Assembly: GCF_014280235.1 (NCBI RefSeq)
Contig: NZ_CP047940.1
Span: 1,984,001 to 2,048,000 of the forward strand
DNA: 64,000 bases
Reading direction: 5' to 3'
From: Cyanobium sp. NS01
GTDB lineage: Bacteria > Cyanobacteriota > Cyanobacteriia > PCC-6307 > Cyanobiaceae
Shown here: in pieces, positions 1 to 64,000 of the stretch
Numbering within the stretch: the first letter of the stretch is position 1
How the letters are laid out: each line of letters starts with the position of its first letter
Notes under the pieces: model-generated
The model's database searches: none
Seen by the model: the letters and a program-made list of their open reading frames with translations, nothing else
What the model was told of the DNA's origin: nothing
Translations under genes and position numbers: made by a program

Positions 1-489
1 CCGCTGCTGGGGGCCATTCCGGCCCTGACCTGGCTGGCCGATGGGCCGCCAGACCAGATCGTGGCGCTGGTGTTCGGCCGGGAGGACCGGGGCCTCAGCA
101 ACGATGAACTGCTGCAGGCCGGCTGCCTGCTGCAACTGGACACCGCCACCCCCTACCGCTCCCTCAACCTCTCCCATGCGGTGGCGCTGGCCCTGCAGGC
201 CTGGCGGGGCCTCGGCGGAACCCCGGCGGCAGGCCAGCCCAGCCGGGAGCCCTGCCGGCGCGGCGAGCTCGAGGATCTGCTCAGCGATGCGGAGGCTCTG
301 CTCCTGGCCGTGGGCTTCCTCTACCCCCACACCGCCCGGGCGCGGATGGCCAAGCTGCGGGCCCTGCTGCAGCGCGCCACCCCCAGCAGTGAAGACACCG
401 CGCTGCTGCGGGGGATGGTGCGCCAGCTGCGCTGGGCCAGCCAACAGGGCGCCATCCGCCCGGCTGGCAAGGGCGGGCCAGACCCCTAG
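1..489 (+). CDS. SpoU/TrmH-family RNA methyltransferase (TrmJ-like), 5' truncated by window edge
   Basis: The reading frame is open from base 1, so only the C-terminal ~162 residues are present. The visible part holds the SpoU motif 2 region (FGREDRGLSNDEL) and motif 3 (SLNLSHAVALALQ), which form the SAM-binding trefoil knot. The ~90-residue tail after the knot resembles the C-terminal helical extension of TrmJ-type 2'-O-ribose tRNA methyltransferases. An internal GTG at 61 is not the likely start because homology to the knot continues upstream of it. Target nucleotide (tRNA position 32 or other) cannot be decided from the fragment. Confidence 0.85.
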   Translation, partial: PLLGAIPALTWLADGPPDQIVALVFGREDRGLSNDELLQAGCLLQLDTATPYRSLNLSHAVALALQAWRGLGGTPAAGQPSREPCRRGELEDLLSDAEALLLAVGFLYPHTARARMAKLRALLQRATPSSEDTALLRGMVRQLRWASQQGAIRPAGKGGPDP

Positions 490-515
490 CGTCGGGCCAC
501 CCGTTCCGAACCGCG

Positions 516-1622
516 TTGACTGCTGGCCGACCCCCCCAGGCCCCCCGCGCGGGGTGGGGACAACCGCTGCGGCTGCTGCTGCGGCTCACCGTGATGGGAG
601 TGGGTCTTGGAATTCTGGCCGGCACGGGCCTGAAACTGCTGGCCCCCTACGTGGCCAACGGCACCCTGCCCGTCTTGATCCCGAGTGGGGGCTCAGCCCC
701 TGGCGGCTCTGCCACCACGCCAGGCGCCCTCCCAGCGGGCGCACCACCAGCCGGGAAGGCGCTCAAGCCGGGACGCTTCCAACCGAAGCAGGAGCTCACC
801 GCCCTCAGCAAGCGCTGGGCCCAGCTGGCGGCGGCCCAGAAAGGTCTGCAGGCCTCCGGTTTTCTGCTGGTGCTGGACGATGGGCGCTTCGCCCAGCTGG
901 CGGCGGATCAGCCCCTGCCGGCGGCCAGCTCGATCAAGACACCCATCCTGCTGGCGGGCCTGGAGGACGTGGATGGCGGCAAGATCCGCTGGAATGAGCC
1001 CCTGCCCCTCACCAAGGAGCTGGTGGGCGGCGGTGCCGGCTGGATGGCGAGCAAGCCCGTGGGCACCCGCTTCCCATTCTTCGAGGCGGCCACCGAGATG
1101 ATCCGGGTGAGTGATAACAGCGCCACGAACCTGCTGATCAAACGGCTGGGGGGCAAGACCAGCCTCAACACCCGCTTTCAGGCTCTCGGACTGCCCGCCA
1201 CAGTCGTGAACAACTGGCTGCCGGATCTCGATGGCACCAACACCACCAGCGCCCGGGATCTGGCCCGCTCGATCGCCCTGGTGGACACGGGCGAGAAACT
1301 GAGCCCCCGGGCCCGGGATCTGTTTCGCGAAATCATGGCCACCTCCCGCACCGACACCCTGATCCCCCTGGGCCTGCTCCAGGGCCTGGGCAAGGACGCA
1401 TCCGATCCCGACAGCGAACTGCTCAGCTTCGGCGTGACCGCCTACAACAAGACCGGCGACATCGGCATCGCCTACTCCGACGCCGCCCTGATCCACCTGC
1501 CCACCGGCCAGCGCGCCGTGGCCGCCTTCATGGTGAAGGGGCCGTTCAACGACCCCCGCTCCGCCGATCTGATCCGCTCCATGGCCGCTGAGGCCGCCAA
1601 AACCCTCGTGGGCCGCCGATGA
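516..1622 (+). CDS. Class A beta-lactamase-fold serine hydrolase, probably not a true beta-lactamase
   Basis: The longest reading starts at TTG 516. ATG 594 or GTG 591 are credible shorter starts just before the hydrophobic segment MGVGLGILAG, an N-terminal membrane anchor. Numbering from TTG, the fold's motifs are S138-S-I-K141 (nucleophile and Lys), S199-D-N201 and K312-T-G314. The omega-loop motif that reads WEPELN in TEM-type enzymes reads W234-L-P-D-L-D239 here, so the deacylating Glu166 equivalent is Leu. That argues for a periplasmic peptidoglycan-related hydrolase or a slow or inactive acyl-enzyme former rather than a resistance enzyme. Its last base pairs overlap the next gene by ATGA, implying translational coupling. 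Confidence 0.8.
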   Translation: MTAGRPPQAPRAGWGQPLRLLLRLTVMGVGLGILAGTGLKLLAPYVANGTLPVLIPSGGSAPGGSATTPGALPAGAPPAGKALKPGRFQPKQELTALSKRWAQLAAAQKGLQASGFLLVLDDGRFAQLAADQPLPAASSIKTPILLAGLEDVDGGKIRWNEPLPLTKELVGGGAGWMASKPVGTRFPFFEAATEMIRVSDNSATNLLIKRLGGKTSLNTRFQALGLPATVVNNWLPDLDGTNTTSARDLARSIALVDTGEKLSPRARDLFREIMATSRTDTLIPLGLLQGLGKDASDPDSELLSFGVTAYNKTGDIGIAYSDAALIHLPTGQRAVAAFMVKGPFNDPRSADLIRSMAAEAAKTLVGRR

Positions 1623-3070
1623 CGATGACCTCTCTGATCCGTTCCCTGCTCACCGTCAGCAGCGCCAGCGCCCTGCTCCTGGGGGCCGCAGCACCGGCCC
1701 CAGCTCCAGCCGCCCCAGCCCCAGCCGCTCCTGCGGCGGCGGAGCCCCCCCGGCCCATGCTCCGGCCCCAGACCGTGGCGCCGCTGCCGGGCGGCCTCGA
1801 TGCGGTGCTGGTGGTGAACGACAACAACCCCGAACTGATCACGGGGCCCGGCATCCTGATCTCCACCTTTGCGGGCAGCGAGCGCTCCGTGCCGGAGGCC
1901 CACCTGGATGTGCCCCTCAGCGGCCGCTTCGACCTGTTCAGCCACCACGTGTATGCCGGCAAGCCGGAAGCCCTCGATTCCACCCTCTGGCTGGCGGTGG
2001 TGGCCGAGCCCCGGGGGCCGGCGCCGGTGACGCTCACCCTGCTGGGGGGGTCCACCGCCCTCTCGCAGTCGCTCGATCCGGCCATGGCGGGGGCGCCGTT
2101 CCTGCCCCTGCCGCCGCTGCTGGCGGAAACCACCAGCCCGGCCTATGCCGGCCCCGGCAGCCGGGTGGCCACCGAGCTGCTGGCCCGCACGGTGAGCCCG
2201 GAGATTCCGCGCCAGTGGACCCTCCCCGCCGGCAGCCCCAGCACCCTGCTGGTGCTGCCCCTGCCTGTGCGCGGCCTCGATCCCCTGCTCAACGGCCGCA
2301 ACCTGCAGCTGCGGCTCCAGAGCAGCGGCCCGGTGAGCCTGGCCACCCTGGCCGCCTTCGGCCCCAACGACACCCCGCCGCCGGCGGACACCTGGGCCAG
2401 GCTGCTCGATGGCGGCCTCAGCCCCAAAGAGCACACCCCCACGCCCCGGGGTGCAAAGGGCCGGATCATCTATTCCCGCGTCGCCGGGGTGCAGATCGGC
2501 AGCACCTGGCGCGGCACCATCACCGATCCAGGCCAGCGCTGGCTGAGCACCTCCTCTGCGCCGATCTCCTGGCCGATCGCCTCCCTGGAGCGGGGCCGCC
2601 TCGGCACCGACCAGATCCAGACCGCCGAACTCAAGGCCTTCTACCCGGGCACCGCCTGGGCCGCCCACGGCAACTACGGCGTGGAATACGACATCACGCT
2701 GCCGCTGCGCAACACCAGCCCAGATCCGGTGACACTCCAGCTGGCCCTGGAATCGCCGATCAAGGGCGACCAGGCCCAGGGGGGCCTGCGCTTCAACGTC
2801 ACCCCCTCCAGGGCAGTGATGTTCCGCGGCCCGATCGAAGTGAGCGGGCTGGATGGCCCGGGGGGCCGCCCCAGCAGCCGCCGTCGTTTTCACCTGGTGC
2901 AGCGCGCCGGCGAGGAGGGGCCGGCCCTGGGCACGGTGAGCCTGGCTCCTGGAGCCCAGCGCAACCTGCGGGTGCGCCTGATCTACCCGGCCGACGCCAC
3001 CCCGCCCCAGGTGCTCAGCCTGTTGCCTGTGAAACAATCCCCTCCGACCCCAGCCAGCAGCCAACCGTGA
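1619..3070 (+). CDS. DUF3370 family exported protein
   Basis: The 483-residue protein begins with a signal peptide and an Ala/Pro-rich stretch (residues ~20-45), followed by a mostly beta-rich region. The start of the mature region (LRPQTVAPLPGGLDAVLVVN) and the overall length resemble the cyanobacterial DUF3370 family, which has no assigned biochemical function. Predicted location is periplasm or outer surface. The ATG overlaps the upstream stop (ATGA) and its own stop overlaps the GTG of chlI (GTGA), so it sits between an envelope enzyme and a chlorophyll-synthesis gene in a coupled unit. Family assignment is from recall of sequence features, not a search. Confidence 0.7.
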   Translation: MTMTSLIRSLLTVSSASALLLGAAAPAPAPAAPAPAAPAAAEPPRPMLRPQTVAPLPGGLDAVLVVNDNNPELITGPGILISTFAGSERSVPEAHLDVPLSGRFDLFSHHVYAGKPEALDSTLWLAVVAEPRGPAPVTLTLLGGSTALSQSLDPAMAGAPFLPLPPLLAETTSPAYAGPGSRVATELLARTVSPEIPRQWTLPAGSPSTLLVLPLPVRGLDPLLNGRNLQLRLQSSGPVSLATLAAFGPNDTPPPADTWARLLDGGLSPKEHTPTPRGAKGRIIYSRVAGVQIGSTWRGTITDPGQRWLSTSSAPISWPIASLERGRLGTDQIQTAELKAFYPGTAWAAHGNYGVEYDITLPLRNTSPDPVTLQLALESPIKGDQAQGGLRFNVTPSRAVMFRGPIEVSGLDGPGGRPSSRRRFHLVQRAGEEGPALGTVSLAPGAQRNLRVRLIYPADATPPQVLSLLPVKQSPPTPASSQP

Positions 3071-4155
3071 CGCAAGCCCGCAAGCGCCGGGTCTTCCCCT
3101 TCACCGCCATCGTGGGCCAGGAGGAGATGAAGCTGGCCCTGCTGCTGAATGTGATCGACCCGCGCATCGGCGGCGTGATGATCATGGGCGACCGGGGCAC
3201 GGGCAAGAGCACCACGATCCGGGCCCTGGCCGATCTGCTGCCCGGCATTCCCGTGGTGGAAGGCGACCCCTACAACAGCTCTCCGGAGGACCCCGACCTC
3301 CAGAGCGCTGAGGTGCGCCAGCGGGCCGAGGCCGGCGAGCAGCTGCCGGTGGAGCAGCGCCAGGTGCCGATGGTGGATCTGCCCCTGGGGGCCACCGAAG
3401 ACCGGCTCTGCGGCACCATCGACATCGAACGGGCCCTCAGCGAGGGGGTGCGGGCCTTCGAGCCCGGCCTGCTGGCCAAGGCCAACCGCGGCCTGCTCTA
3501 CGTCGACGAGGTGAACCTGCTCGACGACCACCTGGTGGACGTGCTGCTCGATTCGGCGGCCTCGGGCTGGAACACGGTGGAGCGCGAGGGGGTGAGCGTG
3601 CGTCACCCCGCCCGCTTTGTGCTGATCGGCTCCGGCAACCCCGAGGAGGGCGAGCTGCGGCCCCAGCTGCTGGATCGCTTCGGCATGAGCGTGGAGGTGC
3701 GCACCGTGCGGGATCCGGAGCTGCGGGTGCAGGTGGTGGATCAGCGCACCGCCTTCGACCAGGACCCCGATGGCTTCAACGACGCCGTCCAGGCCCGTCA
3801 GGAGGCCCTGCAGGCCAGGGTGGTGGAGGCTCAGCAGAGGCTCCCCCAGGTGCGCATCGACGATGACCTGCGCATCCGCATCTCAGCCATCTGCGGCGAC
3901 CTCAACGTGGATGGCCTGCGCGGCGACATCGTGACCAACCGGGCGGCCAGGGCCCTGGCCGCCTTTGAGGGGCGCACCGAAGTGGACGACGATGACGTGG
4001 CCCGGGTGGCGGCCTGCTGCCTGCGCCACCGCCTGCGCAAGGACCCCCTGGAACAGATCGACTCGGGCGATCGGGTGGTGAAGGTGTTCTGCAAGGTGTT
4101 CGAGCGGGCCGAACCGAGCGACCGCAGTCAGTTCGAACTGGCCCTGGCGGCCTAG
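3067..4155 (+). CDS. chlI: Magnesium chelatase ATPase subunit I
   Basis: This is the AAA+ motor of Mg-chelatase (ChlI-ChlD-ChlH), which inserts Mg2+ into protoporphyrin IX, the committed step toward chlorophyll. The start is GTG 3067, overlapping the previous stop by GTGA; the frame stays open far upstream, but homology begins at this GTG. Walker A is GDRGTGKS (residues 41-48) and Walker B is LLYVDEVNLL (from ~143). The AAA lid region follows, and the protein ends with the FELALAA tail typical of ChlI. Length of 362 residues matches the family. ruvC follows after 12 bases. Confidence 0.97.
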   Translation: MTQARKRRVFPFTAIVGQEEMKLALLLNVIDPRIGGVMIMGDRGTGKSTTIRALADLLPGIPVVEGDPYNSSPEDPDLQSAEVRQRAEAGEQLPVEQRQVPMVDLPLGATEDRLCGTIDIERALSEGVRAFEPGLLAKANRGLLYVDEVNLLDDHLVDVLLDSAASGWNTVEREGVSVRHPARFVLIGSGNPEEGELRPQLLDRFGMSVEVRTVRDPELRVQVVDQRTAFDQDPDGFNDAVQARQEALQARVVEAQQRLPQVRIDDDLRIRISAICGDLNVDGLRGDIVTNRAARALAAFEGRTEVDDDDVARVAACCLRHRLRKDPLEQIDSGDRVVKVFCKVFERAEPSDRSQFELALAA

Positions 4156-4167
4156 GCGGCCGCGGCT

Positions 4168-4650
4168 GTGCGCATCCTCGGCATCGATCCCGGGCTGGCC
4201 AGGGTGGGCTACGGCGTGATTGATGTCGAGGAGTCCGGGCCGGCAGGGCAGCCCAGGCAGCAGCTGCTGGACTGCGGCATCGTGCGCACGGCCCCGGGGC
4301 GCAGCGAGGGCGAGCGGATGGTGGAGATCGCCGGCGATCTGAGGCAGTTGCTGCGCACCTGGCGGCCCGATCTGGCCGTGGTGGAGAAGTTCTTCTTTTA
4401 CCGCTCCAGCACCACGATCGCCGTGGTCCAGGCCCGGGGCGTGGTGATCATGACCCTGGCCCGTTTCCGGGTGCCGGTGGTGGAGCTGCCGCCGATGCAG
4501 ATCAAGCAGGCCCTCACGGGCCATGGGCATGCCGACAAAGCCGAGGTGCTGGAGGCCGTCATGCGGGAGCTCGGCCTGGAGACTCCACCCCGCCCGGATG
4601 ATGCCGCCGATGCCCTGGCCGCGGCGCTCACCGGCTGGTTCCAGCGCTGA
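4168..4650 (+). CDS. ruvC: Crossover junction endodeoxyribonuclease RuvC
   Basis: RuvC resolves Holliday junctions with RuvAB. The 160-residue product starts at GTG 4168 with the RNase H-fold strand ILGIDPGLARVGYGV carrying the first catalytic Asp (D7). VVEKFFF supplies the catalytic Glu, and HADKAEV plus PDDAADALAAAL supply the C-terminal acidic residues. Length is normal for the family. It lies 12 bases after chlI and 12 bases before the folate enzyme, consistent with one transcript. Confidence 0.96.
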   Translation: MRILGIDPGLARVGYGVIDVEESGPAGQPRQQLLDCGIVRTAPGRSEGERMVEIAGDLRQLLRTWRPDLAVVEKFFFYRSSTTIAVVQARGVVIMTLARFRVPVVELPPMQIKQALTGHGHADKAEVLEAVMRELGLETPPRPDDAADALAAALTGWFQR

Positions 4651-4662
4651 GACGGCCGGCAG

Positions 4663-5319
4663 ATGCAGCAGCCCCATGGCGCCGGCAAAGAGACTCTGAG
4701 GGCGAGCTTCCGGGTGCGCCGCCGAGAGCTGCTGGCCGGCTGCGGCGCAGGGTTGCTGCAGCACCTGGAGGTCCTGCTGGCCCAGGCCGGCTCCTGGCCG
4801 CAGGATGGCGGAGCCCCTGTCCTGGCAACGAGGCGGGGCCGGCTGGGCCTCTACTGGCCCCTGGCGGGGGAGCCGGACCTGCGTCCCCTGCTGACCACAA
4901 GCCCCACCTGGTGCCGGCACCTGGCCCTGCCGGCCATCGCCGCCGGCCGCCTCGACTACCGCCCCTGGCAGCCGGGGGAGGCCCTGGCCGCTGACGCCTG
5001 CGGCATCCCCGCACCGCTGGAGCGGGCGGGCAGGCTGGAGCCCGAAGCCCTGGCGTTGCTGCTGGTGCCGGCCCTGGCCATCGACAGGCAGGGCGTGCGG
5101 CTGGGCTATGGCGGCGGCTGGTACGACCGCCTGCGCGGCCAGGAGTGCTGGCGGCGGGTGCCGGCCCTGGCCGTGCTGCCCTCCGGCTGCCTGTGCGACC
5201 AGCTCCCCAGGGATCCCTGGGACGTGCCCCTCGATGGCTGGCTGACGGAGCGGGGCCTGCACTGGCTGGGCAAGACTGAGCCGGCTGCTCCGCATCTGGA
5301 CGGTCACGACAAACCTTGA
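4663..5319 (+). CDS. 5-formyltetrahydrofolate cyclo-ligase (MTHFS) family
   Basis: The enzyme converts 5-formyl-THF to 5,10-methenyl-THF with ATP and salvages the folate storage form. Family signs are the N-terminal basic helix LRASFRVRRREL and the C-terminal substrate-binding/ATP motif LGYGGGWYDR at about residues 145-154, preceded by LLVPALAIDRQGVRLG. Length of 218 residues is usual. A hairpin at 5325-5352 follows the stop closely and may end the chlI-ruvC-this gene transcript. Confidence 0.9.
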   Translation: MQQPHGAGKETLRASFRVRRRELLAGCGAGLLQHLEVLLAQAGSWPQDGGAPVLATRRGRLGLYWPLAGEPDLRPLLTTSPTWCRHLALPAIAAGRLDYRPWQPGEALAADACGIPAPLERAGRLEPEALALLLVPALAIDRQGVRLGYGGGWYDRLRGQECWRRVPALAVLPSGCLCDQLPRDPWDVPLDGWLTERGLHWLGKTEPAAPHLDGHDKP

Positions 5320-5324
5320 CAAAG

Positions 5325-5352
5325 CCTCGGCAGGCAGCTCATCTGCCGGAGG
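5325..5352 (+). terminator. Possible weak terminator hairpin
   Basis: CCTCGGCAG and CTGCCGGAGG pair across a 9-base loop, with one bulged C in the second arm. It lies a few bases past the cyclo-ligase stop. Only GATTT follows rather than a T-run, so it could instead be a 3' stabilising or attenuating structure. Confidence 0.35.
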
Positions 5353-5390
5353 GATTTGCGAAGATCTCGCCAGCGGCCACACCGAATTCT

Positions 5391-5570
5391 GTGACTCTGT
5401 CTGTGAAGCTGTCTGCCCCCGCCACAGCCCCGAGTGCCGCCGATCGCGTCCTCGCCTCCGAGCTGGCTGGTCGGGGTGATACCCACGACGCCCTCTCGAT
5501 GATGGTGAGCTCGATGGTGCGGATGGTGCAGGCGGGCCAGAGCCGCGACAGTCGCTGGCAGGATTCCTGA
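5391..5570 (+). CDS. Possible small protein (59 aa), unknown
   Basis: From GTG 5391 the frame runs to TGA 5570. It ends in a Met/Val-rich amphipathic stretch (DALSMMVSSMVRMVQAGQ) followed by SRDSRWQDS. Third codon positions are strongly G/C, like the real genes nearby. The frame is open further back to TTG 5316, but that would overlap the upstream gene and run through the hairpin. No family is recognised. The stretch could also be a leader or untranslated region for the next gene. Confidence 0.45.
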   Translation: MTLSVKLSAPATAPSAADRVLASELAGRGDTHDALSMMVSSMVRMVQAGQSRDSRWQDS

Positions 5571-5597
5571 CCTCGTTGTTCCACGCCTTCAGCCCCC

Positions 5598-6149
5598 ATG
5601 CCACTGGACCCCATGGCTGCTGCCTCTGAGCTTCGTGTCGCCCGCTGGCGAGCCAGCACGTCGCTGTCCTGCCTGGCTCCCGCGCTCGCCACCGCCACGG
5701 CCCTGGTTCTGGGGGCGGCCAGCAGTGCTCCGCCGGCCAGGGCCCACGCCATCGAGAGCAGCCTGGATCGGGTCCAGGCCCTGAACAACGACTTCCTGCT
5801 GGAGAGCCGCTTCGGCACCGGGGAGCCCGCCGACGACGCCATCGTGCGGCTGATGCCCCCCGGCGGCGAGCCCATCGAAGTGGGCCGCACCGATGGAGAG
5901 GGGCGCCTGCGCTTCAGCCTGCCCAGCCAGGCCAGCCCCGACTGGGAGGTTCAGGTGGACCGGGGCCCGGGCCACCGCGACTATCTGGAACTGCCGGGAT
6001 CCCAGACACCGCCGCCCGGCCTCGAACCCAGCGCCCCAAGCCGCCCGATCCGTCCGCTGGCGCTGCGGCCCTCCACGGGCTGGCTGCTGGGCATGAGCGC
6101 CATCGGTGGGGGCGCAGCCGCCATGCTGGCCCTGCGTCGCCGCCGCTGA
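5598..6149 (+). CDS. Exported, C-terminally membrane-anchored protein, unknown
   Basis: The 183-residue product has an N-terminal signal peptide (hydrophobic ALATATALVLGAASSAPPARAHA) and a C-terminal transmembrane helix (~residues 160-178) ending in RRRR, so the middle domain should face the periplasm or thylakoid lumen. The central part (IESSLDRV, then IVRLMPPGGEPIEVGRTDGEG) looks like a small carboxypeptidase-regulatory-like beta domain of the kind seen near metal-transport or anchored sensor proteins. That reading is inference. ATG 5613 is an alternative start. sufE begins 4 bases downstream. Confidence 0.7.
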   Translation: MPLDPMAAASELRVARWRASTSLSCLAPALATATALVLGAASSAPPARAHAIESSLDRVQALNNDFLLESRFGTGEPADDAIVRLMPPGGEPIEVGRTDGEGRLRFSLPSQASPDWEVQVDRGPGHRDYLELPGSQTPPPGLEPSAPSRPIRPLALRPSTGWLLGMSAIGGGAAAMLALRRRR

Positions 6150-6153
6150 CTGA

Positions 6154-6588
6154 ATGGCCGAGCCCACCCCCGGGGCCACGGGCAGCCCCGCCCTCGATCA
6201 GATCGTGGCGCGCCTGGCCGGCACCACCGACCCCAGGCGCCGCTACGAGTACGTGCTCTGGCTGGCCAAGAAGCTCGAGCCCCTGCCGGAGGCCTTCCGC
6301 ACCGACGCCTTCAAGGTGAAGGGCTGCGTGTCCCAGGTGTACGTGGTGGGCACGCTCCAGGACGGCCGCCTGCACTGGCAGGGCGACTCCGACGCAGCCA
6401 TCACCAAGGGGCTGCTGGCGCTGCTGATCCAGGCCATGGAAGGGCTCACCCCCGAGCAGGCCGCCTCCATCGATCCCGGCTTCATCGCCGCCACCGGACT
6501 GCAGGCCAGCCTGACGCCCTCGCGGGCCAACGGCTTTCTGAACATCCTCAAGCTGATGCAGGCCCAGGCCGGAGCCCTGGGGGCCTGA
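6154..6588 (+). CDS. sufE: SufE family Fe-S cluster assembly protein
   Basis: SufE accepts sulfane sulfur from the cysteine desulfurase SufS and passes it to the SufBCD scaffold. The 144-residue protein contains the diagnostic loop KGCVSQV with the sulfur-accepting Cys58. The family's C-terminal helix follows (TPSRANGFLNILKLMQAQA). It lies 4 bases after the membrane-anchored protein. No other suf genes are in the window. Confidence 0.94.
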   Translation: MAEPTPGATGSPALDQIVARLAGTTDPRRRYEYVLWLAKKLEPLPEAFRTDAFKVKGCVSQVYVVGTLQDGRLHWQGDSDAAITKGLLALLIQAMEGLTPEQAASIDPGFIAATGLQASLTPSRANGFLNILKLMQAQAGALGA

Positions 6589-6619
6589 TTTCTAGGATCC
6601 CTCTTTCGCAGCGCACGGC

Positions 6620-7981
6620 ATGACCATCGGCATCGGCTTGCTCGGTCTGGGCACGGTGGGAGCCGGTGTGGCCAGCATCCTCAGCACCCCTGAGGGCCGC
6701 CACCCCCTGGTGGCCGACCTGCAGCTCCGCCGCATCGCCGTGCGCGATCTGGAGCGGCCCAGGCCCCTCAGCCTGGCGCCAGGGCTGCTCACCACCTGCC
6801 CCGAGGCCGTGGTCGATGACCCAGCCGTGGACATCGTGGTGGAGGTGATCGGCGGCCTGGAGCCGGCCCGCAGCCTGATCCTGCGGGCGATCGCCGCCGG
6901 CAAAGCGGTGGTCACCGCCAACAAGGCCGTGATCGCCCGGCATGGGGATGAGATCGCCGCCGCGGCAGCCGAAAAGGGGGTGTATGTGCTGATCGAGGCG
7001 GCCGTGGGCGGCGGCATCCCGATCATCGAACCGCTGAAGCAATCCCTGGGCGGCAACCGCATCCAGCGGGTGAGCGGGATCATCAACGGCACCACCAACT
7101 ACATCCTCAGCCGGATGGCGGCCGAGGGGGCCGCCTACGGCGAGGTGCTCGCCGATGCCCAGCGGCTCGGCTACGCCGAGGCCGATCCCGCCGCCGACGT
7201 GGAAGGTGGCGATGCCGCCGACAAGATCGCCATCCTCACGCGCCTGGCCTACGGCGGCACGGTGCCCCGCCCGGCCATTCCCACCGAGGGCATCGACCAG
7301 CTCGACGCCCGGGACGTGGACTACGCCGCCCGGCTCGGCTTCGTGGTGAAGCTGCTGGCCGTGGCCCAACGGGTGGGGAGTGAGCCGCCGAAGCCAGCCG
7401 ACACCACCGCTGCGGGGCTGCAGCTCGATGTGCGCGTGCACCCCACCCTGGTGCCGCGGGGCCATCCCCTGGCGGGAGTGAACGGGGTCAACAACGCCAT
7501 CCTGGTGGAGGGCGACCCCGTGGGCCAGGTGATGTTCTACGGCCCAGGGGCCGGAGCCGGACCCACTGCCTCGGCCGTGGTGGCCGACATCCTCAACATC
7601 GCCGGCATCCGCCAGGCCACCGGCGGCGGCTCGGGAACCCAGGGCGGCGGACTGGATCCCCTGCTGGCAGCGGGTAACTGGCGCCAGTGCTCCCTCGTCG
7701 ATGGCGCCCTCACCACCCACCGCAACTACGTGCGGCTGCGCACCAGCGACCAGGCGGGGGTGATCGGCCAGATCGGCAGCTGCTTCGGCCAGGCCGGCGT
7801 CTCGATCCAGTCGATCGTCCAGTACGCCGGCGAGGGTTCCGCTGCTGCGGGCGAGGCAAGCAGTGCCGAAATCGTGGTGATCACCCACGAAGTGCTGGAG
7901 GCCCGCTTCCGCCACGCCCTCGATGCCATCGAGGCCCTGGCCGAAGTCCACCAGGTGGCCGCCTGCCTGCGCACCCTTTAG
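6620..7981 (+). CDS. hom: Homoserine dehydrogenase
   Basis: It reduces aspartate semialdehyde to homoserine for threonine and methionine synthesis. The N-terminal Rossmann motif is IGLLGLGTVGAGV. The catalytic domain includes TANKAVIARHGDEI, GIINGTTNYILSRM and AEADPAADVEGGDAADK. From about residue 369 an ACT domain (VRLRTSDQAGVIGQI...) indicates feedback control, probably by threonine. At 453 residues it is the stand-alone, non-aspartokinase type. Confidence 0.96.
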   Translation: MTIGIGLLGLGTVGAGVASILSTPEGRHPLVADLQLRRIAVRDLERPRPLSLAPGLLTTCPEAVVDDPAVDIVVEVIGGLEPARSLILRAIAAGKAVVTANKAVIARHGDEIAAAAAEKGVYVLIEAAVGGGIPIIEPLKQSLGGNRIQRVSGIINGTTNYILSRMAAEGAAYGEVLADAQRLGYAEADPAADVEGGDAADKIAILTRLAYGGTVPRPAIPTEGIDQLDARDVDYAARLGFVVKLLAVAQRVGSEPPKPADTTAAGLQLDVRVHPTLVPRGHPLAGVNGVNNAILVEGDPVGQVMFYGPGAGAGPTASAVVADILNIAGIRQATGGGSGTQGGGLDPLLAAGNWRQCSLVDGALTTHRNYVRLRTSDQAGVIGQIGSCFGQAGVSIQSIVQYAGEGSAAAGEASSAEIVVITHEVLEARFRHALDAIEALAEVHQVAACLRTL

Positions 7982-8291
7982 CCCCCGGCTGGGACAGGGC
8001 GGCTGATCACGTCAATCAGACACGCCAATGCCTTGCCCCTGGCGTCGGGTGGGGTCGAGGCGCCAGAGTGATCGCATCCAACGAGACCCTGAACGGCACA
8101 GCTGGCCCCAGCGGGCTGACATCTCTTTGATCCGCGTCTCCGCACCCCAGCAGACGTTTGTATCACCACAAACATTTCAACCTGGACCCGTTTCGCAGCA
8201 TGGGCCCAGTTCCAACCCACAGGCCCAGCGTTTCCAGTTCCAACCCACAGGCCCAGCGTTTCCAGTTCCAGATCCTGACGTCACGTCCCCT
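7982..8291. other. 310-base intergenic stretch without a convincing gene
   Basis: A frame is open from 8028 into the next gene but has low-complexity Gln/Pro-rich content, so I treat it as non-coding. The stretch contains a small hairpin (GTTTGT ... ACAAAC, 8156-8173) and the tandem repeat described separately. No riboswitch or tRNA was recognised. It probably carries the promoter of the small gene at 8292. Confidence 0.5.
8207..8270. repeat. 28-bp direct tandem repeat, two perfect copies plus 8 bases of a third
   Basis: The unit begins CAGTTCCAACCCACAGGCCC and ends AGCGTTTC. Copy 1 is 8207-8234, copy 2 is 8235-8262, and 8263-8270 repeats the first 8 bases. The copies are identical, which suggests recent duplication or an active slippage site. 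It lies about 20 bases upstream of the small gene at 8292. Confidence 0.9.
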
Positions 8292-8504
8292 ATGACGGCC
8301 ATCTCCTGCCTCAAGCCAGCCACCATTCCCCATCAGGGGGAATGCGTTCAGCTTGATTTCGATGAGCAGCTCTACCAAGTGATCGGCGTGGACGATCGCC
8401 ACGACCGCTGCTGGCTGCGGCGCTGGCCCCTGGCCCGCCACGGTTCGGAAGTGTTTGAAATTTCCCTGCAACAGGTGCGTCCTGCCAGGCCCCACCGCTC
8501 TTGA
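8292..8504 (+). CDS. Small conserved-type cytosolic protein (70 aa), unknown
   Basis: The product from ATG 8292 is compact and charged. It reads as a small SH3-like beta barrel by eye: QLDFDEQLYQVIGVDD, then RCWLRRWPLARHGSEVFEISLQQV. It has strong G/C third-position bias and a clean stop. I believe similar short proteins occur in picocyanobacteria but cannot name a family. The longer open frame upstream (from 8028) passes through the tandem repeat and is not favoured. Confidence 0.65.
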   Translation: MTAISCLKPATIPHQGECVQLDFDEQLYQVIGVDDRHDRCWLRRWPLARHGSEVFEISLQQVRPARPHRS

Positions 8505-8604
8505 ATGAGCGCCGACCGTCGACAATCCGTGTGACCACAACGCTCTGCAGCGGAGCCAGCGCTCCGCCGCTGCCCTGACGGTGCCGGCCCGAAGGATCCG
8601 TGCC

Positions 8605-10233
8605 ATGCCCCAACGGCTCTGCAGCGGGCTGCTGCAGGCCTGCCTGGCCGTGGCCATGGCCGGCTGCCTGCCGCAGCAAGGCGGGGCACCGGGGGCAACA
8701 GGCCGCCCCGAGGACACGCCCGATCGCCTTGTGGTGGCCAGCAGGAACCGCGTCGACACCGTCGACCCTGCCGGCGCCTTCACCTTCGGCGCCATGCAGC
8801 TGCTGAGCGCCCTCGGTGATCCGCTCTATGCCGTCAGTGACACGGGCGAGCTGGAGCCGAGGCTGGCCCTGGCGCCGCCGCAGCTGAGCGCCGATGGTCG
8901 CACCGCCACCATTCCCCTGCGCCGCGGTGTGCGCTTCCACGACGGCACCCCGTTCGATGCCGCGGCCATGGTGTTCAGCCTTGAGCGCTTCCTGGCCATC
9001 GGCAAGCTCAGCTACCTGCTCGGCGACCGGGTCAGCGATGTGAGGGCTGTGGACTCCCACACCCTGGAGTTGGAGCTGCGCCAGCCCTTCGCTCCCCTGG
9101 CGGAACTGCTCAGCGCCGTGGCCCTCACCCCGCTCTCCCCCACCGCCTACCGCCAGCACGGCGACAGCCTGCTCAACGACCGCTTCGTGGGCACCGGCCC
9201 CTACCGGCTCACCTTTTTCAGCAAGCAGCAGCAGCGGCTGGAGCCCTTCGAGGGCTACTGGGGTGAGCAGCCGGCCAACGACGGCCTGGACCTGGTTTCC
9301 CTCAGCAACTCCACCGCCCTGTTCGGTGCCCTGATCAGTGGCGAAGTGGACGTACTGCTCTCCACCAGCCTGGAGATCGACCAGCAGGCCGCCCTGCGCA
9401 GCCGCGCCCGCCGCGGCGAGCTGCAGGAGAGCAGAGGGCCGGCACTGGAGATCAGCTACCTCACCCTGCTCAGCGACCAGCCCCCCTTCGACGACCCCAG
9501 GCTGAGGCAGGCCCTAGCCCTGAGCCTGGATCGGGCCACCATCAGCGAGCGCGTCACCCTGGGCCTGCGCGCTCCCCTGCGGGAGCTGGTGCCGCCCAGC
9601 CTGCCGGGCTCCGATCCCACCGCCTGGGTGAGTTACGACCCCGAGCGCGCCCGGGAGCTCTACCGCCAGGCGGGCTACTGCCAGGGCAAGCAGCTGCCCC
9701 TGCCGCTCACCTTCCGCTCCAACATCCCCAGCGACCGCCTGTTCGCCCTTACCTGGCAGGCCCAGCTGCAGCAGGATCTGGGCGATTGTGTGCGGCTGGA
9801 GGTGAGCGGCATGGAATCCACCACGGCCTACCGCCAACTCGGCGAGGGGGCCTTCACACTGATCCTGCTCGACTGGATGGGCGACTTCCCCGACGCCGAC
9901 AACTACCTGATCCCCCTGCTGGCCTGCAGCCAGGAGGAGGGGGAGCGCTGCCTCGAGGGCGCCAGTGCCGCCAGCGGCAGCTTCTGGGCCCAGCCAGGGC
10001 TGCAGCCCCTGCTGCGCCGCAGTGAGAGCAGCCAGGGCGAGGAGCGCCATGCCGTGCTGCAGCGGATTCAGCGGATCACGGCCGCCGCCAACCCCTACGT
10101 GCCCCTCTGGCTGGTGTCGCCCAAGGCCTGGGCCCAGCCTGGGGTGAGTCAGCCCCGCTTCGACGGTTCCGGGCGCCTGCTGCTCCAGGCCCTGGCGCCG
10201 GCGGGGGCTGGGCCCGTGGGGGCAGCCCGATGA
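8605..10233 (+). CDS. ABC transporter substrate-binding lipoprotein, peptide/nickel (family 5) type
   Basis: The ATG at 8605 gives a lipoprotein signal peptide with lipobox AMAGC; an in-frame GTG at 8581 would add 8 residues before it. Family-5 binding-protein signatures follow: LRRGVRFHDGTPFDAAAMVFSLERFL, a central FVGTGPYRL, and DDPRLRQALALSLDRATISE. At 542 residues it has full length. It should be anchored in the outer face of the cytoplasmic membrane and deliver a peptide or similar ligand to the permease, whose ATG overlaps its TGA. The substrate is not predictable. Confidence 0.92.
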   Translation: MPQRLCSGLLQACLAVAMAGCLPQQGGAPGATGRPEDTPDRLVVASRNRVDTVDPAGAFTFGAMQLLSALGDPLYAVSDTGELEPRLALAPPQLSADGRTATIPLRRGVRFHDGTPFDAAAMVFSLERFLAIGKLSYLLGDRVSDVRAVDSHTLELELRQPFAPLAELLSAVALTPLSPTAYRQHGDSLLNDRFVGTGPYRLTFFSKQQQRLEPFEGYWGEQPANDGLDLVSLSNSTALFGALISGEVDVLLSTSLEIDQQAALRSRARRGELQESRGPALEISYLTLLSDQPPFDDPRLRQALALSLDRATISERVTLGLRAPLRELVPPSLPGSDPTAWVSYDPERARELYRQAGYCQGKQLPLPLTFRSNIPSDRLFALTWQAQLQQDLGDCVRLEVSGMESTTAYRQLGEGAFTLILLDWMGDFPDADNYLIPLLACSQEEGERCLEGASAASGSFWAQPGLQPLLRRSESSQGEERHAVLQRIQRITAAANPYVPLWLVSPKAWAQPGVSQPRFDGSGRLLLQALAPAGAGPVGAAR

Positions 10234-11261
10234 GCCGCCGCCGCGCCCTGGTCCAGTACGTGGGAGCCCGGCTGGCCCTGGCCCCGGTGATGCTGTGGCT
10301 GATCGCCACCCTGGTGTTCCTGCTGCTGCGGCTGGCCCCCGGCGATCCGATCGACGCCCTGCTGGGCACCCGCGCCCCGGAGGCGGCCCGGGCCGCTCTG
10401 CGCAGCCGCCTCGGCCTCGACCAGCCGCTGCTGCACCAGTACGGCCACTTTCTGGGCGATCTGCTGCGCGGCGATCTGGGCGACTCCCTCACCAACCAGG
10501 AGCCCGTGAGCGGCGTGATCGGCCAGACCCTGCCGGCCAGCCTGGAGCTGGGCAGCGTGGCCCTGCTGCTGGCGGCCGTGGTGGGCCTGGCGGTGGGCTT
10601 TTCCGGGATCGCCCGGCCCGAAGGCAAGCTCGACCTGGCCGGCAGGCTCTACGGCATCGGCACCTATGCCCTGCCCCCCTTCTGGGCGGCCATGGTGGTG
10701 CAGCTGGTGTTTGCCGTGTGGCTGGGCTGGCTTCCGGTGGGCGGCCGCTTCCCCCCCACGCTGCTGCCGCCGGAGGGGAGCGGCTTCTATCTGCTCGACA
10801 GCCTGCGCAGCGGCCTGGCCAGCGGCCAGTGGCAGGCCCTGCAGGGCACCCTGCGGCACCTCACCCTGCCGGCCGGCACCCTGGCACTGCTGCTGAGCGG
10901 CATCTTCGCCAACGCCCTGCGCCTCAACCTGCGCCGCAGCCTCGGCAGCGACTATGTGGAGGCAGCCCGCAGCCGGGGCCTGGGAGAGGCGCGGGTGATC
11001 CTGCGCCATGCCCTGCCCAATGCCCTGTTGCCGGTGCTCACGATCACGGGCATCACCGTGGCCTCCCTGATCGGCGGTGCCCTGCTGATCGAGGTCACCT
11101 ATTCGTGGCCCGGGATCGCCTACCGGCTGCAGGAGGCGATCAGCCAGCGCGACTACCCCCTGGTGCAGGGCATCGTGGTGGTGGTGGCGGCCCTGGTGGT
11201 GCTGGTCACGGTCACCGTGGACGTGCTGGTCGCCCTGCTGGATCCCCGCATCCGCTTCTGA
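10230..11261 (+). CDS. ABC transporter permease, DppB/OppB type
   Basis: This 343-residue membrane protein carries the DppB-type N-terminus (RLAPGDPIDALLG, then LDQPLLHQYGHFLGDLLRGDLGDSL) and the EAA loop (DYVEAARSRGLGEARVILRHALPNALLPVLTI) that docks the ATPase. It overlaps the binding-protein gene by ATGA. No DppC permease or DppD/F ATPases lie alongside, because the next gene is convergent and unrelated. The rest of the transporter must be encoded elsewhere. Confidence 0.93.
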   Translation: MSRRRALVQYVGARLALAPVMLWLIATLVFLLLRLAPGDPIDALLGTRAPEAARAALRSRLGLDQPLLHQYGHFLGDLLRGDLGDSLTNQEPVSGVIGQTLPASLELGSVALLLAAVVGLAVGFSGIARPEGKLDLAGRLYGIGTYALPPFWAAMVVQLVFAVWLGWLPVGGRFPPTLLPPEGSGFYLLDSLRSGLASGQWQALQGTLRHLTLPAGTLALLLSGIFANALRLNLRRSLGSDYVEAARSRGLGEARVILRHALPNALLPVLTITGITVASLIGGALLIEVTYSWPGIAYRLQEAISQRDYPLVQGIVVVVAALVVLVTVTVDVLVALLDPRIRF

Positions 11262-11280
11262 GCCCCTGAGCTCAGGGGCT
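11261..11280. terminator. Perfect 20-bp palindrome, probable bidirectional terminator
   Basis: AGCCCCTGAG/CTCAGGGGCT is a perfect palindrome between two convergent genes. It begins at the last base of the permease stop and contains the hydrolase stop (11272-11274). There is no T-run on either side, so termination may be imperfect. Confidence 0.55.
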
Positions 11281-12918
11281 GTGGATGGCACGGCGCCAGC
11301 GCTCGGCCTGGGCTGGATCGAGCACGTAGCCCGTGATGCCGTTGTGCACCCGCCGCTGGGGGGAGAGCAGGGAGGGGTGCTGGGTGCTTTCCAGGAACTC
11401 GATCGTGAGCGCCAGCAGCAGCTCCTGCACCCGCTCGGGCTGCTCCCCCACCAACTGGTCACCGAGGCGGAACAGCGGCTCGTTCTGCGCCGCCAGCCGC
11501 ACCGGCGAGAAGTGGCTCCCCCCATCCACCACCACCAGGCGACTGCGGGGATCGCTGCTTCCGTTGAACAGGCCCAGCTGCTCGGTGACGGGCGGGGTGA
11601 CCAGATCGAGGCTGCCGCCCACCACCAGCACCGGCACGGCCAGATCGGCCAGGCCGCGGCTGGGCCACAGCAGACTGCCGAAGCCGTTGAAGGTGATCAC
11701 CCCACGCAGGGGGATGGCGTCCGGCAGCGACGAACCACTCACCGGAAAGGAGCTGCTGGCGCCATCGCCGGTGATGTCGGGGAGCTGGCACTGCAGGAGG
11801 CGCGAGAGGTTCGTCACCGGCAGGGAGGAGAGGGCCTGCTGACAGCGCTGCCGCAGCCCCTGCTCCGGCACCAGGCCAGCCGCCATCAGGGCCGCCAGGC
11901 CACCGAGGGAGTGGCCAATCAGCACCAGGCCGTCCTCCCCTGATGGCTGGGGACCCAGCGAGGGCAGGCTGCCCTCGCGGCGTGCCGTCAGCACGGCCTG
12001 CAGATCCGCCAGCCGGTCGGGCAGCGACTCCGCTCCCGGTGGTGGGCCCTCCCCCCTCAGGGAAGCCTGCACCGCCTGCTCGTCGCTGCCGGGATGTTCG
12101 ATCACCAGCACCGGCCAGCCCCGCTCCGCCAGGGCCGCCGCCAGCCAGCTGAGCTGCTCGGTGTTGCCGCCCAGCCCGGGCATCAGCAGCAGCCAGGGGC
12201 CCCGCTTGGCCCGGCGAGCCGGCCAGAGCTCCAGCGGCAGGGGCTCGGAGCGGTGGGCCACGGTGAGCTGAATCTGCTGGGGGGCCCCGAGCTGCTGGCG
12301 GCCGATCAGCAGGCTGCGGGAGCTGCGCCTGGGCAGCGGCAGCTGCCGCAGCCGCTGGATCGCCCGCTCCTGGCCCTGGAGCTGGCGACGCCAGTCAGCT
12401 GCCAGGTCCAGCAGGCCATCGATGCGCAGATTCAGCCTCTCTGGAGGCAGGGCCTGCAGCAGGTCGAGGGTGGTGATCATGCTCTGGCGCACCAGCAGCT
12501 GCTGCAGGGTCTCCAGCAGCAGCACGCCGGTGTTCTCGCCGGCGGCGGTGGTGATCAGGCCCCCCACCTCGCGCAGCATCGGCTCCCCGGTCCAGCTGCT
12601 CAGCAGCTGGAGGCCGAAACCACGGTCCCGCAGCAGAGGGGCCCGCAACAGCCTGATCAGCCCCTGTCTCGACTCGGCATCGAGCAGATTGAGCCAGAGA
12701 CCGAGGCTGCCGCTCTGACCATCCGGCTGCAGGGTCCAGGCCGCCAGCTCATCGAGATCGATCGGCAGCCTCAGCCCATCCAGTTCCACCACCACCTCCC
12801 CGGAGGCGCGCACCGGCTGGGGGGCGAGGGCAGGCACCAGGAGGGGGGGGAGCAGCAGCAGACTGGCCAGCAACCGCGGCAGGCAACGAGCAGGTGATCG
12901 CAGAGGCCGAGGGGGCAA
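11272..12918 (-). CDS. Alpha/beta hydrolase with N-terminal DUF1400-like domain
   Basis: A hydrophobic leader (LPRLLASLLLLPPLLVPALA) suggests export. A ~130-residue region resembles the cyanobacterial DUF1400 module (VVVELDGLRLPIDLDELAAW..., REVGGLITTAAGEN). The alpha/beta-hydrolase part has LLLMPGLGGNTEQLSWLA, the nucleophile elbow GHSLGG, an acidic loop (VGGSLDLVTP) and the final catalytic His (GGSHFSP). It is probably a periplasmic lipase, esterase or dienelactone hydrolase-like enzyme. The first usable start is TTG 12918, which overlaps the divergent MFS gene's GTG; the true start may be a few codons in. Confidence 0.75.
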   Translation of the reverse strand: MPPRPLRSPARCLPRLLASLLLLPPLLVPALAPQPVRASGEVVVELDGLRLPIDLDELAAWTLQPDGQSGSLGLWLNLLDAESRQGLIRLLRAPLLRDRGFGLQLLSSWTGEPMLREVGGLITTAAGENTGVLLLETLQQLLVRQSMITTLDLLQALPPERLNLRIDGLLDLAADWRRQLQGQERAIQRLRQLPLPRRSSRSLLIGRQQLGAPQQIQLTVAHRSEPLPLELWPARRAKRGPWLLLMPGLGGNTEQLSWLAAALAERGWPVLVIEHPGSDEQAVQASLRGEGPPPGAESLPDRLADLQAVLTARREGSLPSLGPQPSGEDGLVLIGHSLGGLAALMAAGLVPEQGLRQRCQQALSSLPVTNLSRLLQCQLPDITGDGASSSFPVSGSSLPDAIPLRGVITFNGFGSLLWPSRGLADLAVPVLVVGGSLDLVTPPVTEQLGLFNGSSDPRSRLVVVDGGSHFSPVRLAAQNEPLFRLGDQLVGEQPERVQELLLALTIEFLESTQHPSLLSPQRRVHNGITGYVLDPAQAERWRRAIHSP

Positions 12919-14147
12919 CGGAGGGGACGCCGCGGCGTCGGGGCTGGTGGTTCCAGTTTCCCGCGCCGCTGCGCGAAGTGGCCTGGGTGCGGCTGGTGGG
13001 ATCGATCGGGGCCGGTGGCGTGCTCTATCTCACACCGATGGTGTTTCACCAGCAGGCCTTCAGCGCCGCCAGCGTCACCCAGGGGGTCGCCCTGGCAGCC
13101 CTGGCGGGCACGGGGGGGCGTTTTCTGAGCGGCTGGCTGCTGGATCGCGGCCTCAACTGCTCAGTCCCCGTGCTGCTGGCTGCCCTCACCGCCCTGCTGG
13201 CGGATGTGCGCCTGCTGGGAGCCCTCGACCTGCCGGCCTACCTGCAGGGCCAGCTGCTGATGGGCGTGTCCATGGGCCTGTACTGGCCGGCGATTGAGCT
13301 GGCCGTTCCCCTGAGCTGCCAGCAGGGGGCTCACACCATCCCCTCGGCCCGTGGCTATGCCCTGGTGCGGAGCGCCGACGCCGCCGGCATCGCCACCGGG
13401 GCACTGCTGGGGGCTGGCCTGGCCGCAGCCGGCCAGTTGCGCTGGATCTATGGGGTGGACATGGTCTGCCTGGCGGCCATGGCGCTGCTGCTGGTGCTGC
13501 GACCGCTGCCCAACCCGAAGCGGCGCGCCGTGGGCAGTGGCCTGGAACTCGGCAGCGGCTGGTGGCGGCCACTGCTGCCGGTGCTGGCCGTGGCCCTGCT
13601 GGCCACCGCCCTGCCCGCCCTGATGCAGAGCGCCCTGCCCCTGGACCTGGTGCGGGGCGGCCTGGAGCGCCAGGCGCTGCCCGAGAGCGTGGGGGCCCTG
13701 TTGATCGGCCTGAAGCTGGGGCTGCTGCTGCTGATCCAGTGGCCGGTGGGTCAGGCCCTGGCCCGGCGCCCGGTGCGGGTGGGGCTGGGGCTGAGCCTGG
13801 CGGCCTTTGCCCTGGGCACGGGCCTGCTGGGGGCCTCAGCCCTCAGCGGGGCCGGCCTGGTGTTGGTGCTGCTGGCCCAGATCCCGCTGGCCTTCGGCGA
13901 GGCCGCCTTTCTGCCGGTGGCCAGCGAGGCCGTGGTGGAGATCACCCCGCCCCAGCACAGGGGCCTGGCCATGGCCCTGTTCTCCCAGTGCTTTGCCCTC
14001 AGCGCCCTCACCGCTCCACTGCTGGCGGGTCTGGCCCTGGATCGCCAGGGTCACGGCGTGGGGGTGTGGTTCACGGCGGCAGCCCTGTGTCTGGGGGGCC
14101 AGCTGCTGGTGCAGAGGATCAGGCCGAGGTCTCTGGAGGCTGCCTGA
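12894..14147 (+). CDS. Major facilitator superfamily transporter
   Basis: The 417-residue protein has about twelve hydrophobic segments and a loop 2-3 motif GGRFLSGWLLDRG, an MFS A-like motif. The second half opens after RPLPNPKRR and contains the symmetric WPVGQALARRPVRVGLGLSL. The substrate is unknown. GTG 12894 is the longest start and overlaps the divergent hydrolase's TTG by 25 bases; later in-frame GTG codons are possible. Its 3' end overlaps the convergent small gene by 29 bases. Confidence 0.88.
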   Translation: MIAEAEGATEGTPRRRGWWFQFPAPLREVAWVRLVGSIGAGGVLYLTPMVFHQQAFSAASVTQGVALAALAGTGGRFLSGWLLDRGLNCSVPVLLAALTALLADVRLLGALDLPAYLQGQLLMGVSMGLYWPAIELAVPLSCQQGAHTIPSARGYALVRSADAAGIATGALLGAGLAAAGQLRWIYGVDMVCLAAMALLLVLRPLPNPKRRAVGSGLELGSGWWRPLLPVLAVALLATALPALMQSALPLDLVRGGLERQALPESVGALLIGLKLGLLLLIQWPVGQALARRPVRVGLGLSLAAFALGTGLLGASALSGAGLVLVLLAQIPLAFGEAAFLPVASEAVVEITPPQHRGLAMALFSQCFALSALTAPLLAGLALDRQGHGVGVWFTAAALCLGGQLLVQRIRPRSLEAA

Positions 14148-14340
14148 GGGCCCAGGCCTCATGGGGCAGCGGTTCGGTGCCGTACTCCCAGTCGTCGTAG
14201 TCGGGATCGTTGCGGATCTTGCGGTGCAGCTCCTTCTGGGCGTCGAAGTTATGGGGGTGGTCGGCGGGGAGATCTGGAGTAGGGCCGGCAGGTTGGGCCT
14301 TCTCGGGGGCCGCCTCGCCCGGACCTGATGTCTGGCTCAT
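14119..14340 (-). CDS. Small acidic protein (73 aa), unknown, probably conserved
   Basis: The product has a Pro/Ala-rich N-terminus and a distinctive charged core HNFDAQKELHRKIRNDPDYDDWEYGTEPLP. Such a composed, non-repetitive core argues for a real gene despite its small size and tail-to-tail overlap with the MFS gene. No domain is recognised and it has no signal peptide or membrane segment. Confidence 0.65.
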   Translation of the reverse strand: MSQTSGPGEAAPEKAQPAGPTPDLPADHPHNFDAQKELHRKIRNDPDYDDWEYGTEPLPHEAWALRQPPETSA

Positions 14341-14426
14341 GGTGTCCTCCGCTGGGGGTCTTGATTCTGACCGATGCCAGGCCCTAGGCCCCCCGCCATG
14401 GAGGCTGCCTGGGGGTGTGCATCAGC

Positions 14427-15518
14427 TCAGACATTGAACAGGAACTCCATCACGTCGCCCTCGACCACCACATAGTCCTTGCCCTCACTGCGCAGCCAGC
14501 CCCGGGTGCGGGCCTCCGCCAGGGAGCCGGCCTCCAGCAGCTGGCCGCAGCCGATGGTCTGGGCACGAATGAACCCCCGTTCGAAATCGGTGTGAATCAC
14601 TCCGGCCGCCTGGGGGGCGGTCATGCCGGCGGTGATCGTCCAGGCGCGGGTCTCCTTCTCGCCGCTGGTGAAGTAGGTGCGCAGGCCCAGCAGGGAGTAG
14701 GTGGCGCGGATCAGGCTCTGCAGGCCCCCCTCGCTCACCCCGAGGCCATCGAGGAATTCGGCGCGATCCTCCAGGGGCAGCTCGATCAGCTCGGCTTCCA
14801 CCTGGGCGGAGATGCGCACGGTTTCGGCACGCTCCCGAGCGGCCAGGGCCACCACGGCCTCCCCATGGGCATTGCCGCCGGCGAGATCGTTCTCGCTCAC
14901 ATTGGTGGCGTAGATGATCGGCTTGGCACTGAGCAGGCCGAGCGGTTTGACCAGGGCCAGCTCCTCGGCGCTCAGGTCGAGGTTGCGGGCGGCCCCTCCG
15001 GCCTCCAGCTCCGCCTGGATGCGCGCCAGCACGGCATCTTCCTGCTGGGCCTCCTTGCTGGTGCGCACCTGCTTCCTGAGCCGTTCCCGGCGCTTCTCCA
15101 CCTGGCTGAGATCCGCCAGCCCCAGCTCGAGATTGATCACCTCCGCATCCCGCTCCGGCCCCACCGAACCCGACACGTGAATCACGTCGTCGTCCTCGAA
15201 GCAGCGCACCACGTGCACGATGGCGTCCACCTCGCGGATGTTGGCCAGGAACTTGTTGCCGAGCCCCTCCCCCTGGCTGGCCCCCGCCACCAGGCCGGCG
15301 ATGTCCACGAACTCCACCCGCGTGGGCACGATCTCCTTGCTGCGGCTCAGCTGGGCCAGCTGATCGAGGCGTGGGTCAGGCACTGACACCACGCCGCTGT
15401 TGGGCTCGATCGTGCAGAACGGATAGTTGGCCGCCTCCGCCTGGGCGTTGGCCACCAGGGCGTTGAACAGAGTGGACTTGCCCACGTTGGGCAGCCCGAC
15501 GATTCCGGCTTTGAGCAT
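14427..15518 (-). CDS. ychF: Redox-regulated ATPase/GTPase YchF (OLA1 family)
   Basis: A universal P-loop NTPase that binds ribosomes and prefers ATP over GTP. G1 is [11 protein letters not shown] near the N-terminus. The family signature [16 protein letters not shown] and G3 DIAGLV follow. The NxxE-type base-recognition region is YATNVSEND, and the C-terminal TGS domain ends [13 protein letters not shown]. At 363 residues it is the standard length. It is divergent from the HlyD-type gene. Confidence 0.97.
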
Positions 15519-15572
15519 GGGGGAAATCTACGGGCCGCAGCCCGGCCCCCTCGGCCGCGAGACTGGGGGCAG

Positions 15573-16799
15573 ATGCTGGCCAGGCCGATTCCGATCCTTA
15601 CCCCACGCCGGCCCAGGACTCCGGCCGACTCCAATCCCTCCACCGACGCTCCAGAACCAGCTCAGAACGGCGATTCAGGCGCCCCTGCCCCGGCATCCAG
15701 ATGGTGGCAACGGCGGCGCCTCTGGGCTGTGGCCGGCGTGGCCATCGTGCTCGTGCTGGCGGCGGGGGTGGTGTGGCAGCGCCAGCGCAACGCGGCGTCG
15801 GCCAACCTTGAGCCCTACACCGTGCTGGCCCAGTCCGGTGACCTGCCCGGCGTGGTGAGCGCCTCCGGGGAGCTGGAGGCCGTCAAGCGGGTGAACGTGA
15901 GTCCCAAGCGCCAGGGCGTGCTCCAGGAACTGTTCGTGGAGGAGGGCGACCAGGTGCAGGCCGGCCAGGCCCTGGCCCGCATGGACAGCGGCGATCTCGC
16001 CGACCGCCTCAATGAGCTCAGGGCCCAGTTGCAGTCGGCCCAGGCCCAGCTGATGCGCAGCCGCAGCGAACTGGAGCGCAACGAAAAGCTGTTCGAGGAA
16101 AACGCCATCAGCCTCAGCGACTACAACACCGTGCGCAGCACCTTCCTGGTGGATGAGGCTGCCGCTGAAGCCGCCCGTCAGCGCCTGGCGGCCCGCAAGG
16201 TGGAGCAGGCCGACCTGATCGTGCGCGCCCCGTTCACCGGCGTGATCACCCAGCGCTTCGCCGATCCAGGCTCCTTCGTGACCCCCACCACCGCCGCCTC
16301 GGCCACGGCCGGCGCCACCAGCTCCTCGATCGTGGAGCTGGCCCAGGGGCTCGAGGTGGTGGCCAAGGTGCCCGAGAGCGACATCGGCCGCATCCGGCTC
16401 GCCCAGGAGGCCAGCGTGCGGGTGGATGCCTTCCCGGACCGCCGCTTCGAGGTGGTGGTGAAGCGGATCACCCCCCGGGCGGTGAAGCTGAACAACGTGA
16501 CCTCCTTCGACGTGGTGCTGCGCTTCCTCGAGGCTCAGCCCGATCTGCGCATCGGCATGACCGCCGACGTGGACTTCAGGACCGGCCAGGTGCAGGCCGA
16601 GACCCTCGTGCCCACCGTGGCGATCGTGACCGAGGACGGCCGGCCCGGCGTGCTGCTGGTGGACAAGGATCGACAGCCGCTGTTCCAGCCGGTGGAACTG
16701 GGCATCAGCGGCGGCAAGGACACCCAGATCCTCTCCGGCCTGGAAGCCGGCACCAGGGTGTTCATCGACCTGCCCCCCTGGTCGAACAAGCAGCGCTGA
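15573..16799 (+). CDS. HlyD/MacA-type efflux periplasmic adaptor subunit
   Basis: After a Pro-rich cytosolic tail there is one transmembrane helix (LWAVAGVAIVLVLAAGVVW, ~residues 50-68). A lipoyl/barrel-sandwich half-site follows (GVVSASGELEAVKRVNVSPK). A coiled-coil hairpin (ELRAQLQSAQAQLMRSRSELERNEKL...) comes next, then the second half-site (LIVRAPFTGVITQRFADPGSFV) and membrane-proximal beta domains. It should bridge an inner-membrane ABC exporter to an outer-membrane channel, as MacA or DevB do. No permease or ATPase is adjacent; a LolD/MacB-type ATPase lies 42 kb away in the window. Confidence 0.9.
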   Translation: MLARPIPILTPRRPRTPADSNPSTDAPEPAQNGDSGAPAPASRWWQRRRLWAVAGVAIVLVLAAGVVWQRQRNAASANLEPYTVLAQSGDLPGVVSASGELEAVKRVNVSPKRQGVLQELFVEEGDQVQAGQALARMDSGDLADRLNELRAQLQSAQAQLMRSRSELERNEKLFEENAISLSDYNTVRSTFLVDEAAAEAARQRLAARKVEQADLIVRAPFTGVITQRFADPGSFVTPTTAASATAGATSSSIVELAQGLEVVAKVPESDIGRIRLAQEASVRVDAFPDRRFEVVVKRITPRAVKLNNVTSFDVVLRFLEAQPDLRIGMTADVDFRTGQVQAETLVPTVAIVTEDGRPGVLLVDKDRQPLFQPVELGISGGKDTQILSGLEAGTRVFIDLPPWSNKQR

Positions 16800-16818
16800 G
16801 GGCGCGGCCCGCGTGGGT

Positions 16819-17937
16819 TCAGGCGTCCTGGTCGGTCAGGAAATGCCGCGCCGCCTCCACGATCCGGCCGCTGGCCAGGCCGTCGCCGAAGGGGTTATGG
16901 GCCCGGGCCATCGCCTCATAGGCCGCCGCATCGCTGAGCAGGGCTGAGGCCTCGGCCAGGATGTCGCTGCTGGCGGTACCGATCAGCTTGGCGGTGCCGG
17001 CCTGGATCGCCTCGGGCCGTTCGGTGGTGCGGCGCAGCACCAGCACCGGCTTGCCCAGGGCCGGCGCCTCCTCCTGCAGCCCGCCGGAATCGCTGAGCAC
17101 CAGGGTGCAGCCGCGCATCGCCGCCACCAGCTCGTCGTAGTCGAGCGGTTCGGTGAGGAAGGCCCGCGGGTGAGTGCCCAGCAGCTCCTGCAGCGGCTCG
17201 CGCACCGTGGGGTTGCGGTGCAGGGGCAGCAGCAGGGCCGTGTCGGGGAAGCGCTCCAGCAGCGCCAGGAATCCCTGGCCGATCTCGCGCAGGCGTTCAC
17301 CCCAGTTTTCGCGCCGGTGCACCGTGGCCAGGATCACCCGTTGCCCTTGCCAGTCGAGGCCGTCGAGCCCGTAGGCCGGGGCCCGCTCGGCCATCTGCAG
17401 CAGGGCATCGATCACGGTGTTGCCCGTGGTGAGGATGCGGCCCACCACCCCCGAGGCCCGGCAGTTGGCGGCCGCTTGCTCGGTGGGGGCGAAGTGGAGC
17501 TGGGCCAGCTGGGAAATCAGCCGCCGGTTGGCCTCCTCCGGGAAGGGATCAAGGATGTTGTCGGTGCGCAGGCCGGCCTCCACGTGCCCCACGGGGATCT
17601 GGGCGTAAAAAGCGGCCAGGGCCGAGGCGAAGGCGGTGGTGGTGTCGCCCTGAACCAGCACCAGATCGGGAGGGTGCTCGGCGAACTCCCGTTGGAGACC
17701 CTCGAGGGCGGCGCAGGTGATGTGGGTGAGGGTCTGCTGCGGTGCCATCAGGGCCAGGTCGCAGTCGGCCGTGAGGGCGAACAGCTCCATCACCTGACTC
17801 ACCATTTCGCGGTGCTGGCCGGTGAGCACCACCCGGGTGCGGAAGTCGTGGGCCTGCTGGAACGCCAGGATCACCGGGGCCAGCTTGATCGCCTCTGGCC
17901 TGGTGCCCAGCACGATGCTCACGAGGGGCTTGGTCAA
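16819..17937 (-). CDS. wecB: UDP-N-acetylglucosamine 2-epimerase (non-hydrolysing)
   Basis: It interconverts UDP-GlcNAc and UDP-ManNAc for surface polysaccharide. Signatures are VSIVLGTRPEAIKLAPVI, VLVQGDTTTAFASALAAFY, VGHVEAGLRT, FPEEANRRLIS, ATVHRRENWG and SDSGGLQEEAPALGKPVLVLR. Length of 372 residues is typical. The longest start is TTG 17937; GTG 17922 directly before the first strand is an alternative. It stands alone next to the ATPase remnant. Confidence 0.95.
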   Translation of the reverse strand: MTKPLVSIVLGTRPEAIKLAPVILAFQQAHDFRTRVVLTGQHREMVSQVMELFALTADCDLALMAPQQTLTHITCAALEGLQREFAEHPPDLVLVQGDTTTAFASALAAFYAQIPVGHVEAGLRTDNILDPFPEEANRRLISQLAQLHFAPTEQAAANCRASGVVGRILTTGNTVIDALLQMAERAPAYGLDGLDWQGQRVILATVHRRENWGERLREIGQGFLALLERFPDTALLLPLHRNPTVREPLQELLGTHPRAFLTEPLDYDELVAAMRGCTLVLSDSGGLQEEAPALGKPVLVLRRTTERPEAIQAGTAKLIGTASSDILAEASALLSDAAAYEAMARAHNPFGDGLASGRIVEAARHFLTDQDA

Positions 17938-17985
17938 GGCGGGTCTGCGGACGGCGGGATCCTAAGAAGGGGCCCGAAAGCTGCC

Positions 17986-18340
17986 AGTCAAACCGCCCTG
18001 CGGGCCTCGATGCACGAAGACCCCGACGTGACCTGATCGGCGAGATCCGCGACCGCGAGACCCTCTCCACCGCCATCGAGGCCTCCCACACGGGCCAGTT
18101 GGTGTTCGGCAGTCGTAAGCGCTGCTGGCTGTGGTATCCCAGGGCCTGATCAAGACAAGGGAGGGGCAACGCACCGCCTACCTGGACATCCTGCTGAACA
18201 CCGATGCCTGCAGGGATGACATCCAGCGCGGCGAACTCGATGCGATCGAGGAGCTCATGAGGCGCAGCCGCTTCGACGGCATGCAGACCATCAACCAGTC
18301 GCTGCTGGATCTGGTGAACGCCGGCAGGGAGGAGGAGGGG
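17986..18340 (+). pseudogene. Decayed 3' remnant of a PilT/GspE-type secretion ATPase
   Basis: Three pieces in three frames read in order like the C-terminal half of a type IV pilus/type II secretion ATPase. At 17986-18030 is ALRASMHEDPDV. After a one-base loss near 18031 comes LIGEIRDRETLSTAIEASH plus TGQLVFG (18033-18110), the Asp-box/Walker B and His-box region. From 18119 a third frame reads LLAVVSQGLIKTREGQRTAY, ILLNTDACRD and FDGMQTINQSLLDLV. About 30-40 residues normally between the last two pieces are missing, and the N-terminal half and Walker A are absent. No stop ends the third piece. It cannot encode a working ATPase. Confidence 0.8.
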
Positions 18341-18367
18341 CCTTCAGGGGTAGAACCTGACTCCGGC

Positions 18368-18619
18368 TCAGCCCATGGCCAGCCTGGCCAGCAGCAGCAC
18401 CGTCAGCCCCACAGACAGGCCGAGCATGGCCAGACGTCCGTTCCAGATTTCGGCCTGGGGGGTAAAGCCACGCCGCCAGGCGTTCAGCTCGGTGGGGCTC
18501 ACCGGCTCATGGTCGGGCTCGCTCGGCTTCAGCGCATGGCCGTCAGCAACGGCGGCCTCGACTTCCGTGCCCACCACGGCCCCTGGCTCGCTGTCCATTT
18601 CAGCGTCTGCGGGGGGCAT
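18368..18619 (-). CDS. hli: High light-inducible protein (Hli / chlorophyll a/b-binding-like)
   Basis: The 83-residue protein ends in one transmembrane helix with the HLIP/ELIP chlorophyll-binding motif AEIWNGRLAMLGLSVGLTVL (Glu, Asn and Arg ligand pattern ExxNGRxAM). The long acidic N-terminal tail (residues 1-45) is hydrophilic. Such proteins bind chlorophyll and carotenoid in the thylakoid, protect photosystem assembly intermediates and are induced by light stress. It is monocistronic or follows tsaD after a 78-base gap. Confidence 0.92.
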   Translation of the reverse strand: MPPADAEMDSEPGAVVGTEVEAAVADGHALKPSEPDHEPVSPTELNAWRRGFTPQAEIWNGRLAMLGLSVGLTVLLLARLAMG

Positions 18620-18642
18620 TGGAAATCCACCGGTTGCCGTTC

Positions 18643-18648
18643 AGAATA
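18643..18648 (-). promoter_or_regulatory. Candidate -10 element for hli
   Basis: On the minus strand TATTCT lies about 24 bases before the hli ATG, in the short gap after tsaD. A poor -35-like GACAGG is 18 bases further up. This is a by-eye match only; it would allow hli to be light-regulated independently of tsaD. Confidence 0.25.
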
Positions 18649-18697
18649 GGGCTGTTGTGTTGACGCCCTGTCTCGCAGCCTCCAGGCTCCACTCTGC

Positions 18698-19753
18698 TCA
18701 GAAACAGGCCGCAGCTTCATAGAGCCTGTCCGCCTGCTCGAGGGGCCAACGGGCCGACACACCGAGGTTGGCGCAGCTGGTCTGGCCCAGGTCCAGGCGC
18801 TGACAGGCCGCCACCCCGATCATGGCGGCGTTGTCGGTGCAGAACGGCAGGGGAGCCACCCGCCACTGCAGGCCATCGCGGCTGGCCCGCTCCTGCAGCA
18901 GGGCCCGCAGCCGCCGGTTGGCGGCTACGCCGCCCACCAGCACCAGGGTGCCGAGGCCCAGGTCGCGGGCACAGCGGCAACTGCGCTCCACCAGCACCTC
19001 CGCCACCACCTGCTCGAAGCTGGCGGCCAGGTCGGCCAGCGGCAGCGGCTCTCCGCTCTGCTGCAGCGACCGCACCAGCCGCAACATCGCCGTCTTGAGC
19101 CCGCTGAAACTGAAGTCGTAGGGGTGGTAGCCGCCCTCAGGCCTCGACACCCTGCCCTTGGGCAGGGCGAAGCGATGGGGATCCCCCGCGCCCGAGACGG
19201 CCTGAATGGCAGGTCCACCGGGATAGCCCAGCTCCAGCAGGCGGGCCACCTTGTCGAAGGCCTCGCCGGCCGCGTCGTCGTGGCTGCGCCCCAGCCGCCG
19301 GTAGAGCCCTGGGCCGCTCACCTGGATCAGCTCCGTGTGCCCGCCGCTGACCAGCAGCACCAGGTAGGGCCCTGGCGGCAGCGGATCGCCGAGCTGCACC
19401 GAGCAGAGATGACCCTCCAGGTGATGGATGCCCAGGAAGGGCCGGCCATGGAGCCGAGCCAGGGTACGGCCGGTGAGCGAGGCCACCAGCAGGGCCCCCA
19501 GCAGCCCAGGGGTGGCGGTGGCGGCGATGGCATCCATGGCGGCGGGGCCGAGGCCGGCCTGGCGGCAGACCCGATCGATCAGGGCGGGGAGGGCCTCCAC
19601 ATGGCGCCGCGAGGCAATTTCGGGCACCACGCCGCCCCAGCGGGCATGCTCCTCCACCTGGGAGGCCACGGCGCTGGCCAGCACCGTGCGATCGCGCACA
19701 ATCGCAGCCGCTGACTCGTCACAACTTGTTTCGAGGGCCAGAACCGTTGGCAT
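18698..19753 (-). CDS. tsaD: tRNA N6-adenosine threonylcarbamoyltransferase TsaD
   Basis: TsaD transfers the threonylcarbamoyl group to A37 of ANN-decoding tRNAs (t6A). Seen are the N-terminus [16 protein letters not shown], the metal-binding HxxxH in [22 protein letters not shown], the [15 protein letters not shown] loop, and the C-terminal [10 protein letters not shown]. Length of 351 residues is normal. Divergent from psaF. Confidence 0.97.
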
Positions 19754-19861
19754 GGCGCCCGGGGAGCTCCCCTACTGTCCGCGAGTGACATCCTGCCCTG
19801 CGGCCCCACGCCGATGCAGGGCTCCGCAGGGCACTCTTCCCGGCTTCTACCCAGGCTTTCC

Positions 19862-20359
19862 ATGCGACGTCTTCTCCCCCGCCTGTGTGCGGTTCTGCTC
19901 TCGGCCTTTCTGCTCATCGGCCTTGCTCCCGTGGCTTCGGCCGCGGAATCGGTGGCCGGCCTGACCCCCTGTGCCGAGAGCCCCCGCTTCCAGCAGCGGG
20001 CCTCAGCTGCCAGCACCGACCAGGCCAAGTCCCGGTTCAACGTGTACAGCCAGGCCCTCTGCGGCGATGACGGCCTGCCCCGCCTGATCGTGGATGGCCG
20101 CTTCAGCCACGCCGGTGATTTCCTCATCCCAGGCCTGCTCTTCCTCTACATCGCCGGCACGATCGGCTGGGCCGGCCGCTCCTATCTGATCGCGATCCGC
20201 GGCAGCAAGGACGCCACCATGCGTGAGATCCAGATCGACATGCCACTGGCGTTCAAATCCACCCTCGCCGCTGCCGTCTGGCCCCTGGCAGCCTTCTCTG
20301 AGTTTGCCGGTGGAAAAATGGTTGAAGCCGACTCCAAAGTGACCGTTTCCCCCCGCTGA
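19862..20359 (+). CDS. psaF: Photosystem I reaction center subunit III (PsaF)
   Basis: PsaF is a PSI subunit with a lumenal N-terminal domain and a transmembrane C-terminal part. From ATG 19862 there is a signal peptide ending at SAAES, then the conserved start [16 protein letters not shown] with a Cys pair (TPC..., ALCGD), the [32 protein letters not shown] helix, and the C-terminal [19 protein letters not shown] segment. Length of 165 residues fits. psaJ follows after 11 bases, the standard cyanobacterial psaFJ operon. Confidence 0.98.
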
Positions 20360-20370
20360 TTCCTGGAACC

Positions 20371-20487
20371 ATGAAAAAATTCCTCACCACCGCCCCCGTC
20401 GTGGCTGCCATCTGGTTCACCCTCACGGCCGGGATCACCATCGAGATCTTCCGCTTCTTCCCTGACCTGATCCTTCGCCCCCTCTGA
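20371..20487 (+). CDS. psaJ: Photosystem I subunit IX (PsaJ)
   Basis: A 38-residue single-helix PSI subunit next to PsaF. It begins [20 protein letters not shown] and continues [18 protein letters not shown], matching the family over its whole length including the FPD turn. It lies 11 bases after psaF and is followed by a strong terminator. Confidence 0.97.
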
Positions 20488-20497
20488 GGCACGGCTC

Positions 20498-20525
20498 AGC
20501 GTTCACCTCAGAGCGTTCACCTCAG
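20498..20525. repeat. 14-bp perfect tandem duplication in the psaJ 3' region
   Basis: AGCGTTCACCTCAG occurs at 20498-20511 and again at 20512-20525 with no gap. It sits between the psaJ stop and the terminator stem. Confidence 0.9.
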
Positions 20526-20529
20526 CCTG

Positions 20530-20551
20530 CGGCCCCTAGGGGCCGTTTTTT
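20530..20551. terminator. Rho-independent terminator of psaFJ
   Basis: CGGCCCCTAGGGGCCG is a perfect 16-base palindrome (20530-20545) followed by six T. This is the clearest intrinsic terminator in the window. On the other strand it lies just after the gmk stop, though without a T-run there. Confidence 0.9.
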
Positions 20552-20558
20552 CATGACA

Positions 20559-21113
20559 TCAGCCGGGGGCCAGGCCAAGGGCCGCTTCCAGCTCAGCCAC
20601 GGCCGCTTCAAGATCGCCGTTGACCAGCACCCCATCGAACTCCTCCTCAGCGGCCAGTTCCACCGAGGCCCGCTGCAGCCGGCGGCGGATCGCCTCCTCG
20701 CTGTCGGTGCCCCGCCCACGGATGCGACGCTCCAGCTCCTCCAGGGAGGGGGGCTTGATGAACAGCTGATAACCAGCCTGGAAGGTCTGCCGCACCTGGC
20801 GGGCCCCCTCCAGTTCAATCTCCAGGAGCACGGAGCAGCCTGCCTCCAGATGCTCCTCCACCGGCCGCCGCGGCGTTCCGTAGCGGTTGCCGGCAAACTC
20901 GGCCCACTCCAGAAATCCCCCCTCCTGCACCAGCTGCTCGAAGCGCTCGCGGCTGAGGAAGAAGTAGCTGCTGCCCTCCTGTTCGCCGGGCCTGGGGGCC
21001 CTGGTGGTGGCCGACACCGACAGCCAGAGTTCGGGATGGCGCCGCAACAGCTCGGCCACCAGCGTGCCCTTGCCCACCCCGCTCGGACCGGTGATCACGG
21101 TGAGTCGGGCCAT
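20559..21113 (-). CDS. gmk: Guanylate kinase
   Basis: It phosphorylates GMP to GDP. The chosen ATG at 21113 gives [19 protein letters not shown], placing the P-loop at the N-terminus as in the family. The GMP-binding region has [11 protein letters not shown] and [13 protein letters not shown], and the protein ends in the adenylate-side helix [10 protein letters not shown]. At 184 residues it is of normal size. The open frame extends upstream to 21404, but that extension has no family resemblance and overlaps rqcH antisense. Confidence 0.96.
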
Positions 21114-21174
21114 GGAACGCGCGCAGGCAGGGCTGCAGAGTAGAAGCCACACGCGGAAGGGCTGGAGCGCAGCC

Positions 21175-22860
21175 ATGGCGAGCCTCCAGGCCCAGGACGT
21201 GACCAGCCTCAAGGCGGTGCTGGCCGAATGGCGGCGCCTGCTGCTGCCCAGCCGCCTGGAAAAAGCCCAGCAGGCCGGCCCGGGCACCATCCAGCTGGGG
21301 CTGCGCCACCTGCAGGGGATGCAGTGGCTGGAGCTGAGCTGGCAGGCCGAGGCGGCCCGGGTGCACGCCATCGCCCCCCCACCGCGCCAGGGTGAGGGCA
21401 GCACCCTGGCCCAGCAGCTGCAGCACGGGCTCGGTGGACTGGCCCTGGTGAGCCTTCAGCAGGTCGGCTGGGAGCGGGTGCTGGAGCTGGGCTTCGCCCG
21501 CCGCCCCGGTGAGGCTCCGCAGCGCTGGCTGGTGGCTGAGCTGATGGGCCGGCACAGCAACCTGCTGCTGCTGGAGCCCGATGGCGACGGCCGCCAGGTG
21601 GTGGCTCTGGGGCGCCAGGTGAAGACAGCCCAGTCGCGGCTGCGGCCGATCGGCACCGGCGATCCCTACCAGCCACCCCCGCCCCTGGACGGGGCCCCGC
21701 CCAGCCGCGCCGAGAGCTTCGAGCGCTGGCGCCAGCGCGTGGCCCTGCTGCCCCTGCCGCTGGAGCAGGCCCTGCGCAGCGCCTACCAGGGCATCAGCCC
21801 GGCCCTGGCCCGCCAGCTCGCCCCACCGCAGTGGCTGCAGCAACCTGTGACCGAGCTGCAGAGTCACCAGTGGGAGCTGCTCTGGCAGCGCTGGCAGCTC
21901 TGGCTGGCGGCGGTGGAGGCCGAGCGCTTCTGCTGGCAGGGCGACGCCGAGGGCTACCGCTGCTGGAGCGCCGAGCCCCATGCGCAGCCACCAGCCAGCG
22001 CCGCGATGCCGATCAACCGCGGCCTGGCTGCGTTCTATGGCCGCGCCCTGGCCCAGCAGAGCCTGAGCCAGCAGCGCCGGCAGCTGCAGCAGCAGCTGGA
22101 GCGGCTGCTGCGGCGCGAGCAGCAGCAGGCCGGCAGCCAGCAGGCCCTGCTCGATGCCGTACCGGAGAGCGACGCCCTGCAGCTGCAGGCCGATGCCCTG
22201 CTGAGCCAGTTCCAGCCCAGCCGCAGCTGCATCGACACCGCCCAGAAGCTCTACCGCCAGGCCCGCAGGCGACGCCGCTCCGTGGCGGCCATCCAGGAGC
22301 GGCTGGCCTGGCACGGGCAGCGCCTGGCCTGGCTGGAGGCCAGCCTCACCTACCTCGACCAGGCGGAGGATCTCGAGGCGCTCCAGGGCCTGGGCCGGGA
22401 TCTGGAGGAACACCTCCACCCCGGCGGCAGGCCAGCCCGGCAGTCCCGGCGGGGCAGCGGCCAGGGTCGGGAGGGCCAGCCCCAGCCCCTCGAGCTGATC
22501 AGCCCGGGGGGGCTCACGCTCCAGGTGGGCCGCAACCACCGCCAGAACGAGTGGATCGCCTTTCGCCAGGCCCGGCGCGGCGACCTCTGGTTCCATGCCC
22601 AGGAGCTACCGGGCAGCCACGTGGTGCTGCGCAGTTCGGCGGCAGCGGCGGGGGACGAGGATCTGCAGGCTGCGGCCGATCTGGCAGCCCACTTCAGCCG
22701 CGGGCGGGGCAACCGCCGCGTGCCTGTGCTGATGGTGCCCACGGCAGAGCTGCAGCGGATTCCGGGCGCCGCCCCCGGCACGGTGCGGCATCGCGGCGGC
22801 AGCCTGCTCTGGGGGGAACCGGAGCGGGCTCTTAGCCTGCTGGCAGCACGGCAACCATGA
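21175..22860 (+). CDS. rqcH: NFACT/Rqc2-family ribosome quality control protein RqcH
   Basis: RqcH homologues bind the stalled 50S subunit and recruit tRNA-Ala to add C-terminal alanine tails. The ATG at 21175 starts [20 protein letters not shown], the NFACT-N domain; [20 protein letters not shown] is the signature of this family. A coiled-coil region ([22 protein letters not shown]) lies in the middle. The NFACT-R domain is near the C-terminus: [20 protein letters not shown] then GSHVVL. At 561 residues it is complete. It overlaps tatC by ATGA. Confidence 0.92.
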
Positions 22861-23735
22861 CGGACACCTCCCCCCAGGATCCCGGCCCTGCCGGGCCACC
22901 GCCGCCGATCCGGATCGAGGTCGGTCGGGGTGAGCGGGAACCCCGTCCCGCCACCCCCAGCGGCGCCCTTGCTGGCGAGGAGTTCCCAGGCGAAGTGGAG
23001 ATGAGCCTGGTGGACCACATCGAGGAGCTGCGGCGCCGGGTGCTGCGGGCCCTGCTGGCGCTGCTGGCGGGGGCGGCCCTGTGTCTGGTGTTCGTCAAAC
23101 CGCTGGTGCGGCTCCTGGAGATGCCGGCCGAGGGCATCCGCTTCCTGCAGCTGGCGCCGGGCGAGTTTCTGTTCGTGTCTCTGAAGGTGGCGGGCTACGC
23201 CGGGCTCACCCTGGCCCTCCCCTACGTGCTCTACGAGGGTCTGGCCTTCGTGCTGCCGGGTCTGAACCGGCGGGAACGGCGGCTGGTGGCGCCGGCGGTG
23301 GCGGGCTCGGCGGTGCTGTTCGCCGCCGGGCTGGCCTTTGCCTGGTGGGCTCTGGTGCCGGCCGCCCTGCGCTTTCTGGTGAGCTATGGCGCCGATGTGG
23401 TGGAGCCGAGCTGGTCGATCGAGCGCTACCTCGACTTCGTGCTGCTGCTGATGGTGGCCACCGGCCTGGCCTTCCAGCTGCCGGTGCTGCAGCTGCTGCT
23501 GGGCGCCCTTGGGCTGGTGCGCTCCGGCGCCATGCTCTCGGGCTGGCGCTGGGTGGTGCTGCTGGCGGCCCTGGCTGGAGCGGTGCTCACCCCCTCCACC
23601 GATCCGGTCACGATGCTGCTGCTCACCGGCGCCATCAGCGCCCTGTATCTGGTGGGCGTGGGCCTGGTGGCCTTCAGCGAGCGGCTTCGGGCCTGGCCGG
23701 CCGGGGCCCAGCCCCTTGGCTCGGAGGAGGCCTGA
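22857..23735 (+). CDS. tatC: Sec-independent protein translocase TatC
   Basis: TatC recognises twin-arginine signal peptides. After a ~55-residue Pro-rich N-terminal extension it shows the family core: MSLVDHIEELRRRVLRALLA, the periplasmic FLQLAPGEFLFVSLKVA, and PYVLYEGLAFVLPGLNRRERRLV, across six hydrophobic segments. It could serve the Rieske protein PetC encoded just downstream, a known Tat client. It overlaps rqcH by four bases. The convergent DUF3067 gene ends 2 bases past its stop. Confidence 0.95.
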   Translation: MTDTSPQDPGPAGPPPPIRIEVGRGEREPRPATPSGALAGEEFPGEVEMSLVDHIEELRRRVLRALLALLAGAALCLVFVKPLVRLLEMPAEGIRFLQLAPGEFLFVSLKVAGYAGLTLALPYVLYEGLAFVLPGLNRRERRLVAPAVAGSAVLFAAGLAFAWWALVPAALRFLVSYGADVVEPSWSIERYLDFVLLLMVATGLAFQLPVLQLLLGALGLVRSGAMLSGWRWVVLLAALAGAVLTPSTDPVTMLLLTGAISALYLVGVGLVAFSERLRAWPAGAQPLGSEEA

Positions 23736-23737
23736 GC

Positions 23738-24073
23738 TCAGAGAAAGAACTCACTGGCCCGCTCTGGCGGCAACTCCAGGGCCAGGCCCAGGGCCCGACC
23801 CAGTCTGGGCTTATCGGAGGTGGTCTCCAGCCAGGCCCTCACCTGGCCCGCCACGCCCAGCCCATTCAGCAGCCCCGTGAGCTCCTCCAGCTTGGCCGCG
23901 TAGGCCTCGGCGGAGAGCGGGAACGACTGCTGTTCCAGATAGGCCCACATCACCTGGAGATAGAGGCGGCCGCGGCGCTGCACCAGCTGCAGGTCGTAGC
24001 TGGCCTGCCAGCGCCGGCGCAGCAGGCCGAGCAGCTCCTCGGCGCTGAGGGGAGACGAAGGATCCACAACCAC
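23738..24073 (-). CDS. DUF3067 family protein
   Basis: The 111-residue soluble protein (GTG start at 24073) matches the cyanobacterial/plastid DUF3067 pattern: LLGLLRRRWQASYDLQLVQRRGRLYLQVMW then AYAAKLEELTGLLNGLG and PRLGRALGLAL. Function is not established. The stops of this gene and tatC sit within a shared TGAGCTCA palindrome. Upstream it is divergent from petC. Confidence 0.8.
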   Translation of the reverse strand: MVVDPSSPLSAEELLGLLRRRWQASYDLQLVQRRGRLYLQVMWAYLEQQSFPLSAEAYAAKLEELTGLLNGLGVAGQVRAWLETTSDKPRLGRALGLALELPPERASEFFL

Positions 24074-24235
24074 AGACGCTCAGGCCCCTATGCCAGTACC
24101 AGGGAATCCGGGCCGAGCCAGAAATCCGCAACGGGTTGTTGCAGAGCCCCCGCCAGGGCCCATGGGCAGCCCGGCTCAGGTGGAGTCAGGTCTTAGGGTG
24201 GCCGCCACGTTGCTGTGGCTTCCAGGCCGCCCTGT

Positions 24236-24784
24236 ATGACCCAGATGCCAGCGAGTGCTTCGAGCGGTGATGTGCCCGGCATGGGCCGTCGGCAGTTCAT
24301 GAACCTGCTGACCTTCGGCTCCCTCACGGGCGTGGCCCTCGGAGCGCTCTACCCGGTGGTCAACTACTTCATTCCGCCCAAGGCCGCCGGCGGTGGTGGG
24401 GGCACCTCCGCCAAGGACGAGCTCGGCAATCCCGTCACCGGCAGCGGCTGGCTCAGCTCCCACAAGGAAGGGGACCGCAGCCTGGTGCAGGGTCTCAAGG
24501 GCGATCCCACCTACCTGATCGTGGAGGGCGACGACGCCATCGGCAGCTATGGCATCAATGCCATCTGCACCCACCTGGGCTGCGTGGTTCCCTGGAACGG
24601 CGGCCAGAACAAGTTCATCTGCCCCTGCCACGGCTCCCAGTACGACGCCACCGGCATGGTGGTGCGAGGACCGGCTCCCCTCTCCCTGGCCCTGGCCCAT
24701 GTGTCCGTCGAAGACGACAACGTGTTCCTCAGCCAGTGGACCGAAACCGACTTCCGAAACGGCGACAAGCCCTGGTGGGCCTGA
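24236..24784 (+). CDS. petC: Cytochrome b6f Rieske iron-sulfur protein
   Basis: PetC carries the [2Fe-2S] cluster that takes electrons from plastoquinol. From ATG 24236 there is an N-terminal [23 protein letters not shown] signal-anchor with a twin Arg, a Gly-rich hinge ([10 protein letters not shown]), then the Rieske boxes CTHLGC (C111, H113, C116) and CPCHGS (C129, C131, H132). At 182 residues it is of standard length. petA starts 37 bases downstream, the usual petCA operon. Confidence 0.98.
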
Positions 24785-24821
24785 TCCGCTTTCCCCGTTC
24801 GCCCCTGTCGCCCCACCCCTG

Positions 24822-25757
24822 ATGCGCCGCTCCCTCTCCCTGCTGCTCGGTTGCCTTCTCAGCGTCACCGTGCTGCTCGGTGCCGCTTCCCCCAGCTGGG
24901 CCTACCCCTTCTGGGCTCAACAGAACTACGACAGCCCCCGTGAAGCCACGGGCAAGCTGGTCTGCGCCAACTGCCACCTGGCCAAGAAGGCCACCCGCAT
25001 CGAACTTCCCCAGGCCGTCTTCCCGGACACGGTGTTCAAGGCCGTGGTGGAGATTCCCTACGACACCTCGGTGCAACAGCTCTCCGGCGATGGCAGCGGC
25101 ACCGGCCTGAATGTGGGCGCCGTGGTGATGCTGCCCGATGGTTTCACCCTGGCCCCCCAGGATCGCCTCAGTGAGGAGCTCAAGGAGGAAACGGCGGGCA
25201 TCTACTACACCCAGTACTCCGACGACCAGCCCAACATCCTGCTCGTGGGTCCTCTGCCTGGCGACCAGCACCAGGAGATCGTCTTCCCCCTGCTCTCCCC
25301 CGATCCGGCCCAGGACAGCAGCATCCACTTCGGCAAATACCAGCTGCACGTGGGTGGCAACCGTGGCCGCGGCCAGGTGTATCCCACCGGTGAGAAGTCG
25401 AACAACACGATCTTCAACGCCACGGCCGCCGGTACCGTCTCCGCTGTGACTCCCGCCGATGGCGGCGCCACCGTGGTGGAGATCACCACGGCAGACGGCT
25501 CCGTGATCAGCGAAACCATCCCGGCCGGTCCGACCGTGACCGCCGCCGTCGGTGAGACCGTGGCGGCCGGCGCACCGCTCACCAACGACCCCAACGTGGG
25601 GGGCTTCGGCCAGATCGACACCGAGGTGGTGCTGCAGGATCCCGTGCGGATCTACGGCCTGCTGGCGTTCTTCGCGGCCATTGCCGTGGCCCAGATCTTC
25701 CTGGTGCTGAAGAAGCGCCAGGTGGAGCGAGTGCAGGCCGCCGAAGGCATTGTCTGA
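24822..25757 (+). CDS. petA: Cytochrome f (apocytochrome)
   Basis: The lumenal c-type heme subunit of cytochrome b6f. ATG 24822 gives a 27-residue signal peptide ending SWA, so the mature N-terminus is Tyr28, which supplies the axial heme ligand. The heme site is C48-A-N-C-H. The small lumenal domain is near GVTPADGG..., and a C-terminal transmembrane anchor ([20 protein letters not shown]) ends in [15 protein letters not shown]. At 311 residues it is complete. Confidence 0.98.
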
Positions 25758-26646
25758 GCTGGTTGGCGCCGAGCCCCTCGTCAGGCCCTTGAACGTGCTT
25801 CTTGTGTTCACCTCCCCGGGGCCCCTGGTGTTCCAGCTGGGCCCCCTTTCCGTGCGCTGGTACGGCCTGCTGATCGCCCTGGCGGTGCTGGCGGGCCTCA
25901 CCCTGGCCACCCGGCTGGGCCGGCTGCGCGGCATTGAGCCCACCCTGATCGCCGACCTGCTGCCCCTGCTGGTGCTGGGAGCCGTGATCGGCGCCAGGAT
26001 CTATTACGTGCTGCTCGAATGGCGCCAGTACGAGGACAACTGGGTTGAGGCCCTGGCGATCTGGCGGGGCGGCATCGCCATCCACGGCGCCCTGATCGGC
26101 GGCGGCCTCACCACCGTGCTCTATTGCCGCTGGCGTCGCCAGCCCTTCTGGCCCCTGCTCGACGTGCTGATGCCGGCCGTGGCCCTGGGCCAGGCGATCG
26201 GTCGCTGGGGCAACTTCTTCAATTCCGAGGCCTTCGGCCTGCCCACCGACCTGCCCTGGAAGCTGCAGATCCCCCTCGCCAACCGGCCCACGGAATTCCT
26301 GGATCAGGTGGATTTCCATCCCACCTTCCTCTACGAATCGCTCTGGAACGTGGGCGTGTGTGTGCTGCTGCTGGTGCTGTTCCGCCAGGGCCAGAAGGGC
26401 CGCATCTCCCTGCCGGCCGGCAGCCTCAGCTGCATCTACCTGATGGCCTACAGCGCCGGCAGGGTGTGGATCGAGGGCCTGCGCATCGACCCGCTCTGTC
26501 TGTTCTCCCAACCGCCCTTCTGCGAGGGCGGTCTGCGCATGGCCCAGGTGGTGAGCCTGCTGCTGATCGTGCTGGGTGGCCTGGGCCTCTGGTGGCTCTA
26601 CGGCCGCCAGCGCCGCCTGCCTGACCCCAGCGGGGTGGTGCAGTGA
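25750..26646 (+). CDS. lgt: Prolipoprotein diacylglyceryl transferase
   Basis: Lgt adds diacylglycerol to the lipobox Cys of lipoproteins. The core has [27 protein letters not shown], the [15 protein letters not shown] motif with its essential His, and the signature [13 protein letters not shown]. Seven hydrophobic segments are visible. Starts available are TTG 25750 (overlapping petA by 8 bases) or TTG 25789; no ATG is suitably placed. Overlaps cobM by GTGA. Confidence 0.96.
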
Positions 26647-27404
26647 CGCCACGCGTCTCGATCGTGGGGGCCGGCCCCGGCGCCGTGGACCTGCTCACCC
26701 TCAGGGCGTTGCGGGCCATCGAGCAGGCCGAGGTGCTGGTGTGGACCGACTCGCTGGTGAGCCCCGAGATCGCGGCCCTGGCCCCCGAAGGCTGCGAACG
26801 CATCCGCACCAGCACCCTCACCCTGGAGCAGGTGATGGCGCTGGTGCAGGAGCGGGCCGCAGCAGGCAAGCAGGTGGTGCGCCTGCACGATGGCGATCCC
26901 TGCCTCTATGGCGCCCTGCACGAGCAGATCTGCCGCCTGGCCGATGCTGAACTGGCCGTGGAGGTGGTGCCCGGCCTCAGCGCCTATCAGGCCACAGCCG
27001 CAGCCCTGCAGCAGGAGCTCACCATTCCCGGCCTGGTACAGACGATCGTGCTCGGGCGCGCCGGCGGGCGCACCGGCGTTCCCGAGAAGGAATCCCTGGG
27101 CCGGCTGGCGGCCCTCGGGGCCTCCCTCTGCCTCTACCTCAGTGCCCGCCACGTTCAGGAGGTGCAGCAGGAGCTGCTGCAGCACTACCCCCCGGACACC
27201 CCCGTGGCGATCGGCTACAGGGTGAGCTGGCCGGACCAGTGGCTGCAGGTGGTGCCGCTCACGGCCATGGCCCAGGCCAGTGAGGAGCGGGGCCTGATCC
27301 GCACCACGCTCTACGTGGTGAGTCCGGCCCTGGCTGCCAGTGCCGAGGCCCGCTCCAAGCTGTACTCAGCCAGCCACCACCACCTCTTCCGCGGCGGAGC
27401 CTGA
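26643..27404 (+). CDS. cobM: Precorrin-4 C11-methyltransferase
   Basis: A SAM-dependent tetrapyrrole methylase of the corrin (pseudo-B12) pathway. It has the family N-terminus [20 protein letters not shown], the [15 protein letters not shown] loop, [16 protein letters not shown] and the C11-specific [15 protein letters not shown] segment. GTG 26643 overlaps the lgt stop. The last 39 bases overlap the convergent Mqo-like gene. Confidence 0.93.
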
Positions 27405-28901
27405 GGCTGCGGCGGGGCCTGAAGCCTCGGCCGTGCCGTGCAGCTCCCGCTCCAGCCTGGCCCGATCGAAGCCGCAGCCCAGCCGCGCCACGATCTGCTC
27501 CAGGTCGCGGGCGGCATTGCCCAGGCAGCAGCTGCCGCCGGGGGAGGGCGTCACGTTGAACACCAGCCCGGGGCGGGCGGGGATGCTGGCCTCCCCGAGC
27601 AGCAGGCGGCGCTGGCGCTTGTCGATCAGCTGGGGACGCACCCCGCCGTAGCCATCGGCAAAGCGCAGGTCCTCGAGCTGCATGCCCGGCACGATCTTGC
27701 GGGCATCGGCCAGGAACAGGCGCCGCCGCAGCCAGGGCACCTCGAACAACAGATTCCTGAGGATGTAGCGGCGGATGTCGCCCACCCGCAGCAGCTGCCA
27801 GGCCACGGCCAGCACGGCCCAGTCCAGGCGCAGCACCTTGAGGAACTCCCAGAAGGAGGCCAGGCGGTAGCGCTCCAGCAGCGGCAGCGGCAGGGCCGTG
27901 GGGCCGAAACGGGTCTTGCCCGGAGCCCGCACATCCGGATCGCCGTGGATGGCCGCGAAGGGAAGTTTGTCGTTCTGAACGGTGTAGACCTTGCCGTTGA
28001 GCAGATCTGGGGTGAAGTAAAAGCTGCCGGCCACCGGCAGGCAGGAGTACTCCAGGCCGTAGCCCATCTGCTGAGCCATCAGCAGGCTGTGGGCCCCGGC
28101 GTTCACCACCACATGGCGGGCCCACAGCTGCCGTTCCGCCTGGTCTGCCGCCGCAGAGCAGCCCGGGGTGGGGGTGAGCAGCACCCGGAAGCCCTCCCCC
28201 TCGGGCGTGATCGCCGCCACGGTGGTACCCAGCTGGAGCTCCAGCTGGCGTTCGCTGCCCGCCACCGCAGCGCGAGCTTCGGCCACGAAGGAGGCCGAGA
28301 GGGCCTCGTAATCGACAGCGGTGTAGCTGCCGCGAATGCCGATCGCCGCCAGCTCTTCAGGGCGTGGCTGGCCGTTCAGCAGGGCGACCCGGGGCTCCCA
28401 GGCCGCGATCGCTTCGGCATCCAGCAGCTCCATGGCCGGGAAATGGGGCGAGAAGCGCTGGAAGCGCTCCCGCAACAGGGCGCACTCCTCGCTCCCCACC
28501 CCGAGCACCATCTTCGGTGTGCGGAACACGCAGCGCTCCCGGCTGGCTGGATCGAGCAGCTCGGCGTAGCGCACGATCATCTCGGCGGTGCGCTTCACCT
28601 TCAGGGCCTTCTCCAGCGTGTAGTTGGTCTCGATGTCGCCGCAGTGGATCGTCTGGCTGTTGTTGGTGGCGCGGGAGTTGACGCTGGCCAGGGCGTCGTA
28701 GCGCTCCACGAGGGCCACCCGGCCCAGGTCGGTGTAGCGGGCGAGCTCGAACAGCAGGGCCGTGCCGCACACTCCTCCGCCCACGATCAGCACATCCACG
28801 CTTGCGTCAGCGGGGAGGGAAGCCTGCTGAGCGGCCTGGGGCGCGGACATGTGCGGGAACGGAGGGGCGCTGCTCACAGGCACATCGGAACGGCCCACCA
28901 T
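27366..28901 (-). CDS. mqo: FAD-dependent malate:quinone oxidoreductase-like protein
   Basis: The 511-residue flavoprotein has a ~30-residue N-terminal extension before the FAD-binding VDVLIVGGGVCGTALLFELA. It continues with SVNSRATNNSQTIHCGDIETNY, typical of the Mqo-like group, and ends with NVTPSPGGSCCLGNAARDLE, the C-terminal FAD/active-site region. The likely reaction is membrane-linked malate oxidation to oxaloacetate with quinone reduction, but L-2-hydroxyglutarate oxidase-like activity cannot be excluded. An Ala/Ser-rich tail overlaps cobM. The ATG at 28901 is the longest start; ATG 28850 is an alternative. Confidence 0.8.
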   Translation of the reverse strand: MVGRSDVPVSSAPPFPHMSAPQAAQQASLPADASVDVLIVGGGVCGTALLFELARYTDLGRVALVERYDALASVNSRATNNSQTIHCGDIETNYTLEKALKVKRTAEMIVRYAELLDPASRERCVFRTPKMVLGVGSEECALLRERFQRFSPHFPAMELLDAEAIAAWEPRVALLNGQPRPEELAAIGIRGSYTAVDYEALSASFVAEARAAVAGSERQLELQLGTTVAAITPEGEGFRVLLTPTPGCSAAADQAERQLWARHVVVNAGAHSLLMAQQMGYGLEYSCLPVAGSFYFTPDLLNGKVYTVQNDKLPFAAIHGDPDVRAPGKTRFGPTALPLPLLERYRLASFWEFLKVLRLDWAVLAVAWQLLRVGDIRRYILRNLLFEVPWLRRRLFLADARKIVPGMQLEDLRFADGYGGVRPQLIDKRQRRLLLGEASIPARPGLVFNVTPSPGGSCCLGNAARDLEQIVARLGCGFDRARLERELHGTAEASGPAAASGSAAEEVVVAG

Positions 28902-29013
28902 TTTGGCTGATGCCAGCAGGCACAGGATTGGCCGATGCCGGCAGAGACAGGTTCCGGCGGTGTTTTAAGCTCCCAGGAAGGAACCGGATCCGCAGGGTCA
29001 AGGCCAAATCAAC

Positions 29014-29085
<72 letters not shown>

Positions 29086-29093
29086 TGTCAGCG

Positions 29094-29111
29094 AGCCCCC
29101 AAACGGGGGCT
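29094..29111 (+). terminator. Probable terminator hairpin after tRNA-Val
   Basis: AGCCCCC-AAAC-GGGGGCT forms a perfect 7-bp stem eight bases past the tRNA. Only two T follow, so efficiency is uncertain. Confidence 0.6.
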
Positions 29112-29138
29112 TAGGACGGTATGGCTCCGTGGGCTGCC

Positions 29139-29175
29139 GTCACCACCGGTGCATCACTGGGGCACCAGTGGTGAC
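29139..29175. repeat. Inverted repeat upstream of the RodZ-like gene
   Basis: GTCACCACCGGTGC (29139-29152) and GCACCAGTGGTGAC (29162-29175) are inverse complements except for one position that pairs G-T, with a 9-base loop. No T-run follows. It could be an operator for a dimeric regulator or a 5' mRNA structure. Confidence 0.75.
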
Positions 29176-29268
29176 AGTTGGCAGTCATTCCCTGCAGAAT
29201 CTCCACCATTCTGGTTCCGGGGTGAATCGGCGCCCCTGCCCGCCGCCCTACCTGGATCCCTCGCTGAC

Positions 29269-30075
29269 ATGAGCGCAGACCCCATGTCCGATCTGCAACG
29301 GCTGGCCTCGTGTCTGCAGCAGGCCAGGCTGAGCCAGGGGCTGAGCCTCGAAGATCTGGCCGACCGCCTGCACATGGGCCGTGAGCAACTGCAGAGCCTG
29401 GAGAATGCCGATTCCGACAGCCTGCCCGAACCGGTGTTCGTGATCGCCCAGGCCAGGCGGGTGGCCTCGGCCCTCGGCGTGTCGATCGATCCTGAGATCC
29501 AGGCGCTGCGCGTCAGCCTTCAGGGCCGAAAACCCGCTCCGCAGCCGGCCGAAGCGTCGAGCACCCCAGCCCAACCGCTGGCGATGACTTCAGCCCCCAG
29601 CCGGTCCAGCCAGGCAGCCCGATGGCCCCTGCCCCTGGCCGCCGCAGGGCTGCTGGTCGCGCTCGGCGCCGTTGGGCTGGTCGGCTACCAGAGGCTGGTG
29701 GCGCCTGACGGCGGCAGCGGCAGCACCGCCCTGGCCCCAGCCGGCACGCCGCAACCAGCTGCCGCCTCGGCCCCAGAAAGCGCTGTCGGCGGCCCAGCAC
29801 AGGCGCTGGAACCCTCAGGCGCCAGCGGTGCCGGCTCCGGCCAACTGCTGCTGCGGGCCGAGCAACCGAGCTGGCTGGAAGTGCGCAGCGCCGACGGAAC
29901 CACCCTCTTCCGCGGCACTCTGGAGGGGGAGCAGTCCTTCCCGCTTGAGGCGGACCTGCAGGTGCTGGCCGGCCGGCCAGACCTGGTGGAAGTAGTGCCC
30001 CCAGGCCAGCCCAGACGCCTGCTGGGCACGATCGAGCAGGTGCGCTGGCAGCGCTTCAGGGCTCCCTCACCCTGA
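29269..30075 (+). CDS. RodZ-like helix-turn-helix membrane protein
   Basis: From ATG 29269 (or 29284) an N-terminal HTH of the RodZ/Xre_25 type appears: LQQARLSQGLSLEDLADRLHMGREQLQSLE. A Pro/Ala linker, one transmembrane helix (LPLAAAGLLVALGAVGLVGY) and a Pro/Ala-rich periplasmic stretch follow, then a C-terminal beta domain of DUF4115 type (LLRAEQPSWLEVRSADGTTLFRGTL). RodZ links MreB to the cell-wall elongation machinery; no mreB is nearby, so the role is inferred from architecture. Its end overlaps the convergent ppx by 20 bases. Confidence 0.82.
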   Translation: MSADPMSDLQRLASCLQQARLSQGLSLEDLADRLHMGREQLQSLENADSDSLPEPVFVIAQARRVASALGVSIDPEIQALRVSLQGRKPAPQPAEASSTPAQPLAMTSAPSRSSQAARWPLPLAAAGLLVALGAVGLVGYQRLVAPDGGSGSTALAPAGTPQPAAASAPESAVGGPAQALEPSGASGAGSGQLLLRAEQPSWLEVRSADGTTLFRGTLEGEQSFPLEADLQVLAGRPDLVEVVPPGQPRRLLGTIEQVRWQRFRAPSP

Positions 30076-31669
30076 GTTCCAGCCCGCAGGCTTCCGCCAC
30101 CACCTCACTGCAGGAGCGCAGGCTCCAGCGCTCCAGGCTCAGATCGATCGCCGGCTCTCGAGGCTCGGGAGCATGGGGCACCAGCTCCAGGTCGAGCACC
30201 CCAGCCGCGGCCGGATGCACGCGGATGGCGGCGATGCCCGCCGCGGGCCGGCGATCGAGGGCAGCGGCCAGCCTCAGCAACAGGGCCATGGAGAACACCA
30301 TGCTGCGCTGATCGCGCTCCTCGATCAGCTGCCACGACTCATGGCGCTTCTTCGGCAGGCTGCGGCGGTGATAGCGGGCCATGGCCGCCACCATCAGGTG
30401 CTCCGCCTGGGAGAACCCCAGCAGTTCGCCGTGGCGGATCAGATACCAGGTGTGCTTGTGATAGGCGGAGATGTTGATGCTCTTGCCGCAGGTGTGCAGC
30501 TGGGCCGCGGCCCAGAGCAGTTCACGCCCAGCGCCGCTGTCGTGATGGAGCAGGCCCTTGCCCTGGTCGTAGAGGCTGAGGGCGTGGCCCGCCACCCGAT
30601 CGGCCCGCTCCCGGTCGATGCCATAGCTCTGGGCCAGGTGCAGCACGGTGCGCTCGCGGATCGTGCTCTGGAAGCTGAAGCGATCGCCCAGGATCTGGTT
30701 GCGCAGCATCCAGTCCACAATCAAGCCCTCCCGCAGGGCCCGGTCGCACACCACCAGCTCGGGAGCACCGACCATCTCCATGGCGGTCTGCAGGATCAGG
30801 GAGCCGGGCACGATGATCTCGGCGCGGCGCTCGTTGATGGCCGAGAGCTCACGGCGCTGCTCCGGGGTCATCGCCACCAGGGCCTCAACGAGCTCATCGA
30901 TGCGCTGCTTGGGCAACCGGTAGCCCTGCAGCTTGAGAGGTGGCTTGGCTTCTGCCGCTGCCGCCAGGGAGGCCAGGGCCATCGCCGTGCCACTGGTGCC
31001 CACCAGCCGGGGCTGCTCGCCAGGCTGCAGGGCCCGCTTCAATTCGGACACGGCCGGGTCCAGCGCCCCCTGGATGTAGGCCTTCAGGAAGCGCTGCCGC
31101 TCCAGGGGAAGGGGCTCCTGCTGGCAGAACTCCCGCTGCAGCCGCACAGCGCCGATGCGGGTGCTGGTGAGCACCCGGGCGTCGCGGCCGTCACCGAGCA
31201 CCAGTTCGGTGGAGCCACCGCCGATGTCGAGGATCATGTGGGGCTGCTCGCCGAAGCCCATCCCCGAGAGCACCCCCAGGTAGATCAGACGGGCCTCCTC
31301 CGGGCCACTCACCAGATCCACCGACAGGCCCAGCTGGTCGTAGAGGGCCTGCACGAAGTCGCGGCCATTGGGCGCTTCGCGCACGGCGCTGGTGGCCGCC
31401 GTGACGATCTGCTCCACCTGGTGGCTCTCGGCCAGCTCCTTGTCGTGACGCAGGGTGCGGAAGGCCCGCTCGATCGAGGCAGGGCTGAGATCACCGGAGT
31501 CGGGGTCGCGCTCGCCCAGGCGGGTGGTGGCCTTTTCGGCCAGTAGCACCGAGAAGCTGCGCAGCTCCTCATCCACCTCGGCGATCAGCAGATGGATCGA
31601 GTTGGTGCCGATGTCGATGGCCGCGACCCGGCGTCGATCGGGGCGCTGGGAGGGAGGGCTCTGGGCCAT
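30056..31669 (-). CDS. ppx: Exopolyphosphatase / Ppx-GppA phosphatase
   Basis: It removes terminal phosphates from polyphosphate (or pppGpp). The ATG at 31669 precedes RRRVAAIDIGTNSIHLLIAEV, the first ASKHA phosphate loop; the frame is open further up to 31747 without family resemblance. The second phosphate motif is LDIGGGSTELVLGD. A C-terminal HD-like region (YGIDRERADRVAGHALSLYDQG, AAQLHTCGKSINISAYHKH) is the long-form extension. The 537-residue length fits the two-domain type. Confidence 0.94.
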   Translation of the reverse strand: MAQSPPSQRPDRRRVAAIDIGTNSIHLLIAEVDEELRSFSVLLAEKATTRLGERDPDSGDLSPASIERAFRTLRHDKELAESHQVEQIVTAATSAVREAPNGRDFVQALYDQLGLSVDLVSGPEEARLIYLGVLSGMGFGEQPHMILDIGGGSTELVLGDGRDARVLTSTRIGAVRLQREFCQQEPLPLERQRFLKAYIQGALDPAVSELKRALQPGEQPRLVGTSGTAMALASLAAAAEAKPPLKLQGYRLPKQRIDELVEALVAMTPEQRRELSAINERRAEIIVPGSLILQTAMEMVGAPELVVCDRALREGLIVDWMLRNQILGDRFSFQSTIRERTVLHLAQSYGIDRERADRVAGHALSLYDQGKGLLHHDSGAGRELLWAAAQLHTCGKSINISAYHKHTWYLIRHGELLGFSQAEHLMVAAMARYHRRSLPKKRHESWQLIEERDQRSMVFSMALLLRLAAALDRRPAAGIAAIRVHPAAAGVLDLELVPHAPEPREPAIDLSLERWSLRSCSEVVAEACGLELRVREP

Positions 31670-31777
31670 CGAACCGGGGCAGCCAGGGCGCAGCCAGTTT
31701 GCCACTGACCCCGGGGCCCCTGGCCGCAGACGCCTAGCGTTCCTCACTCAACACGGTTGCATCGTCAGGGGAGGCGC

Positions 31778-32728
31778 ATGGCAGGCTCGGCGGTGGGCAA
31801 GGAGAGCAACGCGGCGGCAGGCCCCGCAGGGTTCGGCGCCGACCTGGGCGCCTGGCTGGAGCTGCTGCGCTGGGACAAGCCGAGCGGCCGCCTGATCCTG
31901 CTGATTCCGGCGGGCTGGAGCCTGTGGTTGCTGCCGACAACCCCGCCACCGGCCTCGCTGCTGCTGGCCCTGGCGCTGGGAGGCCTGGCCGTGAGTGGGG
32001 CCGGCTGCATCGCCAACGACCTCTGGGATCGCCGCATCGATCCCCAGGTGGAACGCACCCAGCTGCGGCCGCTGGCCTGCGGCCGGGTGGGCGTGGGCAC
32101 GGCCCTGGCGCTGCTCACGGTCTGCCTGGGCCTGGCCCTGGGGGTGGTGCTGTGGGGCCTGCCCGCCGGCAGCCGGGGCCTCTGCCTGCTGCTGGCTCTC
32201 GCCACCCTTCCCCTGGTGCTGCTCTACCCCTCGGCCAAGCGTTGGTTCGGCTACCCCCAGCTGGTGCTGGCCCTCTGCTGGGGTTTCGCCGTGCTGATCC
32301 CCTGGGCCGCCGCCACGGGCAGCCTGGCCGGGGGCTGGCCGCTCGCCCTGGTCTGGCTGGCCACGCTGCTGTGGACCTTCGGCTTCGACACGGTTTATGC
32401 CATGGCCGACCGAGACGACGACCGGGCCATCGGGGTGCGCAGCAGCGCCCTCAGCCTGGGGCGCCGGGCGCCGCAGGTGGTGACCCTCTGCTACCTGGCA
32501 GCATCCCTCTGCCTGGCCGCGGCCGCCTTAACCCTGACGGCCGCGGGGGAGGGCCTCAACCTGCTCGGCTGGGGGCTGGCCGCAGGGGCGAGCCTCGGCA
32601 TGGTGCGTGCCGGGGTTCTGCTGCAACGGCCAGGTCAGTCCCGGGGGGCCTTCGGGCGCCATTTCCGCCAGCAGGTGTGGCTGGGGGGGCTGTGGTGGCT
32701 GGCCCTGGTGCTGGGGCGACTGGCGTGA
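31778..32728 (+). CDS. UbiA-family 4-hydroxybenzoate-type polyprenyltransferase
   Basis: This integral membrane prenyltransferase shows both Asp-rich motifs: NDLWDRRIDPQVERT and DTVYAMADRDDD, which bind prenyl diphosphate through Mg2+. The N-terminal LLRWDKPSGRLILLIPAGWSLW is typical of UbiA. In cyanobacteria this group acts on 4-hydroxybenzoate in plastoquinone synthesis, a reasonable inference here. ATG 31778 has a purine-rich GGGGAGG just upstream. It overlaps the next gene by GTGA. Confidence 0.9.
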   Translation: MAGSAVGKESNAAAGPAGFGADLGAWLELLRWDKPSGRLILLIPAGWSLWLLPTTPPPASLLLALALGGLAVSGAGCIANDLWDRRIDPQVERTQLRPLACGRVGVGTALALLTVCLGLALGVVLWGLPAGSRGLCLLLALATLPLVLLYPSAKRWFGYPQLVLALCWGFAVLIPWAAATGSLAGGWPLALVWLATLLWTFGFDTVYAMADRDDDRAIGVRSSALSLGRRAPQVVTLCYLAASLCLAAAALTLTAAGEGLNLLGWGLAAGASLGMVRAGVLLQRPGQSRGAFGRHFRQQVWLGGLWWLALVLGRLA

Positions 32729-33669
32729 CCCTCCCGCCCAGGCAACCTCCTCCCCTGCGTCCAGGAGCCCGGGTGGCCCTGGTGGCGGCCAGCTCCGCGC
32801 TGGCGGCCAGCGATCACCTGGAGCGCCTGGAAGCCGGCATCGCCGTGCTCGAGAGCTGGGGCTTGGAGGTGGAGCGCCGCGCCCTGCATGAGCGGCGCTG
32901 GGGCTATCTGGCCGGCCGCGACGCCGAGCGCCGCGATGATCTGCTGCGGGCTGAACACGTGGGGGCCGAGCTGCTGGCCTGCCTGCGCGGGGGCTGGGGG
33001 GCGGCCCGGCTGCTGGAGCAGTCCCTCACCAGCCTTTCTCCCCGCTGGCTGCTGGGCTTCAGCGATGTCACGGCCCTGCTCTGGGCCCAGCTGGCCCAGG
33101 GGCACGGTGGTGGCGTGCACGGCCCCCTGCTAACCAGCCTGGCGGCGGAGCCGTCCTGGAGCCAGGAGCGGCTGCGGGCCCTGTTGTTCGGGGAGCCGGT
33201 GGCCGACCTGCCGGGCACCCCATGGCGGGGTGGCGTGGCCGAAGGCCCCCTGCTGGTGGCGAATCTCACCGTGGCCACCCACCTGCTCGGAACTCCCCAC
33301 CTGCCCGACCTGCGCGGCGCCATCCTGGTGATCGAAGACGTGGGCGAAGCTCCCTACCGGATCGATCGGATGCTCACCCACTGGCGCCTGAGTGGCGCCC
33401 TGGGTCAGTTGGCCGGCATCGGCCTGGGCCAGTTCAGCGGCTGCGACGACCACCCACCTGGAGAGTCCGGAGCCGACCCCATCGCGATGGCGGCGCGGTT
33501 CAGCCTGGAGCAGGTGTTGCACGATCGCACCGGGGATCTGGGCATTCCGGTGCTGGCCGAGCTGCCGGTGGGCCACGAAGCCGGCAATGGGGCCCTGCCG
33601 CTGGGTGTCTGGGCCCGGCTGGACGCTGACGCCGGCCACCTTCGGCTGCTGCCCACCCCTCGGGCCTGA
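32725..33669 (+). CDS. LD-carboxypeptidase (S66 family, LdcA/MccF)
   Basis: S66 serine peptidases trim the terminal D-Ala from murein tetrapeptides during recycling. GTG 32725 starts the chain; PGARVALVAASSALAASDHLERLEAGI is the N-terminal strand region. LACLRGGWGAARLLEQ and LLGFSDVTALLWAQ carry the nucleophile Ser region. The catalytic Glu/His side includes ILVIEDVGEAPYRIDRMLTHWR and ELPVGHEAGNGALPLGVWARL. It is coupled to the prenyltransferase gene, and the convergent ispD ends 2 bases past its stop. Confidence 0.92.
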   Translation: MTLPPRQPPPLRPGARVALVAASSALAASDHLERLEAGIAVLESWGLEVERRALHERRWGYLAGRDAERRDDLLRAEHVGAELLACLRGGWGAARLLEQSLTSLSPRWLLGFSDVTALLWAQLAQGHGGGVHGPLLTSLAAEPSWSQERLRALLFGEPVADLPGTPWRGGVAEGPLLVANLTVATHLLGTPHLPDLRGAILVIEDVGEAPYRIDRMLTHWRLSGALGQLAGIGLGQFSGCDDHPPGESGADPIAMAARFSLEQVLHDRTGDLGIPVLAELPVGHEAGNGALPLGVWARLDADAGHLRLLPTPRA

Positions 33670-33671
33670 GG

Positions 33672-34367
33672 TCAGCCAGACGATCCAGCCCGCTCGGAGG
33701 CCAGCAGGGCCGCCGCCACCGTGAGATCAAACGGCGTTGTGAGCTTGATGTTGGAGGGCGGCGCCTCCAGCACGGCCACCGGCAGGCCCAGCCGCTCGAA
33801 CAGGGCCGCGTCATCGGTGACGCTCCAGCCTTCGCGCCGGGCCCTGGCATGGGCCGAGCGCAACTGGTCCACCGGGAACCCCTGGGGGGTCTGGGCCGCC
33901 CAGAGTCCAGCCCGATCGGGGGTGGCCAGGATCGCCCCGACGGCGTCCACCTGCTTGATCGTGTCGGTCACGGGGGTGGCGGCAATCACCGACCGCCCGG
34001 CGGCCACCGCCGCGGCGCATCGCGCCAGCAACTCCGGCTGCACCAGGCAGCGGGCGCCATCGTGGATCAGCACGCCTGCGGCCTCGGCAGGCAGGGCCTC
34101 CAGGCCGCGGCTCACCGACTCCTGGCGGCTGTCGCCCCCCAGGATCCACTGCACAGGGCGATCCGGCCTGGCGGCCTCGATGATCGCCGCCACCGCTTCG
34201 GCATCCACCGCCTGGCCCACGATGCCGATCCAGCGGATCGCCGCGCAGGCCAGGGCGGCGTCGAGGGTCCAGGCCAGCACCGGCCGCCCGGCCACCTGCA
34301 GCAGCAGCTTGTTGCCGGCGGCGCCCATGCGGCGGCCACTGCCGGCGGCGGCGATCAACAGATGCAC
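33672..34367 (-). CDS. ispD: 2-C-methyl-D-erythritol 4-phosphate cytidylyltransferase
   Basis: Third step of the MEP isoprenoid pathway. The N-terminal CTP-binding loop is [43 protein letters not shown] and [15 protein letters not shown] follow, and the C-terminal SDD-type region reads [33 protein letters not shown]. At 231 residues it is complete. Confidence 0.97.
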
Positions 34368-34435
34368 AGGCGTCTCCCGCGGCCAGGCGCGTCCGGAACC
34401 GCTCCATACAATCAGTCCGCCGTGACTGCCCCTCG

Positions 34436-35269
34436 ATGCGCGCCCTGTTCCTGCTGCCCGGCGACAGCAGCCGGCAGCTCCAGGCCTTCCCTGCTGTGGC
34501 CGCCGTGGCGGACCAGCTCAAGGCGGTGGTGCAGGTGGTCTGCCCCGCTGAAGCGGTTGGTCTCTGGCGCCTGCACCCCGGCGTCAGCCGCGCCCTGCCC
34601 TTCAGCTTCGCCAACGCCACCCTCGCCGACTGGGCCAACCTGCTGGGTTCGGTGCGGGAGCCCGATTTCCAGCTCTGCATCAACCGCGCTCCCAGTCGGG
34701 CCATGGACCTGATGCTGTCCATGAGCCACATCCCCACCCGGGTGGCCAGCCAGGGCTTCTCGGCCACCGCGCTGGTGCAGGAGCCTGCAGGGGGCTGGCC
34801 TTCCCAGGCCTGGGAAACCTGGCTGCGCCCCCTGGGACTGAGCCTGAACGCCGAGGCCTTCCGCCTGCCGATCCCCCCGGCCGATCTCCAGGCCGCCGCC
34901 GCCGCCCTGCCCGCCGGCGATGGGCCCCTGCTACTGCAGGCCCCGGCGGGGGGCGTTGGCGACTGGCCACCCGAACGCTGGCAGGAGCTGCCGGCCCTGA
35001 TCGCCGCCCAGCTGCCCGGGCTGCGCAGCGCCAGAGCCGGAGAGGGTTCCTGGAGCCAGCGGGCCGCACGCCTGGCCTGCGCCGATGTGGTGCTGGCCAG
35101 CGATCCGGCCAGCGTGGAGCTGGCCCTGCTGCTGGGCCTGCCGCTGGTGGCCCTCGGGGCTGCAGCCGGCGACCTCCCCCAGCGCGAGGGAGTCAAAGCG
35201 CTGGGCAACGCAGACGAGCTGTCCCAGCTCGGCAGCGCCGCCGTGCTGAGCGCCCTGGGGCTGGCCTGA
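34436..35269 (+). CDS. Glycosyltransferase family 9-like protein
   Basis: The 277-residue protein has the two-lobed layout of ADP-heptose-type GT9 enzymes: N-terminal [20 protein letters not shown] and [19 protein letters not shown] nucleotide-sugar lobe includes [21 protein letters not shown], then [27 protein letters not shown]. It is shorter than usual heptosyltransferases and the acceptor is unknown. Divergent from ispD, and followed by fabG after 66 bases. Confidence 0.7.
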
Positions 35270-35335
35270 GCGGCCCCCAGCCCAGCGGGTGATGGATCTC
35301 GCCATACGATCGGCGCCACTCACCCCTCCCCCTCG

Positions 35336-36088
35336 ATGGCCGTCGCCGCTCCCCTCACCGGTCAGGTCGCCCTGGTCACCGGCGCCAGCCGCGGCATCGG
35401 CGCGGCGATCGCCCTGGAACTGGCCGCCAACGGCGCCACCGTGGTGGTGAACTACGCCAGCTCCGAACAGGCCGCGGCCGATGTCGTGGGTGCCATCGAG
35501 GCCGCCGGTGGCAGGGCCTGGGCCCACCGGGCCAACGTGGCCGAGGAGGCCGAGGTGGAGGCGATGGTGAAGGCGGTGCTGGAGCGCGAGGGCCGCCTCG
35601 ACGTGCTGGTCAACAACGCCGGCATCACCCGCGACGGGCTGCTGATGCGCATGAAGACCGCCGACTGGCAGAGCGTCATCGACCTCAACCTCACCGGCGT
35701 GTTCCTCTGCACCAGGGCCGTGAGCCGGCCGATGCTGAAGGCCAGGAGCGGCCGCATCATCAACATCACCTCGGTGGTGGGGCTATGCGGCAATGCCGGC
35801 CAGGCCAACTACAGCGCCGCCAAGGCCGGGGTGATCGGCCTCACCCGCAGCAACGCGGCCGAGTTTGCCGCCCGGGGCGTCACCGTGAATGCCGTGGCCC
35901 CCGGCTTCATCCAGAGCGACATGACCGCCTCCCTCGACAAGGAGCCGATCCTCAAGGCCATCCCCCTGGGCCGCATGGGCAGCGCCGCCGAAGTGGCCGG
36001 GGCGGTGCGCTTCCTGGCCGCCGATCCCAGCGCCGCCTACATGACCGGCCAGGTGCTTCAGGTGGATGGCGGCATGGTGATGCGCTGA
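35336..36088 (+). CDS. fabG: 3-oxoacyl-[ACP] reductase
   Basis: A short-chain dehydrogenase of fatty-acid elongation. [12 protein letters not shown] is the NADP loop, NNAGITRD the structural motif, INITSVVG the catalytic Ser strand, and [14 protein letters not shown] the Tyr/Lys pair. The C-terminus [17 protein letters not shown] is FabG-like. Length of 250 residues is standard. Confidence 0.95.
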
Positions 36089-36124
36089 GCGCCGCGGCAC
36101 AACCCACCGCGCCATCCGCCGGGC

Positions 36125-36364
36125 TCAGCCGCCGATCGGTTGGCCCAGCTCCTCCCGCAGCCGGCGGATCCGCTGCAGCAGCCGCAGCCGCCGGCTGCGC
36201 GCCGTGAGCGTGAGGTAGAGCCGCAGCGGCACATAGATCAGTGCCATGAGCAGCCCGAGCGCCGTGACCAGCACGAACACCATGGCGTTGGCGCCGCTGG
36301 CGGTGCTCAGGGGCATGGCTTCGGCTGAAGCCGTGTCAAGGGCGCTCTGAAGCAACTCGTCCAA
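36125..36364 (-). CDS. Small single-pass membrane protein (79 aa), unknown
   Basis: A hydrophilic N-terminus is followed by a transmembrane helix ([21 protein letters not shown]) and a strongly basic tail ([19 protein letters not shown]), placing the C-terminus in the cytosol by the positive-inside rule. The layout argues for a real gene of conserved picocyanobacterial type. It is convergent with fabG and divergent from groEL-2. Confidence 0.65.
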
Positions 36365-36501
36365 GACCTCTGTGCGGCTCCAGGCCCCCTCACCAGACCT
36401 TATCGGTCCGTCAGGGCAGCCCGACAGTCTTTTCGGCTTTCCCTACCGGACCAGGCCCCAGGCCGCGTGGGAACCTGAAGCATTGGAACTCCTGTGAGCC
36501 G

Positions 36502-38187
<1,686 letters not shown>

Positions 38188-38211
38188 GCCGGGCTGCGCT
38201 TCCCGCCCCCC

Positions 38212-38898
38212 TCAGGGCTGGGCGAGCGCCCTCAGGTAGGCCGCCACCTGCAGATCGATCCCGGTGATCGCCGTACCCACCACCACCGCATCGGCCCCGT
38301 GCGCCAGCGCCGCGCGGGCCTGGGCTGCCGAGTGAATCCCTCCCTCACAGATGAGGGCCACCTCGTTGGGGAGAGAGGCCCGCAAGGGCGCCAGCAGGTC
38401 CATGGCAGGAGGGGGGCAGCTGGCGGTGTCGTCGGTGTAGCCGAACAGGGTGGTCCCCACCCAGCCGCAACCCAGCTCGGCGGCCCGCAGGCCGTGGGCC
38501 ACGGAATCCACATCGGCCATCAGGGGCGCCCCCAGCTCCTGAGCGGCCCGGAGGATCAGCTCCGCCAGATCTTCGCCGCAGGGCCGCGGTCGGCTCGTGG
38601 CATCGATGGCCACCACATCGGCCCCAGCCGCCCAAACGGCCTGGATGTCGATCCAGGTGGGGGTGATGTACACCGCACTGCCGGGGTAGGTGCGCTTCCA
38701 GAGCCCCACGATCAGGGCCTCCGGGCAGCGCCGACGCACCGCACCGATGTGTTCGGGACTCTCCAGCCGCACCCCGCTGGCGCCCTGGTTGAGGCTGGCC
38801 TCCGCCATGGCCGCGATCACCTCGGGGTGACGCATGGGTGATCCCTCCGGGGCCTGCACCGACACGATCAGCCCCCGGGGCCATGGCGCCTTGGCCAT
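38212..38898 (-). CDS. nanE: N-acetylmannosamine-6-phosphate 2-epimerase
   Basis: A TIM-barrel epimerase that interconverts ManNAc-6-P and GlcNAc-6-P. Seen are LIVSVQAPEGSPMRHPEVIAAMAEA, ALIVGLWKRTYPGSAVYITPT, VVAIDATSRPRP, LMADVDSVAHGLRAAELG, GTTLFGYT and ICEGGIHSAAQARAALAHGADAVVVGTAIT. Length of 228 residues is typical. It is the last gene of a minus-strand run after an ABC exporter and ctaA/ctaB. No sialic-acid lyase or kinase is nearby, so its physiological role here is unclear. Confidence 0.9.
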   Translation of the reverse strand: MAKAPWPRGLIVSVQAPEGSPMRHPEVIAAMAEASLNQGASGVRLESPEHIGAVRRRCPEALIVGLWKRTYPGSAVYITPTWIDIQAVWAAGADVVAIDATSRPRPCGEDLAELILRAAQELGAPLMADVDSVAHGLRAAELGCGWVGTTLFGYTDDTASCPPPAMDLLAPLRASLPNEVALICEGGIHSAAQARAALAHGADAVVVGTAITGIDLQVAAYLRALAQP

Positions 38899-38900
38899 GC

Positions 38901-39719
38901 TCAGCTCGCCTCCGGTAGCTGATCGTCATGGAGCCACGAGCGCAGGCGTGCCAGCGAGGCCGGCACCGGCGCGGGCCCTACGGTTGCAGGGGCCTGGCCG
39001 TTGGGGGTAGCCACCAGCTGGAGGCGGCGCAGCAGGGGGTCAGGATCGACCTGCTGCGCCGGCAGTGGGGCTGAATGGGCCGGGGACGAAGCTGAAGATC
39101 CCCCCCCACCGAACACCATCAGGTCGGAAGCCTGGAGGGCAGCCAGCTTCGGCTCGCCCGGCCGGGGATCAGCCACCTGGGGCTCAGCATCAGCGAGCTG
39201 CTCAGCAGCGGGCTTCAGGGCCTCAGCAAGCTGGCCCAGCTCTGCCTGCTCTTGTTCCAGATCCTCCAGCCAGGACGCGATCAGAGCCGCCCCGGACTCT
39301 GCGCCCGCGGAGTCCAGAGTTGCGGCAGAGCTAAGAGCGGCACTGAAACTGCCCATTCCCTCCAGGCCGGACGCAACCGGTGCCCAGGGATCAGCCACGG
39401 GAGCCTCGTCGATCACGTCCTTGGCCCGTGGCTCTGAGCCGGCGACCGCCACAAGAGGGGCCTGGGCCGCATCCTCGGCCGCCGGCCTCACCAGTGGCTC
39501 CACCCCCACCAGGGCGGCAAGCCAGCTGCAGGCCTCGGCGCCTTGGATGGGTTCCAGCTTGCGCTGCAGCAGGCTCTCGAGAGCGGCCACGCCGCGGCGG
39601 TGCACGAACCGCTCACCCAGGCGGCGGGCCAGGGGGCCATCGCGCTCAGCCACGGCGGCCAGGAGCCGTGCCTCCGGATCAGGGCGGTCCGGGGCGGGGA
39701 AGCGGGGAGTACGGGGCAC
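38901..39719 (-). CDS. Acidic Ala/Pro/Glu-rich protein (272 aa), unknown
   Basis: From GTG 39719 the N-terminal ~80 residues look folded and helical (ARLLAAVAERDGPLARRLGERFVHRRGVAALESLLQRKLE). A long low-complexity acidic linker follows, then a short helical segment DLEQEQAELGQLAEALKPAAEQLADAEP and a C-terminal piece LLRRLQLVATPNG...LRSWLHDD. There is no signal peptide or membrane helix. Gaps of 2 bases to nanE and 12 to the exporter permease place it in the same operon. No family recognised. Confidence 0.65.
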   Translation of the reverse strand: MPRTPRFPAPDRPDPEARLLAAVAERDGPLARRLGERFVHRRGVAALESLLQRKLEPIQGAEACSWLAALVGVEPLVRPAAEDAAQAPLVAVAGSEPRAKDVIDEAPVADPWAPVASGLEGMGSFSAALSSAATLDSAGAESGAALIASWLEDLEQEQAELGQLAEALKPAAEQLADAEPQVADPRPGEPKLAALQASDLMVFGGGGSSASSPAHSAPLPAQQVDPDPLLRRLQLVATPNGQAPATVGPAPVPASLARLRSWLHDDQLPEAS

Positions 39720-39731
39720 GGGGACCGGGAA

Positions 39732-40634
39732 TCAGGTGAGCTTGCGATCCAGCAGGGGCCGGATCAGGGCGAACAGTCCAGCGGCCAGGAGGGCCAGCAC
39801 GGCCAGGCAGGTGCCGGCGGTGAGGTCTCCGTACGGAGCCTCGAGCACCACGGCGGTGAGGGAGAAATGGCCGGCGTAGGCGGCGCGGATCGGTTCAATC
39901 GCGAAGGTAAGGGGATTCAGGGCCGCAAGCCAGCCCAACCAGGCCGGCATGAAGGAAATCGGTGCCAGGGCGGTGCTGGCGAACAGCAGCGGCAGGTTGG
40001 CCACGAAGATCACCGCGATCAGTTCGATGTGACCCGGCAGGGCGAACGCCAGCCCGAGGCTGAGTGCCGTGACGGCGAACACCAGCAGCAGCAGCGTGAC
40101 CAGCACCAGCAGCAGGCCACCGGCGCCCGGCCAGCCGTAGCCCAGCAGGGCAGCGGCCGCCATGATCGCCAGGCTCTGCACCAGGCTCAGGGCCGTGATG
40201 AACAGCACCGAGGCCAGCACGATCGAACTGCGCGCCCGCAGCGGCGCCACCAGGAGCCGATTGAGGAAGCCGAACTCCCGATCGAACATCACCGGCAGGC
40301 CGGCGTTGAGGGCGCCGCTGAAGGCGGTGAACACGATCACGCCGGCCCCCAGAAAGCGGCCGTAGCTCATGCCGCCCGGCAGCAGGCCGGCGGGGGCCTT
40401 GGCAAACAGAGCCCCGAACAGAATCAGCCAGATCAGGGGCTGCAACACTCCGGCGATCAGGGTGGAGGGGCGGCGCTGCAGCTGCAGGAACAGGCGCTTG
40501 GTGAGCGCCAGGGTTTCCTGGCTGATCTCGGCCAGGGCGGAGGCCTCGGGGCCGAGGGGCAACGGCGACGGAGGGCTGACCTGGCTGGACAGCGAGGCGC
40601 CGGAAGAAGAAGCAGAAGAAGTGGTGGTCATCAC
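39732..40634 (-). CDS. ABC-2 type exporter permease
   Basis: The 300-residue membrane protein has a cytosolic N-terminal tail rich in Ser, then six hydrophobic segments typical of ABC-2 permeases. Family features are RPSTLIAGVLQPLIWLILFGALF and FDREFGFLNRLLVAPLRARSSIVLASVLF, and the late PISFMPAWLGWLAALNPLTFAIEPIRAAYAG. It pairs with the ATPase gene 3 bases upstream to form a drug/lipid/polysaccharide-type exporter. GTG 40634 and ATG 40631 are both possible starts. Confidence 0.93.
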   Translation of the reverse strand: MMTTTSSASSSGASLSSQVSPPSPLPLGPEASALAEISQETLALTKRLFLQLQRRPSTLIAGVLQPLIWLILFGALFAKAPAGLLPGGMSYGRFLGAGVIVFTAFSGALNAGLPVMFDREFGFLNRLLVAPLRARSSIVLASVLFITALSLVQSLAIMAAAALLGYGWPGAGGLLLVLVTLLLLVFAVTALSLGLAFALPGHIELIAVIFVANLPLLFASTALAPISFMPAWLGWLAALNPLTFAIEPIRAAYAGHFSLTAVVLEAPYGDLTAGTCLAVLALLAAGLFALIRPLLDRKLT

Positions 40635-40637
40635 GGA

Positions 40638-41657
40638 TCAGCGCATGCTCTGTTTGCGTTCGGCCTTGGGATCCCGGCTGCCGGCCACAGCCAGCTCCGC
40701 ATCCATCAATGTGCGGCCCGTGGCCTGGAGATACACATCATCGAGGCTGGGCCGGCTCTGGGCCAGGGCGAACACCGGCAGCTGGGCCTCGGCCAGCTGA
40801 TGCCTCAGCTGTTCCACCACCCCCTGGTGCTCCACCACCAGGTTGAGCGAATAGCCCTGGGCGCGGTTCACCACCACCTGACGCACCCCCGGGCAGGCCC
40901 TCAACAGCTCCTGCACCTGGCTGGCCTCCGCGGCATCACTGAACTCCCGCACCCGCAGGGTGACGCGATCGCCACCGAGAGCATCCTTGAGCTCCGATGG
41001 GGTGCCCTCAGCGATCAGCTGGCCCGCCTCGAGGATCGCCAGGCGGTCGGCCAGGGCATCCACCTCCTCCAGGTAGTGACTGCTCAGCAGGATCGTGGTG
41101 CCGCCATCGCGCAGCTGGCGCAGCACGGTCCAGATCGCCGCCCGGCTCTCGATGTCGAGGCCCACGGTGGGCTCATCCAGCACCAGCACCCGCGGGGCAT
41201 GCAGCAGACCGGAGGCCAGATCGAGCCGGCGGCGCATGCCACCGGAATAGGTGCCGCAGCGCCGGTCGATCCAGTCGCCCATACCCAGGAGATCCACCAG
41301 CTCGGCAATGCGGCTCTGCCTCAGAGAAGGCTGCAGGTGGTAGAGGTCGCCCTGGAGCTGCAGCAGCTCGCGGCCGCTGAGGATCTTGTCGATCGCCACC
41401 TCCTGGGCCACGTAGCCGAGCAGCCGCCGCACCTGGCGGGGGTCCTGCAGGGCATCCACTCCGGCCACCCGGACGCTGCCCCCGTCCGGGGCCAGCAGGG
41501 TGCAGAGGATCCGCAGCGCGGTGGTCTTGCCGGCGCCATTGGGGCCCAGCAAGCCATAGAGCGTGCCCGCCGGCACGTTCAGGCTGAGGCCATCGAGGGC
41601 AGCCACCCTGGACGTGCCACTGCCGTAGGCCTTGCTCAACCGATCGATTTCGATCAC
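40638..41657 (-). CDS. ABC exporter ATP-binding protein (DrrA-like)
   Basis: Walker A is LLGPNGAGKTTALRIL, the signature is YSGGMRRRLDLASGLLH, Walker B is VLVLDEPTVGLD and the switch His is in LLSSHYLEEVDALADRLAIL. The extra C-terminal domain (~residues 220-339) with DDVYLQATGRTL is typical of DrrA-type exporters. GTG start at 41657, 42 bases after ctaB on the same strand, so it probably belongs to the ctaAB transcript. Confidence 0.94.
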   Translation of the reverse strand: MIEIDRLSKAYGSGTSRVAALDGLSLNVPAGTLYGLLGPNGAGKTTALRILCTLLAPDGGSVRVAGVDALQDPRQVRRLLGYVAQEVAIDKILSGRELLQLQGDLYHLQPSLRQSRIAELVDLLGMGDWIDRRCGTYSGGMRRRLDLASGLLHAPRVLVLDEPTVGLDIESRAAIWTVLRQLRDGGTTILLSSHYLEEVDALADRLAILEAGQLIAEGTPSELKDALGGDRVTLRVREFSDAAEASQVQELLRACPGVRQVVVNRAQGYSLNLVVEHQGVVEQLRHQLAEAQLPVFALAQSRPSLDDVYLQATGRTLMDAELAVAGSRDPKAERKQSMR

Positions 41658-41699
41658 CAGCCCCTCTCTCCCGTGGCCATCAGAGCGGTTGTGCGTCGA

Positions 41700-42662
41700 T
41701 CAGCCGCCCAATGTAGGCAGCATCCCCAGCCCGATGGAGAACGGCTCCGCCTGGGGGAGGCGTGCCATCAGCAGCAGCAGGCTCACGCCGAACAGATAGA
41801 AGATCGACCAGCGGAACAGGGCCTTGGCGGAGGAAGGGTCGTTGGGATTGCGGCTGAGCTTGCTCACCAGTTGCAGCAGCCTGCCGTTGAAGGGCAGCAC
41901 CAGCAGGCCGTAGAACAGGCCGCCACTGGGCAGCATCCAGGCCCCCAGCAGGCTCAGCGCCACCGTCAGCCAGGCATAGCTGCTGATCGCCCGGGCCGTC
42001 ACCTGCACGCCTTTGACCACCGGAAGCATGGGGATGCCGACGGAGCGGTAGTCGTCCTTGAGCAGCAGCGCCAGGGCCCAGAAGTGGGCCGGGGTCCACA
42101 CCATCACCAAAGAGAACAACCACCAGCTGGAGGCACCGAGTTCGCCGCTGGCCGCCGCAGCTCCCACAAGGGCGGGGATGGCGCCCGCCACCCCGCCGAT
42201 CACGATGTTCTGGGGCGTGCGGGGCTTGAGCAGAGCGGTGTACAGGAGCACATAGCTGCACAACCCCAGCAGGGCCAGGCTGGCGGCCAGGGGGTTCACC
42301 CCCAGCACCAGCACCGTCACCGAGACCAGGGTGAGCGCCACGGCGAGTCCGAAGGCCTGGCGCTGGGCCAGCCGTCCCGAGGGCAGGGCCCGGCGGCTGG
42401 TGCGCTGCATGCGGCCATCGAGTTCCTGCTCCCAGAGGCAGTTGAGCACCCCTGCCGCTGCGGAGGCCAGGGCGCCGCCCAGCAGGGTGCAGAGCACCAC
42501 GGGAGTGGTGATGCTGGAGCCACTCACGGCCATGCCGGCCAGGGTGGTGGCCAGCAACAGCGGAATCAGCCGGGGCTTGGCCACCTCCAGCCAGGCCGGC
42601 AGGCGCACCGAGGGGCGCACCGCAGGGGGCTGGGCCATGGGCAGGGCAGAGAGGCTCACCAT
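41700..42662 (-). CDS. ctaB: Protoheme IX farnesyltransferase
   Basis: Converts heme b to heme o for cytochrome oxidase. UbiA-fold motifs: [45 protein letters not shown] (Asp motif 1), [22 protein letters not shown], and [24 protein letters not shown] (Asp motif 2). 320 residues with about nine membrane segments. It follows ctaA with a 3-base gap. Confidence 0.96.
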
Positions 42663-42665
42663 GGA

Positions 42666-43721
42666 TCAGCTCAGGGGAGAGGGGGATGGGGATGTTGAGG
42701 GGGGCCGGCCGGCCAGGCCAGGCAGCTGGCCCAGCAGGCCGGCGAGCACGGCCACCAGCAGGGCCGCACCGAGCTGGTGAGCGATGGTCACGGCGGGCAC
42801 GGCGAGGGCCAGCCTCAGGGTGGTGACGCCCAGGACCAGCTGGGCCACCACCAGCAGGGCGCCGCCGAGGGCCAGCAGGCGGGTCGAGCGCGGCAGGGCA
42901 GGACAGAGGGCGGCGAGGGCGGCCACAGCCAGCACGGCACCCCCGGCCGCAGGGGCCAGCTGGCGATGCAGCAGCAGCCAGCGGCAGTCATCGCCGGCAG
43001 CCAGACAGCGATCAGCGGCCCAGTGGCTGGCCATCCAGGCCCCGAGCAGGCTCTGGCAGAACACCAGCAGCAGGGCGGCGCAGACAGCCAGGCCCCAGAC
43101 GAGTCGCCAGGGCCGCTCCAGGGGAGCCGTGCCGGGCTGAGAGTGCCGCTTGAGAGCCTGCTGCAGCTTCAGGGCCTGGTGCAGCCCACTGAGCAGGGCC
43201 AGCAGGCTGAGGGCCGCAGCCAGATGAGCCGTCACCATCGAGGAGGCCAGCAGCCGGGTCACGGTGAGGGCACCAAGACCTCCCTGCACGGCCACCAGGG
43301 CCAGGGCCAGGCCGGAGGCCCAGGGAAGCCAGCCGGGCAGCTGACGGCGGCCCACCAGGCTGGCGGCGGCCATCACCAGCAGGGCGACCCCCACCACGAA
43401 GGCGTCGAGCCGGTGAAACCACTCCAGAAACACCTGCAGGTTCATCTGCCGGCCAGGCAGCAGCACGCCGTAGCAGAGCGGCCAGTCAGGGCAGGCCAGG
43501 CCGGCCTGCATGACCCTGGTGGCCCCACCGATCACCACCAGGGCCACCAAGGCCACCACCAGGTGGCCACTCAGGCGGCTGAGCTGCCCGAGCCGATCGG
43601 CCTGCCGTGGGGTCAGGTGATCAGCAGGGGAGCCGGCCTGGATGGGACCTGCCTGAGGGGACACGGCCTCGGCCGGGGCCCCAGAGTCGGGCGTCTGGGA
43701 TGGCCGCAGGCCTGTCTGCAT
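42666..43721 (-). CDS. ctaA: Heme A synthase (Cox15/CtaA)
   Basis: Oxidises heme o to heme a. The 351-residue protein has eight hydrophobic segments and heme-ligand His sites: IGGATRVMQAGLACPDWPLCYGVLLPG, FLEWFHRLDAFVVG, MVTAHLAAALSLLALLSGLHQAL, WLLLHRQLAPA, and TIAHQLGAALLVAV. The extracytoplasmic loop contains a Cys pair (DRCLAAGDDC). A ~50-residue Pro-rich N-terminal tail precedes the first helix. Divergent from ctaC across 206 bases. Confidence 0.95.
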   Translation of the reverse strand: MQTGLRPSQTPDSGAPAEAVSPQAGPIQAGSPADHLTPRQADRLGQLSRLSGHLVVALVALVVIGGATRVMQAGLACPDWPLCYGVLLPGRQMNLQVFLEWFHRLDAFVVGVALLVMAAASLVGRRQLPGWLPWASGLALALVAVQGGLGALTVTRLLASSMVTAHLAAALSLLALLSGLHQALKLQQALKRHSQPGTAPLERPWRLVWGLAVCAALLLVFCQSLLGAWMASHWAADRCLAAGDDCRWLLLHRQLAPAAGGAVLAVAALAALCPALPRSTRLLALGGALLVVAQLVLGVTTLRLALAVPAVTIAHQLGAALLVAVLAGLLGQLPGLAGRPPSTSPSPSPLS

Positions 43722-43927
43722 CGGAGCGAGCGCCCCAGAGTCGCTGCACGGTAGCGATGGTGCGGGGAGCGAGGGATGAGGATTCGCTCACATCGTCAAT
43801 TCACAACATGGCCAGCCGCCAGCAACACCAACACCCCGCTGAGATGCGCTGATCACAACTGTGCAGGCGCAATGGCTCGCATCGGCACGGCCCTGCCCAT
43901 AGGCTGATCCTCAGTACTTCCAATGCC
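43722..43927. promoter_or_regulatory. Divergent ctaA / ctaC promoter region
   Basis: The 206 bases between the ctaA start (minus) and ctaC start (plus) must hold promoters for both oxidase operons. The stretch is less GC-rich than its flanks around 43795-43830 (TCAATTCACAACATGG). I could not identify clear -35/-10 pairs or a named operator. Confidence 0.5.
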
Positions 43928-44797
43928 GTGCAGATCCGCACAGCCCTCACCACCGTGCTGGCCACGACTGGCCTTGTGGGAACAGGGCTCCTGGTGGGCA
44001 ATCGGGTGAACATGCTGCCGCTCGATGCGAGCAGCAACGCCGCCACCTACGATTCCCTTTTTAAGGTTTTATTCAGCATTGGCACGATGCTGTTCCTCGG
44101 CATCACCATTGTTTTGGTGTACAGCCTGCTGCGGTTTCGCCGCACCGCCGGCGACACCAGCGACGGTGTGGCCATTGAGGGCAACCTGCCCCTCGAAATC
44201 GTCTGGACTGCGATACCAGCGGTGGTCATTCTTTTCGTTGGTATCTATAGCTACGACATCTACGAGCGCATGGGCGGCATGGCCCCCCTCATGGACCATG
44301 CCGCCATGGATCACAGCGCCATGGATCACAGCACCATCGACCAGGCCGCCCTCGTCAGTGACAGCCCCGGCCCAGACCCGGAGCGCATCTGGGGGGGCAT
44401 CGGCGCTGCCGCCACCCCTGATCAGACAGGCGTGGTTCCCCCGACCCTGCCGGTGGAGGTGACGGCCATGCAGTTCGCCTTCATCTTCCATTACCCCCAG
44501 GGGGACATCACCAGCGGCGAGCTGCATGTGCCGCTGGGCCAGCCCGTGGAGCTGCGCATGGAGGCCCGCGATGTGATCCACGCCTTCTGGGTGCCGCAGT
44601 TCCGCCTCAAGCAGGATGTGATTCCGGGCCAGACCACCCAGCTCTCCTTCACCCCCACCCGCGCCGGCACCTACCCGATCGTCTGCGCCGAACTCTGCGG
44701 GGCCTACCACGGCGGCATGCGCTCCAACGTGGTGGTGCATGAACGCGAGAGCTTCGACGCCTGGCTGGCGCAGAACACCCCCACCACGAGCACCTGA
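43928..44797 (+). CDS. ctaC: Cytochrome c oxidase subunit II
   Basis: It accepts electrons from cytochrome c or plastocyanin at the binuclear CuA centre. Two transmembrane helices (LFKVLFSIGTMLFLGITIVLVYSL and LEIVWTAIPAVVILFVGIYSY) lead to a cupredoxin domain with the CuA site CAELCGAYHGGM and the upstream ligand His in DVIHAFWVP. Between helix 2 and the cupredoxin domain is an insert with repeated MDHxxMDH units (from residue ~115). GTG 43928 is the start. First gene of ctaCDE. Confidence 0.96.
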   Translation: MQIRTALTTVLATTGLVGTGLLVGNRVNMLPLDASSNAATYDSLFKVLFSIGTMLFLGITIVLVYSLLRFRRTAGDTSDGVAIEGNLPLEIVWTAIPAVVILFVGIYSYDIYERMGGMAPLMDHAAMDHSAMDHSTIDQAALVSDSPGPDPERIWGGIGAAATPDQTGVVPPTLPVEVTAMQFAFIFHYPQGDITSGELHVPLGQPVELRMEARDVIHAFWVPQFRLKQDVIPGQTTQLSFTPTRAGTYPIVCAELCGAYHGGMRSNVVVHERESFDAWLAQNTPTTST

Positions 44798-44847
44798 ACT
44801 GGCGTGTTGACCGTGACCCCGAACTTTCCCCCGCAGCGTTCCAGCCG

Positions 44848-46473
44848 ATGACGATCGCCAGTCCAGGCCCTCTGCCCCAGGAGGGTCTGCAGCCCACCGG
44901 GTGGGCCCGCTATCTCAGCTTCAGCCTCGATCACAAGGTGATCGGGCTTCAGTATCTGGTGTGCGGCTTTGCCTTCTATCTGGTGGGAGGGGCGCTGGCC
45001 GGTGTGATCCGCACCGAGCTGGTCAGTCCGATGTCCGACTTCGTGAGCCGTGACACCTACAACGAGGTGCTGACGCTGCACGGCACGGTGATGATCTTTC
45101 TGTGGATCGTGCCCGTGGTCAATGGCGGCTTCGGCAACTATCTGATTCCCTTCTACGTCGGCGCCCGGGACATGGCCTTCCCGAGGCTCAATGCCGTGGC
45201 CTTCTGGATGATTCCGCCGGCTGGCATCCTGCTGATCAGCAGCTATTTCCTGGCGGGCGCCGCTGCCCAGTCCGGCTGGACAGCCTACCCACCCCTCAGT
45301 CTCACCACCCCGGCTGCCGGCCAGGTGGTGTGGATTCTGAGTGTGCTGCTGCTGGGGGGCAGTTCCATCTTCGGCGCCATCAATTTCATCGCCACGGTGC
45401 TGAAGCTGCGCCGCCCTGGCCTGAAGATGATGCAGTTGCCGATGTACTGCTGGGCGATGCTGGGCACCAGCCTGCTGGTAGTGCTCTCAACCCCTGTGCT
45501 GGCCGGCGTGTTGATCCTGCTGAGCTTCGACATCGTGGCCCACACCGGCTTCTTCAACCCGGCCCTGGGCGGCAACGTGGTGGTCTACCAGCACCTCTTC
45601 TGGTTCTATTCCCATCCAGCCGTGTACATCATGGTGCTGCCGGCCTTCGGCCTGGTCAGCGAAATCCTGCCGGTGCATGCCCGCAAGCCCCTGTTCGGCT
45701 ACACCACCATGGTGTACTCGATCATGGGCATCGTGGGGCTGGGCCTGATCGTGTGGGCCCACCACATGTTCACTAGTGGCACACCCCCCTGGATGCGGCT
45801 GTTTTTCACCATTGCCACCTCATTCATTGCGGTGCCCACGGGCATCAAGTTCTTCAACTGGATCGCCACCCTGTGGGGAGGCAAGATCGCCCTCAACTCG
45901 GCGATGCTGTTTTCATGCGGCTTCATTCTGAACTTCGTGTTCGGCGGCATCACAGGCATCAGCCTGGCCCAGGTGCCCTTCGACATCCATGTTCATGACA
46001 CCTACTTTGTAGTGGGTCATTTTCACTACATCGTCTACGGAGGCACGGTGTTTGTGATCTTCGCCTCGCTCTACCACTGGTATCCGAAGTTCACGGGCCG
46101 TCTGCTCAACGAGGATCTGGGTCGCCTGCACTTCGTGCTCACCCTGATCGGCTTCCAGCTCTGCTTCCTGCCCCAGCACTGGCTGGGGCTGAATGGCATG
46201 CCCAGGCGCGTGGCGGAATACGACCCGGCCTTCACCACGCTCAACCAGGTGAGCAGCGTGGGGGCCCTGATCATGGCGATCAGCATCCTGCCGCTGTTGA
46301 TCAACGTGGTGATCACGGCCAGGAATGGTGAACCGGCAGGCGACAATCCCTGGAACGCCCTGACGCCGGAATGGCTCACCTCCTCGCCCCCTCCGGTGGA
46401 GAACTGGAAGGGGGATGCCCCCCTCGTCACCGAGCCCTACGGCTACGGCACCCGTCCTGAGGCCCAGTCATGA
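44848..46473 (+). CDS. ctaD: Cytochrome c oxidase subunit I
   Basis: Carries heme a and the heme a3-CuB centre. Heme/CuB ligands are visible in LTLHGTVMIFLWIVP, HLFWFYSHPAVYIMVLP, GLIVWAHHMFTSG and HDTYFVVGHFHYIVYGG. The K-channel region TSFIAVPTGIKFFNW is intact. 541 residues with twelve membrane segments, the standard aa3 type. Overlaps ctaE by ATGA. Confidence 0.98.
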   Translation: MTIASPGPLPQEGLQPTGWARYLSFSLDHKVIGLQYLVCGFAFYLVGGALAGVIRTELVSPMSDFVSRDTYNEVLTLHGTVMIFLWIVPVVNGGFGNYLIPFYVGARDMAFPRLNAVAFWMIPPAGILLISSYFLAGAAAQSGWTAYPPLSLTTPAAGQVVWILSVLLLGGSSIFGAINFIATVLKLRRPGLKMMQLPMYCWAMLGTSLLVVLSTPVLAGVLILLSFDIVAHTGFFNPALGGNVVVYQHLFWFYSHPAVYIMVLPAFGLVSEILPVHARKPLFGYTTMVYSIMGIVGLGLIVWAHHMFTSGTPPWMRLFFTIATSFIAVPTGIKFFNWIATLWGGKIALNSAMLFSCGFILNFVFGGITGISLAQVPFDIHVHDTYFVVGHFHYIVYGGTVFVIFASLYHWYPKFTGRLLNEDLGRLHFVLTLIGFQLCFLPQHWLGLNGMPRRVAEYDPAFTTLNQVSSVGALIMAISILPLLINVVITARNGEPAGDNPWNALTPEWLTSSPPPVENWKGDAPLVTEPYGYGTRPEAQS

Positions 46474-47099
46474 CCACCACCAACTCCTCCGACAGCTCGC
46501 TGCTGAGCAGCCCTGCAGCGGCTGCCCCAACCGCTGAGGCCAGCACCGAGGCCGACCTGCACGCCGATGTGCGCATGTTCGGCCTCACCACCTTCCTGGT
46601 GGCCGATGGCATGACCTTTGCGGGCTTCTTCGCGGCCTACCTCACCTTCAAAGCGGTGAATCCGCTGCCCGAGGGCAGCATCTACGAGCTGGAGCTGCTG
46701 CTGCCCACCATCAACACCGTGCTGCTGGTGCTGAGCAGCTTCACCTTCCACCGCGCCGGCCGCGAGATCCGCGCCAATCGCCTGGCCGCCTGCCGCACCT
46801 GGTTGCTGGTGTCCGCCGGCCTCGGAGCCACCTTTCTGGCCGGCCAGATGGTGGAGTACTTCACCCTGCCCTTCGGCCTCACCGACAACCTCTTTGCCAG
46901 CACCTTCTATGCCCTCACGGGCTTCCACGGTCTGCACGTGACCCTGGGGGTGATCTGCATCCTGATCGTGGCCCTGCAGACCCGCAGCGGTGGTCGGATC
47001 AGCGCTGAGAAGCATTTCGGCCTCGAGGCCGCAGAACTCTACTGGCACTTTGTGGACGGCATCTGGGTGGTGCTCTACGGCATCCTTTACGTGCTCTGA
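46470..47099 (+). CDS. ctaE: Cytochrome c oxidase subunit III
   Basis: The short, five-helix type: FGLTTFLVADGMTFAGFFAAYLTFK, TINTVLLVLSSFTFHRA, STFYALTGFHGLHVTLGVICILI and LYWHFVDGIWVVLYGILYVL. The FHGLHVTLG and WHFVDGIW motifs are diagnostic. 209 residues, coupled to ctaD. Confidence 0.97.
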   Translation: MTTTNSSDSSLLSSPAAAAPTAEASTEADLHADVRMFGLTTFLVADGMTFAGFFAAYLTFKAVNPLPEGSIYELELLLPTINTVLLVLSSFTFHRAGREIRANRLAACRTWLLVSAGLGATFLAGQMVEYFTLPFGLTDNLFASTFYALTGFHGLHVTLGVICILIVALQTRSGGRISAEKHFGLEAAELYWHFVDGIWVVLYGILYVL

Positions 47100-47184
47100 G
47101 CCCCTTCCAGCCCCGGGATTGTTGCCGATCAGCCTGCGGACTGGGCACAATTCAGCTCATGACCTGTCGCCAGGATCTCCAGGC

Positions 47185-47634
47185 ATGAGTCCCAGCAGTG
47201 GCGGTGGTCCGGGCGGGATGCTCGAAGGCAAGGCCCTGCTCGACAGGGCCAGAGCCCTCAGCGACCAGCCCGAAGACCTGATTGCCCGCGCCTGTGGGTA
47301 CGTCGGCCCCAGTGGCCGCGTGCTCAGGAAGAGTTTCCACAAGGCCCTGGTGGCCGCCAAGGGCTACCCCGTTCCCGAGGCGAGCTCCGGTCGCAGCGCC
47401 GCCGCCCCAGGCCCCGGCAAGGGGCGGCAGGCGGAGTTCCGCACCCGCGTGCACGGCAACGGCAATCTGCTGATCGGCAACGCCTACACCCGCCGGCTGG
47501 GGCTGCAGCCCGGCCAGGAATTCCGCATCGAACTGCAGCGGGACAGCCGCTCCATCCGGCTGCTGCCGCTCCAAGACGGCGAGTTCCCCGAGGCCGAAGC
47601 CAGCGACGACACCGCTTCAGCGGGGTGCGACTGA
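47185..47634 (+). CDS. cyAbrB-type transcriptional regulator
   Basis: Cyanobacterial AbrB-like proteins are DNA-binding regulators of nitrogen and carbon metabolism. The 149-residue protein has the cyAbrB N-terminal region LEGKALLDRARALSDQPEDLIARACGYV...FHKALVAAKGY. The C-terminal half is the AbrB swapped-hairpin domain: RVHGNGNLLIGNAYTRRLGLQPGQEFRIEL then SIRLLPL. ATG 47185 is chosen because upstream codons show no family resemblance. It stands alone after ctaE. Confidence 0.88.
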   Translation: MSPSSGGGPGGMLEGKALLDRARALSDQPEDLIARACGYVGPSGRVLRKSFHKALVAAKGYPVPEASSGRSAAAPGPGKGRQAEFRTRVHGNGNLLIGNAYTRRLGLQPGQEFRIELQRDSRSIRLLPLQDGEFPEAEASDDTASAGCD

Positions 47635-47674
47635 GCACGTTTCGCCCGGGGTGGCTCTCCAGCGGTTCAGGACC

Positions 47675-48286
47675 TCAGCTGCCGGGGGGTTCGGGCTGGC
47701 CGGCTGTGTCCTGATCGGGGCCGTGGAAACTGGCGCTGAAGCTGAGCAGGTCGAGGCCACTGAACACGAAGCTGATGCCCACCAGCAGGCCCAGCACCTG
47801 CAACAGCACAGGGCCGGGCAGCAGCAGGATCGTCGTGCCCAGGGCCAGGGTGATCAGGCCGTTGAGCAGGCCCCAGCCCCAGCCCCGAATGCGCCGGTGG
47901 GCCAGGGACACCCCCAGGGCCACCAAACCCTCCACCACGAACACCACTCCGATGGCCAGGGCCAGGGTGGCGATCGGGGCCGCCGCCTGGGTCGGTCCCG
48001 AACCGAGCTGCAGCAGCATCGACAGCCCCGCTGCCACCAGCAGGGTGGACACCACCAGACGCCAGAAGGCCAGCCAGCGGCCGAGCAGCCGGGCCCGCAT
48101 CAGGTTGTTGATCCAGCCGAGCAGGCCTCCCACCAGAAAGATCAGCGCCACCATCGCCGTGACCCAGAGGGAGGCGGCCAGCGGAAAGATCATCGCCAGC
48201 AAGCCGAGCACCAGCATCAGCACCCCCTCCCCGAGGGTGAAGGTCCTCAGAGCTGCCGCATCCCGGGCTGGGCTGAGCTGGACCAT
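47675..48286 (-). CDS. HdeD/DUF308-family membrane protein
   Basis: The 203-residue protein has six hydrophobic segments in two repeats of three, the DUF308 pattern: GEGVLMLVLGLLAMIFPLAAS, MVALIFLVGGLLGWINNL, then VVFVVEGLVALGVSLAHRRIRGWGWGLLNGLITLALG. HdeD of E. coli is linked to acid resistance; the role in cyanobacteria is unknown. Monocistronic, next to ribE on the same strand. Confidence 0.85.
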   Translation of the reverse strand: MVQLSPARDAAALRTFTLGEGVLMLVLGLLAMIFPLAASLWVTAMVALIFLVGGLLGWINNLMRARLLGRWLAFWRLVVSTLLVAAGLSMLLQLGSGPTQAAAPIATLALAIGVVFVVEGLVALGVSLAHRRIRGWGWGLLNGLITLALGTTILLLPGPVLLQVLGLLVGISFVFSGLDLLSFSASFHGPDQDTAGQPEPPGS

Positions 48287-48313
48287 GGCAACGCAAGAGG
48301 CAGAGGCTGGACC

Positions 48314-48967
48314 CTAGGCCTGCCAGCCGTGTTCAGCCAGCCAGGCGCGGTCGAGGTCGGGCTGGGCGCCGCCAGCCAGCAGCCGTTCGGTGTATTTGGC
48401 CAGCAGATCGGCCTCCAGGTTCACCCCATCGCCCTGGCGCAGGCCCTGCAGGGTGGTGCCCCGCCAGGTGTGGGGAATCACGGCGATCCAGAAGCTGACG
48501 CCATCGGGGCTGCAGCCCGCCACGGTGAGGCTGATGCCGTTCACGCAGACGCTGGCCTTGTCGCACACGTAGCGGCCGTAGGCCGGATCCTGCCAGGCCA
48601 GATCCAGCCGCCACGACTCCCCCTCGGCCGCCACCGACAGCACGGTGCCGAGGCCATCGACATGACCGCTCACCAGGTGGCCGCCGAGGCGATCGGCCAG
48701 CCGCAGCGCCGGCTCCAGATTCACGGCGCCCCGGCGTTCCGCCCGGGCCGCAAGCGTGCTGCGGCGCAGGGTTTCGTCACTGACATCGGCGCGGAAGCCA
48801 TCGCTGAAGCGCTCCGCCACCGTGAGGCACACCCCATCCACGGCCACGCTCTCGCCCAGGGCCAGATCGTGGGCCGACCAGCCGCCCTCGCTGGCGGCCC
48901 AGCGCAGCCGCACACCACCCTGCACCCGTTCGATCGTGCCCGTGGCCTGGACCAGTCCGGTGAACAT
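48314..48967 (-). CDS. ribE: Riboflavin synthase subunit alpha
   Basis: Dismutates two 6,7-dimethyl-8-ribityllumazine to riboflavin plus a pyrimidine. The chosen ATG 48967 gives the canonical N-terminus MFTGLVQATGTIERV. Two lumazine-binding repeats follow: LGESVAVDGVCLTVAERFSDGFRADVSDETLRRS and KASVCVNGISLTVAGCSPDGVSFWIAVIPHTWRGTTL, with GGHLVSGHVDGLG between. 217 residues. The frame extends to 49030 without resemblance. Confidence 0.96.
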   Translation of the reverse strand: MFTGLVQATGTIERVQGGVRLRWAASEGGWSAHDLALGESVAVDGVCLTVAERFSDGFRADVSDETLRRSTLAARAERRGAVNLEPALRLADRLGGHLVSGHVDGLGTVLSVAAEGESWRLDLAWQDPAYGRYVCDKASVCVNGISLTVAGCSPDGVSFWIAVIPHTWRGTTLQGLRQGDGVNLEADLLAKYTERLLAGGAQPDLDRAWLAEHGWQA

Positions 48968-49038
48968 CGGCGTGGGCTCCAGCTCCTCCTGGCCATAATC
49001 AGGCACGGGTTCATCGCTGCCTAGCGGCACTGCCGGCC

Positions 49039-49617
49039 ATGGTCGAAATGCGCGTCGCCGGCATCGCCCTGGATGCGGCCAGCCGCAGCCCGATCGTGCT
49101 GCTGCGGGACCCGGCCGGCCGGCGCCAGGTGCCGATCTGGATCGACCAGGCCCAGGCCCAGAACATCCTGGTGGGGCTCGGCCATGACCGCCCCCCGCGG
49201 CCCCTCAGCCACGACCTGATGGTGGCCCTGCTCGAGGCGGGCGGACTGCATCTGGAGCGGGTGATCATCCACGCCATCGAGGAGAGCACCTTCCGCGCTG
49301 TGCTGAAGCTGCGCAGCCAAGACAACCCGGGCCCCGAAGGCCTGAGCGAAGTCGATGCCCGGCCGAGCGATGCCATCGCCCTGGCCGTGCGCACCGGCAC
49401 GCCGATCTGGATGCTGGAGGAGGTGGTGGCGGATGCCTCGATTCCGGTGGACGCCGAGGCCGACGCCGCCGACCAGGCCCATTTCCGCCGCTTCCTCGAC
49501 TCGGTGAGCCCCGCCGAGCTGGTGCGGCAGCTGGGCCGGGCCCAGCCCGAGAACGACCCCAGCCCCAGCGACCCCGGCGAACCGGACACCCCGGATCAGC
49601 CGCGTGAACCCAGCTAG
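49039..49617 (+). CDS. Bifunctional nuclease (BFN/DUF151) family protein
   Basis: The N-terminal ~150 residues fit DUF151: MVEMRVAGIALDAASRSPIVLLRD, VPIWIDQAQAQNI, THDL-like SHDLMVALLEAGG, and SEVDARPSDAIALAVRTGTPIWMLEEV. A UvrC-interaction-like helix and an acidic Pro-rich tail end the protein. Plant BFN homologues show RNase and DNase activity; the bacterial role is not settled. Overlaps the next gene by 14 bases. Confidence 0.88.
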   Translation: MVEMRVAGIALDAASRSPIVLLRDPAGRRQVPIWIDQAQAQNILVGLGHDRPPRPLSHDLMVALLEAGGLHLERVIIHAIEESTFRAVLKLRSQDNPGPEGLSEVDARPSDAIALAVRTGTPIWMLEEVVADASIPVDAEADAADQAHFRRFLDSVSPAELVRQLGRAQPENDPSPSDPGEPDTPDQPREPS

Positions 49618-50776
49618 ACGGCCGTTCGGGCGGGGGCCGGCGGTGTCGGCCTTCAGCCTGGGCACAATGCGCGCCCTGGGCAGCCCCGGCCAGATGGAGG
49701 CGGTGCTGGGCGCGGCCCTGGCCGCCGGCATCAACCATCTGGAAACCGCCCCCGCCTACGGGCCAGCGGAGCGCTTTCTGGGGGAGGCCATCGCCGCCCT
49801 GGCGCGGCGGGGCCTGGCGCCCCAGGGGGGCTGGCTGATCACCAGCAAGCTGCTGCCGGGCGGCGACCTGGCCAGCAGCCAGCAGCAGCTGCGGGGCATC
49901 CTCATGCGCCTGGGGGTGCCGCGGCTGCACGGCCTCGCCGTGCACGGGCTGAACACGCCCGAGCACCTGGCCTGGGCCTGCCAGGGGCCGGGCGCCGAAC
50001 TGCTCGCCTGGGCTCTGGAACAAGGGCTGGTGGGCCAGGTGGGCTTCAGCAGCCACGGCAGCCAGGCCGTGATCGAGCAGGCCCTGGCCAGCGGTCGCTT
50101 CAGCTTCTGCGCCCTGCACGTTCACCTGTTCGACCAGAGCCGCCTGCCCCTGGCGCGGGCCGCCCTGGCGGCAGGTCTGGGGGTGCTGGCCATCTCCCCC
50201 GCCGACAAGGGCGGCCAGCTCTATGCCCCCTCGCCCGAGCTGCTGGCCGACTGCGCGCCGTTCCAGCCCCTGGAGCTGGCCTACCGCTTTCTGCTGGAGC
50301 AGGGGATCTCCACCCTCAGCCTGGGGGCGGCCCAGCCCGGGGATCTGATCTGGGCCGAGCGCTGGCAGGCGGGCGAACTGGGGGGCGGCGGCCCGCTCGG
50401 CCAGGCCAGCCCCGAGGCTCTCAGCCAGGAGGTCAGGGCCGCCCTGGCCCGGCTGAGCGAGGGGGCGGCGGAGCGGCTCGGCGCCGAGCGCTGCGGCCAG
50501 TGCCGGGCCTGCCTGCCCTGCCCCAGTGCCGTGCCGATTCCCGAGCTGCTGCGGCTGCGCAACCTGGCCGTGGGCCATGGCATGGAGAGCTTTGCCCGGG
50601 AGCGCTACAACCTGATCGGCCGGGCGGGCCACTGGTGGGAGAGCCTCAATGCCGAGGCCTGCCGGGAATGCGGCGTCTGCCTGCCCCGCTGCCCCCACGG
50701 GCTGGCGATTCCCGAGCTGCTGGCCGACACCCACCGCCGCCTGGCGGCCGCGCCGCGGCGGCGGCTCTGGGGTTGA
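49604..50776 (+). CDS. Aldo/keto reductase with C-terminal double [4Fe-4S] ferredoxin-like module
   Basis: The AKR barrel is recognisable by LETAPAYGPAERFLGEAI (catalytic Tyr), ITSKLLPGG (Lys region) and GLAVHGLNTPEHL (His). The C-terminal ~100 residues carry two Cys clusters, C297-x2-C-x2-C-x2-CP and C353-x2-C-x2-C-x3-CP, able to hold two [4Fe-4S] clusters. This Fe-S AKR architecture is known in bacteria but its substrate is undefined; a ferredoxin rather than NADPH donor is plausible. GTG 49604 start within the previous gene. Confidence 0.88.
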   Translation: MNPARRPFGRGPAVSAFSLGTMRALGSPGQMEAVLGAALAAGINHLETAPAYGPAERFLGEAIAALARRGLAPQGGWLITSKLLPGGDLASSQQQLRGILMRLGVPRLHGLAVHGLNTPEHLAWACQGPGAELLAWALEQGLVGQVGFSSHGSQAVIEQALASGRFSFCALHVHLFDQSRLPLARAALAAGLGVLAISPADKGGQLYAPSPELLADCAPFQPLELAYRFLLEQGISTLSLGAAQPGDLIWAERWQAGELGGGGPLGQASPEALSQEVRAALARLSEGAAERLGAERCGQCRACLPCPSAVPIPELLRLRNLAVGHGMESFARERYNLIGRAGHWWESLNAEACRECGVCLPRCPHGLAIPELLADTHRRLAAAPRRRLWG

Positions 50777-50806
50777 GCGGGCCGCCGGGTGTTCAGGGGC
50801 TGGGCT

Positions 50807-51835
50807 TCAGGTTCCGGGCAGCGGCGCCGCGGCGTCCCAGCGGCTCTGGAGGGCCAGGCGCTCGGCAGTGTCGAGGGGGGGCAGGCTCCAGCAGCGCTCG
50901 AGCAGACCCGCTGGCGGCAGCAGCAGGCTGGCGATGGCCGCCGGGAAACGGCTCACCAGCGGCTCCAGCTGCTCTCGCGGCAGGGGCGGCACCCAGCCGG
51001 CCGCCAGCAGGGAGGCCAGCAGCGGCCCCTCCAGCAGCTCCGCCAGCCAGGCCAGGGGCACGGGCTGCTCCACACCGGTGGGCCTCAGCAGCAGCTCCCA
51101 GCTGAGCGGTGCCCCACTGGCGGGCCACAGCACGGCCAGGCGCAGGTCGCGCCGCAGCAGTGGCACCAACCGGCGCAGGGGCAGCACGGCGGCCTCGGCC
51201 GCGCCGCTCAGCACCAGGTTGAGGCCATCGCGTTCGTCGTAGGCCAGGGCCTGGCGCCGCAGCTGCTTCAGCTGCTCCGGCTCGGAGCCCACCAGGGCCA
51301 TGCACACCCGGGGGCTGGAGGGCAGCACCAGCCGCCCGCGCAGACTCGGATCCAGCAGCAGCGACCAGCCCTCCTGAGCCCGTTCCTGCAGGTCGGGACG
51401 GGAGCGCAGCAGGATGACCCAGGGCGTGAACGACCAGGGATAGGCCAGCGCCGGCTGTCCCTCGGGCGCGAACAGCCTGCTGGCCGACGCCGCCAGGGGG
51501 GTGAGGCGGGCCAGCAGCTCCGGGGCCCCGAAGGATTGCCAGCTGGAGGATGCCACCGAGCCGGCCCAGCCATCACTGAGGGCCAGCAGGGCGGCGACGG
51601 GGTCGCGCCGGCCCTGCTCCAGCACGGCCTGGGGCGCCTCGAGCTGGCGCGCCCGCCAACCAGCCGGCAGGTCCTTGAGCCAGGCAGCCGGCAGCTGCTT
51701 GGCCGTGAGCGCCAGCACCGCCGCCCCCTGCGCAGAGCGGCAGCCGCCGAGCAGCCAGGGCGCTCCCAGCGCCGCCGCCCCCACTCCCAGGCGCAGCAGC
51801 TCTCGGCGGCAGAGGAACTCCGGTGAACTGGCCAT
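50807..51835 (-). CDS. Tat-type exported ABC substrate-binding lipoprotein, polyamine-like
   Basis: From ATG 51835 the leader has a twin Arg (CRRELLRLGVGAAALGAPWLLGGC) and a lipobox LGGC, so it should be a Tat-exported lipoprotein. The mature part resembles spermidine/putrescine-type periplasmic binding proteins: YPWSFTPWVILLRSRPDLQE, WSLLLDPSLRGRLVLPSSPRV and LPLAWLAELLEGPLLASLLAAGWV. No permease or ATPase is adjacent. It follows cobT by 43 bases on the same strand. Ligand unknown. Confidence 0.75.
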   Translation of the reverse strand: MASSPEFLCRRELLRLGVGAAALGAPWLLGGCRSAQGAAVLALTAKQLPAAWLKDLPAGWRARQLEAPQAVLEQGRRDPVAALLALSDGWAGSVASSSWQSFGAPELLARLTPLAASASRLFAPEGQPALAYPWSFTPWVILLRSRPDLQERAQEGWSLLLDPSLRGRLVLPSSPRVCMALVGSEPEQLKQLRRQALAYDERDGLNLVLSGAAEAAVLPLRRLVPLLRRDLRLAVLWPASGAPLSWELLLRPTGVEQPVPLAWLAELLEGPLLASLLAAGWVPPLPREQLEPLVSRFPAAIASLLLPPAGLLERCWSLPPLDTAERLALQSRWDAAAPLPGT

Positions 51836-51878
51836 CAACCGACCGTAGGAGCCGGCCCCACCCGGCCAGGGCGGCCCG

Positions 51879-53012
51879 TCAACCCCCGAGCAGCTGACGG
51901 CAGGCCAGGTCACAGGCCTGGGCGAGGGCCTCCGGGCTGTGGCCCAGCCGCTCCCAGAGCACGGCCAGCCCGCCGGCGCCCACCCCCTCCTTGACGTAGC
52001 CCCGTTCGTAGTCGCGCAGGGCAGCGCTGCGGCAGGCCGAGAAGCGCAGCCCCGCGGGCGCCAGCTGCGGCACCACCTGCCAGCGATGCCCCAGGCGTTG
52101 CAGCAAGAGGGCCAGATCGCTGCCGGGCTCATCGGCCACCCAGGCGGTGGTGGCCACCGTGATCCGGGCCACCAGACCCAGCCGCTCCCGGGGGGCGGCC
52201 AGGGCCAGCACCAGGGCCAGCACCGCCGCCATCTGGCTGCCGCCGGCCAGCAGCACGGTGCCGCCGCGGCGGGCGAAAGCCAGGGCGAGGCCAGCCGCCA
52301 GCGGCTGCATCGGATCCCCCACGGCGGCCAGCACGGCCAGCGGATCAGTCCCACTGCCAACGGCTCCTCCAACCGCTCCTCCAGCCACCCCGGCGTCCCC
52401 CAGGGCTGCCCGGGCCAGGCCCTGCCCCACCAGGCGGGCCTTGAGGGGATGGTCGCTGTGGAGCAGGCTGCCGCTCACCAGCCCATCGGCAGCCACCCCC
52501 AGCCCGCGCAGCACCCCGAGGGCCGTGGTGGTGCCGCCGGGCACACACTCCGCCAGCAGCAGGGGGCAGTCCGGCGCGCTGCGCTCCCCCCAGCGGCGGC
52601 CGCGCTGCAGCAGCGCCCGCACCCGTTGCAGCGGCAGCGCCCGGCCGCTGCTGACGCAGCGCGCTGGCCCCGCTCCCTCCAGGGCCGGCAGGCGCAGGTG
52701 CGGCACGGCGGGAGCCACGGCGCAGCCCAGGTCCACCACCTGCAGGCGCTCCAGCAGCCCCAGACGCTCCAGCACCACGTGACTGATCAGGGCAGGGCTG
52801 ACCCCCGCCGGCAGGGGTGGCAGGGCGTGGGGACGGGGCCCGAGCGGTCCGTGCACCACCAGCTCGGCATCGGCGGCGGCCGTGGCACGCCGGGAGGCGG
52901 GAGTGGCCCCGGCGGCGGAGATCCCCTCCACCGCCGCCGTGGCTGTGGCCGCCAGCAACAGCACCGGCCGGCTGCGCCCCCAGGCGACCGCCTCCGCCGG
53001 CGGGGCCGGCAT
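51879..53012 (-). CDS. cobT: CobT-type nicotinate-nucleotide phosphoribosyltransferase (cyanobacterial subtype)
   Basis: Forms the nucleotide loop base precursor of cobamides from NaMN. The product from ATG 53012 has the subtype's pattern: ISAAGATPASRRATAAADAELVVHG, PALISHVVLERLGLL, LAECVPGGTTTALGVLRGLG, LAVLAAVGDPMQPLAAGLALAFARRGGTVLLAGGSQMAAVLAL and YERGYVKEGVGAGGLAV. In picocyanobacteria the product is expected to be pseudo-B12, with adenine as the base. 377 residues. Lies 2 bases after the DUF2232 gene. Confidence 0.88.
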   Translation of the reverse strand: MPAPPAEAVAWGRSRPVLLLAATATAAVEGISAAGATPASRRATAAADAELVVHGPLGPRPHALPPLPAGVSPALISHVVLERLGLLERLQVVDLGCAVAPAVPHLRLPALEGAGPARCVSSGRALPLQRVRALLQRGRRWGERSAPDCPLLLAECVPGGTTTALGVLRGLGVAADGLVSGSLLHSDHPLKARLVGQGLARAALGDAGVAGGAVGGAVGSGTDPLAVLAAVGDPMQPLAAGLALAFARRGGTVLLAGGSQMAAVLALVLALAAPRERLGLVARITVATTAWVADEPGSDLALLLQRLGHRWQVVPQLAPAGLRFSACRSAALRDYERGYVKEGVGAGGLAVLWERLGHSPEALAQACDLACRQLLGG

Positions 53013-53014
53013 GG

Positions 53015-53674
53015 TCAGAGGGGATCGAGGGCCACAAGGGCCCTGAGGGCTGCGGGCGGTTCGCTGATGGGGGCCTGCAAGCGCGGAAAGATCCAGTAGG
53101 CCACGGCGTGCAGGGTGAGCACCACGATGGCGTTCTGCACCAGCACCAGCAGCAGCGCCGCCACCTGCACCTGGGCCAGGTCGATGGCGGACACCAGGTC
53201 CACCAGCCCCGCCAGGCGCTCCAGCAGGCCGGCCGCCGCCGTGGTGATCACCACCCAGAGATTTTCCCCCACCAGCACAGAGAGCACCGCCACCCGCACC
53301 AGGAAGCCGGCGGCGCCGATCAGGCTGCCCACCGACCAGCTGAGCCACCAGTTCAGCTTGCGCCGCCAGCACCAGCCCAGCCAGAGGGCCAGCAGGCCAT
53401 AGGGAAAGAGCAGCAGCGGGCCGCGGATCGGCCCCATCAGCGCCACCGCCAGCAGGCAGGCCACCGCCTGCCCCTCCACGGCGCAGCGCCAGCCGTGGCG
53501 CAGCTGCAGCAGGGCCAGGGGCAGGGGCAGGGCCAGGCGGAACAGGGGACTGCCCACCGGCAGGTAGTAGAGCGCCAGCCAGAGCAGCCCGGTGGCCGCG
53601 GCCAGGTAGGCGGTGTCCATCAGCTGGCGGGCCTGGCGGCGGCTGAGGCTGTTGTCGACGGACCGGGGAGCCAT
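53015..53674 (-). CDS. DUF2232 family membrane protein
   Basis: A 219-residue multispanning protein with about six hydrophobic segments and the family-like motifs RRQARQLMDTAYLAAATGLLWLALYYLPVGSPLFRLALPLPLALL and LVQNAIVVLTLHAVAYWIFPRL. DUF2232 proteins occur beside diverse housekeeping genes and may act in membrane or transport functions; no activity is proven. Its ATG overlaps the lipoprotein stop by one base (TGATG). Confidence 0.8.
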   Translation of the reverse strand: MAPRSVDNSLSRRQARQLMDTAYLAAATGLLWLALYYLPVGSPLFRLALPLPLALLQLRHGWRCAVEGQAVACLLAVALMGPIRGPLLLFPYGLLALWLGWCWRRKLNWWLSWSVGSLIGAAGFLVRVAVLSVLVGENLWVVITTAAAGLLERLAGLVDLVSAIDLAQVQVAALLLVLVQNAIVVLTLHAVAYWIFPRLQAPISEPPAALRALVALDPL

Positions 53675-54210
53675 CAGCGGGTCGCCGGGGCCGGAGGCGT
53701 CGCGGGGGGCGTGGCGCTTGGGGCCGGAGCGGGAGTGGTTATGGGGGCAGGGTCGGCGGCACCGCCGGAGGACAGCACCCGCTCGATCATCTCCACTTCG
53801 AAGGGCACCCCGGCCGCCCGCAGGGCCTCGGTGAGGGCCTCGGCGGGCGCAGCCGGATCAGCCCCGGCCAGCTTGAGCGTGATCCGGTAGGGAGCCGGGG
53901 AGAGCACGGGCGCCCGGGGGGTGGCTGCCCCCGGCTCCGGTTTCGGCTGGGCCGCCGTTGGGGCCGTGGCCCCTCCGGGCGGGGTTGCAGCGCCGGGGGC
54001 CGCGGTGGGGGATCCAGGGGTGGCCGGCGCTGTGGTCTCCTGCGTGGCAGCAGGGGCCCCATCACCTGGTGTGGCGGGGTCGGGGGCCGAGAAACTGCGC
54101 GAGAGCTGTTCCCCCAGGGGAGTCCCACTGCACCCGCCCAGCAGCACGCCGATGAAGCCGGCGCACAGAACCGGCCCCCAGCGGCGGCCATCGGGGCGGG
54201 GCCGGAGCAT
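53674..54210 (-). CDS. Pro/Ala-rich lipoprotein, unknown
   Basis: The leader [27 protein letters not shown] has a lipobox LGGC, then a ~70-residue low-complexity Ala/Pro/Thr stretch. A small folded segment near the C-terminus (PYRITLKLAGADPAAPAEALTEALRAAGVPFEVEMIERV) is followed by another Pro-rich tail. ATG 54210 overlaps the topA stop by one base; TTG 54213 is one codon longer. No family recognised. Confidence 0.75.
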   Translation of the reverse strand: MLRPRPDGRRWGPVLCAGFIGVLLGGCSGTPLGEQLSRSFSAPDPATPGDGAPAATQETTAPATPGSPTAAPGAATPPGGATAPTAAQPKPEPGAATPRAPVLSPAPYRITLKLAGADPAAPAEALTEALRAAGVPFEVEMIERVLSSGGAADPAPITTPAPAPSATPPATPPAPATR

Positions 54211-56972
54211 CAACTCTCCGCCGCTTTGATCACGCGCACGGCGCTGGCCCGCAGCCGACCGGTCTTGGTGGTGGTGGGAGGCTTCTTGGCGGCGGCCTGC
54301 TGGCTCTTGGCCGCCGCAGCGGCTTTTGTCTTGGCGGTCTTGGCGGAGGCGGCGCGCTTGCCGGTGGCTGTCGTGCCAGGGGAGGCTTTGCCCCTGGAGG
54401 TCTTGCCCGTGGCGGCCTTGGCCGCCAGCAGCTCGATCGCCTGCTCCAGGGTGATGGTGTCGGCCGTGGTGCCCTCCGGCAGGGAGGCGTTCACCTTGCC
54501 CTGCTTCACGTAGAGGCCATAGGGACCATCAAAGAGCTGCACCGGTTCGTCGCTGCCCTCCGGCAGCCCGAGCTGCTTGAGGGCGGTGCGGCCACCGCGG
54601 CCACGCTTGGGCATCGCCAGCAGTTCCAGGGCGCGGCTCAAGGGCACCATGAGCACGTCATCTTCAGCCTTCAGCGAGCGGTAGTCCTTCTCGCCCTTGC
54701 CCTTGTGGTGCACCACGTAGGGCCCGAAGCGGCCCAGGCCGGCCTCCACCCTTCCGCCCTCGGGATGGTCGCCGAGGGTCCGGGGCAGGCGCAGCAGGCC
54801 CAGGGCATCGGCGAGGCTGAGCTCCTCGGGCTTCTGGCCCTTGGGCAGCGAGGCGCGCTTGGGCTTGGGAACGGCCTCACTCACCTGGCCGCGCTGCACG
54901 TAGGGGCCGTACTGGCCGAACAGCAGGTACACCTGCTCACCCGTCTCGGGGTCCTCGCCCAGGGACTCGGGACCTTCCGCCTTCTGGCGCAGCAGCAGCT
55001 CGGCCTTGTCGGCGTCGAGATCGGCCGGGGTGATCTCCAGGGGCAGGGTGGCCTTGAGCAGCTCCTCGGTGCCGTCATCGGCCACCCGCTTGGTTTCCAG
55101 GTAGGCCCCGAAGCGGCCGATCCGCACCACGCAGGGCAGCCCCTCCAGCGACACGGTGCGGGAGACGCCGGGGTCGATGTCACCCTCGCGCTGCTGCACC
55201 TGGGTTTCGAGACCCTTCTCGCCTCTGTAGAACGACTCCAGGTAGGGCAGCCAGGCCACCTGGCCGTGGGAGATCTCGTCGAGGCTCTGCTCCATCCGGG
55301 CGGTGAAGCTGGTGTCCACCAGATCGGGGAAGTGCTCCTCCAGCAGGGCCGTCACCGCGAAGGCCGTGAAGCTGGGGGTGAGGGAGTTGTTCAGGAGCGT
55401 GGCGTAACCCCGGTCCACGATCGTGCCGATGATCGAGGCGTAGGTGGAGGGGCGGCCGATGCCCTCCTTCTCCAGCATCTTCACCAGGGCGGCCTCGCTG
55501 TAGCGCGCTGGAGGCTGGGTCTGGTGGCCGAGGGCCTCCACCCCCTGGCAGGCCGGAGCATCGCCCACCGCCAGGGCGGGCAACAGCACTTCCTGGCCCT
55601 CCAGGGCCGCATCGGGGTCGTCGCTGCCCTCCACGTAGGCACGGAAGAAGCCGGGGAAATCGATCCGCTTGCCGCTGGCGCGGAAGCGCGCCGTGCCGAG
55701 GCTGCCGCCCTCCACCTCCAGATCCACGGCCAGCATCGTGAGCCGCGCCTCAGCCATCTGGCTGGCCACAGTGCGCTTCCAGATCAGCTCATAGAGGGCC
55801 AGATCCCTGCCTTCCAGGCGGGTGTCGCCTGGTTCGCGGAAGCTCTCCCCGGCCGGTCGGATCGCCTCGTGGGCCTCCTGGGCGTTGCGGGCCTTGGTGG
55901 AGAACTGCCGCACCGCGGGACTCAGGTAGGTGTCGCCGTACTTGGCCGCCACGCAGCTGCGGGCCGCCTGAATCGCCTGGTCGCTGAGGTGCACCGAATC
56001 GGTGCGCATGTAGGTGATGAAGCCCCGCTCGTAGAGCCCCTGGGCGGCGCGCATCGTCTCGCGGGCCGAGAGCCGCAGCTTGCGGTTCGCCTCCTGCTGC
56101 AGGGTGCTGGTGGTGAAGGGCGCCACCGGCTTACGCACACTCGGCTTGGCCTCCACCTGCGCCACCGACCAGGCTCCGCTCTGCACGGCGGCCTGGAGGC
56201 TGCGGGCCTCGTCCTCGGCCAGCAGCCGCACTCGGCTGCCGGCCTTGAGGGCACCGGTGGTCTCGTCGAAGTCGGAGCCGCCGGCAATGCGCTCCCCCTT
56301 GAGGTGGCTGAGTTTGGCCTCGAAGCGGCCGCCGGCCTGCTCCAGCTGGGCCTTGAGGTCCCAGTAGCTGCCGCTGTGGAAGGCCCGGCGGGCCCGCTCG
56401 CGCTGCACCAGCAGGCGCACCGCCACCGACTGCACCCGGCCGGCCGACAGGCCCCAGGCCACCTTCTTCCAGAGCAGCGGCGAGAGGGTGTAGCCCACCA
56501 GCCGATCGAGGATCCGGCGTGTCTCCTGGGCGTGGACGAGCTCCATGTCGAGCTCCCGGGTGTCGTCGAGGGCGCGGCCGATGGCCGCCTTGGTGATCTC
56601 GTGGAACACCATTCGCTTGACGGGAACCTTGGGCTGTAGCAGCTGCAACAGGTGCCAGCTGATGCTTTCACCCTCCCGGTCCTCATCCGTGGCCAGGAGG
56701 AGCTGATCGGCGCCCTTGAGGGCGTCCTTGAGTTCCTTCACCACTTTCTTCTTGTCCTTCGGCACCACGTAGAGCGGCTCGAAGTTGCTGGCGGTGTTCA
56801 CGCCCAGGTTCGCCCACTTCTCACCCTTGTGAGCGGCAGGGATCTCACTGGCGTTGTTCGGCAGGTCCCGCACGTGTCCCATGGAGGCCTCCACGCGGAA
56901 GTCCTTGGGCAGGAATCCACGGATGGTGCGGGCCTTGGTGGGGCTCTCAACGATGACGAGGGTGTGACCCAC
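54210..56972 (-). CDS. topA: DNA topoisomerase I
   Basis: Relaxes negative supercoils. GTG 56972 gives the canonical [20 protein letters not shown] (Toprim Glu); the frame is open to 57020. Toprim acidic motif [18 protein letters not shown], and the active-site Tyr321 in [14 protein letters not shown] are intact. The C-terminal part has the cyanobacterial repeats ([55 protein letters not shown]) instead of zinc fingers. It ends with a Lys/Ala/Thr-rich basic tail of about 70 residues. 920 residues. Confidence 0.96.
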
Positions 56973-57091
56973 AGACAGGCGAACGACCTCCCCCCTCTTT
57001 ATCGCATCGGCGGCCGGCACCGCATCCTGCCGCTGGGGAACCGGGGCAACGCCGCTACAGTTCCGGCACCAAATCTGGCCGCATCACCCCC

Positions 57092-58714
57092 GTGATCTCC
57101 CTGCTCGGTGCTCTCCCAGCCGTGGCCGCTGCCACGCTCGCAGAGGCGGCCCAACCCGCCACCCAGGCCATCGGTGCGGGGTTCGGCAGTGGTGGGCTCA
57201 GCCTCCAGCTCAATGCCGGCGCCATCGCCCCTGAGGTGGCCGTGCTGCTGGCCCTGATCGCCTGTCTGCTGGTGGATCTGGCCGGCGAGCAGGCCGCCAG
57301 CCGCTGGGTGCCGCCCCTCTGCTACGCCGGTCTCGGCGGCGCCCTGGTGCTGCTGGCCCTGCAGTGGAACACCCCGGCGCTGGAGCCGTCCTTCCTCGGC
57401 TCCTTCCTCGCCGACAACCTGGCGATCGCCTTCCGCGGCGTGGTGGCGACCTCCACCTTGATCTCGCTGCTGTTGAGCTGGCGCTACGTGGAGCGCAGCG
57501 GCACGCCGGTGGGCGAATACGCCGCCATCCTGCTGGCCGCCACCCTCGGCGCCATGTTCCTCTGCGGCGCCACCGATCTGGTGAGCATCTTCATCTCCCT
57601 GGAAACGCTCTCGGTATCGAGCTACCTGCTGGCGGGCTACATGAAGCGCGACGCCCGCAGTTCCGAGGCGGCACTCAAATACCTGCTGGTGGGTTCTGCC
57701 GCCGCGGCGGTGTTCCTCTACGGAGCCTCCCTGCTCTACGGCCTCACCGGTGGTGCCACCGGACTGGATGCCGTCGCCCTGGCCCTGCAGACCAGCGCCT
57801 CGCCGGTCACCGCCCTGGCACTGGTGTTCGTGCTGGCCACCGTGGCCTTCAAGATCGCCGCCGTGCCCTTCCACCAGTGGACGCCCGACGTCTACGAGGG
57901 CTCGCCCACCCCAGTGGTGGCCTTCCTCTCGGTGGGTTCCAAGGCGGCAGGATTCGCGCTGGCCGTTCGCATCCTGGTGGGCTGCTTCGAGAGCTTTGAT
58001 GCTCAGTGGAAGCTGCTGTTCACCGTGCTGGCCATCCTCAGCATGGTGCTGGGCAACGTGGTGGCCCTGGCCCAGACCTCCATGAAACGGATGCTCGCCT
58101 ACAGCTCGATCGGCCAGGCCGGCTTCGTGATGATCGGGCTGGTGTGCGGCACCGAGGACGGCTTCGCGGCCATGGTGCTGTACATGGCCGCCTACCTGTT
58201 CATGAACCTGGGGGCGTTCGCCTGCATCATCCTGTTCTCTCTGCGCACCGGCAGCGACCGTATTGCCGACTACGCAGGCCTCTACCAGAAAGATCCCCTG
58301 ATCACCCTGGGGCTCAGCCTCTGCCTGCTCTCCCTGGGCGGTATCCCCCCGATGCTGGGCTTCTTCGGCAAGATCTACCTCTTCTTCGCCGGCTGGGCTG
58401 ATCAGCAATATCTGCTGGTGGTGGTGGGCCTGGTCACCTCCGTGGTCTCGATCTACTACTACATCTCCGTGATCAAGATGATGGTGGTCAAAGAGCCCCA
58501 GGAAGCGTCCGATGTGGTGAAGGCCTACCCGGAGATCTCCTGGTCGATTGCCGGCATGCCGGAGCTGCGCACGGCGCTGGTGGGCTGTGTGATCGTCACC
58601 GCGGTGGGAGGGGTGCTCTCCAGCCCGCTGTTCACCTGGGCCAGCGAGGCGGTGGTGGGCACGCCGATCCTGCAGCAGGCCATCGCCAGCGCCACAGCTC
58701 CACCGATCGGTTGA
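57092..58714 (+). CDS. ndhB: NAD(P)H-quinone oxidoreductase subunit 2 (NdhB)
   Basis: Membrane-arm proton-pumping subunit of NDH-1, used in respiration, cyclic electron flow and CO2 uptake. About fourteen hydrophobic segments and conserved stretches [74 protein letters not shown], and [23 protein letters not shown] are present. 540 residues, GTG start at 57092. Divergent from topA. Confidence 0.97.
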
Positions 58715-58718
58715 TGCC

Positions 58719-59426
58719 GTGATCCAGCCCGTTGCCCAACTCGAGGCCGTGGAGAAGGTCTACGGCTCAGGTGACACGGAGGTGCGGGCCCTCGATGGCC
58801 TCAGCCTCACCGTCAACCGCGGTGACTATCTGGCCGTGATGGGGGCGTCCGGTTCGGGCAAGAGCACGGCGATGAACATCCTCGGCTGCCTGGATCGGCC
58901 CAGTGCCGGCAGCTACCGCCTCAGCGGCACCCAGGTGAACCAGCTCAATGACGACCAGCTGGCCGATCTGCGCAACCGCGATCTGGGGTTCGTGTTCCAG
59001 CAGTTCCACCTGCTGCCCCAGCTCTCGGCGCTCGACAACGTGATGCTGCCGATGGTGTACGCGGGAGTGCCGGCCCCGGAACGGCGGCGGCGCTCCGAGG
59101 AGGCCCTCGGACGGGTGGGGCTGGCGGATCGGCTGAACAACAAACCCAACCAGCTCTCCGGCGGCCAGCAGCAGCGGGTGGCGATCGCCCGGGCGATCAT
59201 CAACCAACCCGCCCTGCTGCTGGCCGATGAACCCACGGGCGCCCTCGATTCCCGCACCACCGAGGAGGTGCTGGCCATTTTCGATGAACTGCACCGAGGC
59301 GGCATGACCGTGGTGATGGTGACCCATGAAGACGATGTGGCCGCCCGCGCCGACCGGGTGGTCCATTTCCGTGATGGCCGGATCACCGAGACGACCACCC
59401 AGACACCGGCCCTGGCCGCCCGCTAG
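58719..59426 (+). CDS. ABC transporter ATP-binding protein, LolD/MacB type
   Basis: Walker [17 protein letters not shown], the MacB/LolD-type Q-loop [23 protein letters not shown], signature [16 protein letters not shown] and Walker [14 protein letters not shown] are all intact. GTG start 4 bases after ndhB. No FtsX-like permease follows, so its membrane partner is elsewhere; the MacA-like adaptor at 15.6 kb is one candidate for the same exporter. Convergent with the M23 peptidase, sharing CTAG for both stops. Confidence 0.93.
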
Positions 59427-60649
59427 CCCGCTGGAGGGGCAGGGGCCAGGGGGGCGACGGGCCGCTCCAGGCTCTGCAGCAGCTGGCCCATCAACAGGGC
59501 GATGGCATCGCTGCCGCCGGCGGCCCGGCCAGGGTCGAGATCGCCGGGATCCACCGCCAGCCAGCCGCCATCGGCGGGTAGCCGCAGCTCGAAATGCAGG
59601 TGAGGGCCAGTGCTGAGGCCCGTGCTGCCCACCCGGCCGATCACCTCCCCCTGCCGCACCCGATCGCCGGGCTTCACGTAGAGCTCGCTGAGATGCCCGT
59701 AGAGCGTGCGCCGCCTGGGGCGCTCATGTTCGATCTCGATGGCCAGGCCGTAACCGCCTGCCACGCCGCTGCTGATCACCTGGCCGCTGAGGGAGGCCAC
59801 CACAGGCGTGCCCTCCGGCGCCGCCAGGTCACGGCCGGCGTGCATCAGCCAGCTGCCCAGCACGGGGTGGACGCGGAAGCCGAAACCACTGCTGGTGACG
59901 GCCGAACCGATCAGGGGAAAGAGCAGACGGCGATTGCCGTTGCCACCGATCGGCGAGGGGCGGGGCGTGACCGCGAACACATCGGCAAGGCGGAAGCCGC
60001 CGCCGCTGCCGGCCAGCAGGGCCGCCACGGGGACCGTGAGCGGCGTGGTGAGCGGGGCCCCGCCGATCAGCCGTTGTCCGGCTCCGGTGATGCCGCTGCC
60101 GGCGTCGCCGCCAAGAAGGCCGCCGGAGGCCGACGTGCTGCTGCCAGGGCGACCCCAGCCCCGCACCACCACGCCCCGGCGGCACTCCTGGGCTGAGAGA
60201 GCGCCGCTGCTGCAGGCCTGGACATTCGCGGGGCTGTTGAACGGGATGGCGCGGCTGCCGGAACGCACCCGCTCCCGTTCGGCCGGGGTGACAACGCCCT
60301 CGCGTACGAGGGCATCGAGGGAGCTGTCGAAGCTGGCCGCTGGAGGGGAGTCCCGCGCTGAGGCAGGGGGCACGGAGCGAGGTGCCGGGACTGCGGCAGC
60401 GGGGGTGGGCGGGCGGCGCAGCGGCCGCCCGGCTCGAGGCTCCGCCCCGGCAGCGCTCCCGGCCTCAGAGGAGGTGGCGGCGGCGCCGGCGGCGGCGGCA
60501 GGAGCCTCTGAGGCCGTGGGGGCCTGGGAGGGCGCCGCCGCATCGGCTGGGGATCGCTCCTGGGCGATCCCCAGGCCCACCAGCCCGATCAGGGTTCCAC
60601 CCGTCACCAGGGCGGCAGGAAGGAGATGGAGGTGGAACAGACGTGCCAT
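59423..60649 (-). CDS. M23 (LytM-type) metallopeptidase, exported
   Basis: The N-terminal hydrophobic segment (LLPAALVTGGTLIGLVGLGIA) is a signal anchor. A long Ala/Pro-rich linker (~residues 30-105) follows, and the C-terminal third is the peptidase: SGFGFRVHPVLGSWLMHAGRDLAAPEGTPVVASLSGQVISSG with the HxxxD zinc motif, and GLSTGPHLHFELRL with the HxH motif. Active-site residues are intact, so it may cut peptidoglycan cross-links. Convergent overlap of 4 bases with the ATPase gene. Confidence 0.92.
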   Translation of the reverse strand: MARLFHLHLLPAALVTGGTLIGLVGLGIAQERSPADAAAPSQAPTASEAPAAAAGAAATSSEAGSAAGAEPRAGRPLRRPPTPAAAVPAPRSVPPASARDSPPAASFDSSLDALVREGVVTPAERERVRSGSRAIPFNSPANVQACSSGALSAQECRRGVVVRGWGRPGSSTSASGGLLGGDAGSGITGAGQRLIGGAPLTTPLTVPVAALLAGSGGGFRLADVFAVTPRPSPIGGNGNRRLLFPLIGSAVTSSGFGFRVHPVLGSWLMHAGRDLAAPEGTPVVASLSGQVISSGVAGGYGLAIEIEHERPRRRTLYGHLSELYVKPGDRVRQGEVIGRVGSTGLSTGPHLHFELRLPADGGWLAVDPGDLDPGRAAGGSDAIALLMGQLLQSLERPVAPLAPAPPAG

Positions 60650-60781
60650 GGAGCGGATCAGAGCAGGCAGTGGGGCGAGCGTCAGCGCAGGCGTCAGGGC
60701 TCCCAGGGCAGCCGCGAGGCCCCATTCTCACCCGCGAACCGACCAGCTGCCGCTACCCATGCTGTCGCGAGAACGACAGGC

Positions 60782-61522
60782 TCAGAAGCTACGGCTGAGC
60801 CAGGTGAGGGCCACCCCCCTCTGCAGCCGCAGGCGACCATCCAGCTCCAGACCGGCCACCTGCCACGGCTCCTCCCCCACCAGCACTCCCTCGGGCGGCT
60901 GCCAGAGCCGCTGTTCGGCCTGGTCCCGCACCAGTTCCGCTTCACCCGCCTGGGCCATGGCCCAGCGAAGCGCGCTCCACACCCTCGCCTCCAGTCGTCT
61001 GGGGCAGGCCTGGGGATGCCAGCGGCCGGGGCCTGGTCCCCGCCGCCCTCCTGATCGGGCCAGAGCCTGAGCCACCGAGACCGCCCCGGGCGGCACCCGG
61101 TTGGTGCCGTTGAGGCCGATGCCGGCCTGGGCCCAGAGCAGGCGGCCCCCACGCCAGCGCTGGCGCGGCAGCAGGCCCGCCAGCTTGCCGCCATGCACGA
61201 GCAGATCGTTCGGCCACTTGATCCGCACCGGCAGACCCAGTCCTTCCAGCTCCCGCGCCAGGCCCACGGCCAGAGCCAGGGGCAGGTTGGCCGGCGCCCG
61301 CGACGCTCCAGGCCAGGGGAAGGCGGCACTGAGCCACACCCCGCCAGCGGGCGCGCACCAGGGCCGCCCCCTCTGCCCCTGGCCGTGGCGCTGCCGCCTC
61401 GCTACCACGGCCCGCCACGGATCGGGGCCCTGGGGGCCGGGGGGGCTGTGCCGCAGCCAGCGATCCAGCTCCCACTCGGTGCTGGCGCACACGGGCAGCC
61501 GCCGGATCTGCCAGCCGCTCAC
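60782..61522 (-). CDS. birA: Biotin--[acetyl-CoA carboxylase] ligase (monofunctional)
   Basis: Attaches biotin to AccB. The catalytic domain shows CASTEWELDRWL, a GRG-like biotin loop (RRQRHGQGQRGRPWCAPAGGVWLSAAF), the KWPNDLLVHGGKLAGLLP motif and GIGLNGTN. There is no N-terminal HTH domain, so it lacks the repressor role of E. coli BirA. 246 residues. The stop of birA is separate, but its ATG overlaps the aminotransferase stop by four bases. Confidence 0.92.
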   Translation of the reverse strand: MSGWQIRRLPVCASTEWELDRWLRHSPPGPQGPDPWRAVVARRQRHGQGQRGRPWCAPAGGVWLSAAFPWPGASRAPANLPLALAVGLARELEGLGLPVRIKWPNDLLVHGGKLAGLLPRQRWRGGRLLWAQAGIGLNGTNRVPPGAVSVAQALARSGGRRGPGPGRWHPQACPRRLEARVWSALRWAMAQAGEAELVRDQAEQRLWQPPEGVLVGEEPWQVAGLELDGRLRLQRGVALTWLSRSF

Positions 61523-62742
61523 CGGGGCGCCCCGGCGGCCAGCCAGGTGCCGATGCGGGCGGCGCCCTGCTGCAGCTGTTCCGTGGGGTGGACCAGGGCC
61601 AAGCGGGCCCAGCCCTCACCACCGGGGCCAAAGCCGTTGCCGGGGGTGAGGGCCACCCCGGTGGCCTGCAGCAGGGCGGCACAGAAGGCTTCTGAGCCCT
61701 CGCCCTGGTCCTCGCCTGACTGGCTCTGCCATTGGGGCGGCAGGGCCAGCCACAGATACAGGGCCATGCTGGGGCGGCGCACCGGCCAGCCCACAGCTTC
61801 CAGGGCCGCGGCCATGTGGTCGCGTCGCTGGCGGTAGGTCCGGCCCAGCTGGGCCGGCCAGTGGGGGGCCTGCTCCAGGGCGGCGATCGCCCCGGCCTGC
61901 AGGGCGAGGGACTGGTTGAAATCCACCACCCCCTTGAGCTGCCTCAACGCGGTGATCAGCCACTCGGCACCGATGGCGAAGGCCAGCCTGAAGCCCCCCA
62001 GGCACCAGCTCTTGGAGAGGGAAAAGAACTCGATGCCATGGCTGCGCCAGCCCGGGTGGCGCAGCAGGGCCGGGGCCTCCCCGTCGAGGGCCAGGTCCAC
62101 GTAGGGGTTGTCATGGGCCAGCACCACGTCGTGGCGCAGGGCCTTGTGCATGGCCGCATCCACCCAGGCCTGCTCCCCGGTGGTGGCCGTGGGGTTGTGG
62201 GGGAACCCCAGCACCATCAGCTTGAGGGCCTCCCACTCGGCGGTGGACACCCGCTCGAAATCGGGACGCCAGCCGCTGGCTGCATCGAGGCGCAACAGCT
62301 GGGGCCGGGCCGAGGCGAGCTGCAGGCCCCCCAGGTGGGAGGGGTAGTAGGGGTCGAGCAGCAGGGCGGCATCGCCGGGATTCAGCACCGCCAAGGGAAG
62401 GTGGGCCGTGCCCTCCTGGGATCCCACCAGCAGCAGCACTTCGCGCTGCGGATCGACGGACACCCCGAAACGCCGCTGCGCCCAGGCCGCGGCGGCCTCC
62501 CGGAAGGGCAGCGTGGCGTGGTGCAGGCAATAGGCCGCACTCGAGGGGGCGTCGAGGACGCGCTGCATCGCCGCGATCGCCTCGGGCGGCGGCAGCAGAT
62601 CGGTGGATCCCAGGGAGAGATCGAGCAGGGGCTCCAGGCCGCTGTCGGCAGCGGCGGCCCTCAGGCTGTAGGCGCTCTTGCGTCGGTCGTTGCGGGCGAA
62701 GACGCCACTTCCCAGCTGGGCCAGGCGCTCAGAGATGGGCAT
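61519..62742 (-). CDS. PLP-dependent aminotransferase, class I/II (DAP/succinyl-DAP type)
   Basis: Fold-type I enzyme. The start ATG 62742 gives MPISERLAQLGSGVFARNDRRK. Key elements are LDLSLGSTDLLPPPEAI, the PLP-phosphate region VGSQEGTAHLPLAVLNPGD, LGFPHNPTATTGEQAW (Asn), VLAHDNPYVDL (Asp-Tyr), SLSKSWCLGGFRLAFAIG (Schiff-base Lys) and a C-terminal WARLALVHP. Closest by eye to LL-diaminopimelate/N-succinyl-DAP aminotransferases, but specificity is uncertain. Overlaps trxA by 14 bases. Confidence 0.87.
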   Translation of the reverse strand: MPISERLAQLGSGVFARNDRRKSAYSLRAAAADSGLEPLLDLSLGSTDLLPPPEAIAAMQRVLDAPSSAAYCLHHATLPFREAAAAWAQRRFGVSVDPQREVLLLVGSQEGTAHLPLAVLNPGDAALLLDPYYPSHLGGLQLASARPQLLRLDAASGWRPDFERVSTAEWEALKLMVLGFPHNPTATTGEQAWVDAAMHKALRHDVVLAHDNPYVDLALDGEAPALLRHPGWRSHGIEFFSLSKSWCLGGFRLAFAIGAEWLITALRQLKGVVDFNQSLALQAGAIAALEQAPHWPAQLGRTYRQRRDHMAAALEAVGWPVRRPSMALYLWLALPPQWQSQSGEDQGEGSEAFCAALLQATGVALTPGNGFGPGGEGWARLALVHPTEQLQQGAARIGTWLAAGAPR

Positions 62743-63049
62743 CCAGGAAGGCCTTGAGCTGGGCCTTGGCCATGGCGCCCTCATGGCGAGCCACCGGGGC
62801 GCCGGCCTTGAACAGCACCAGGGTCGGCAGGCCCTGCACCTGCAGGCGGTCGCGGCTGCCGGGGTTGGGATCGGCCTCGAGCTTGCCCACCTTGAGGCGG
62901 CCGGCGTAGTCGCTGGCAGCCCAGTCCATCAGCGGTGCCATCAGACGGCAGGGGCCGCACCACTGGGCCCAGACATCCACCAGCACCGCCTCGCTGCAGG
63001 CGATCACTTCAGCGTCGAAGTTGGCGTCGGTGAGATGAACGACGGACAC
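62729..63049 (-). CDS. trxA: Thioredoxin
   Basis: Dithiol-disulfide oxidoreductase with active site W30-C-G-P-C34 inside VDVWAQWCGPCRLMAPLMDW. The cis-Pro loop is QGLPTLVLFKAG and the protein ends KAFLDAHL. GTG 63049 gives a 106-residue protein starting MSVVHLTDANFD, typical of the family; an in-frame GTG 63061 adds four residues and the frame opens further to 63160. Glu/Asp spacing near the active site suggests a normal m-type or related thioredoxin. Confidence 0.95.
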   Translation of the reverse strand: MSVVHLTDANFDAEVIACSEAVLVDVWAQWCGPCRLMAPLMDWAASDYAGRLKVGKLEADPNPGSRDRLQVQGLPTLVLFKAGAPVARHEGAMAKAQLKAFLDAHL

Positions 63050-63217
63050 GGCAGTGGACACGGGAACAGCAGAGGGAAAGAACGGGAGCGTGGAGGGAGG
63101 GAACCCTTCGGAGCGAGGCTTCAAGGTAGGGGCCCGCCGGCACCGCTCAGGGGCAGCCAACGGTCAAGCCATGACCCCCGCGGGTGGTTCAGGGCCCATG
63201 GCGAGCAGAACGGGGGA

Positions 63218-63997
63218 TCAGAGCTTGTCGATCGAGCGCTTGAGCTCTTCGAGTTCGGCATCCACCTGGGCCACCTTCACCGGCTCCAGCTGGGGCACCG
63301 GATCGCTGTCCTTGGGCAGGGCCACAGGTTCCGGGCCGGCGGCGCCGGAGAGCCGGTTCTTGAGAGCGGCGAGCTCATCGTCCACATCGCTGCTCTCAAG
63401 CGCAGCGAACTGGCTCTCGAGGTCGGCGCCGGCCAGCTCGGCCGCCGCCTGGCTGCGGGCCTCCAGGTTCTGCACCTTTTCCTCCATGCGCTCGAAGGCC
63501 GCCATCGAGGAGTTGGTGCCGAGGTTGCCCACGGCGCTCTGGAGCTGCTCCTGGGCCTGGGCAGCCTGGGCCCGGGCCTTGAGCATGTCCTTCTTGGTCT
63601 TGGCCTCGGCGATCTTGGCCTCCAGCGCCACCAGGCTCTTCTTGAGCGCGTCCACCTGGCCGGCCTGGCTGTTGAGCTGGGCGTTGAGCGCGGTGGCGGT
63701 GTCGTCGTAGGTCTTGCGGCGGGTGAGGGCCTCGCGGGCGAGGTCGTCCTCCCCCTTCTGGAGGGCCAGTTCGGCGCGCTGATACCAGGTCTTGGACTGG
63801 CTCTCCGCCTGTTCGGCCTGGTTGGCGATCCGCTTCTGACTGGCAATGGCCGTGGCCACCGCCTGGCGGAGCTTGATCAGGTCGGACTGCATGTCCGCGA
63901 CGGACTGGTCAAGGATCTTGGAGGGATCCTCCATGCTGCCGATCGCCGCATTGGCGTTGGCACGGAGCAGTCGGCTGAGGCGGTCAAAAAAGCCCAT
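63218..63997 (-). CDS. vipp1: Vipp1/PspA (ESCRT-III-like) membrane-remodelling protein
   Basis: The N-terminal amphipathic helix GFFDRLSRLLRANANAAI and the PspA core of long coiled-coil helices (LIKLRQAVATAIASQKRI..., ALTRRKTYDDTATALNAQL..., ERMEEKVQNLEARSQAAAEL) are clear. The C-terminus carries an extra acidic linker and a final helix (VDAELEELKRSIDKL). That extension, absent from bacterial PspA, is the mark of thylakoid-maintaining Vipp1 (IM30). 259 residues; the ATG lies 3 bases from the window end. Confidence 0.93.
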   Translation of the reverse strand: MGFFDRLSRLLRANANAAIGSMEDPSKILDQSVADMQSDLIKLRQAVATAIASQKRIANQAEQAESQSKTWYQRAELALQKGEDDLAREALTRRKTYDDTATALNAQLNSQAGQVDALKKSLVALEAKIAEAKTKKDMLKARAQAAQAQEQLQSAVGNLGTNSSMAAFERMEEKVQNLEARSQAAAELAGADLESQFAALESSDVDDELAALKNRLSGAAGPEPVALPKDSDPVPQLEPVKVAQVDAELEELKRSIDKL

Positions 63998-64000
63998 GGC

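Follow-up and report, generated by a model that had tools for sequence, protein, structure and literature searches.

Background

The type IV pili of cyanobacteria have a second retraction ATPase of PilT type, PilT2, whose published mark is a proline-rich N-terminus (PMC4390875, PMC12288463). A suggested role is that of PilU, the proteobacterial PilT-dependent retraction ATPase, with PilT2 aiding PilT1 retraction under load (PMC12288463). Mutants of pilT2 retain pili and competence, one reported phototaxis phenotype is uncertain, and the phenotypes reported are weak or come from one clone that was not complemented (PMC12288463). In marine relatives, pili serve to raise drag and keep the cells suspended (PMC7994388).

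Results and discussion

A degraded pilT2 between wecB and hli

The window analysed here is a stretch of 64,000 nucleotides from Cyanobium sp. NS01, a genome assembled as one contig of 2,748,087 bp. At positions 17995-18325 of the window (near contig position 2,002 kb) lie three collinear coding pieces, each in a successive frame, which we interpret, with a probability of about 0.96, as the non-functional remnant of pilT2. The features of the locus are as follows.

16819-17937, minus strand: wecB, UDP-N-acetylglucosamine 2-epimerase-like; conserved neighbour upstream of pilT2
17995-18030, plus strand: piece 1 of the pilT2 fossil, ALRASMHEDPDV, covering the opening half of the Asp box; corresponds to residues 233-244 of an intact 397-aa homologue (L040)
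18031-18032, plus strand: site of a 1-bp deletion, shifting the frame within the Asp box
18033-18110, plus strand: piece 2 of the pilT2 fossil, LIGEIRDRETLSTAIEASHTGQLVFG, running from the Asp box to the His box; residues 246-271 in the intact homologue
18111-18121, plus strand: scar left by a net loss of 88 bp inside the gene
18122-18325, plus strand: piece 3 of the pilT2 fossil, LLAVVSQGLIKT...SLLDLVNAG, from the C-terminal domain; residues 305-372 in the intact homologue
18326-18367, plus strand: eroded pilT2 3' end, with deletions of 4 bp and about 31 bp, original stop codon gone
18368-18619, minus strand: hli, high-light-inducible, chlorophyll-binding-like; conserved neighbour downstream of pilT2
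18698-19753, minus strand: tsaD; conserved neighbour next after hli

In a profile search, the joined pieces matched the TIGR01420 (pilT_fam) model with an E-value of 1.7e-26 and 93 bits. This is below the whole-protein cut-off of 319 bits, as expected for what is only a fragment, and intact orthologues score 416-428 bits, above the cut-off. Pieces 1 and 2 together pass the Pfam T2SSE gathering threshold (39.4 bits versus 24.9; E = 3.9e-10), and tblastn with intact relatives recovered the three pieces in the correct order at 114, 47 and 25 bits, where the top score among 500 dinucleotide shuffles of the interval was 26.6 bits. The 12-aa piece 1 is not significant by its own score and is supported by its place and order. 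Among PDB chains, the best match was to a PilU chain (9n32_A, 4.9e-15), with PilT chains at 2e-14. The GspE and PilB models score only 38 and 32 bits where pilT_fam reaches 93, and cover just the Asp/His-box part. By sequence match, the feature thus belongs by descent to the PilT/PilU family (TIGR01420), and these comparisons confirm it as what remains of a PilT-family type IV pilus ATPase. The initial annotation had recognized in the three peptides the Asp box, His box and C-terminal domain of a PilT/GspE-type ATPase; the motif assignments held, and the PilT type can be narrowed to PilT2, while the GspE type falls away.

That narrowing comes from synteny and from the N-terminus of the intact relatives. 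The initial annotation proposed looking for an intact copy between wecB and hli in related genomes, and 10 genomes of the same genus do hold an intact syntenic orthologue of about 385-400 aa there, in the order wecB (minus), pilT2 (plus), hli (minus), tsaD (minus). Identity of the joined fossil to these orthologues is 53-61% over the whole alignment, gap included. The intact homologues open with proline runs (MTTAPLPPPSPLPHSPLPPPP; MTTAPLPPPSPLPHSPLPPPPLP...), which identifies the gene as PilT2 rather than PilB, PilT1 or GspE; the corresponding region is deleted in the window copy itself. The fossil is also encoded apart from the pilB-pilT1-pilC cluster, which lies at approximately 20.4-25.0 kb of the contig. 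Within the NS01 genome, the Asp/His-box peptides do match PilB, at 66% over 41 aa, and PilT1, at 55% over 42 aa, as might a degenerate pilT1 or pilB duplicate, or a transferred GspE fragment, that had never been a resident gene. However, syntenic PilT2 gives higher identity, reaching 83% in the Asp/His boxes and 73% in the C-terminal domain, and the site is the exact place of intact pilT2 in relatives. Identity and synteny together rule out such an origin, to which we give almost no credence.

A search of plasmid-record proteins gave matches of only 60-80% or lower, to PilT of other phyla, with no sign of a mobile source. In a DNA tree that took in PilT2 rows only, the fossil is closer to the L034-L038 group (86% to L034; support 96/82) than to L039/L040 (82%), although a tree joining it to L039/L040, its sisters in the species tree, is not rejected (p-AU 0.16). 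Past recombination at the locus is a possible cause of this affinity, as is noise.

Lesions and decay of the remnant

Relative to intact homologues, the window copy has lost about 232 N-terminal codons (residues 1-232 of approximately 397), including the start codon, the proline-rich N-terminus and Walker A. Comparison with intact relatives bore out the one-base loss that the initial annotation had placed between the first two pieces, here a 1-bp deletion in the Asp box. It also revealed a net deletion after the His box where an internal deletion of 30-40 codons had been proposed, the actual size being 88 bp, or about 29 codons. The N-terminal loss and the 3' deletions (4 bp and about 31 bp), which removed the stop codon, go beyond that annotation. 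A functional PilT-type ATPase would carry four motifs, Walker A, Walker B, the Asp box and the His box, within a single open frame; in the window copy, Walker A is deleted, the frame is broken in the Asp box and 88 bp are lost beyond the His box.

The remaining sequence has also accumulated changes. The fossil differs at four of 30 columns that are invariant over 69 intact homologues; repeating the count with each intact sequence left out in turn gives 0 as the median and 4 as the highest value. Differences between the fossil and L034 number 14, 7 and 22 at codon positions 1, 2 and 3 (21 of 43 at the first two). Between L034 and L037, both intact, the corresponding numbers are 4, 2 and 27 (6 of 33). 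These substitution patterns fit relaxed selection, although the fossil keeps much of its similarity.

If the breaks were sequencing or assembly errors, the gene would be truly intact, and the 1-bp deletion by itself could be such an error. However, about 232 codons (near 700 bp), 88 bp internally and further 3' sequence are missing from a one-contig genome rated 100% complete, and the excess of changes at first and second codon positions fits relaxed selection. A single assembly error cannot account for several large lesions, which for practical purposes rule out this very improbable explanation.

Because the pilT2 stop codon is lost, the frame of piece 3 continues antisense into hli. The resulting open frame at 18131-18649 extends for 172 aa from a GTG start and retains 69-75% identity to the PilT2 C-terminus, so in principle it could be translated as a new short protein derived from the C-terminal domain. 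Yet it lacks Walker A and the Asp box, consists of the C-terminal domain alone before running antisense through hli (its last 90-100 residues), and alters two residues invariant in the 69 intact homologues, Y337D and I349L (L040 numbering). Openness over hli may simply follow from the coding constraint on hli and high G+C. We regard a new protein here as exceedingly unlikely, and the feature is an ordinary pseudogene.

A tree of WecB, TsaD and YchF places the window as sister to G001 and G011 (100/100), both with intact pilT2, and the loss is younger than the split from these nearest intact relatives. We rejected dating it by substitutions, since 318 nt offer too few sites, and make only this relative statement. 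The earlier suggestion of a recent loss is therefore loosely supported: the loss postdates the split, but first- and second-position changes have already accumulated.

Pilus and competence genes retained in NS01

Cyanobium sp. NS01 has intact open frames for PilB (732 aa) and PilT1 (408 aa), as well as an intact PilC, and a secretin, prepilin-like N-methylation motifs and ComEC are also present. A PF00437 search of the genome found no copy beyond PilB, PilT1 and the fossil, and no intact pilT2 elsewhere. The retention of pilB-pilT1-pilC, secretin, prepilins and comEC rules out loss of the whole pilus and indicates that a putative accessory retraction motor was lost instead. Of the two outcomes initially envisaged, a lineage losing its pilus or competence motor is thus contradicted, and one keeping a paralogue is what we see. 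The PilM_2 profile had no match in the NS01 genome, a null that says little because homology is also reported to have failed to reveal PilM and PilO in marine Synechococcus WH7803 (PMC7994388).

Recurrent loss of pilT2 in picocyanobacteria

To place this loss in a wider context, we compared 80 named loci retrieved by WecB, most with intact pilT2 beside wecB. The gene is gone, with hli close to wecB, at L048, L049, L065, L113, L116 (Synechococcus sp. SynAce01) and L119, and truncated remnants persist at L067, L083 (GFB01) and L115. Synechococcus sp. GFB01 (G002) provides another remnant at the same site within the genus. Loci with single breaks (L072, L075, L118) or cut by contig ends were left unscored. 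By parsimony, 8 state changes account for 10 losses among 77 scored picocyanobacterial rows, suggesting that pilT2 was lost at the same locus about eight times independently among the loci examined. A literature search on pilT2 pseudogenes in Synechococcus returned nothing relevant.

A PF00437 search of the nine other loss genomes (L116, L119, L083, L115, L048, L049, L065, L113, L067) gave both PilB-size and PilT1-size matches in eight; the L067 genome had one short match only. At the family level, a PilT2 query matched in 176 of 250 genomes, which we read as approximately 127 with near-full PilT2 and approximately 37 with PilT1- and PilB-level matches only. Eighteen of the latter were searched again: each has PilB and PilT1, two (G088 and G115) have a second PilB-type ATPase, and a third PilT-type ATPase was not found in any of the 18.

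Several records from this survey stand apart. In genus g3 of the same family, decay can run the other way: PilT2, whole, truncated or broken, is left in four genomes where full PilB and PilT1 are gone or fragmentary. Of these, G080 and G164 have a PilT2 match alone, in truncated frames, whereas G116 and G158 have fragments. The pilT2 of L072 (isolate Cyanobium sp. Cruz CV13-4-11) is full apart from a single break near 4940, which may mark a pseudogene at an early stage or an error in the draft. The GFB01 record (G002/G255), a 2.3-Mb draft with a rated completeness of 78% and contamination of 6%, has PilB and PilT1 at two loci each and is probably a mixture of two organisms. A metagenome-assembled genome titled Bifidobacterium breve (L084) includes a clear picocyanobacterial wecB-pilT2-hli contig, a mislabelled or contaminated record.

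Possible meaning of the loss

PilT2 may be an accessory, perhaps PilU-like, motor assisting PilT1 in retraction under load. Use of pili for drag and suspension need not require strong retraction; where the service of PilT2 was not needed, selection on its gene would relax, and successive deletions could then remove it while assembly (PilB) and basic retraction (PilT1) stayed. That PilT2 has been lost repeatedly from genomes that retain PilB and PilT1 fits an accessory motor of lifestyle-dependent benefit. Retention of PilT2 for Che-type phototaxis is ruled out as a general reason: CheW occurs in only 13 of 250 family genomes, and in our cross-reading with the PilT2 matches all 13 have PilT2, but CheW is absent from most PilT2-bearing genomes.

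A bolder and rather doubtful proposal is that loss was a repeated selected step and not drift, in which lineages whose pili serve no more than DNA uptake or drag in the plankton would shed the accessory motor and keep PilB and PilT1. If so, the wecB-hli locus would be a readable marker of pilus lifestyle. A lone pilus pseudogene is ordinary; the added value lies in recurrent loss at one locus with the motor set usually intact. As PilT2 function is poorly understood, NS01 is modestly useful as a natural pilT2 knockout, one among several, and pairing genomes that have PilT2 with genomes that lack it allows its purpose to be tested directly by comparison.

Comparison with known pilus ATPases

The extension ATPases GspE and PilB have the Asp and His boxes in common with the fossil, but score much more weakly, and PilB is intact elsewhere in the NS01 genome. 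PilU gives the best solved-structure match, with PilT chains nearly equal in score, and an accessory role similar to its own has been proposed for PilT2 (PMC12288463). Cyanobacterial PilT2 itself agrees in family, in syntenic place, in the proline-rich N-terminus of the intact relatives and in occurring alongside pilB-pilT1-pilC; the window copy differs from it in having lost the N-terminus, Walker A, part of the core and the stop codon.

Follow-up and report, generated by a model that had tools for sequence, protein, structure and literature searches.

A methionine- and histidine-rich linker in cyanobacterial cytochrome c oxidase subunit II, a possible copper-collecting segment

The window, the 64,000-nucleotide stretch of Cyanobium sp. 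NS01 DNA analysed here, encodes a cytochrome c oxidase subunit II (CtaC) in which the linker that joins the second transmembrane helix to the CuA domain is rich in methionine and histidine. This linker is not a local oddity, some version of it being found in most of the cyanobacterial sequences examined. The protein family is known; the linker variant is apparently undescribed, and no description of a Met/His-rich linker in cyanobacterial subunit II was found in the open-access literature searched. From the sequences compared below, we tentatively propose that the linker may be a built-in copper-collecting segment acting in cis for the copper sites of the oxidase, CuB included, a reading that we consider possible but somewhat short of probable.

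The ctaC locus and its product

The features of the window on which the text relies are the following.

41700..42662, minus strand: ctaB, probable protoheme farnesyltransferase of the UbiA family (Pfam UbiA), divergent
42666..43721, minus strand: ctaA, COX15/CtaA heme A synthase (Pfam COX15-CtaA), divergent
43928..44797, plus strand: ctaC, cytochrome c oxidase subunit II, GTG start, 289 aa (Pfam COX2_TM and COX2)
44186..44269, plus strand: second transmembrane helix, residues 87-114 (AlphaFold2 helix; Pfam COX2_TM)
44270..44446, plus strand: whole linker, residues 115-173, 59 aa (low pLDDT; alignment gaps)
44270..44344, plus strand: Met/His-rich segment MGGMAPLMDHAAMDHSAMDHSTIDQ, residues 115-139 (translation; Met/His statistics)
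44290..44343, plus strand: 15-bp tandem repeat coding for MDHAA-MDHSA-MDHST-IDQ (Tandem Repeats Finder score 52)
44384..44401, plus strand: RIWGGI anchor, residues 153-158 (kept by the picocyanobacterial relatives; Met/His scarce after it)
44447..44797, plus strand: CuA cupredoxin domain and tail (CuA ligands by alignment; Foldseek to solved COX2)
44848..46473, plus strand: ctaD, subunit I, which carries CuB (Pfam COX1, E 5.8e-157)
46470..47099, plus strand: ctaE, subunit III (Pfam COX3)

The genes are thus arranged in the order ctaC, ctaD, ctaE, the COX1 and COX3 genes lying directly downstream of ctaC, and ctaA and ctaB are divergent upstream. Directly 3' of ctaE, on the same strand, a gene for an AbrB-like regulator was found (47185-47631). 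None of the 11 neighbouring proteins scanned is a known copper chaperone, and the idea that a neighbouring assembly gene acts as the copper loader was dropped on this ground.

The GTG start of ctaC matches the starts of its relatives in the alignment. When analysed with Pfam, the product matched COX2_TM at residues 33-111 (52.8 bits, cut-off 22.8) and COX2 at residues 199-265 (53.7 bits, cut-off 22). All six CuA ligands (H218, C253, E255, C257, H261 and M264) are present, in columns that are invariant or nearly so in the cyanobacterial CtaC alignment. CtaC truly belongs to the COX2 family, as a CuA-type subunit II. It shares with other COX2/CtaC proteins (PF02790 and PF00116; for example 2yev chain B, which we take to be Thermus COX2, and chain B of Paracoccus 1ar1/7au3) the two-helix hairpin, the CuA cupredoxin domain with all its ligands and the ctaCDE gene order.

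An AlphaFold2 model of CtaC was built from 30 aligned cyanobacterial sequences. Foldseek grouped this model with solved COX2 chains, which confirmed the COX2 fold; no cyanobacterial oxidase was named among the titles of the top 50 matches. Averaged over 10 residues, the pLDDT values were 47-67 across residues 111 to 170 and 85-97 from residue 171 on, except for 68 and 79 at residues 251-270. According to the model, the linker (residues 115-173) is probably disordered. Beyond confirming the COX2 fold, neither the AlphaFold2 model nor Foldseek brings information on the linker.

According to PMC9145763, PCuAC has a disordered C-terminal tail rich in His and Met. CtaC is not a PCuAC: no match to PF04314 was observed in it at E 0.001, and the H(M)-x10-M-x21-H-x-M motif is missing from the window CtaC and from the 90 representatives described below (0/90). 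Moreover, the segment of CtaC stands in cis on the target protein, whereas PCuAC is a separate chaperone.

Distribution and composition of the linker

The initial annotation of this DNA had pointed out a Met/His-rich insert that follows the second transmembrane helix and precedes the CuA domain. This insert is real and corresponds to MGGMAPLMDHAAMDHSAMDHSTIDQ at residues 115-139. In the window CtaC, the linker contains 8 Met/His in 59 aa (binomial P = 0.002, against a background of 3.9% Met/His obtained from the 11 neighbouring proteins). The evidence from the clade, given below, is stronger. The copper-handling-like character attributed to the segment is supported.

By protein search, relatives of CtaC were detected in 56 of the 60 nearest-kin genomes (44/44 of the good ones), in 373/400 genomes of the family and in 145/146 genomes of the class. 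Absence of the insert from close relatives, part of what had been named as refuting a copper role for it, was checked and did not occur: among the best 30 loci, the window's own included, all 29 relatives have MGGM and, behind it in the linker, no fewer than two other Met/His, in a stretch that differs in sequence and length.

The comparison was then extended to 201 CuA-type cyanobacterial linkers, drawn from two collections and including 2 repeated proteins and 17 repeated linkers, from which 90 representatives were retained, using a threshold of 85% identity over the rest of the protein. L025 was excluded from the representatives, being too short, and four sequences in which the pattern found no linker were left out (L105, L108, L116 and L132), one of which, L108, does show a Met/His-rich linker. 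The length of the linker, which the initial annotation had proposed to compare, varies across cyanobacteria from 36 to 98 aa, with a median of 57 aa (90 representatives).

In these 90 representatives, Met and His together account for 19.6% of the first, membrane-proximal half of the linker (the leading residue being excluded from the first-half counts), for 3.0% of the second half and for 6.0% of the CuA domain and tail. His contributes 10.1%, Met 8.8% and Cys 0% in the first half. The first half is richer than the second in 81/90 representatives, with 2 ties and 7 reversed cases (Wilcoxon P = 1.9e-14, a value to be taken only as a guide since related sequences are non-independent). Six of the seven reversed linkers have their Met/His placed later (L075, L084, L086, L093, L098 and L115), and L088 is the single reversed linker that is Met/His-poor. 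Beyond the first residue, the CuA-type linkers contain a median of 6 Met/His; at least 4 are present in 187/201 and at most 2 in 5/201.

The linker begins with MGG in 76/90 and with xGG in 85/90 representatives. A W[GA]G[IL] anchor is present in 120/201 linkers, and in these 120 picocyanobacterial-type linkers Met and His amount to 20.4% before the W[GA]GI anchor versus 1.7% after it. RIWGGI forms a conserved island inside the otherwise freely varying picocyanobacterial linker. Before the anchor, Met and His reach 24.9% in the AT-rich loci (43) and 18.3% in the GC-rich ones (45). Since the enrichment is found in AT-rich and GC-rich loci alike, base composition is not its driver, and composition bias was ruled out as the cause. 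Sequence and length thus drift while Met/His persists, which indicates that the content is kept and the sequence is not.

His residues are furthermore clustered. Pairs of His at i+1, i+2 and i+3 were observed 42, 50 and 56 times, compared with 24, 23 and 22 times when the same halves were shuffled; this excess is about twofold and becomes smaller at i+4 and i+5. His clustering at such short spacings is typical of metal sites. For Met pairs, no spacing preference beyond composition was detected, except a weak one at i+5 (24 versus 16.1 in shuffled halves, sd 3.8), a spacing expected from the MDHxA repeat.

The near-repeats in the underlying DNA had been read as a sign of expansion by slippage. 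This interpretation is not demonstrated, as the peptide repeat alone accounts for them. At 44290-44343, Tandem Repeats Finder (TRF) reported 3.6 copies of a 15-bp unit, with 82% matches and a score of 52. The same score was reached by 2/2000 dinucleotide shuffles of the 281-bp region, by 18/2000 codon-order shuffles and by 1505/2000 synonymous recodings of the same peptide. Because of this last result, the DNA repeat fails to demonstrate slippage, which was not retained as the cause, the encoded peptide being enough to impose the repetition. The identity of the D, H and S codons in repeat units 2 and 3 has a chance probability of about 0.11, and the GCCATGGAYCAY pattern, with one mismatch allowed, has 4 sites in the window for 2.37 expected, two of them in ctaC. 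In a set of 207 distinct linkers, comprising CuA-less ones and two outgroup sequences, period-15 repeats are present in 9 (L001, L002, L004, L005, L031, L033, L035, L046 and L047), and their units differ between linkers (e.g. MDHSA, MHEAA, MDHAA and MDPTQ). Any TRF tandem repeat is found in 22/207, so that most linkers are devoid of repeats. Local duplication probably happens in these linkers, the DNA not being a proof of it.

Outside the cyanobacteria, the linker was compared in a narrow outgroup of 15 COX2 sequences, all from plasmid records, belonging to 11 alpha-, 1 beta- and 1 gammaproteobacterium and 2 haloarchaea; they represent 15 of the 40 rows among the matches listed, the full number of matching records being 690. 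In this outgroup, the mean linker is 14 aa with 0.33 Met+His, almost none, whereas the window CtaC has its 59-aa Met/His-rich linker and the same method gave a mean of 59.5 aa and 6.9 Met+His for 88 of the 90 cyanobacterial representatives (L117 and L162 being left out). In two outgroup sequences (L224 and L229), the end of the linker was placed by fallback, and in that of Halostagnicola (L223), HALAHPM lies just upstream of the stretch counted as linker.

A quick tree was built without the linker and rooted at its midpoint for drawing only. Its 13 CuA-less rows are all on one side of a branch with a support of 100. As drawn, families f13 and f31 are the lowest-branching CuA-type rows, and they contain only 2-3 Met/His beyond the first residue. 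Should these lowest branches be cyanobacteria without thylakoids, a rich linker would be tied to the lineages that possess them. Other Met/His-poor tips are scattered on the tree, and at least 8 changes between poor (at most 3) and rich (at least 4 Met/His) linkers are required across the 95 CuA-type rows. One deep-branching CuA-type subunit II (L242, region of G463:C1:3401160) has a linker without His that carries GLGCTVDCPMI; its CxxxC and Met make it a possible candidate for a thiol version of the metal strip.

CuA-less paralogues and copper-insertion factors

The window genome also encodes a second subunit II, of the type found in the cyanobacterial alternative oxidase (ARTO), without the CuA ligands (G000:C1:834900-836100). 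In PMC6616624, the ARTO-type subunit II is described as devoid of CuA, and this CuA-less type as devoid of a binding site for soluble donors. A total of 32 CuA-less paralogues were read and reduced to 23 representatives, L265 being left out. Their linkers are shorter than those of the CuA type (mean 37.4 aa, with a mean of 4.2 Met/His) and likewise Met/His-rich at their start: Met and His account for 17.7% of the first half versus 2.4% of the second, the first being higher in 19/23. These linkers often contain GPMExVHxH, and PM..H is present in 14/23. Two of the 23 have no Met/His at all, namely L257 and the window genome's own copy, L118. Unlike the latter, the CuA-less copies L129 and L130 of the same genus carry GGHAAMHG.

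The suggestion that the segment serves CuA specifically is therefore not supported, since the CuA-less paralogues are equally Met/His-dense at the same place. The feature is not specific to CuA, and a coupling to CuA as its sole role was rejected. As both types share the Met/His concentration, either the client that they have in common would be the CuB site of subunit I, or the segment does something other than deliver copper.

Copper-insertion factors were searched for in 60 cyanobacterial genomes, 37 from the window's family and 23 from further families (one for each). Of these, 16 are outside the good class, defined as 90% complete and at most 5% contaminated. Each family search gave matches in some of 14 control genomes. 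Cox11, PCuAC and Caa3_CtaG were each found in 0/60 genomes (0/44 among the good ones), and PCuAC (PF04314) gave no match in the window genome. For Sco, a marginal match was obtained in 3/60 genomes, the same 3 among the 44 good ones, and one of them was barely above the cut-off. These three were rejected, being AhpC-TSA peroxiredoxins with far better scores for that family (Pfam E 1.6e-44 to 7.1e-38) and without CxxxC. The 60 cyanobacterial genomes thus contain no convincing Sco, PCuAC, Cox11 or Caa3_CtaG.

YtkA/CtaK and CopC were each detected in 1/60 genomes. The only CopC is a domain in a 581-aa open frame (G039:C1:1594145-1594420). YtkA domains occur twice in the other genome, G047 (L141 and L142), one on a CusB/HlyD-type protein that also displays a Met/His-rich stretch, MEGHDMSGMSHDDMM, and the other in a small adjoining frame. 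In B. subtilis, the His-rich C-terminal end EEEHSHHH of CtaK (YtkA, PF13115) has been proposed to bind copper for the oxidase, according to PMC9145763. CtaK differs from CtaC in being an unrelated lipoprotein.

The same source (PMC9145763) indicates that Sco together with PCuAC or a CtaK-type protein is generally required for CuA at low copper, that the disordered His/Met-rich tail of PCuAC carries Cu(II), and that CuA can form without protein factors when copper and reduced cysteines are available. For Synechocystis, PMC4284471 describes a copper route through CtaA, Atx1 and PacS, a pathway presented as under discussion, and less oxidase activity when ctaA or pacS is mutated. Taken with this literature, the lack of a convincing Sco, PCuAC, Cox11 or Caa3_CtaG in the 60 genomes lends plausibility to a segment of subunit II that collects copper, and the context fits copper loading.

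Sco and PCuAC were also absent (0/7) from seven genomes chosen as having a Met/His-poor CuA-type linker; six of them have at most 3 Met/His, and G528, with 6 on recount, is not poor. A simple compensation, with poor linkers where the chaperones exist, was thus not borne out, since the poor genomes are also without Sco and PCuAC. It follows that neither the strip nor these chaperones are indispensable, and that the segment is not strictly needed to replace those factors.

Possible roles of the linker

CtaC is an ordinary CuA-type subunit II. In the proposed mechanism, its linker would have turned into a segment that collects metal, rich in Met/His, probably disordered and anchored to the surface of the membrane. 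This segment would bind the Cu(I)/Cu(II) that P-type ATPases, such as PacS/CtaA in the published Synechocystis model, bring into the lumen or periplasm. It would then raise the local copper supply for CuB of subunit I, which is common to CuA-type and CuA-less oxidases, and, where present, for CuA. In this manner, the segment would do in cis part of the work done elsewhere in trans by Sco, Cox11 and the His/Met tail of PCuAC. We infer that it binds copper, that it hands this copper on and that CuB is one of its clients.

Other explanations were weighed against the same data. If the linker were a chaperone in cis whose copper goes to the adjacent CuA site and nowhere else, its position directly before the CuA domain, the lack of a convincing Sco or PCuAC gene in the 60 genomes and the greater length and richness of the CuA-type linkers (medians of 57 aa and 6 Met/His, compared with the CuA-less means given above) would all be accounted for; however, the CuA-less paralogues are just as dense in Met/His at this place, and we consider this restriction to CuA quite unlikely. 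A metal-free role in structure or docking is unlikely as well. Here Met/His would serve for a response to pH or for contact of the linker with one of three partners: subunit I, the lipid surface, and the electron donors (plastocyanin and cytochrome c6). Such contacts are in keeping with the MGG or xGG start, with the PM..H shared by many ARTO linkers and with the conserved RIWGGI-type anchor of picocyanobacteria. On the other hand, the sequence and the length between the anchors vary while the Met/His content persists, His is clustered at short spacings, and Met/His is kept in the CuA-less type, which is without the soluble-donor site according to PMC6616624.

The Met/His composition would also suit a buffer, antioxidant or detoxification strip, binding stray copper or quenching lumenal oxidants without feeding the enzyme. 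Cyanobacterial lumens are exposed to both copper and oxidants, but quenching needs no His clustering, and this role appears very unlikely. Finally, a tolerant, disordered linker could have drifted neutrally towards low complexity, with an MDHxA repeat expanded by slippage or recombination. The highly variable length of the linker and the 15-bp periodic repeats of 9/207 distinct linkers are what this highly improbable explanation has in its favour. Yet the second half of the linker also varies and is nevertheless Met/His-poor (3.0%; 1.7% after the anchor), the Met/His bias is common to AT-rich and GC-rich lineages, TRF repeats are present in only 22/207 linkers and the peptide suffices to explain the repetition of the DNA. 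Neutral drift is strongly disfavoured for the family, though the exact number of copies in this genome might still be due to it.

The proposal of a built-in copper-collecting segment may be extended to a broader one, which we put forward as doubtful: cyanobacteria would use no separate Sco, PCuAC, Cox11 or CtaG chaperone and would supply the copper sites of their heme-copper oxidases through a relay inside subunit II. This relay would be a membrane-anchored, fast-evolving Met/His strip, held in content and not in sequence, serving CuB always and CuA in the CuA-type enzymes, and it would have gained length and Met/His in the crown lineages, compared with the deepest branches. In the literature consulted, the route of copper insertion into cyanobacterial oxidases is an open point, for which the strip offers a concrete and testable candidate. 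If this is true, a metallochaperone function would be built into its own client, and selection would act on composition and not on sequence.
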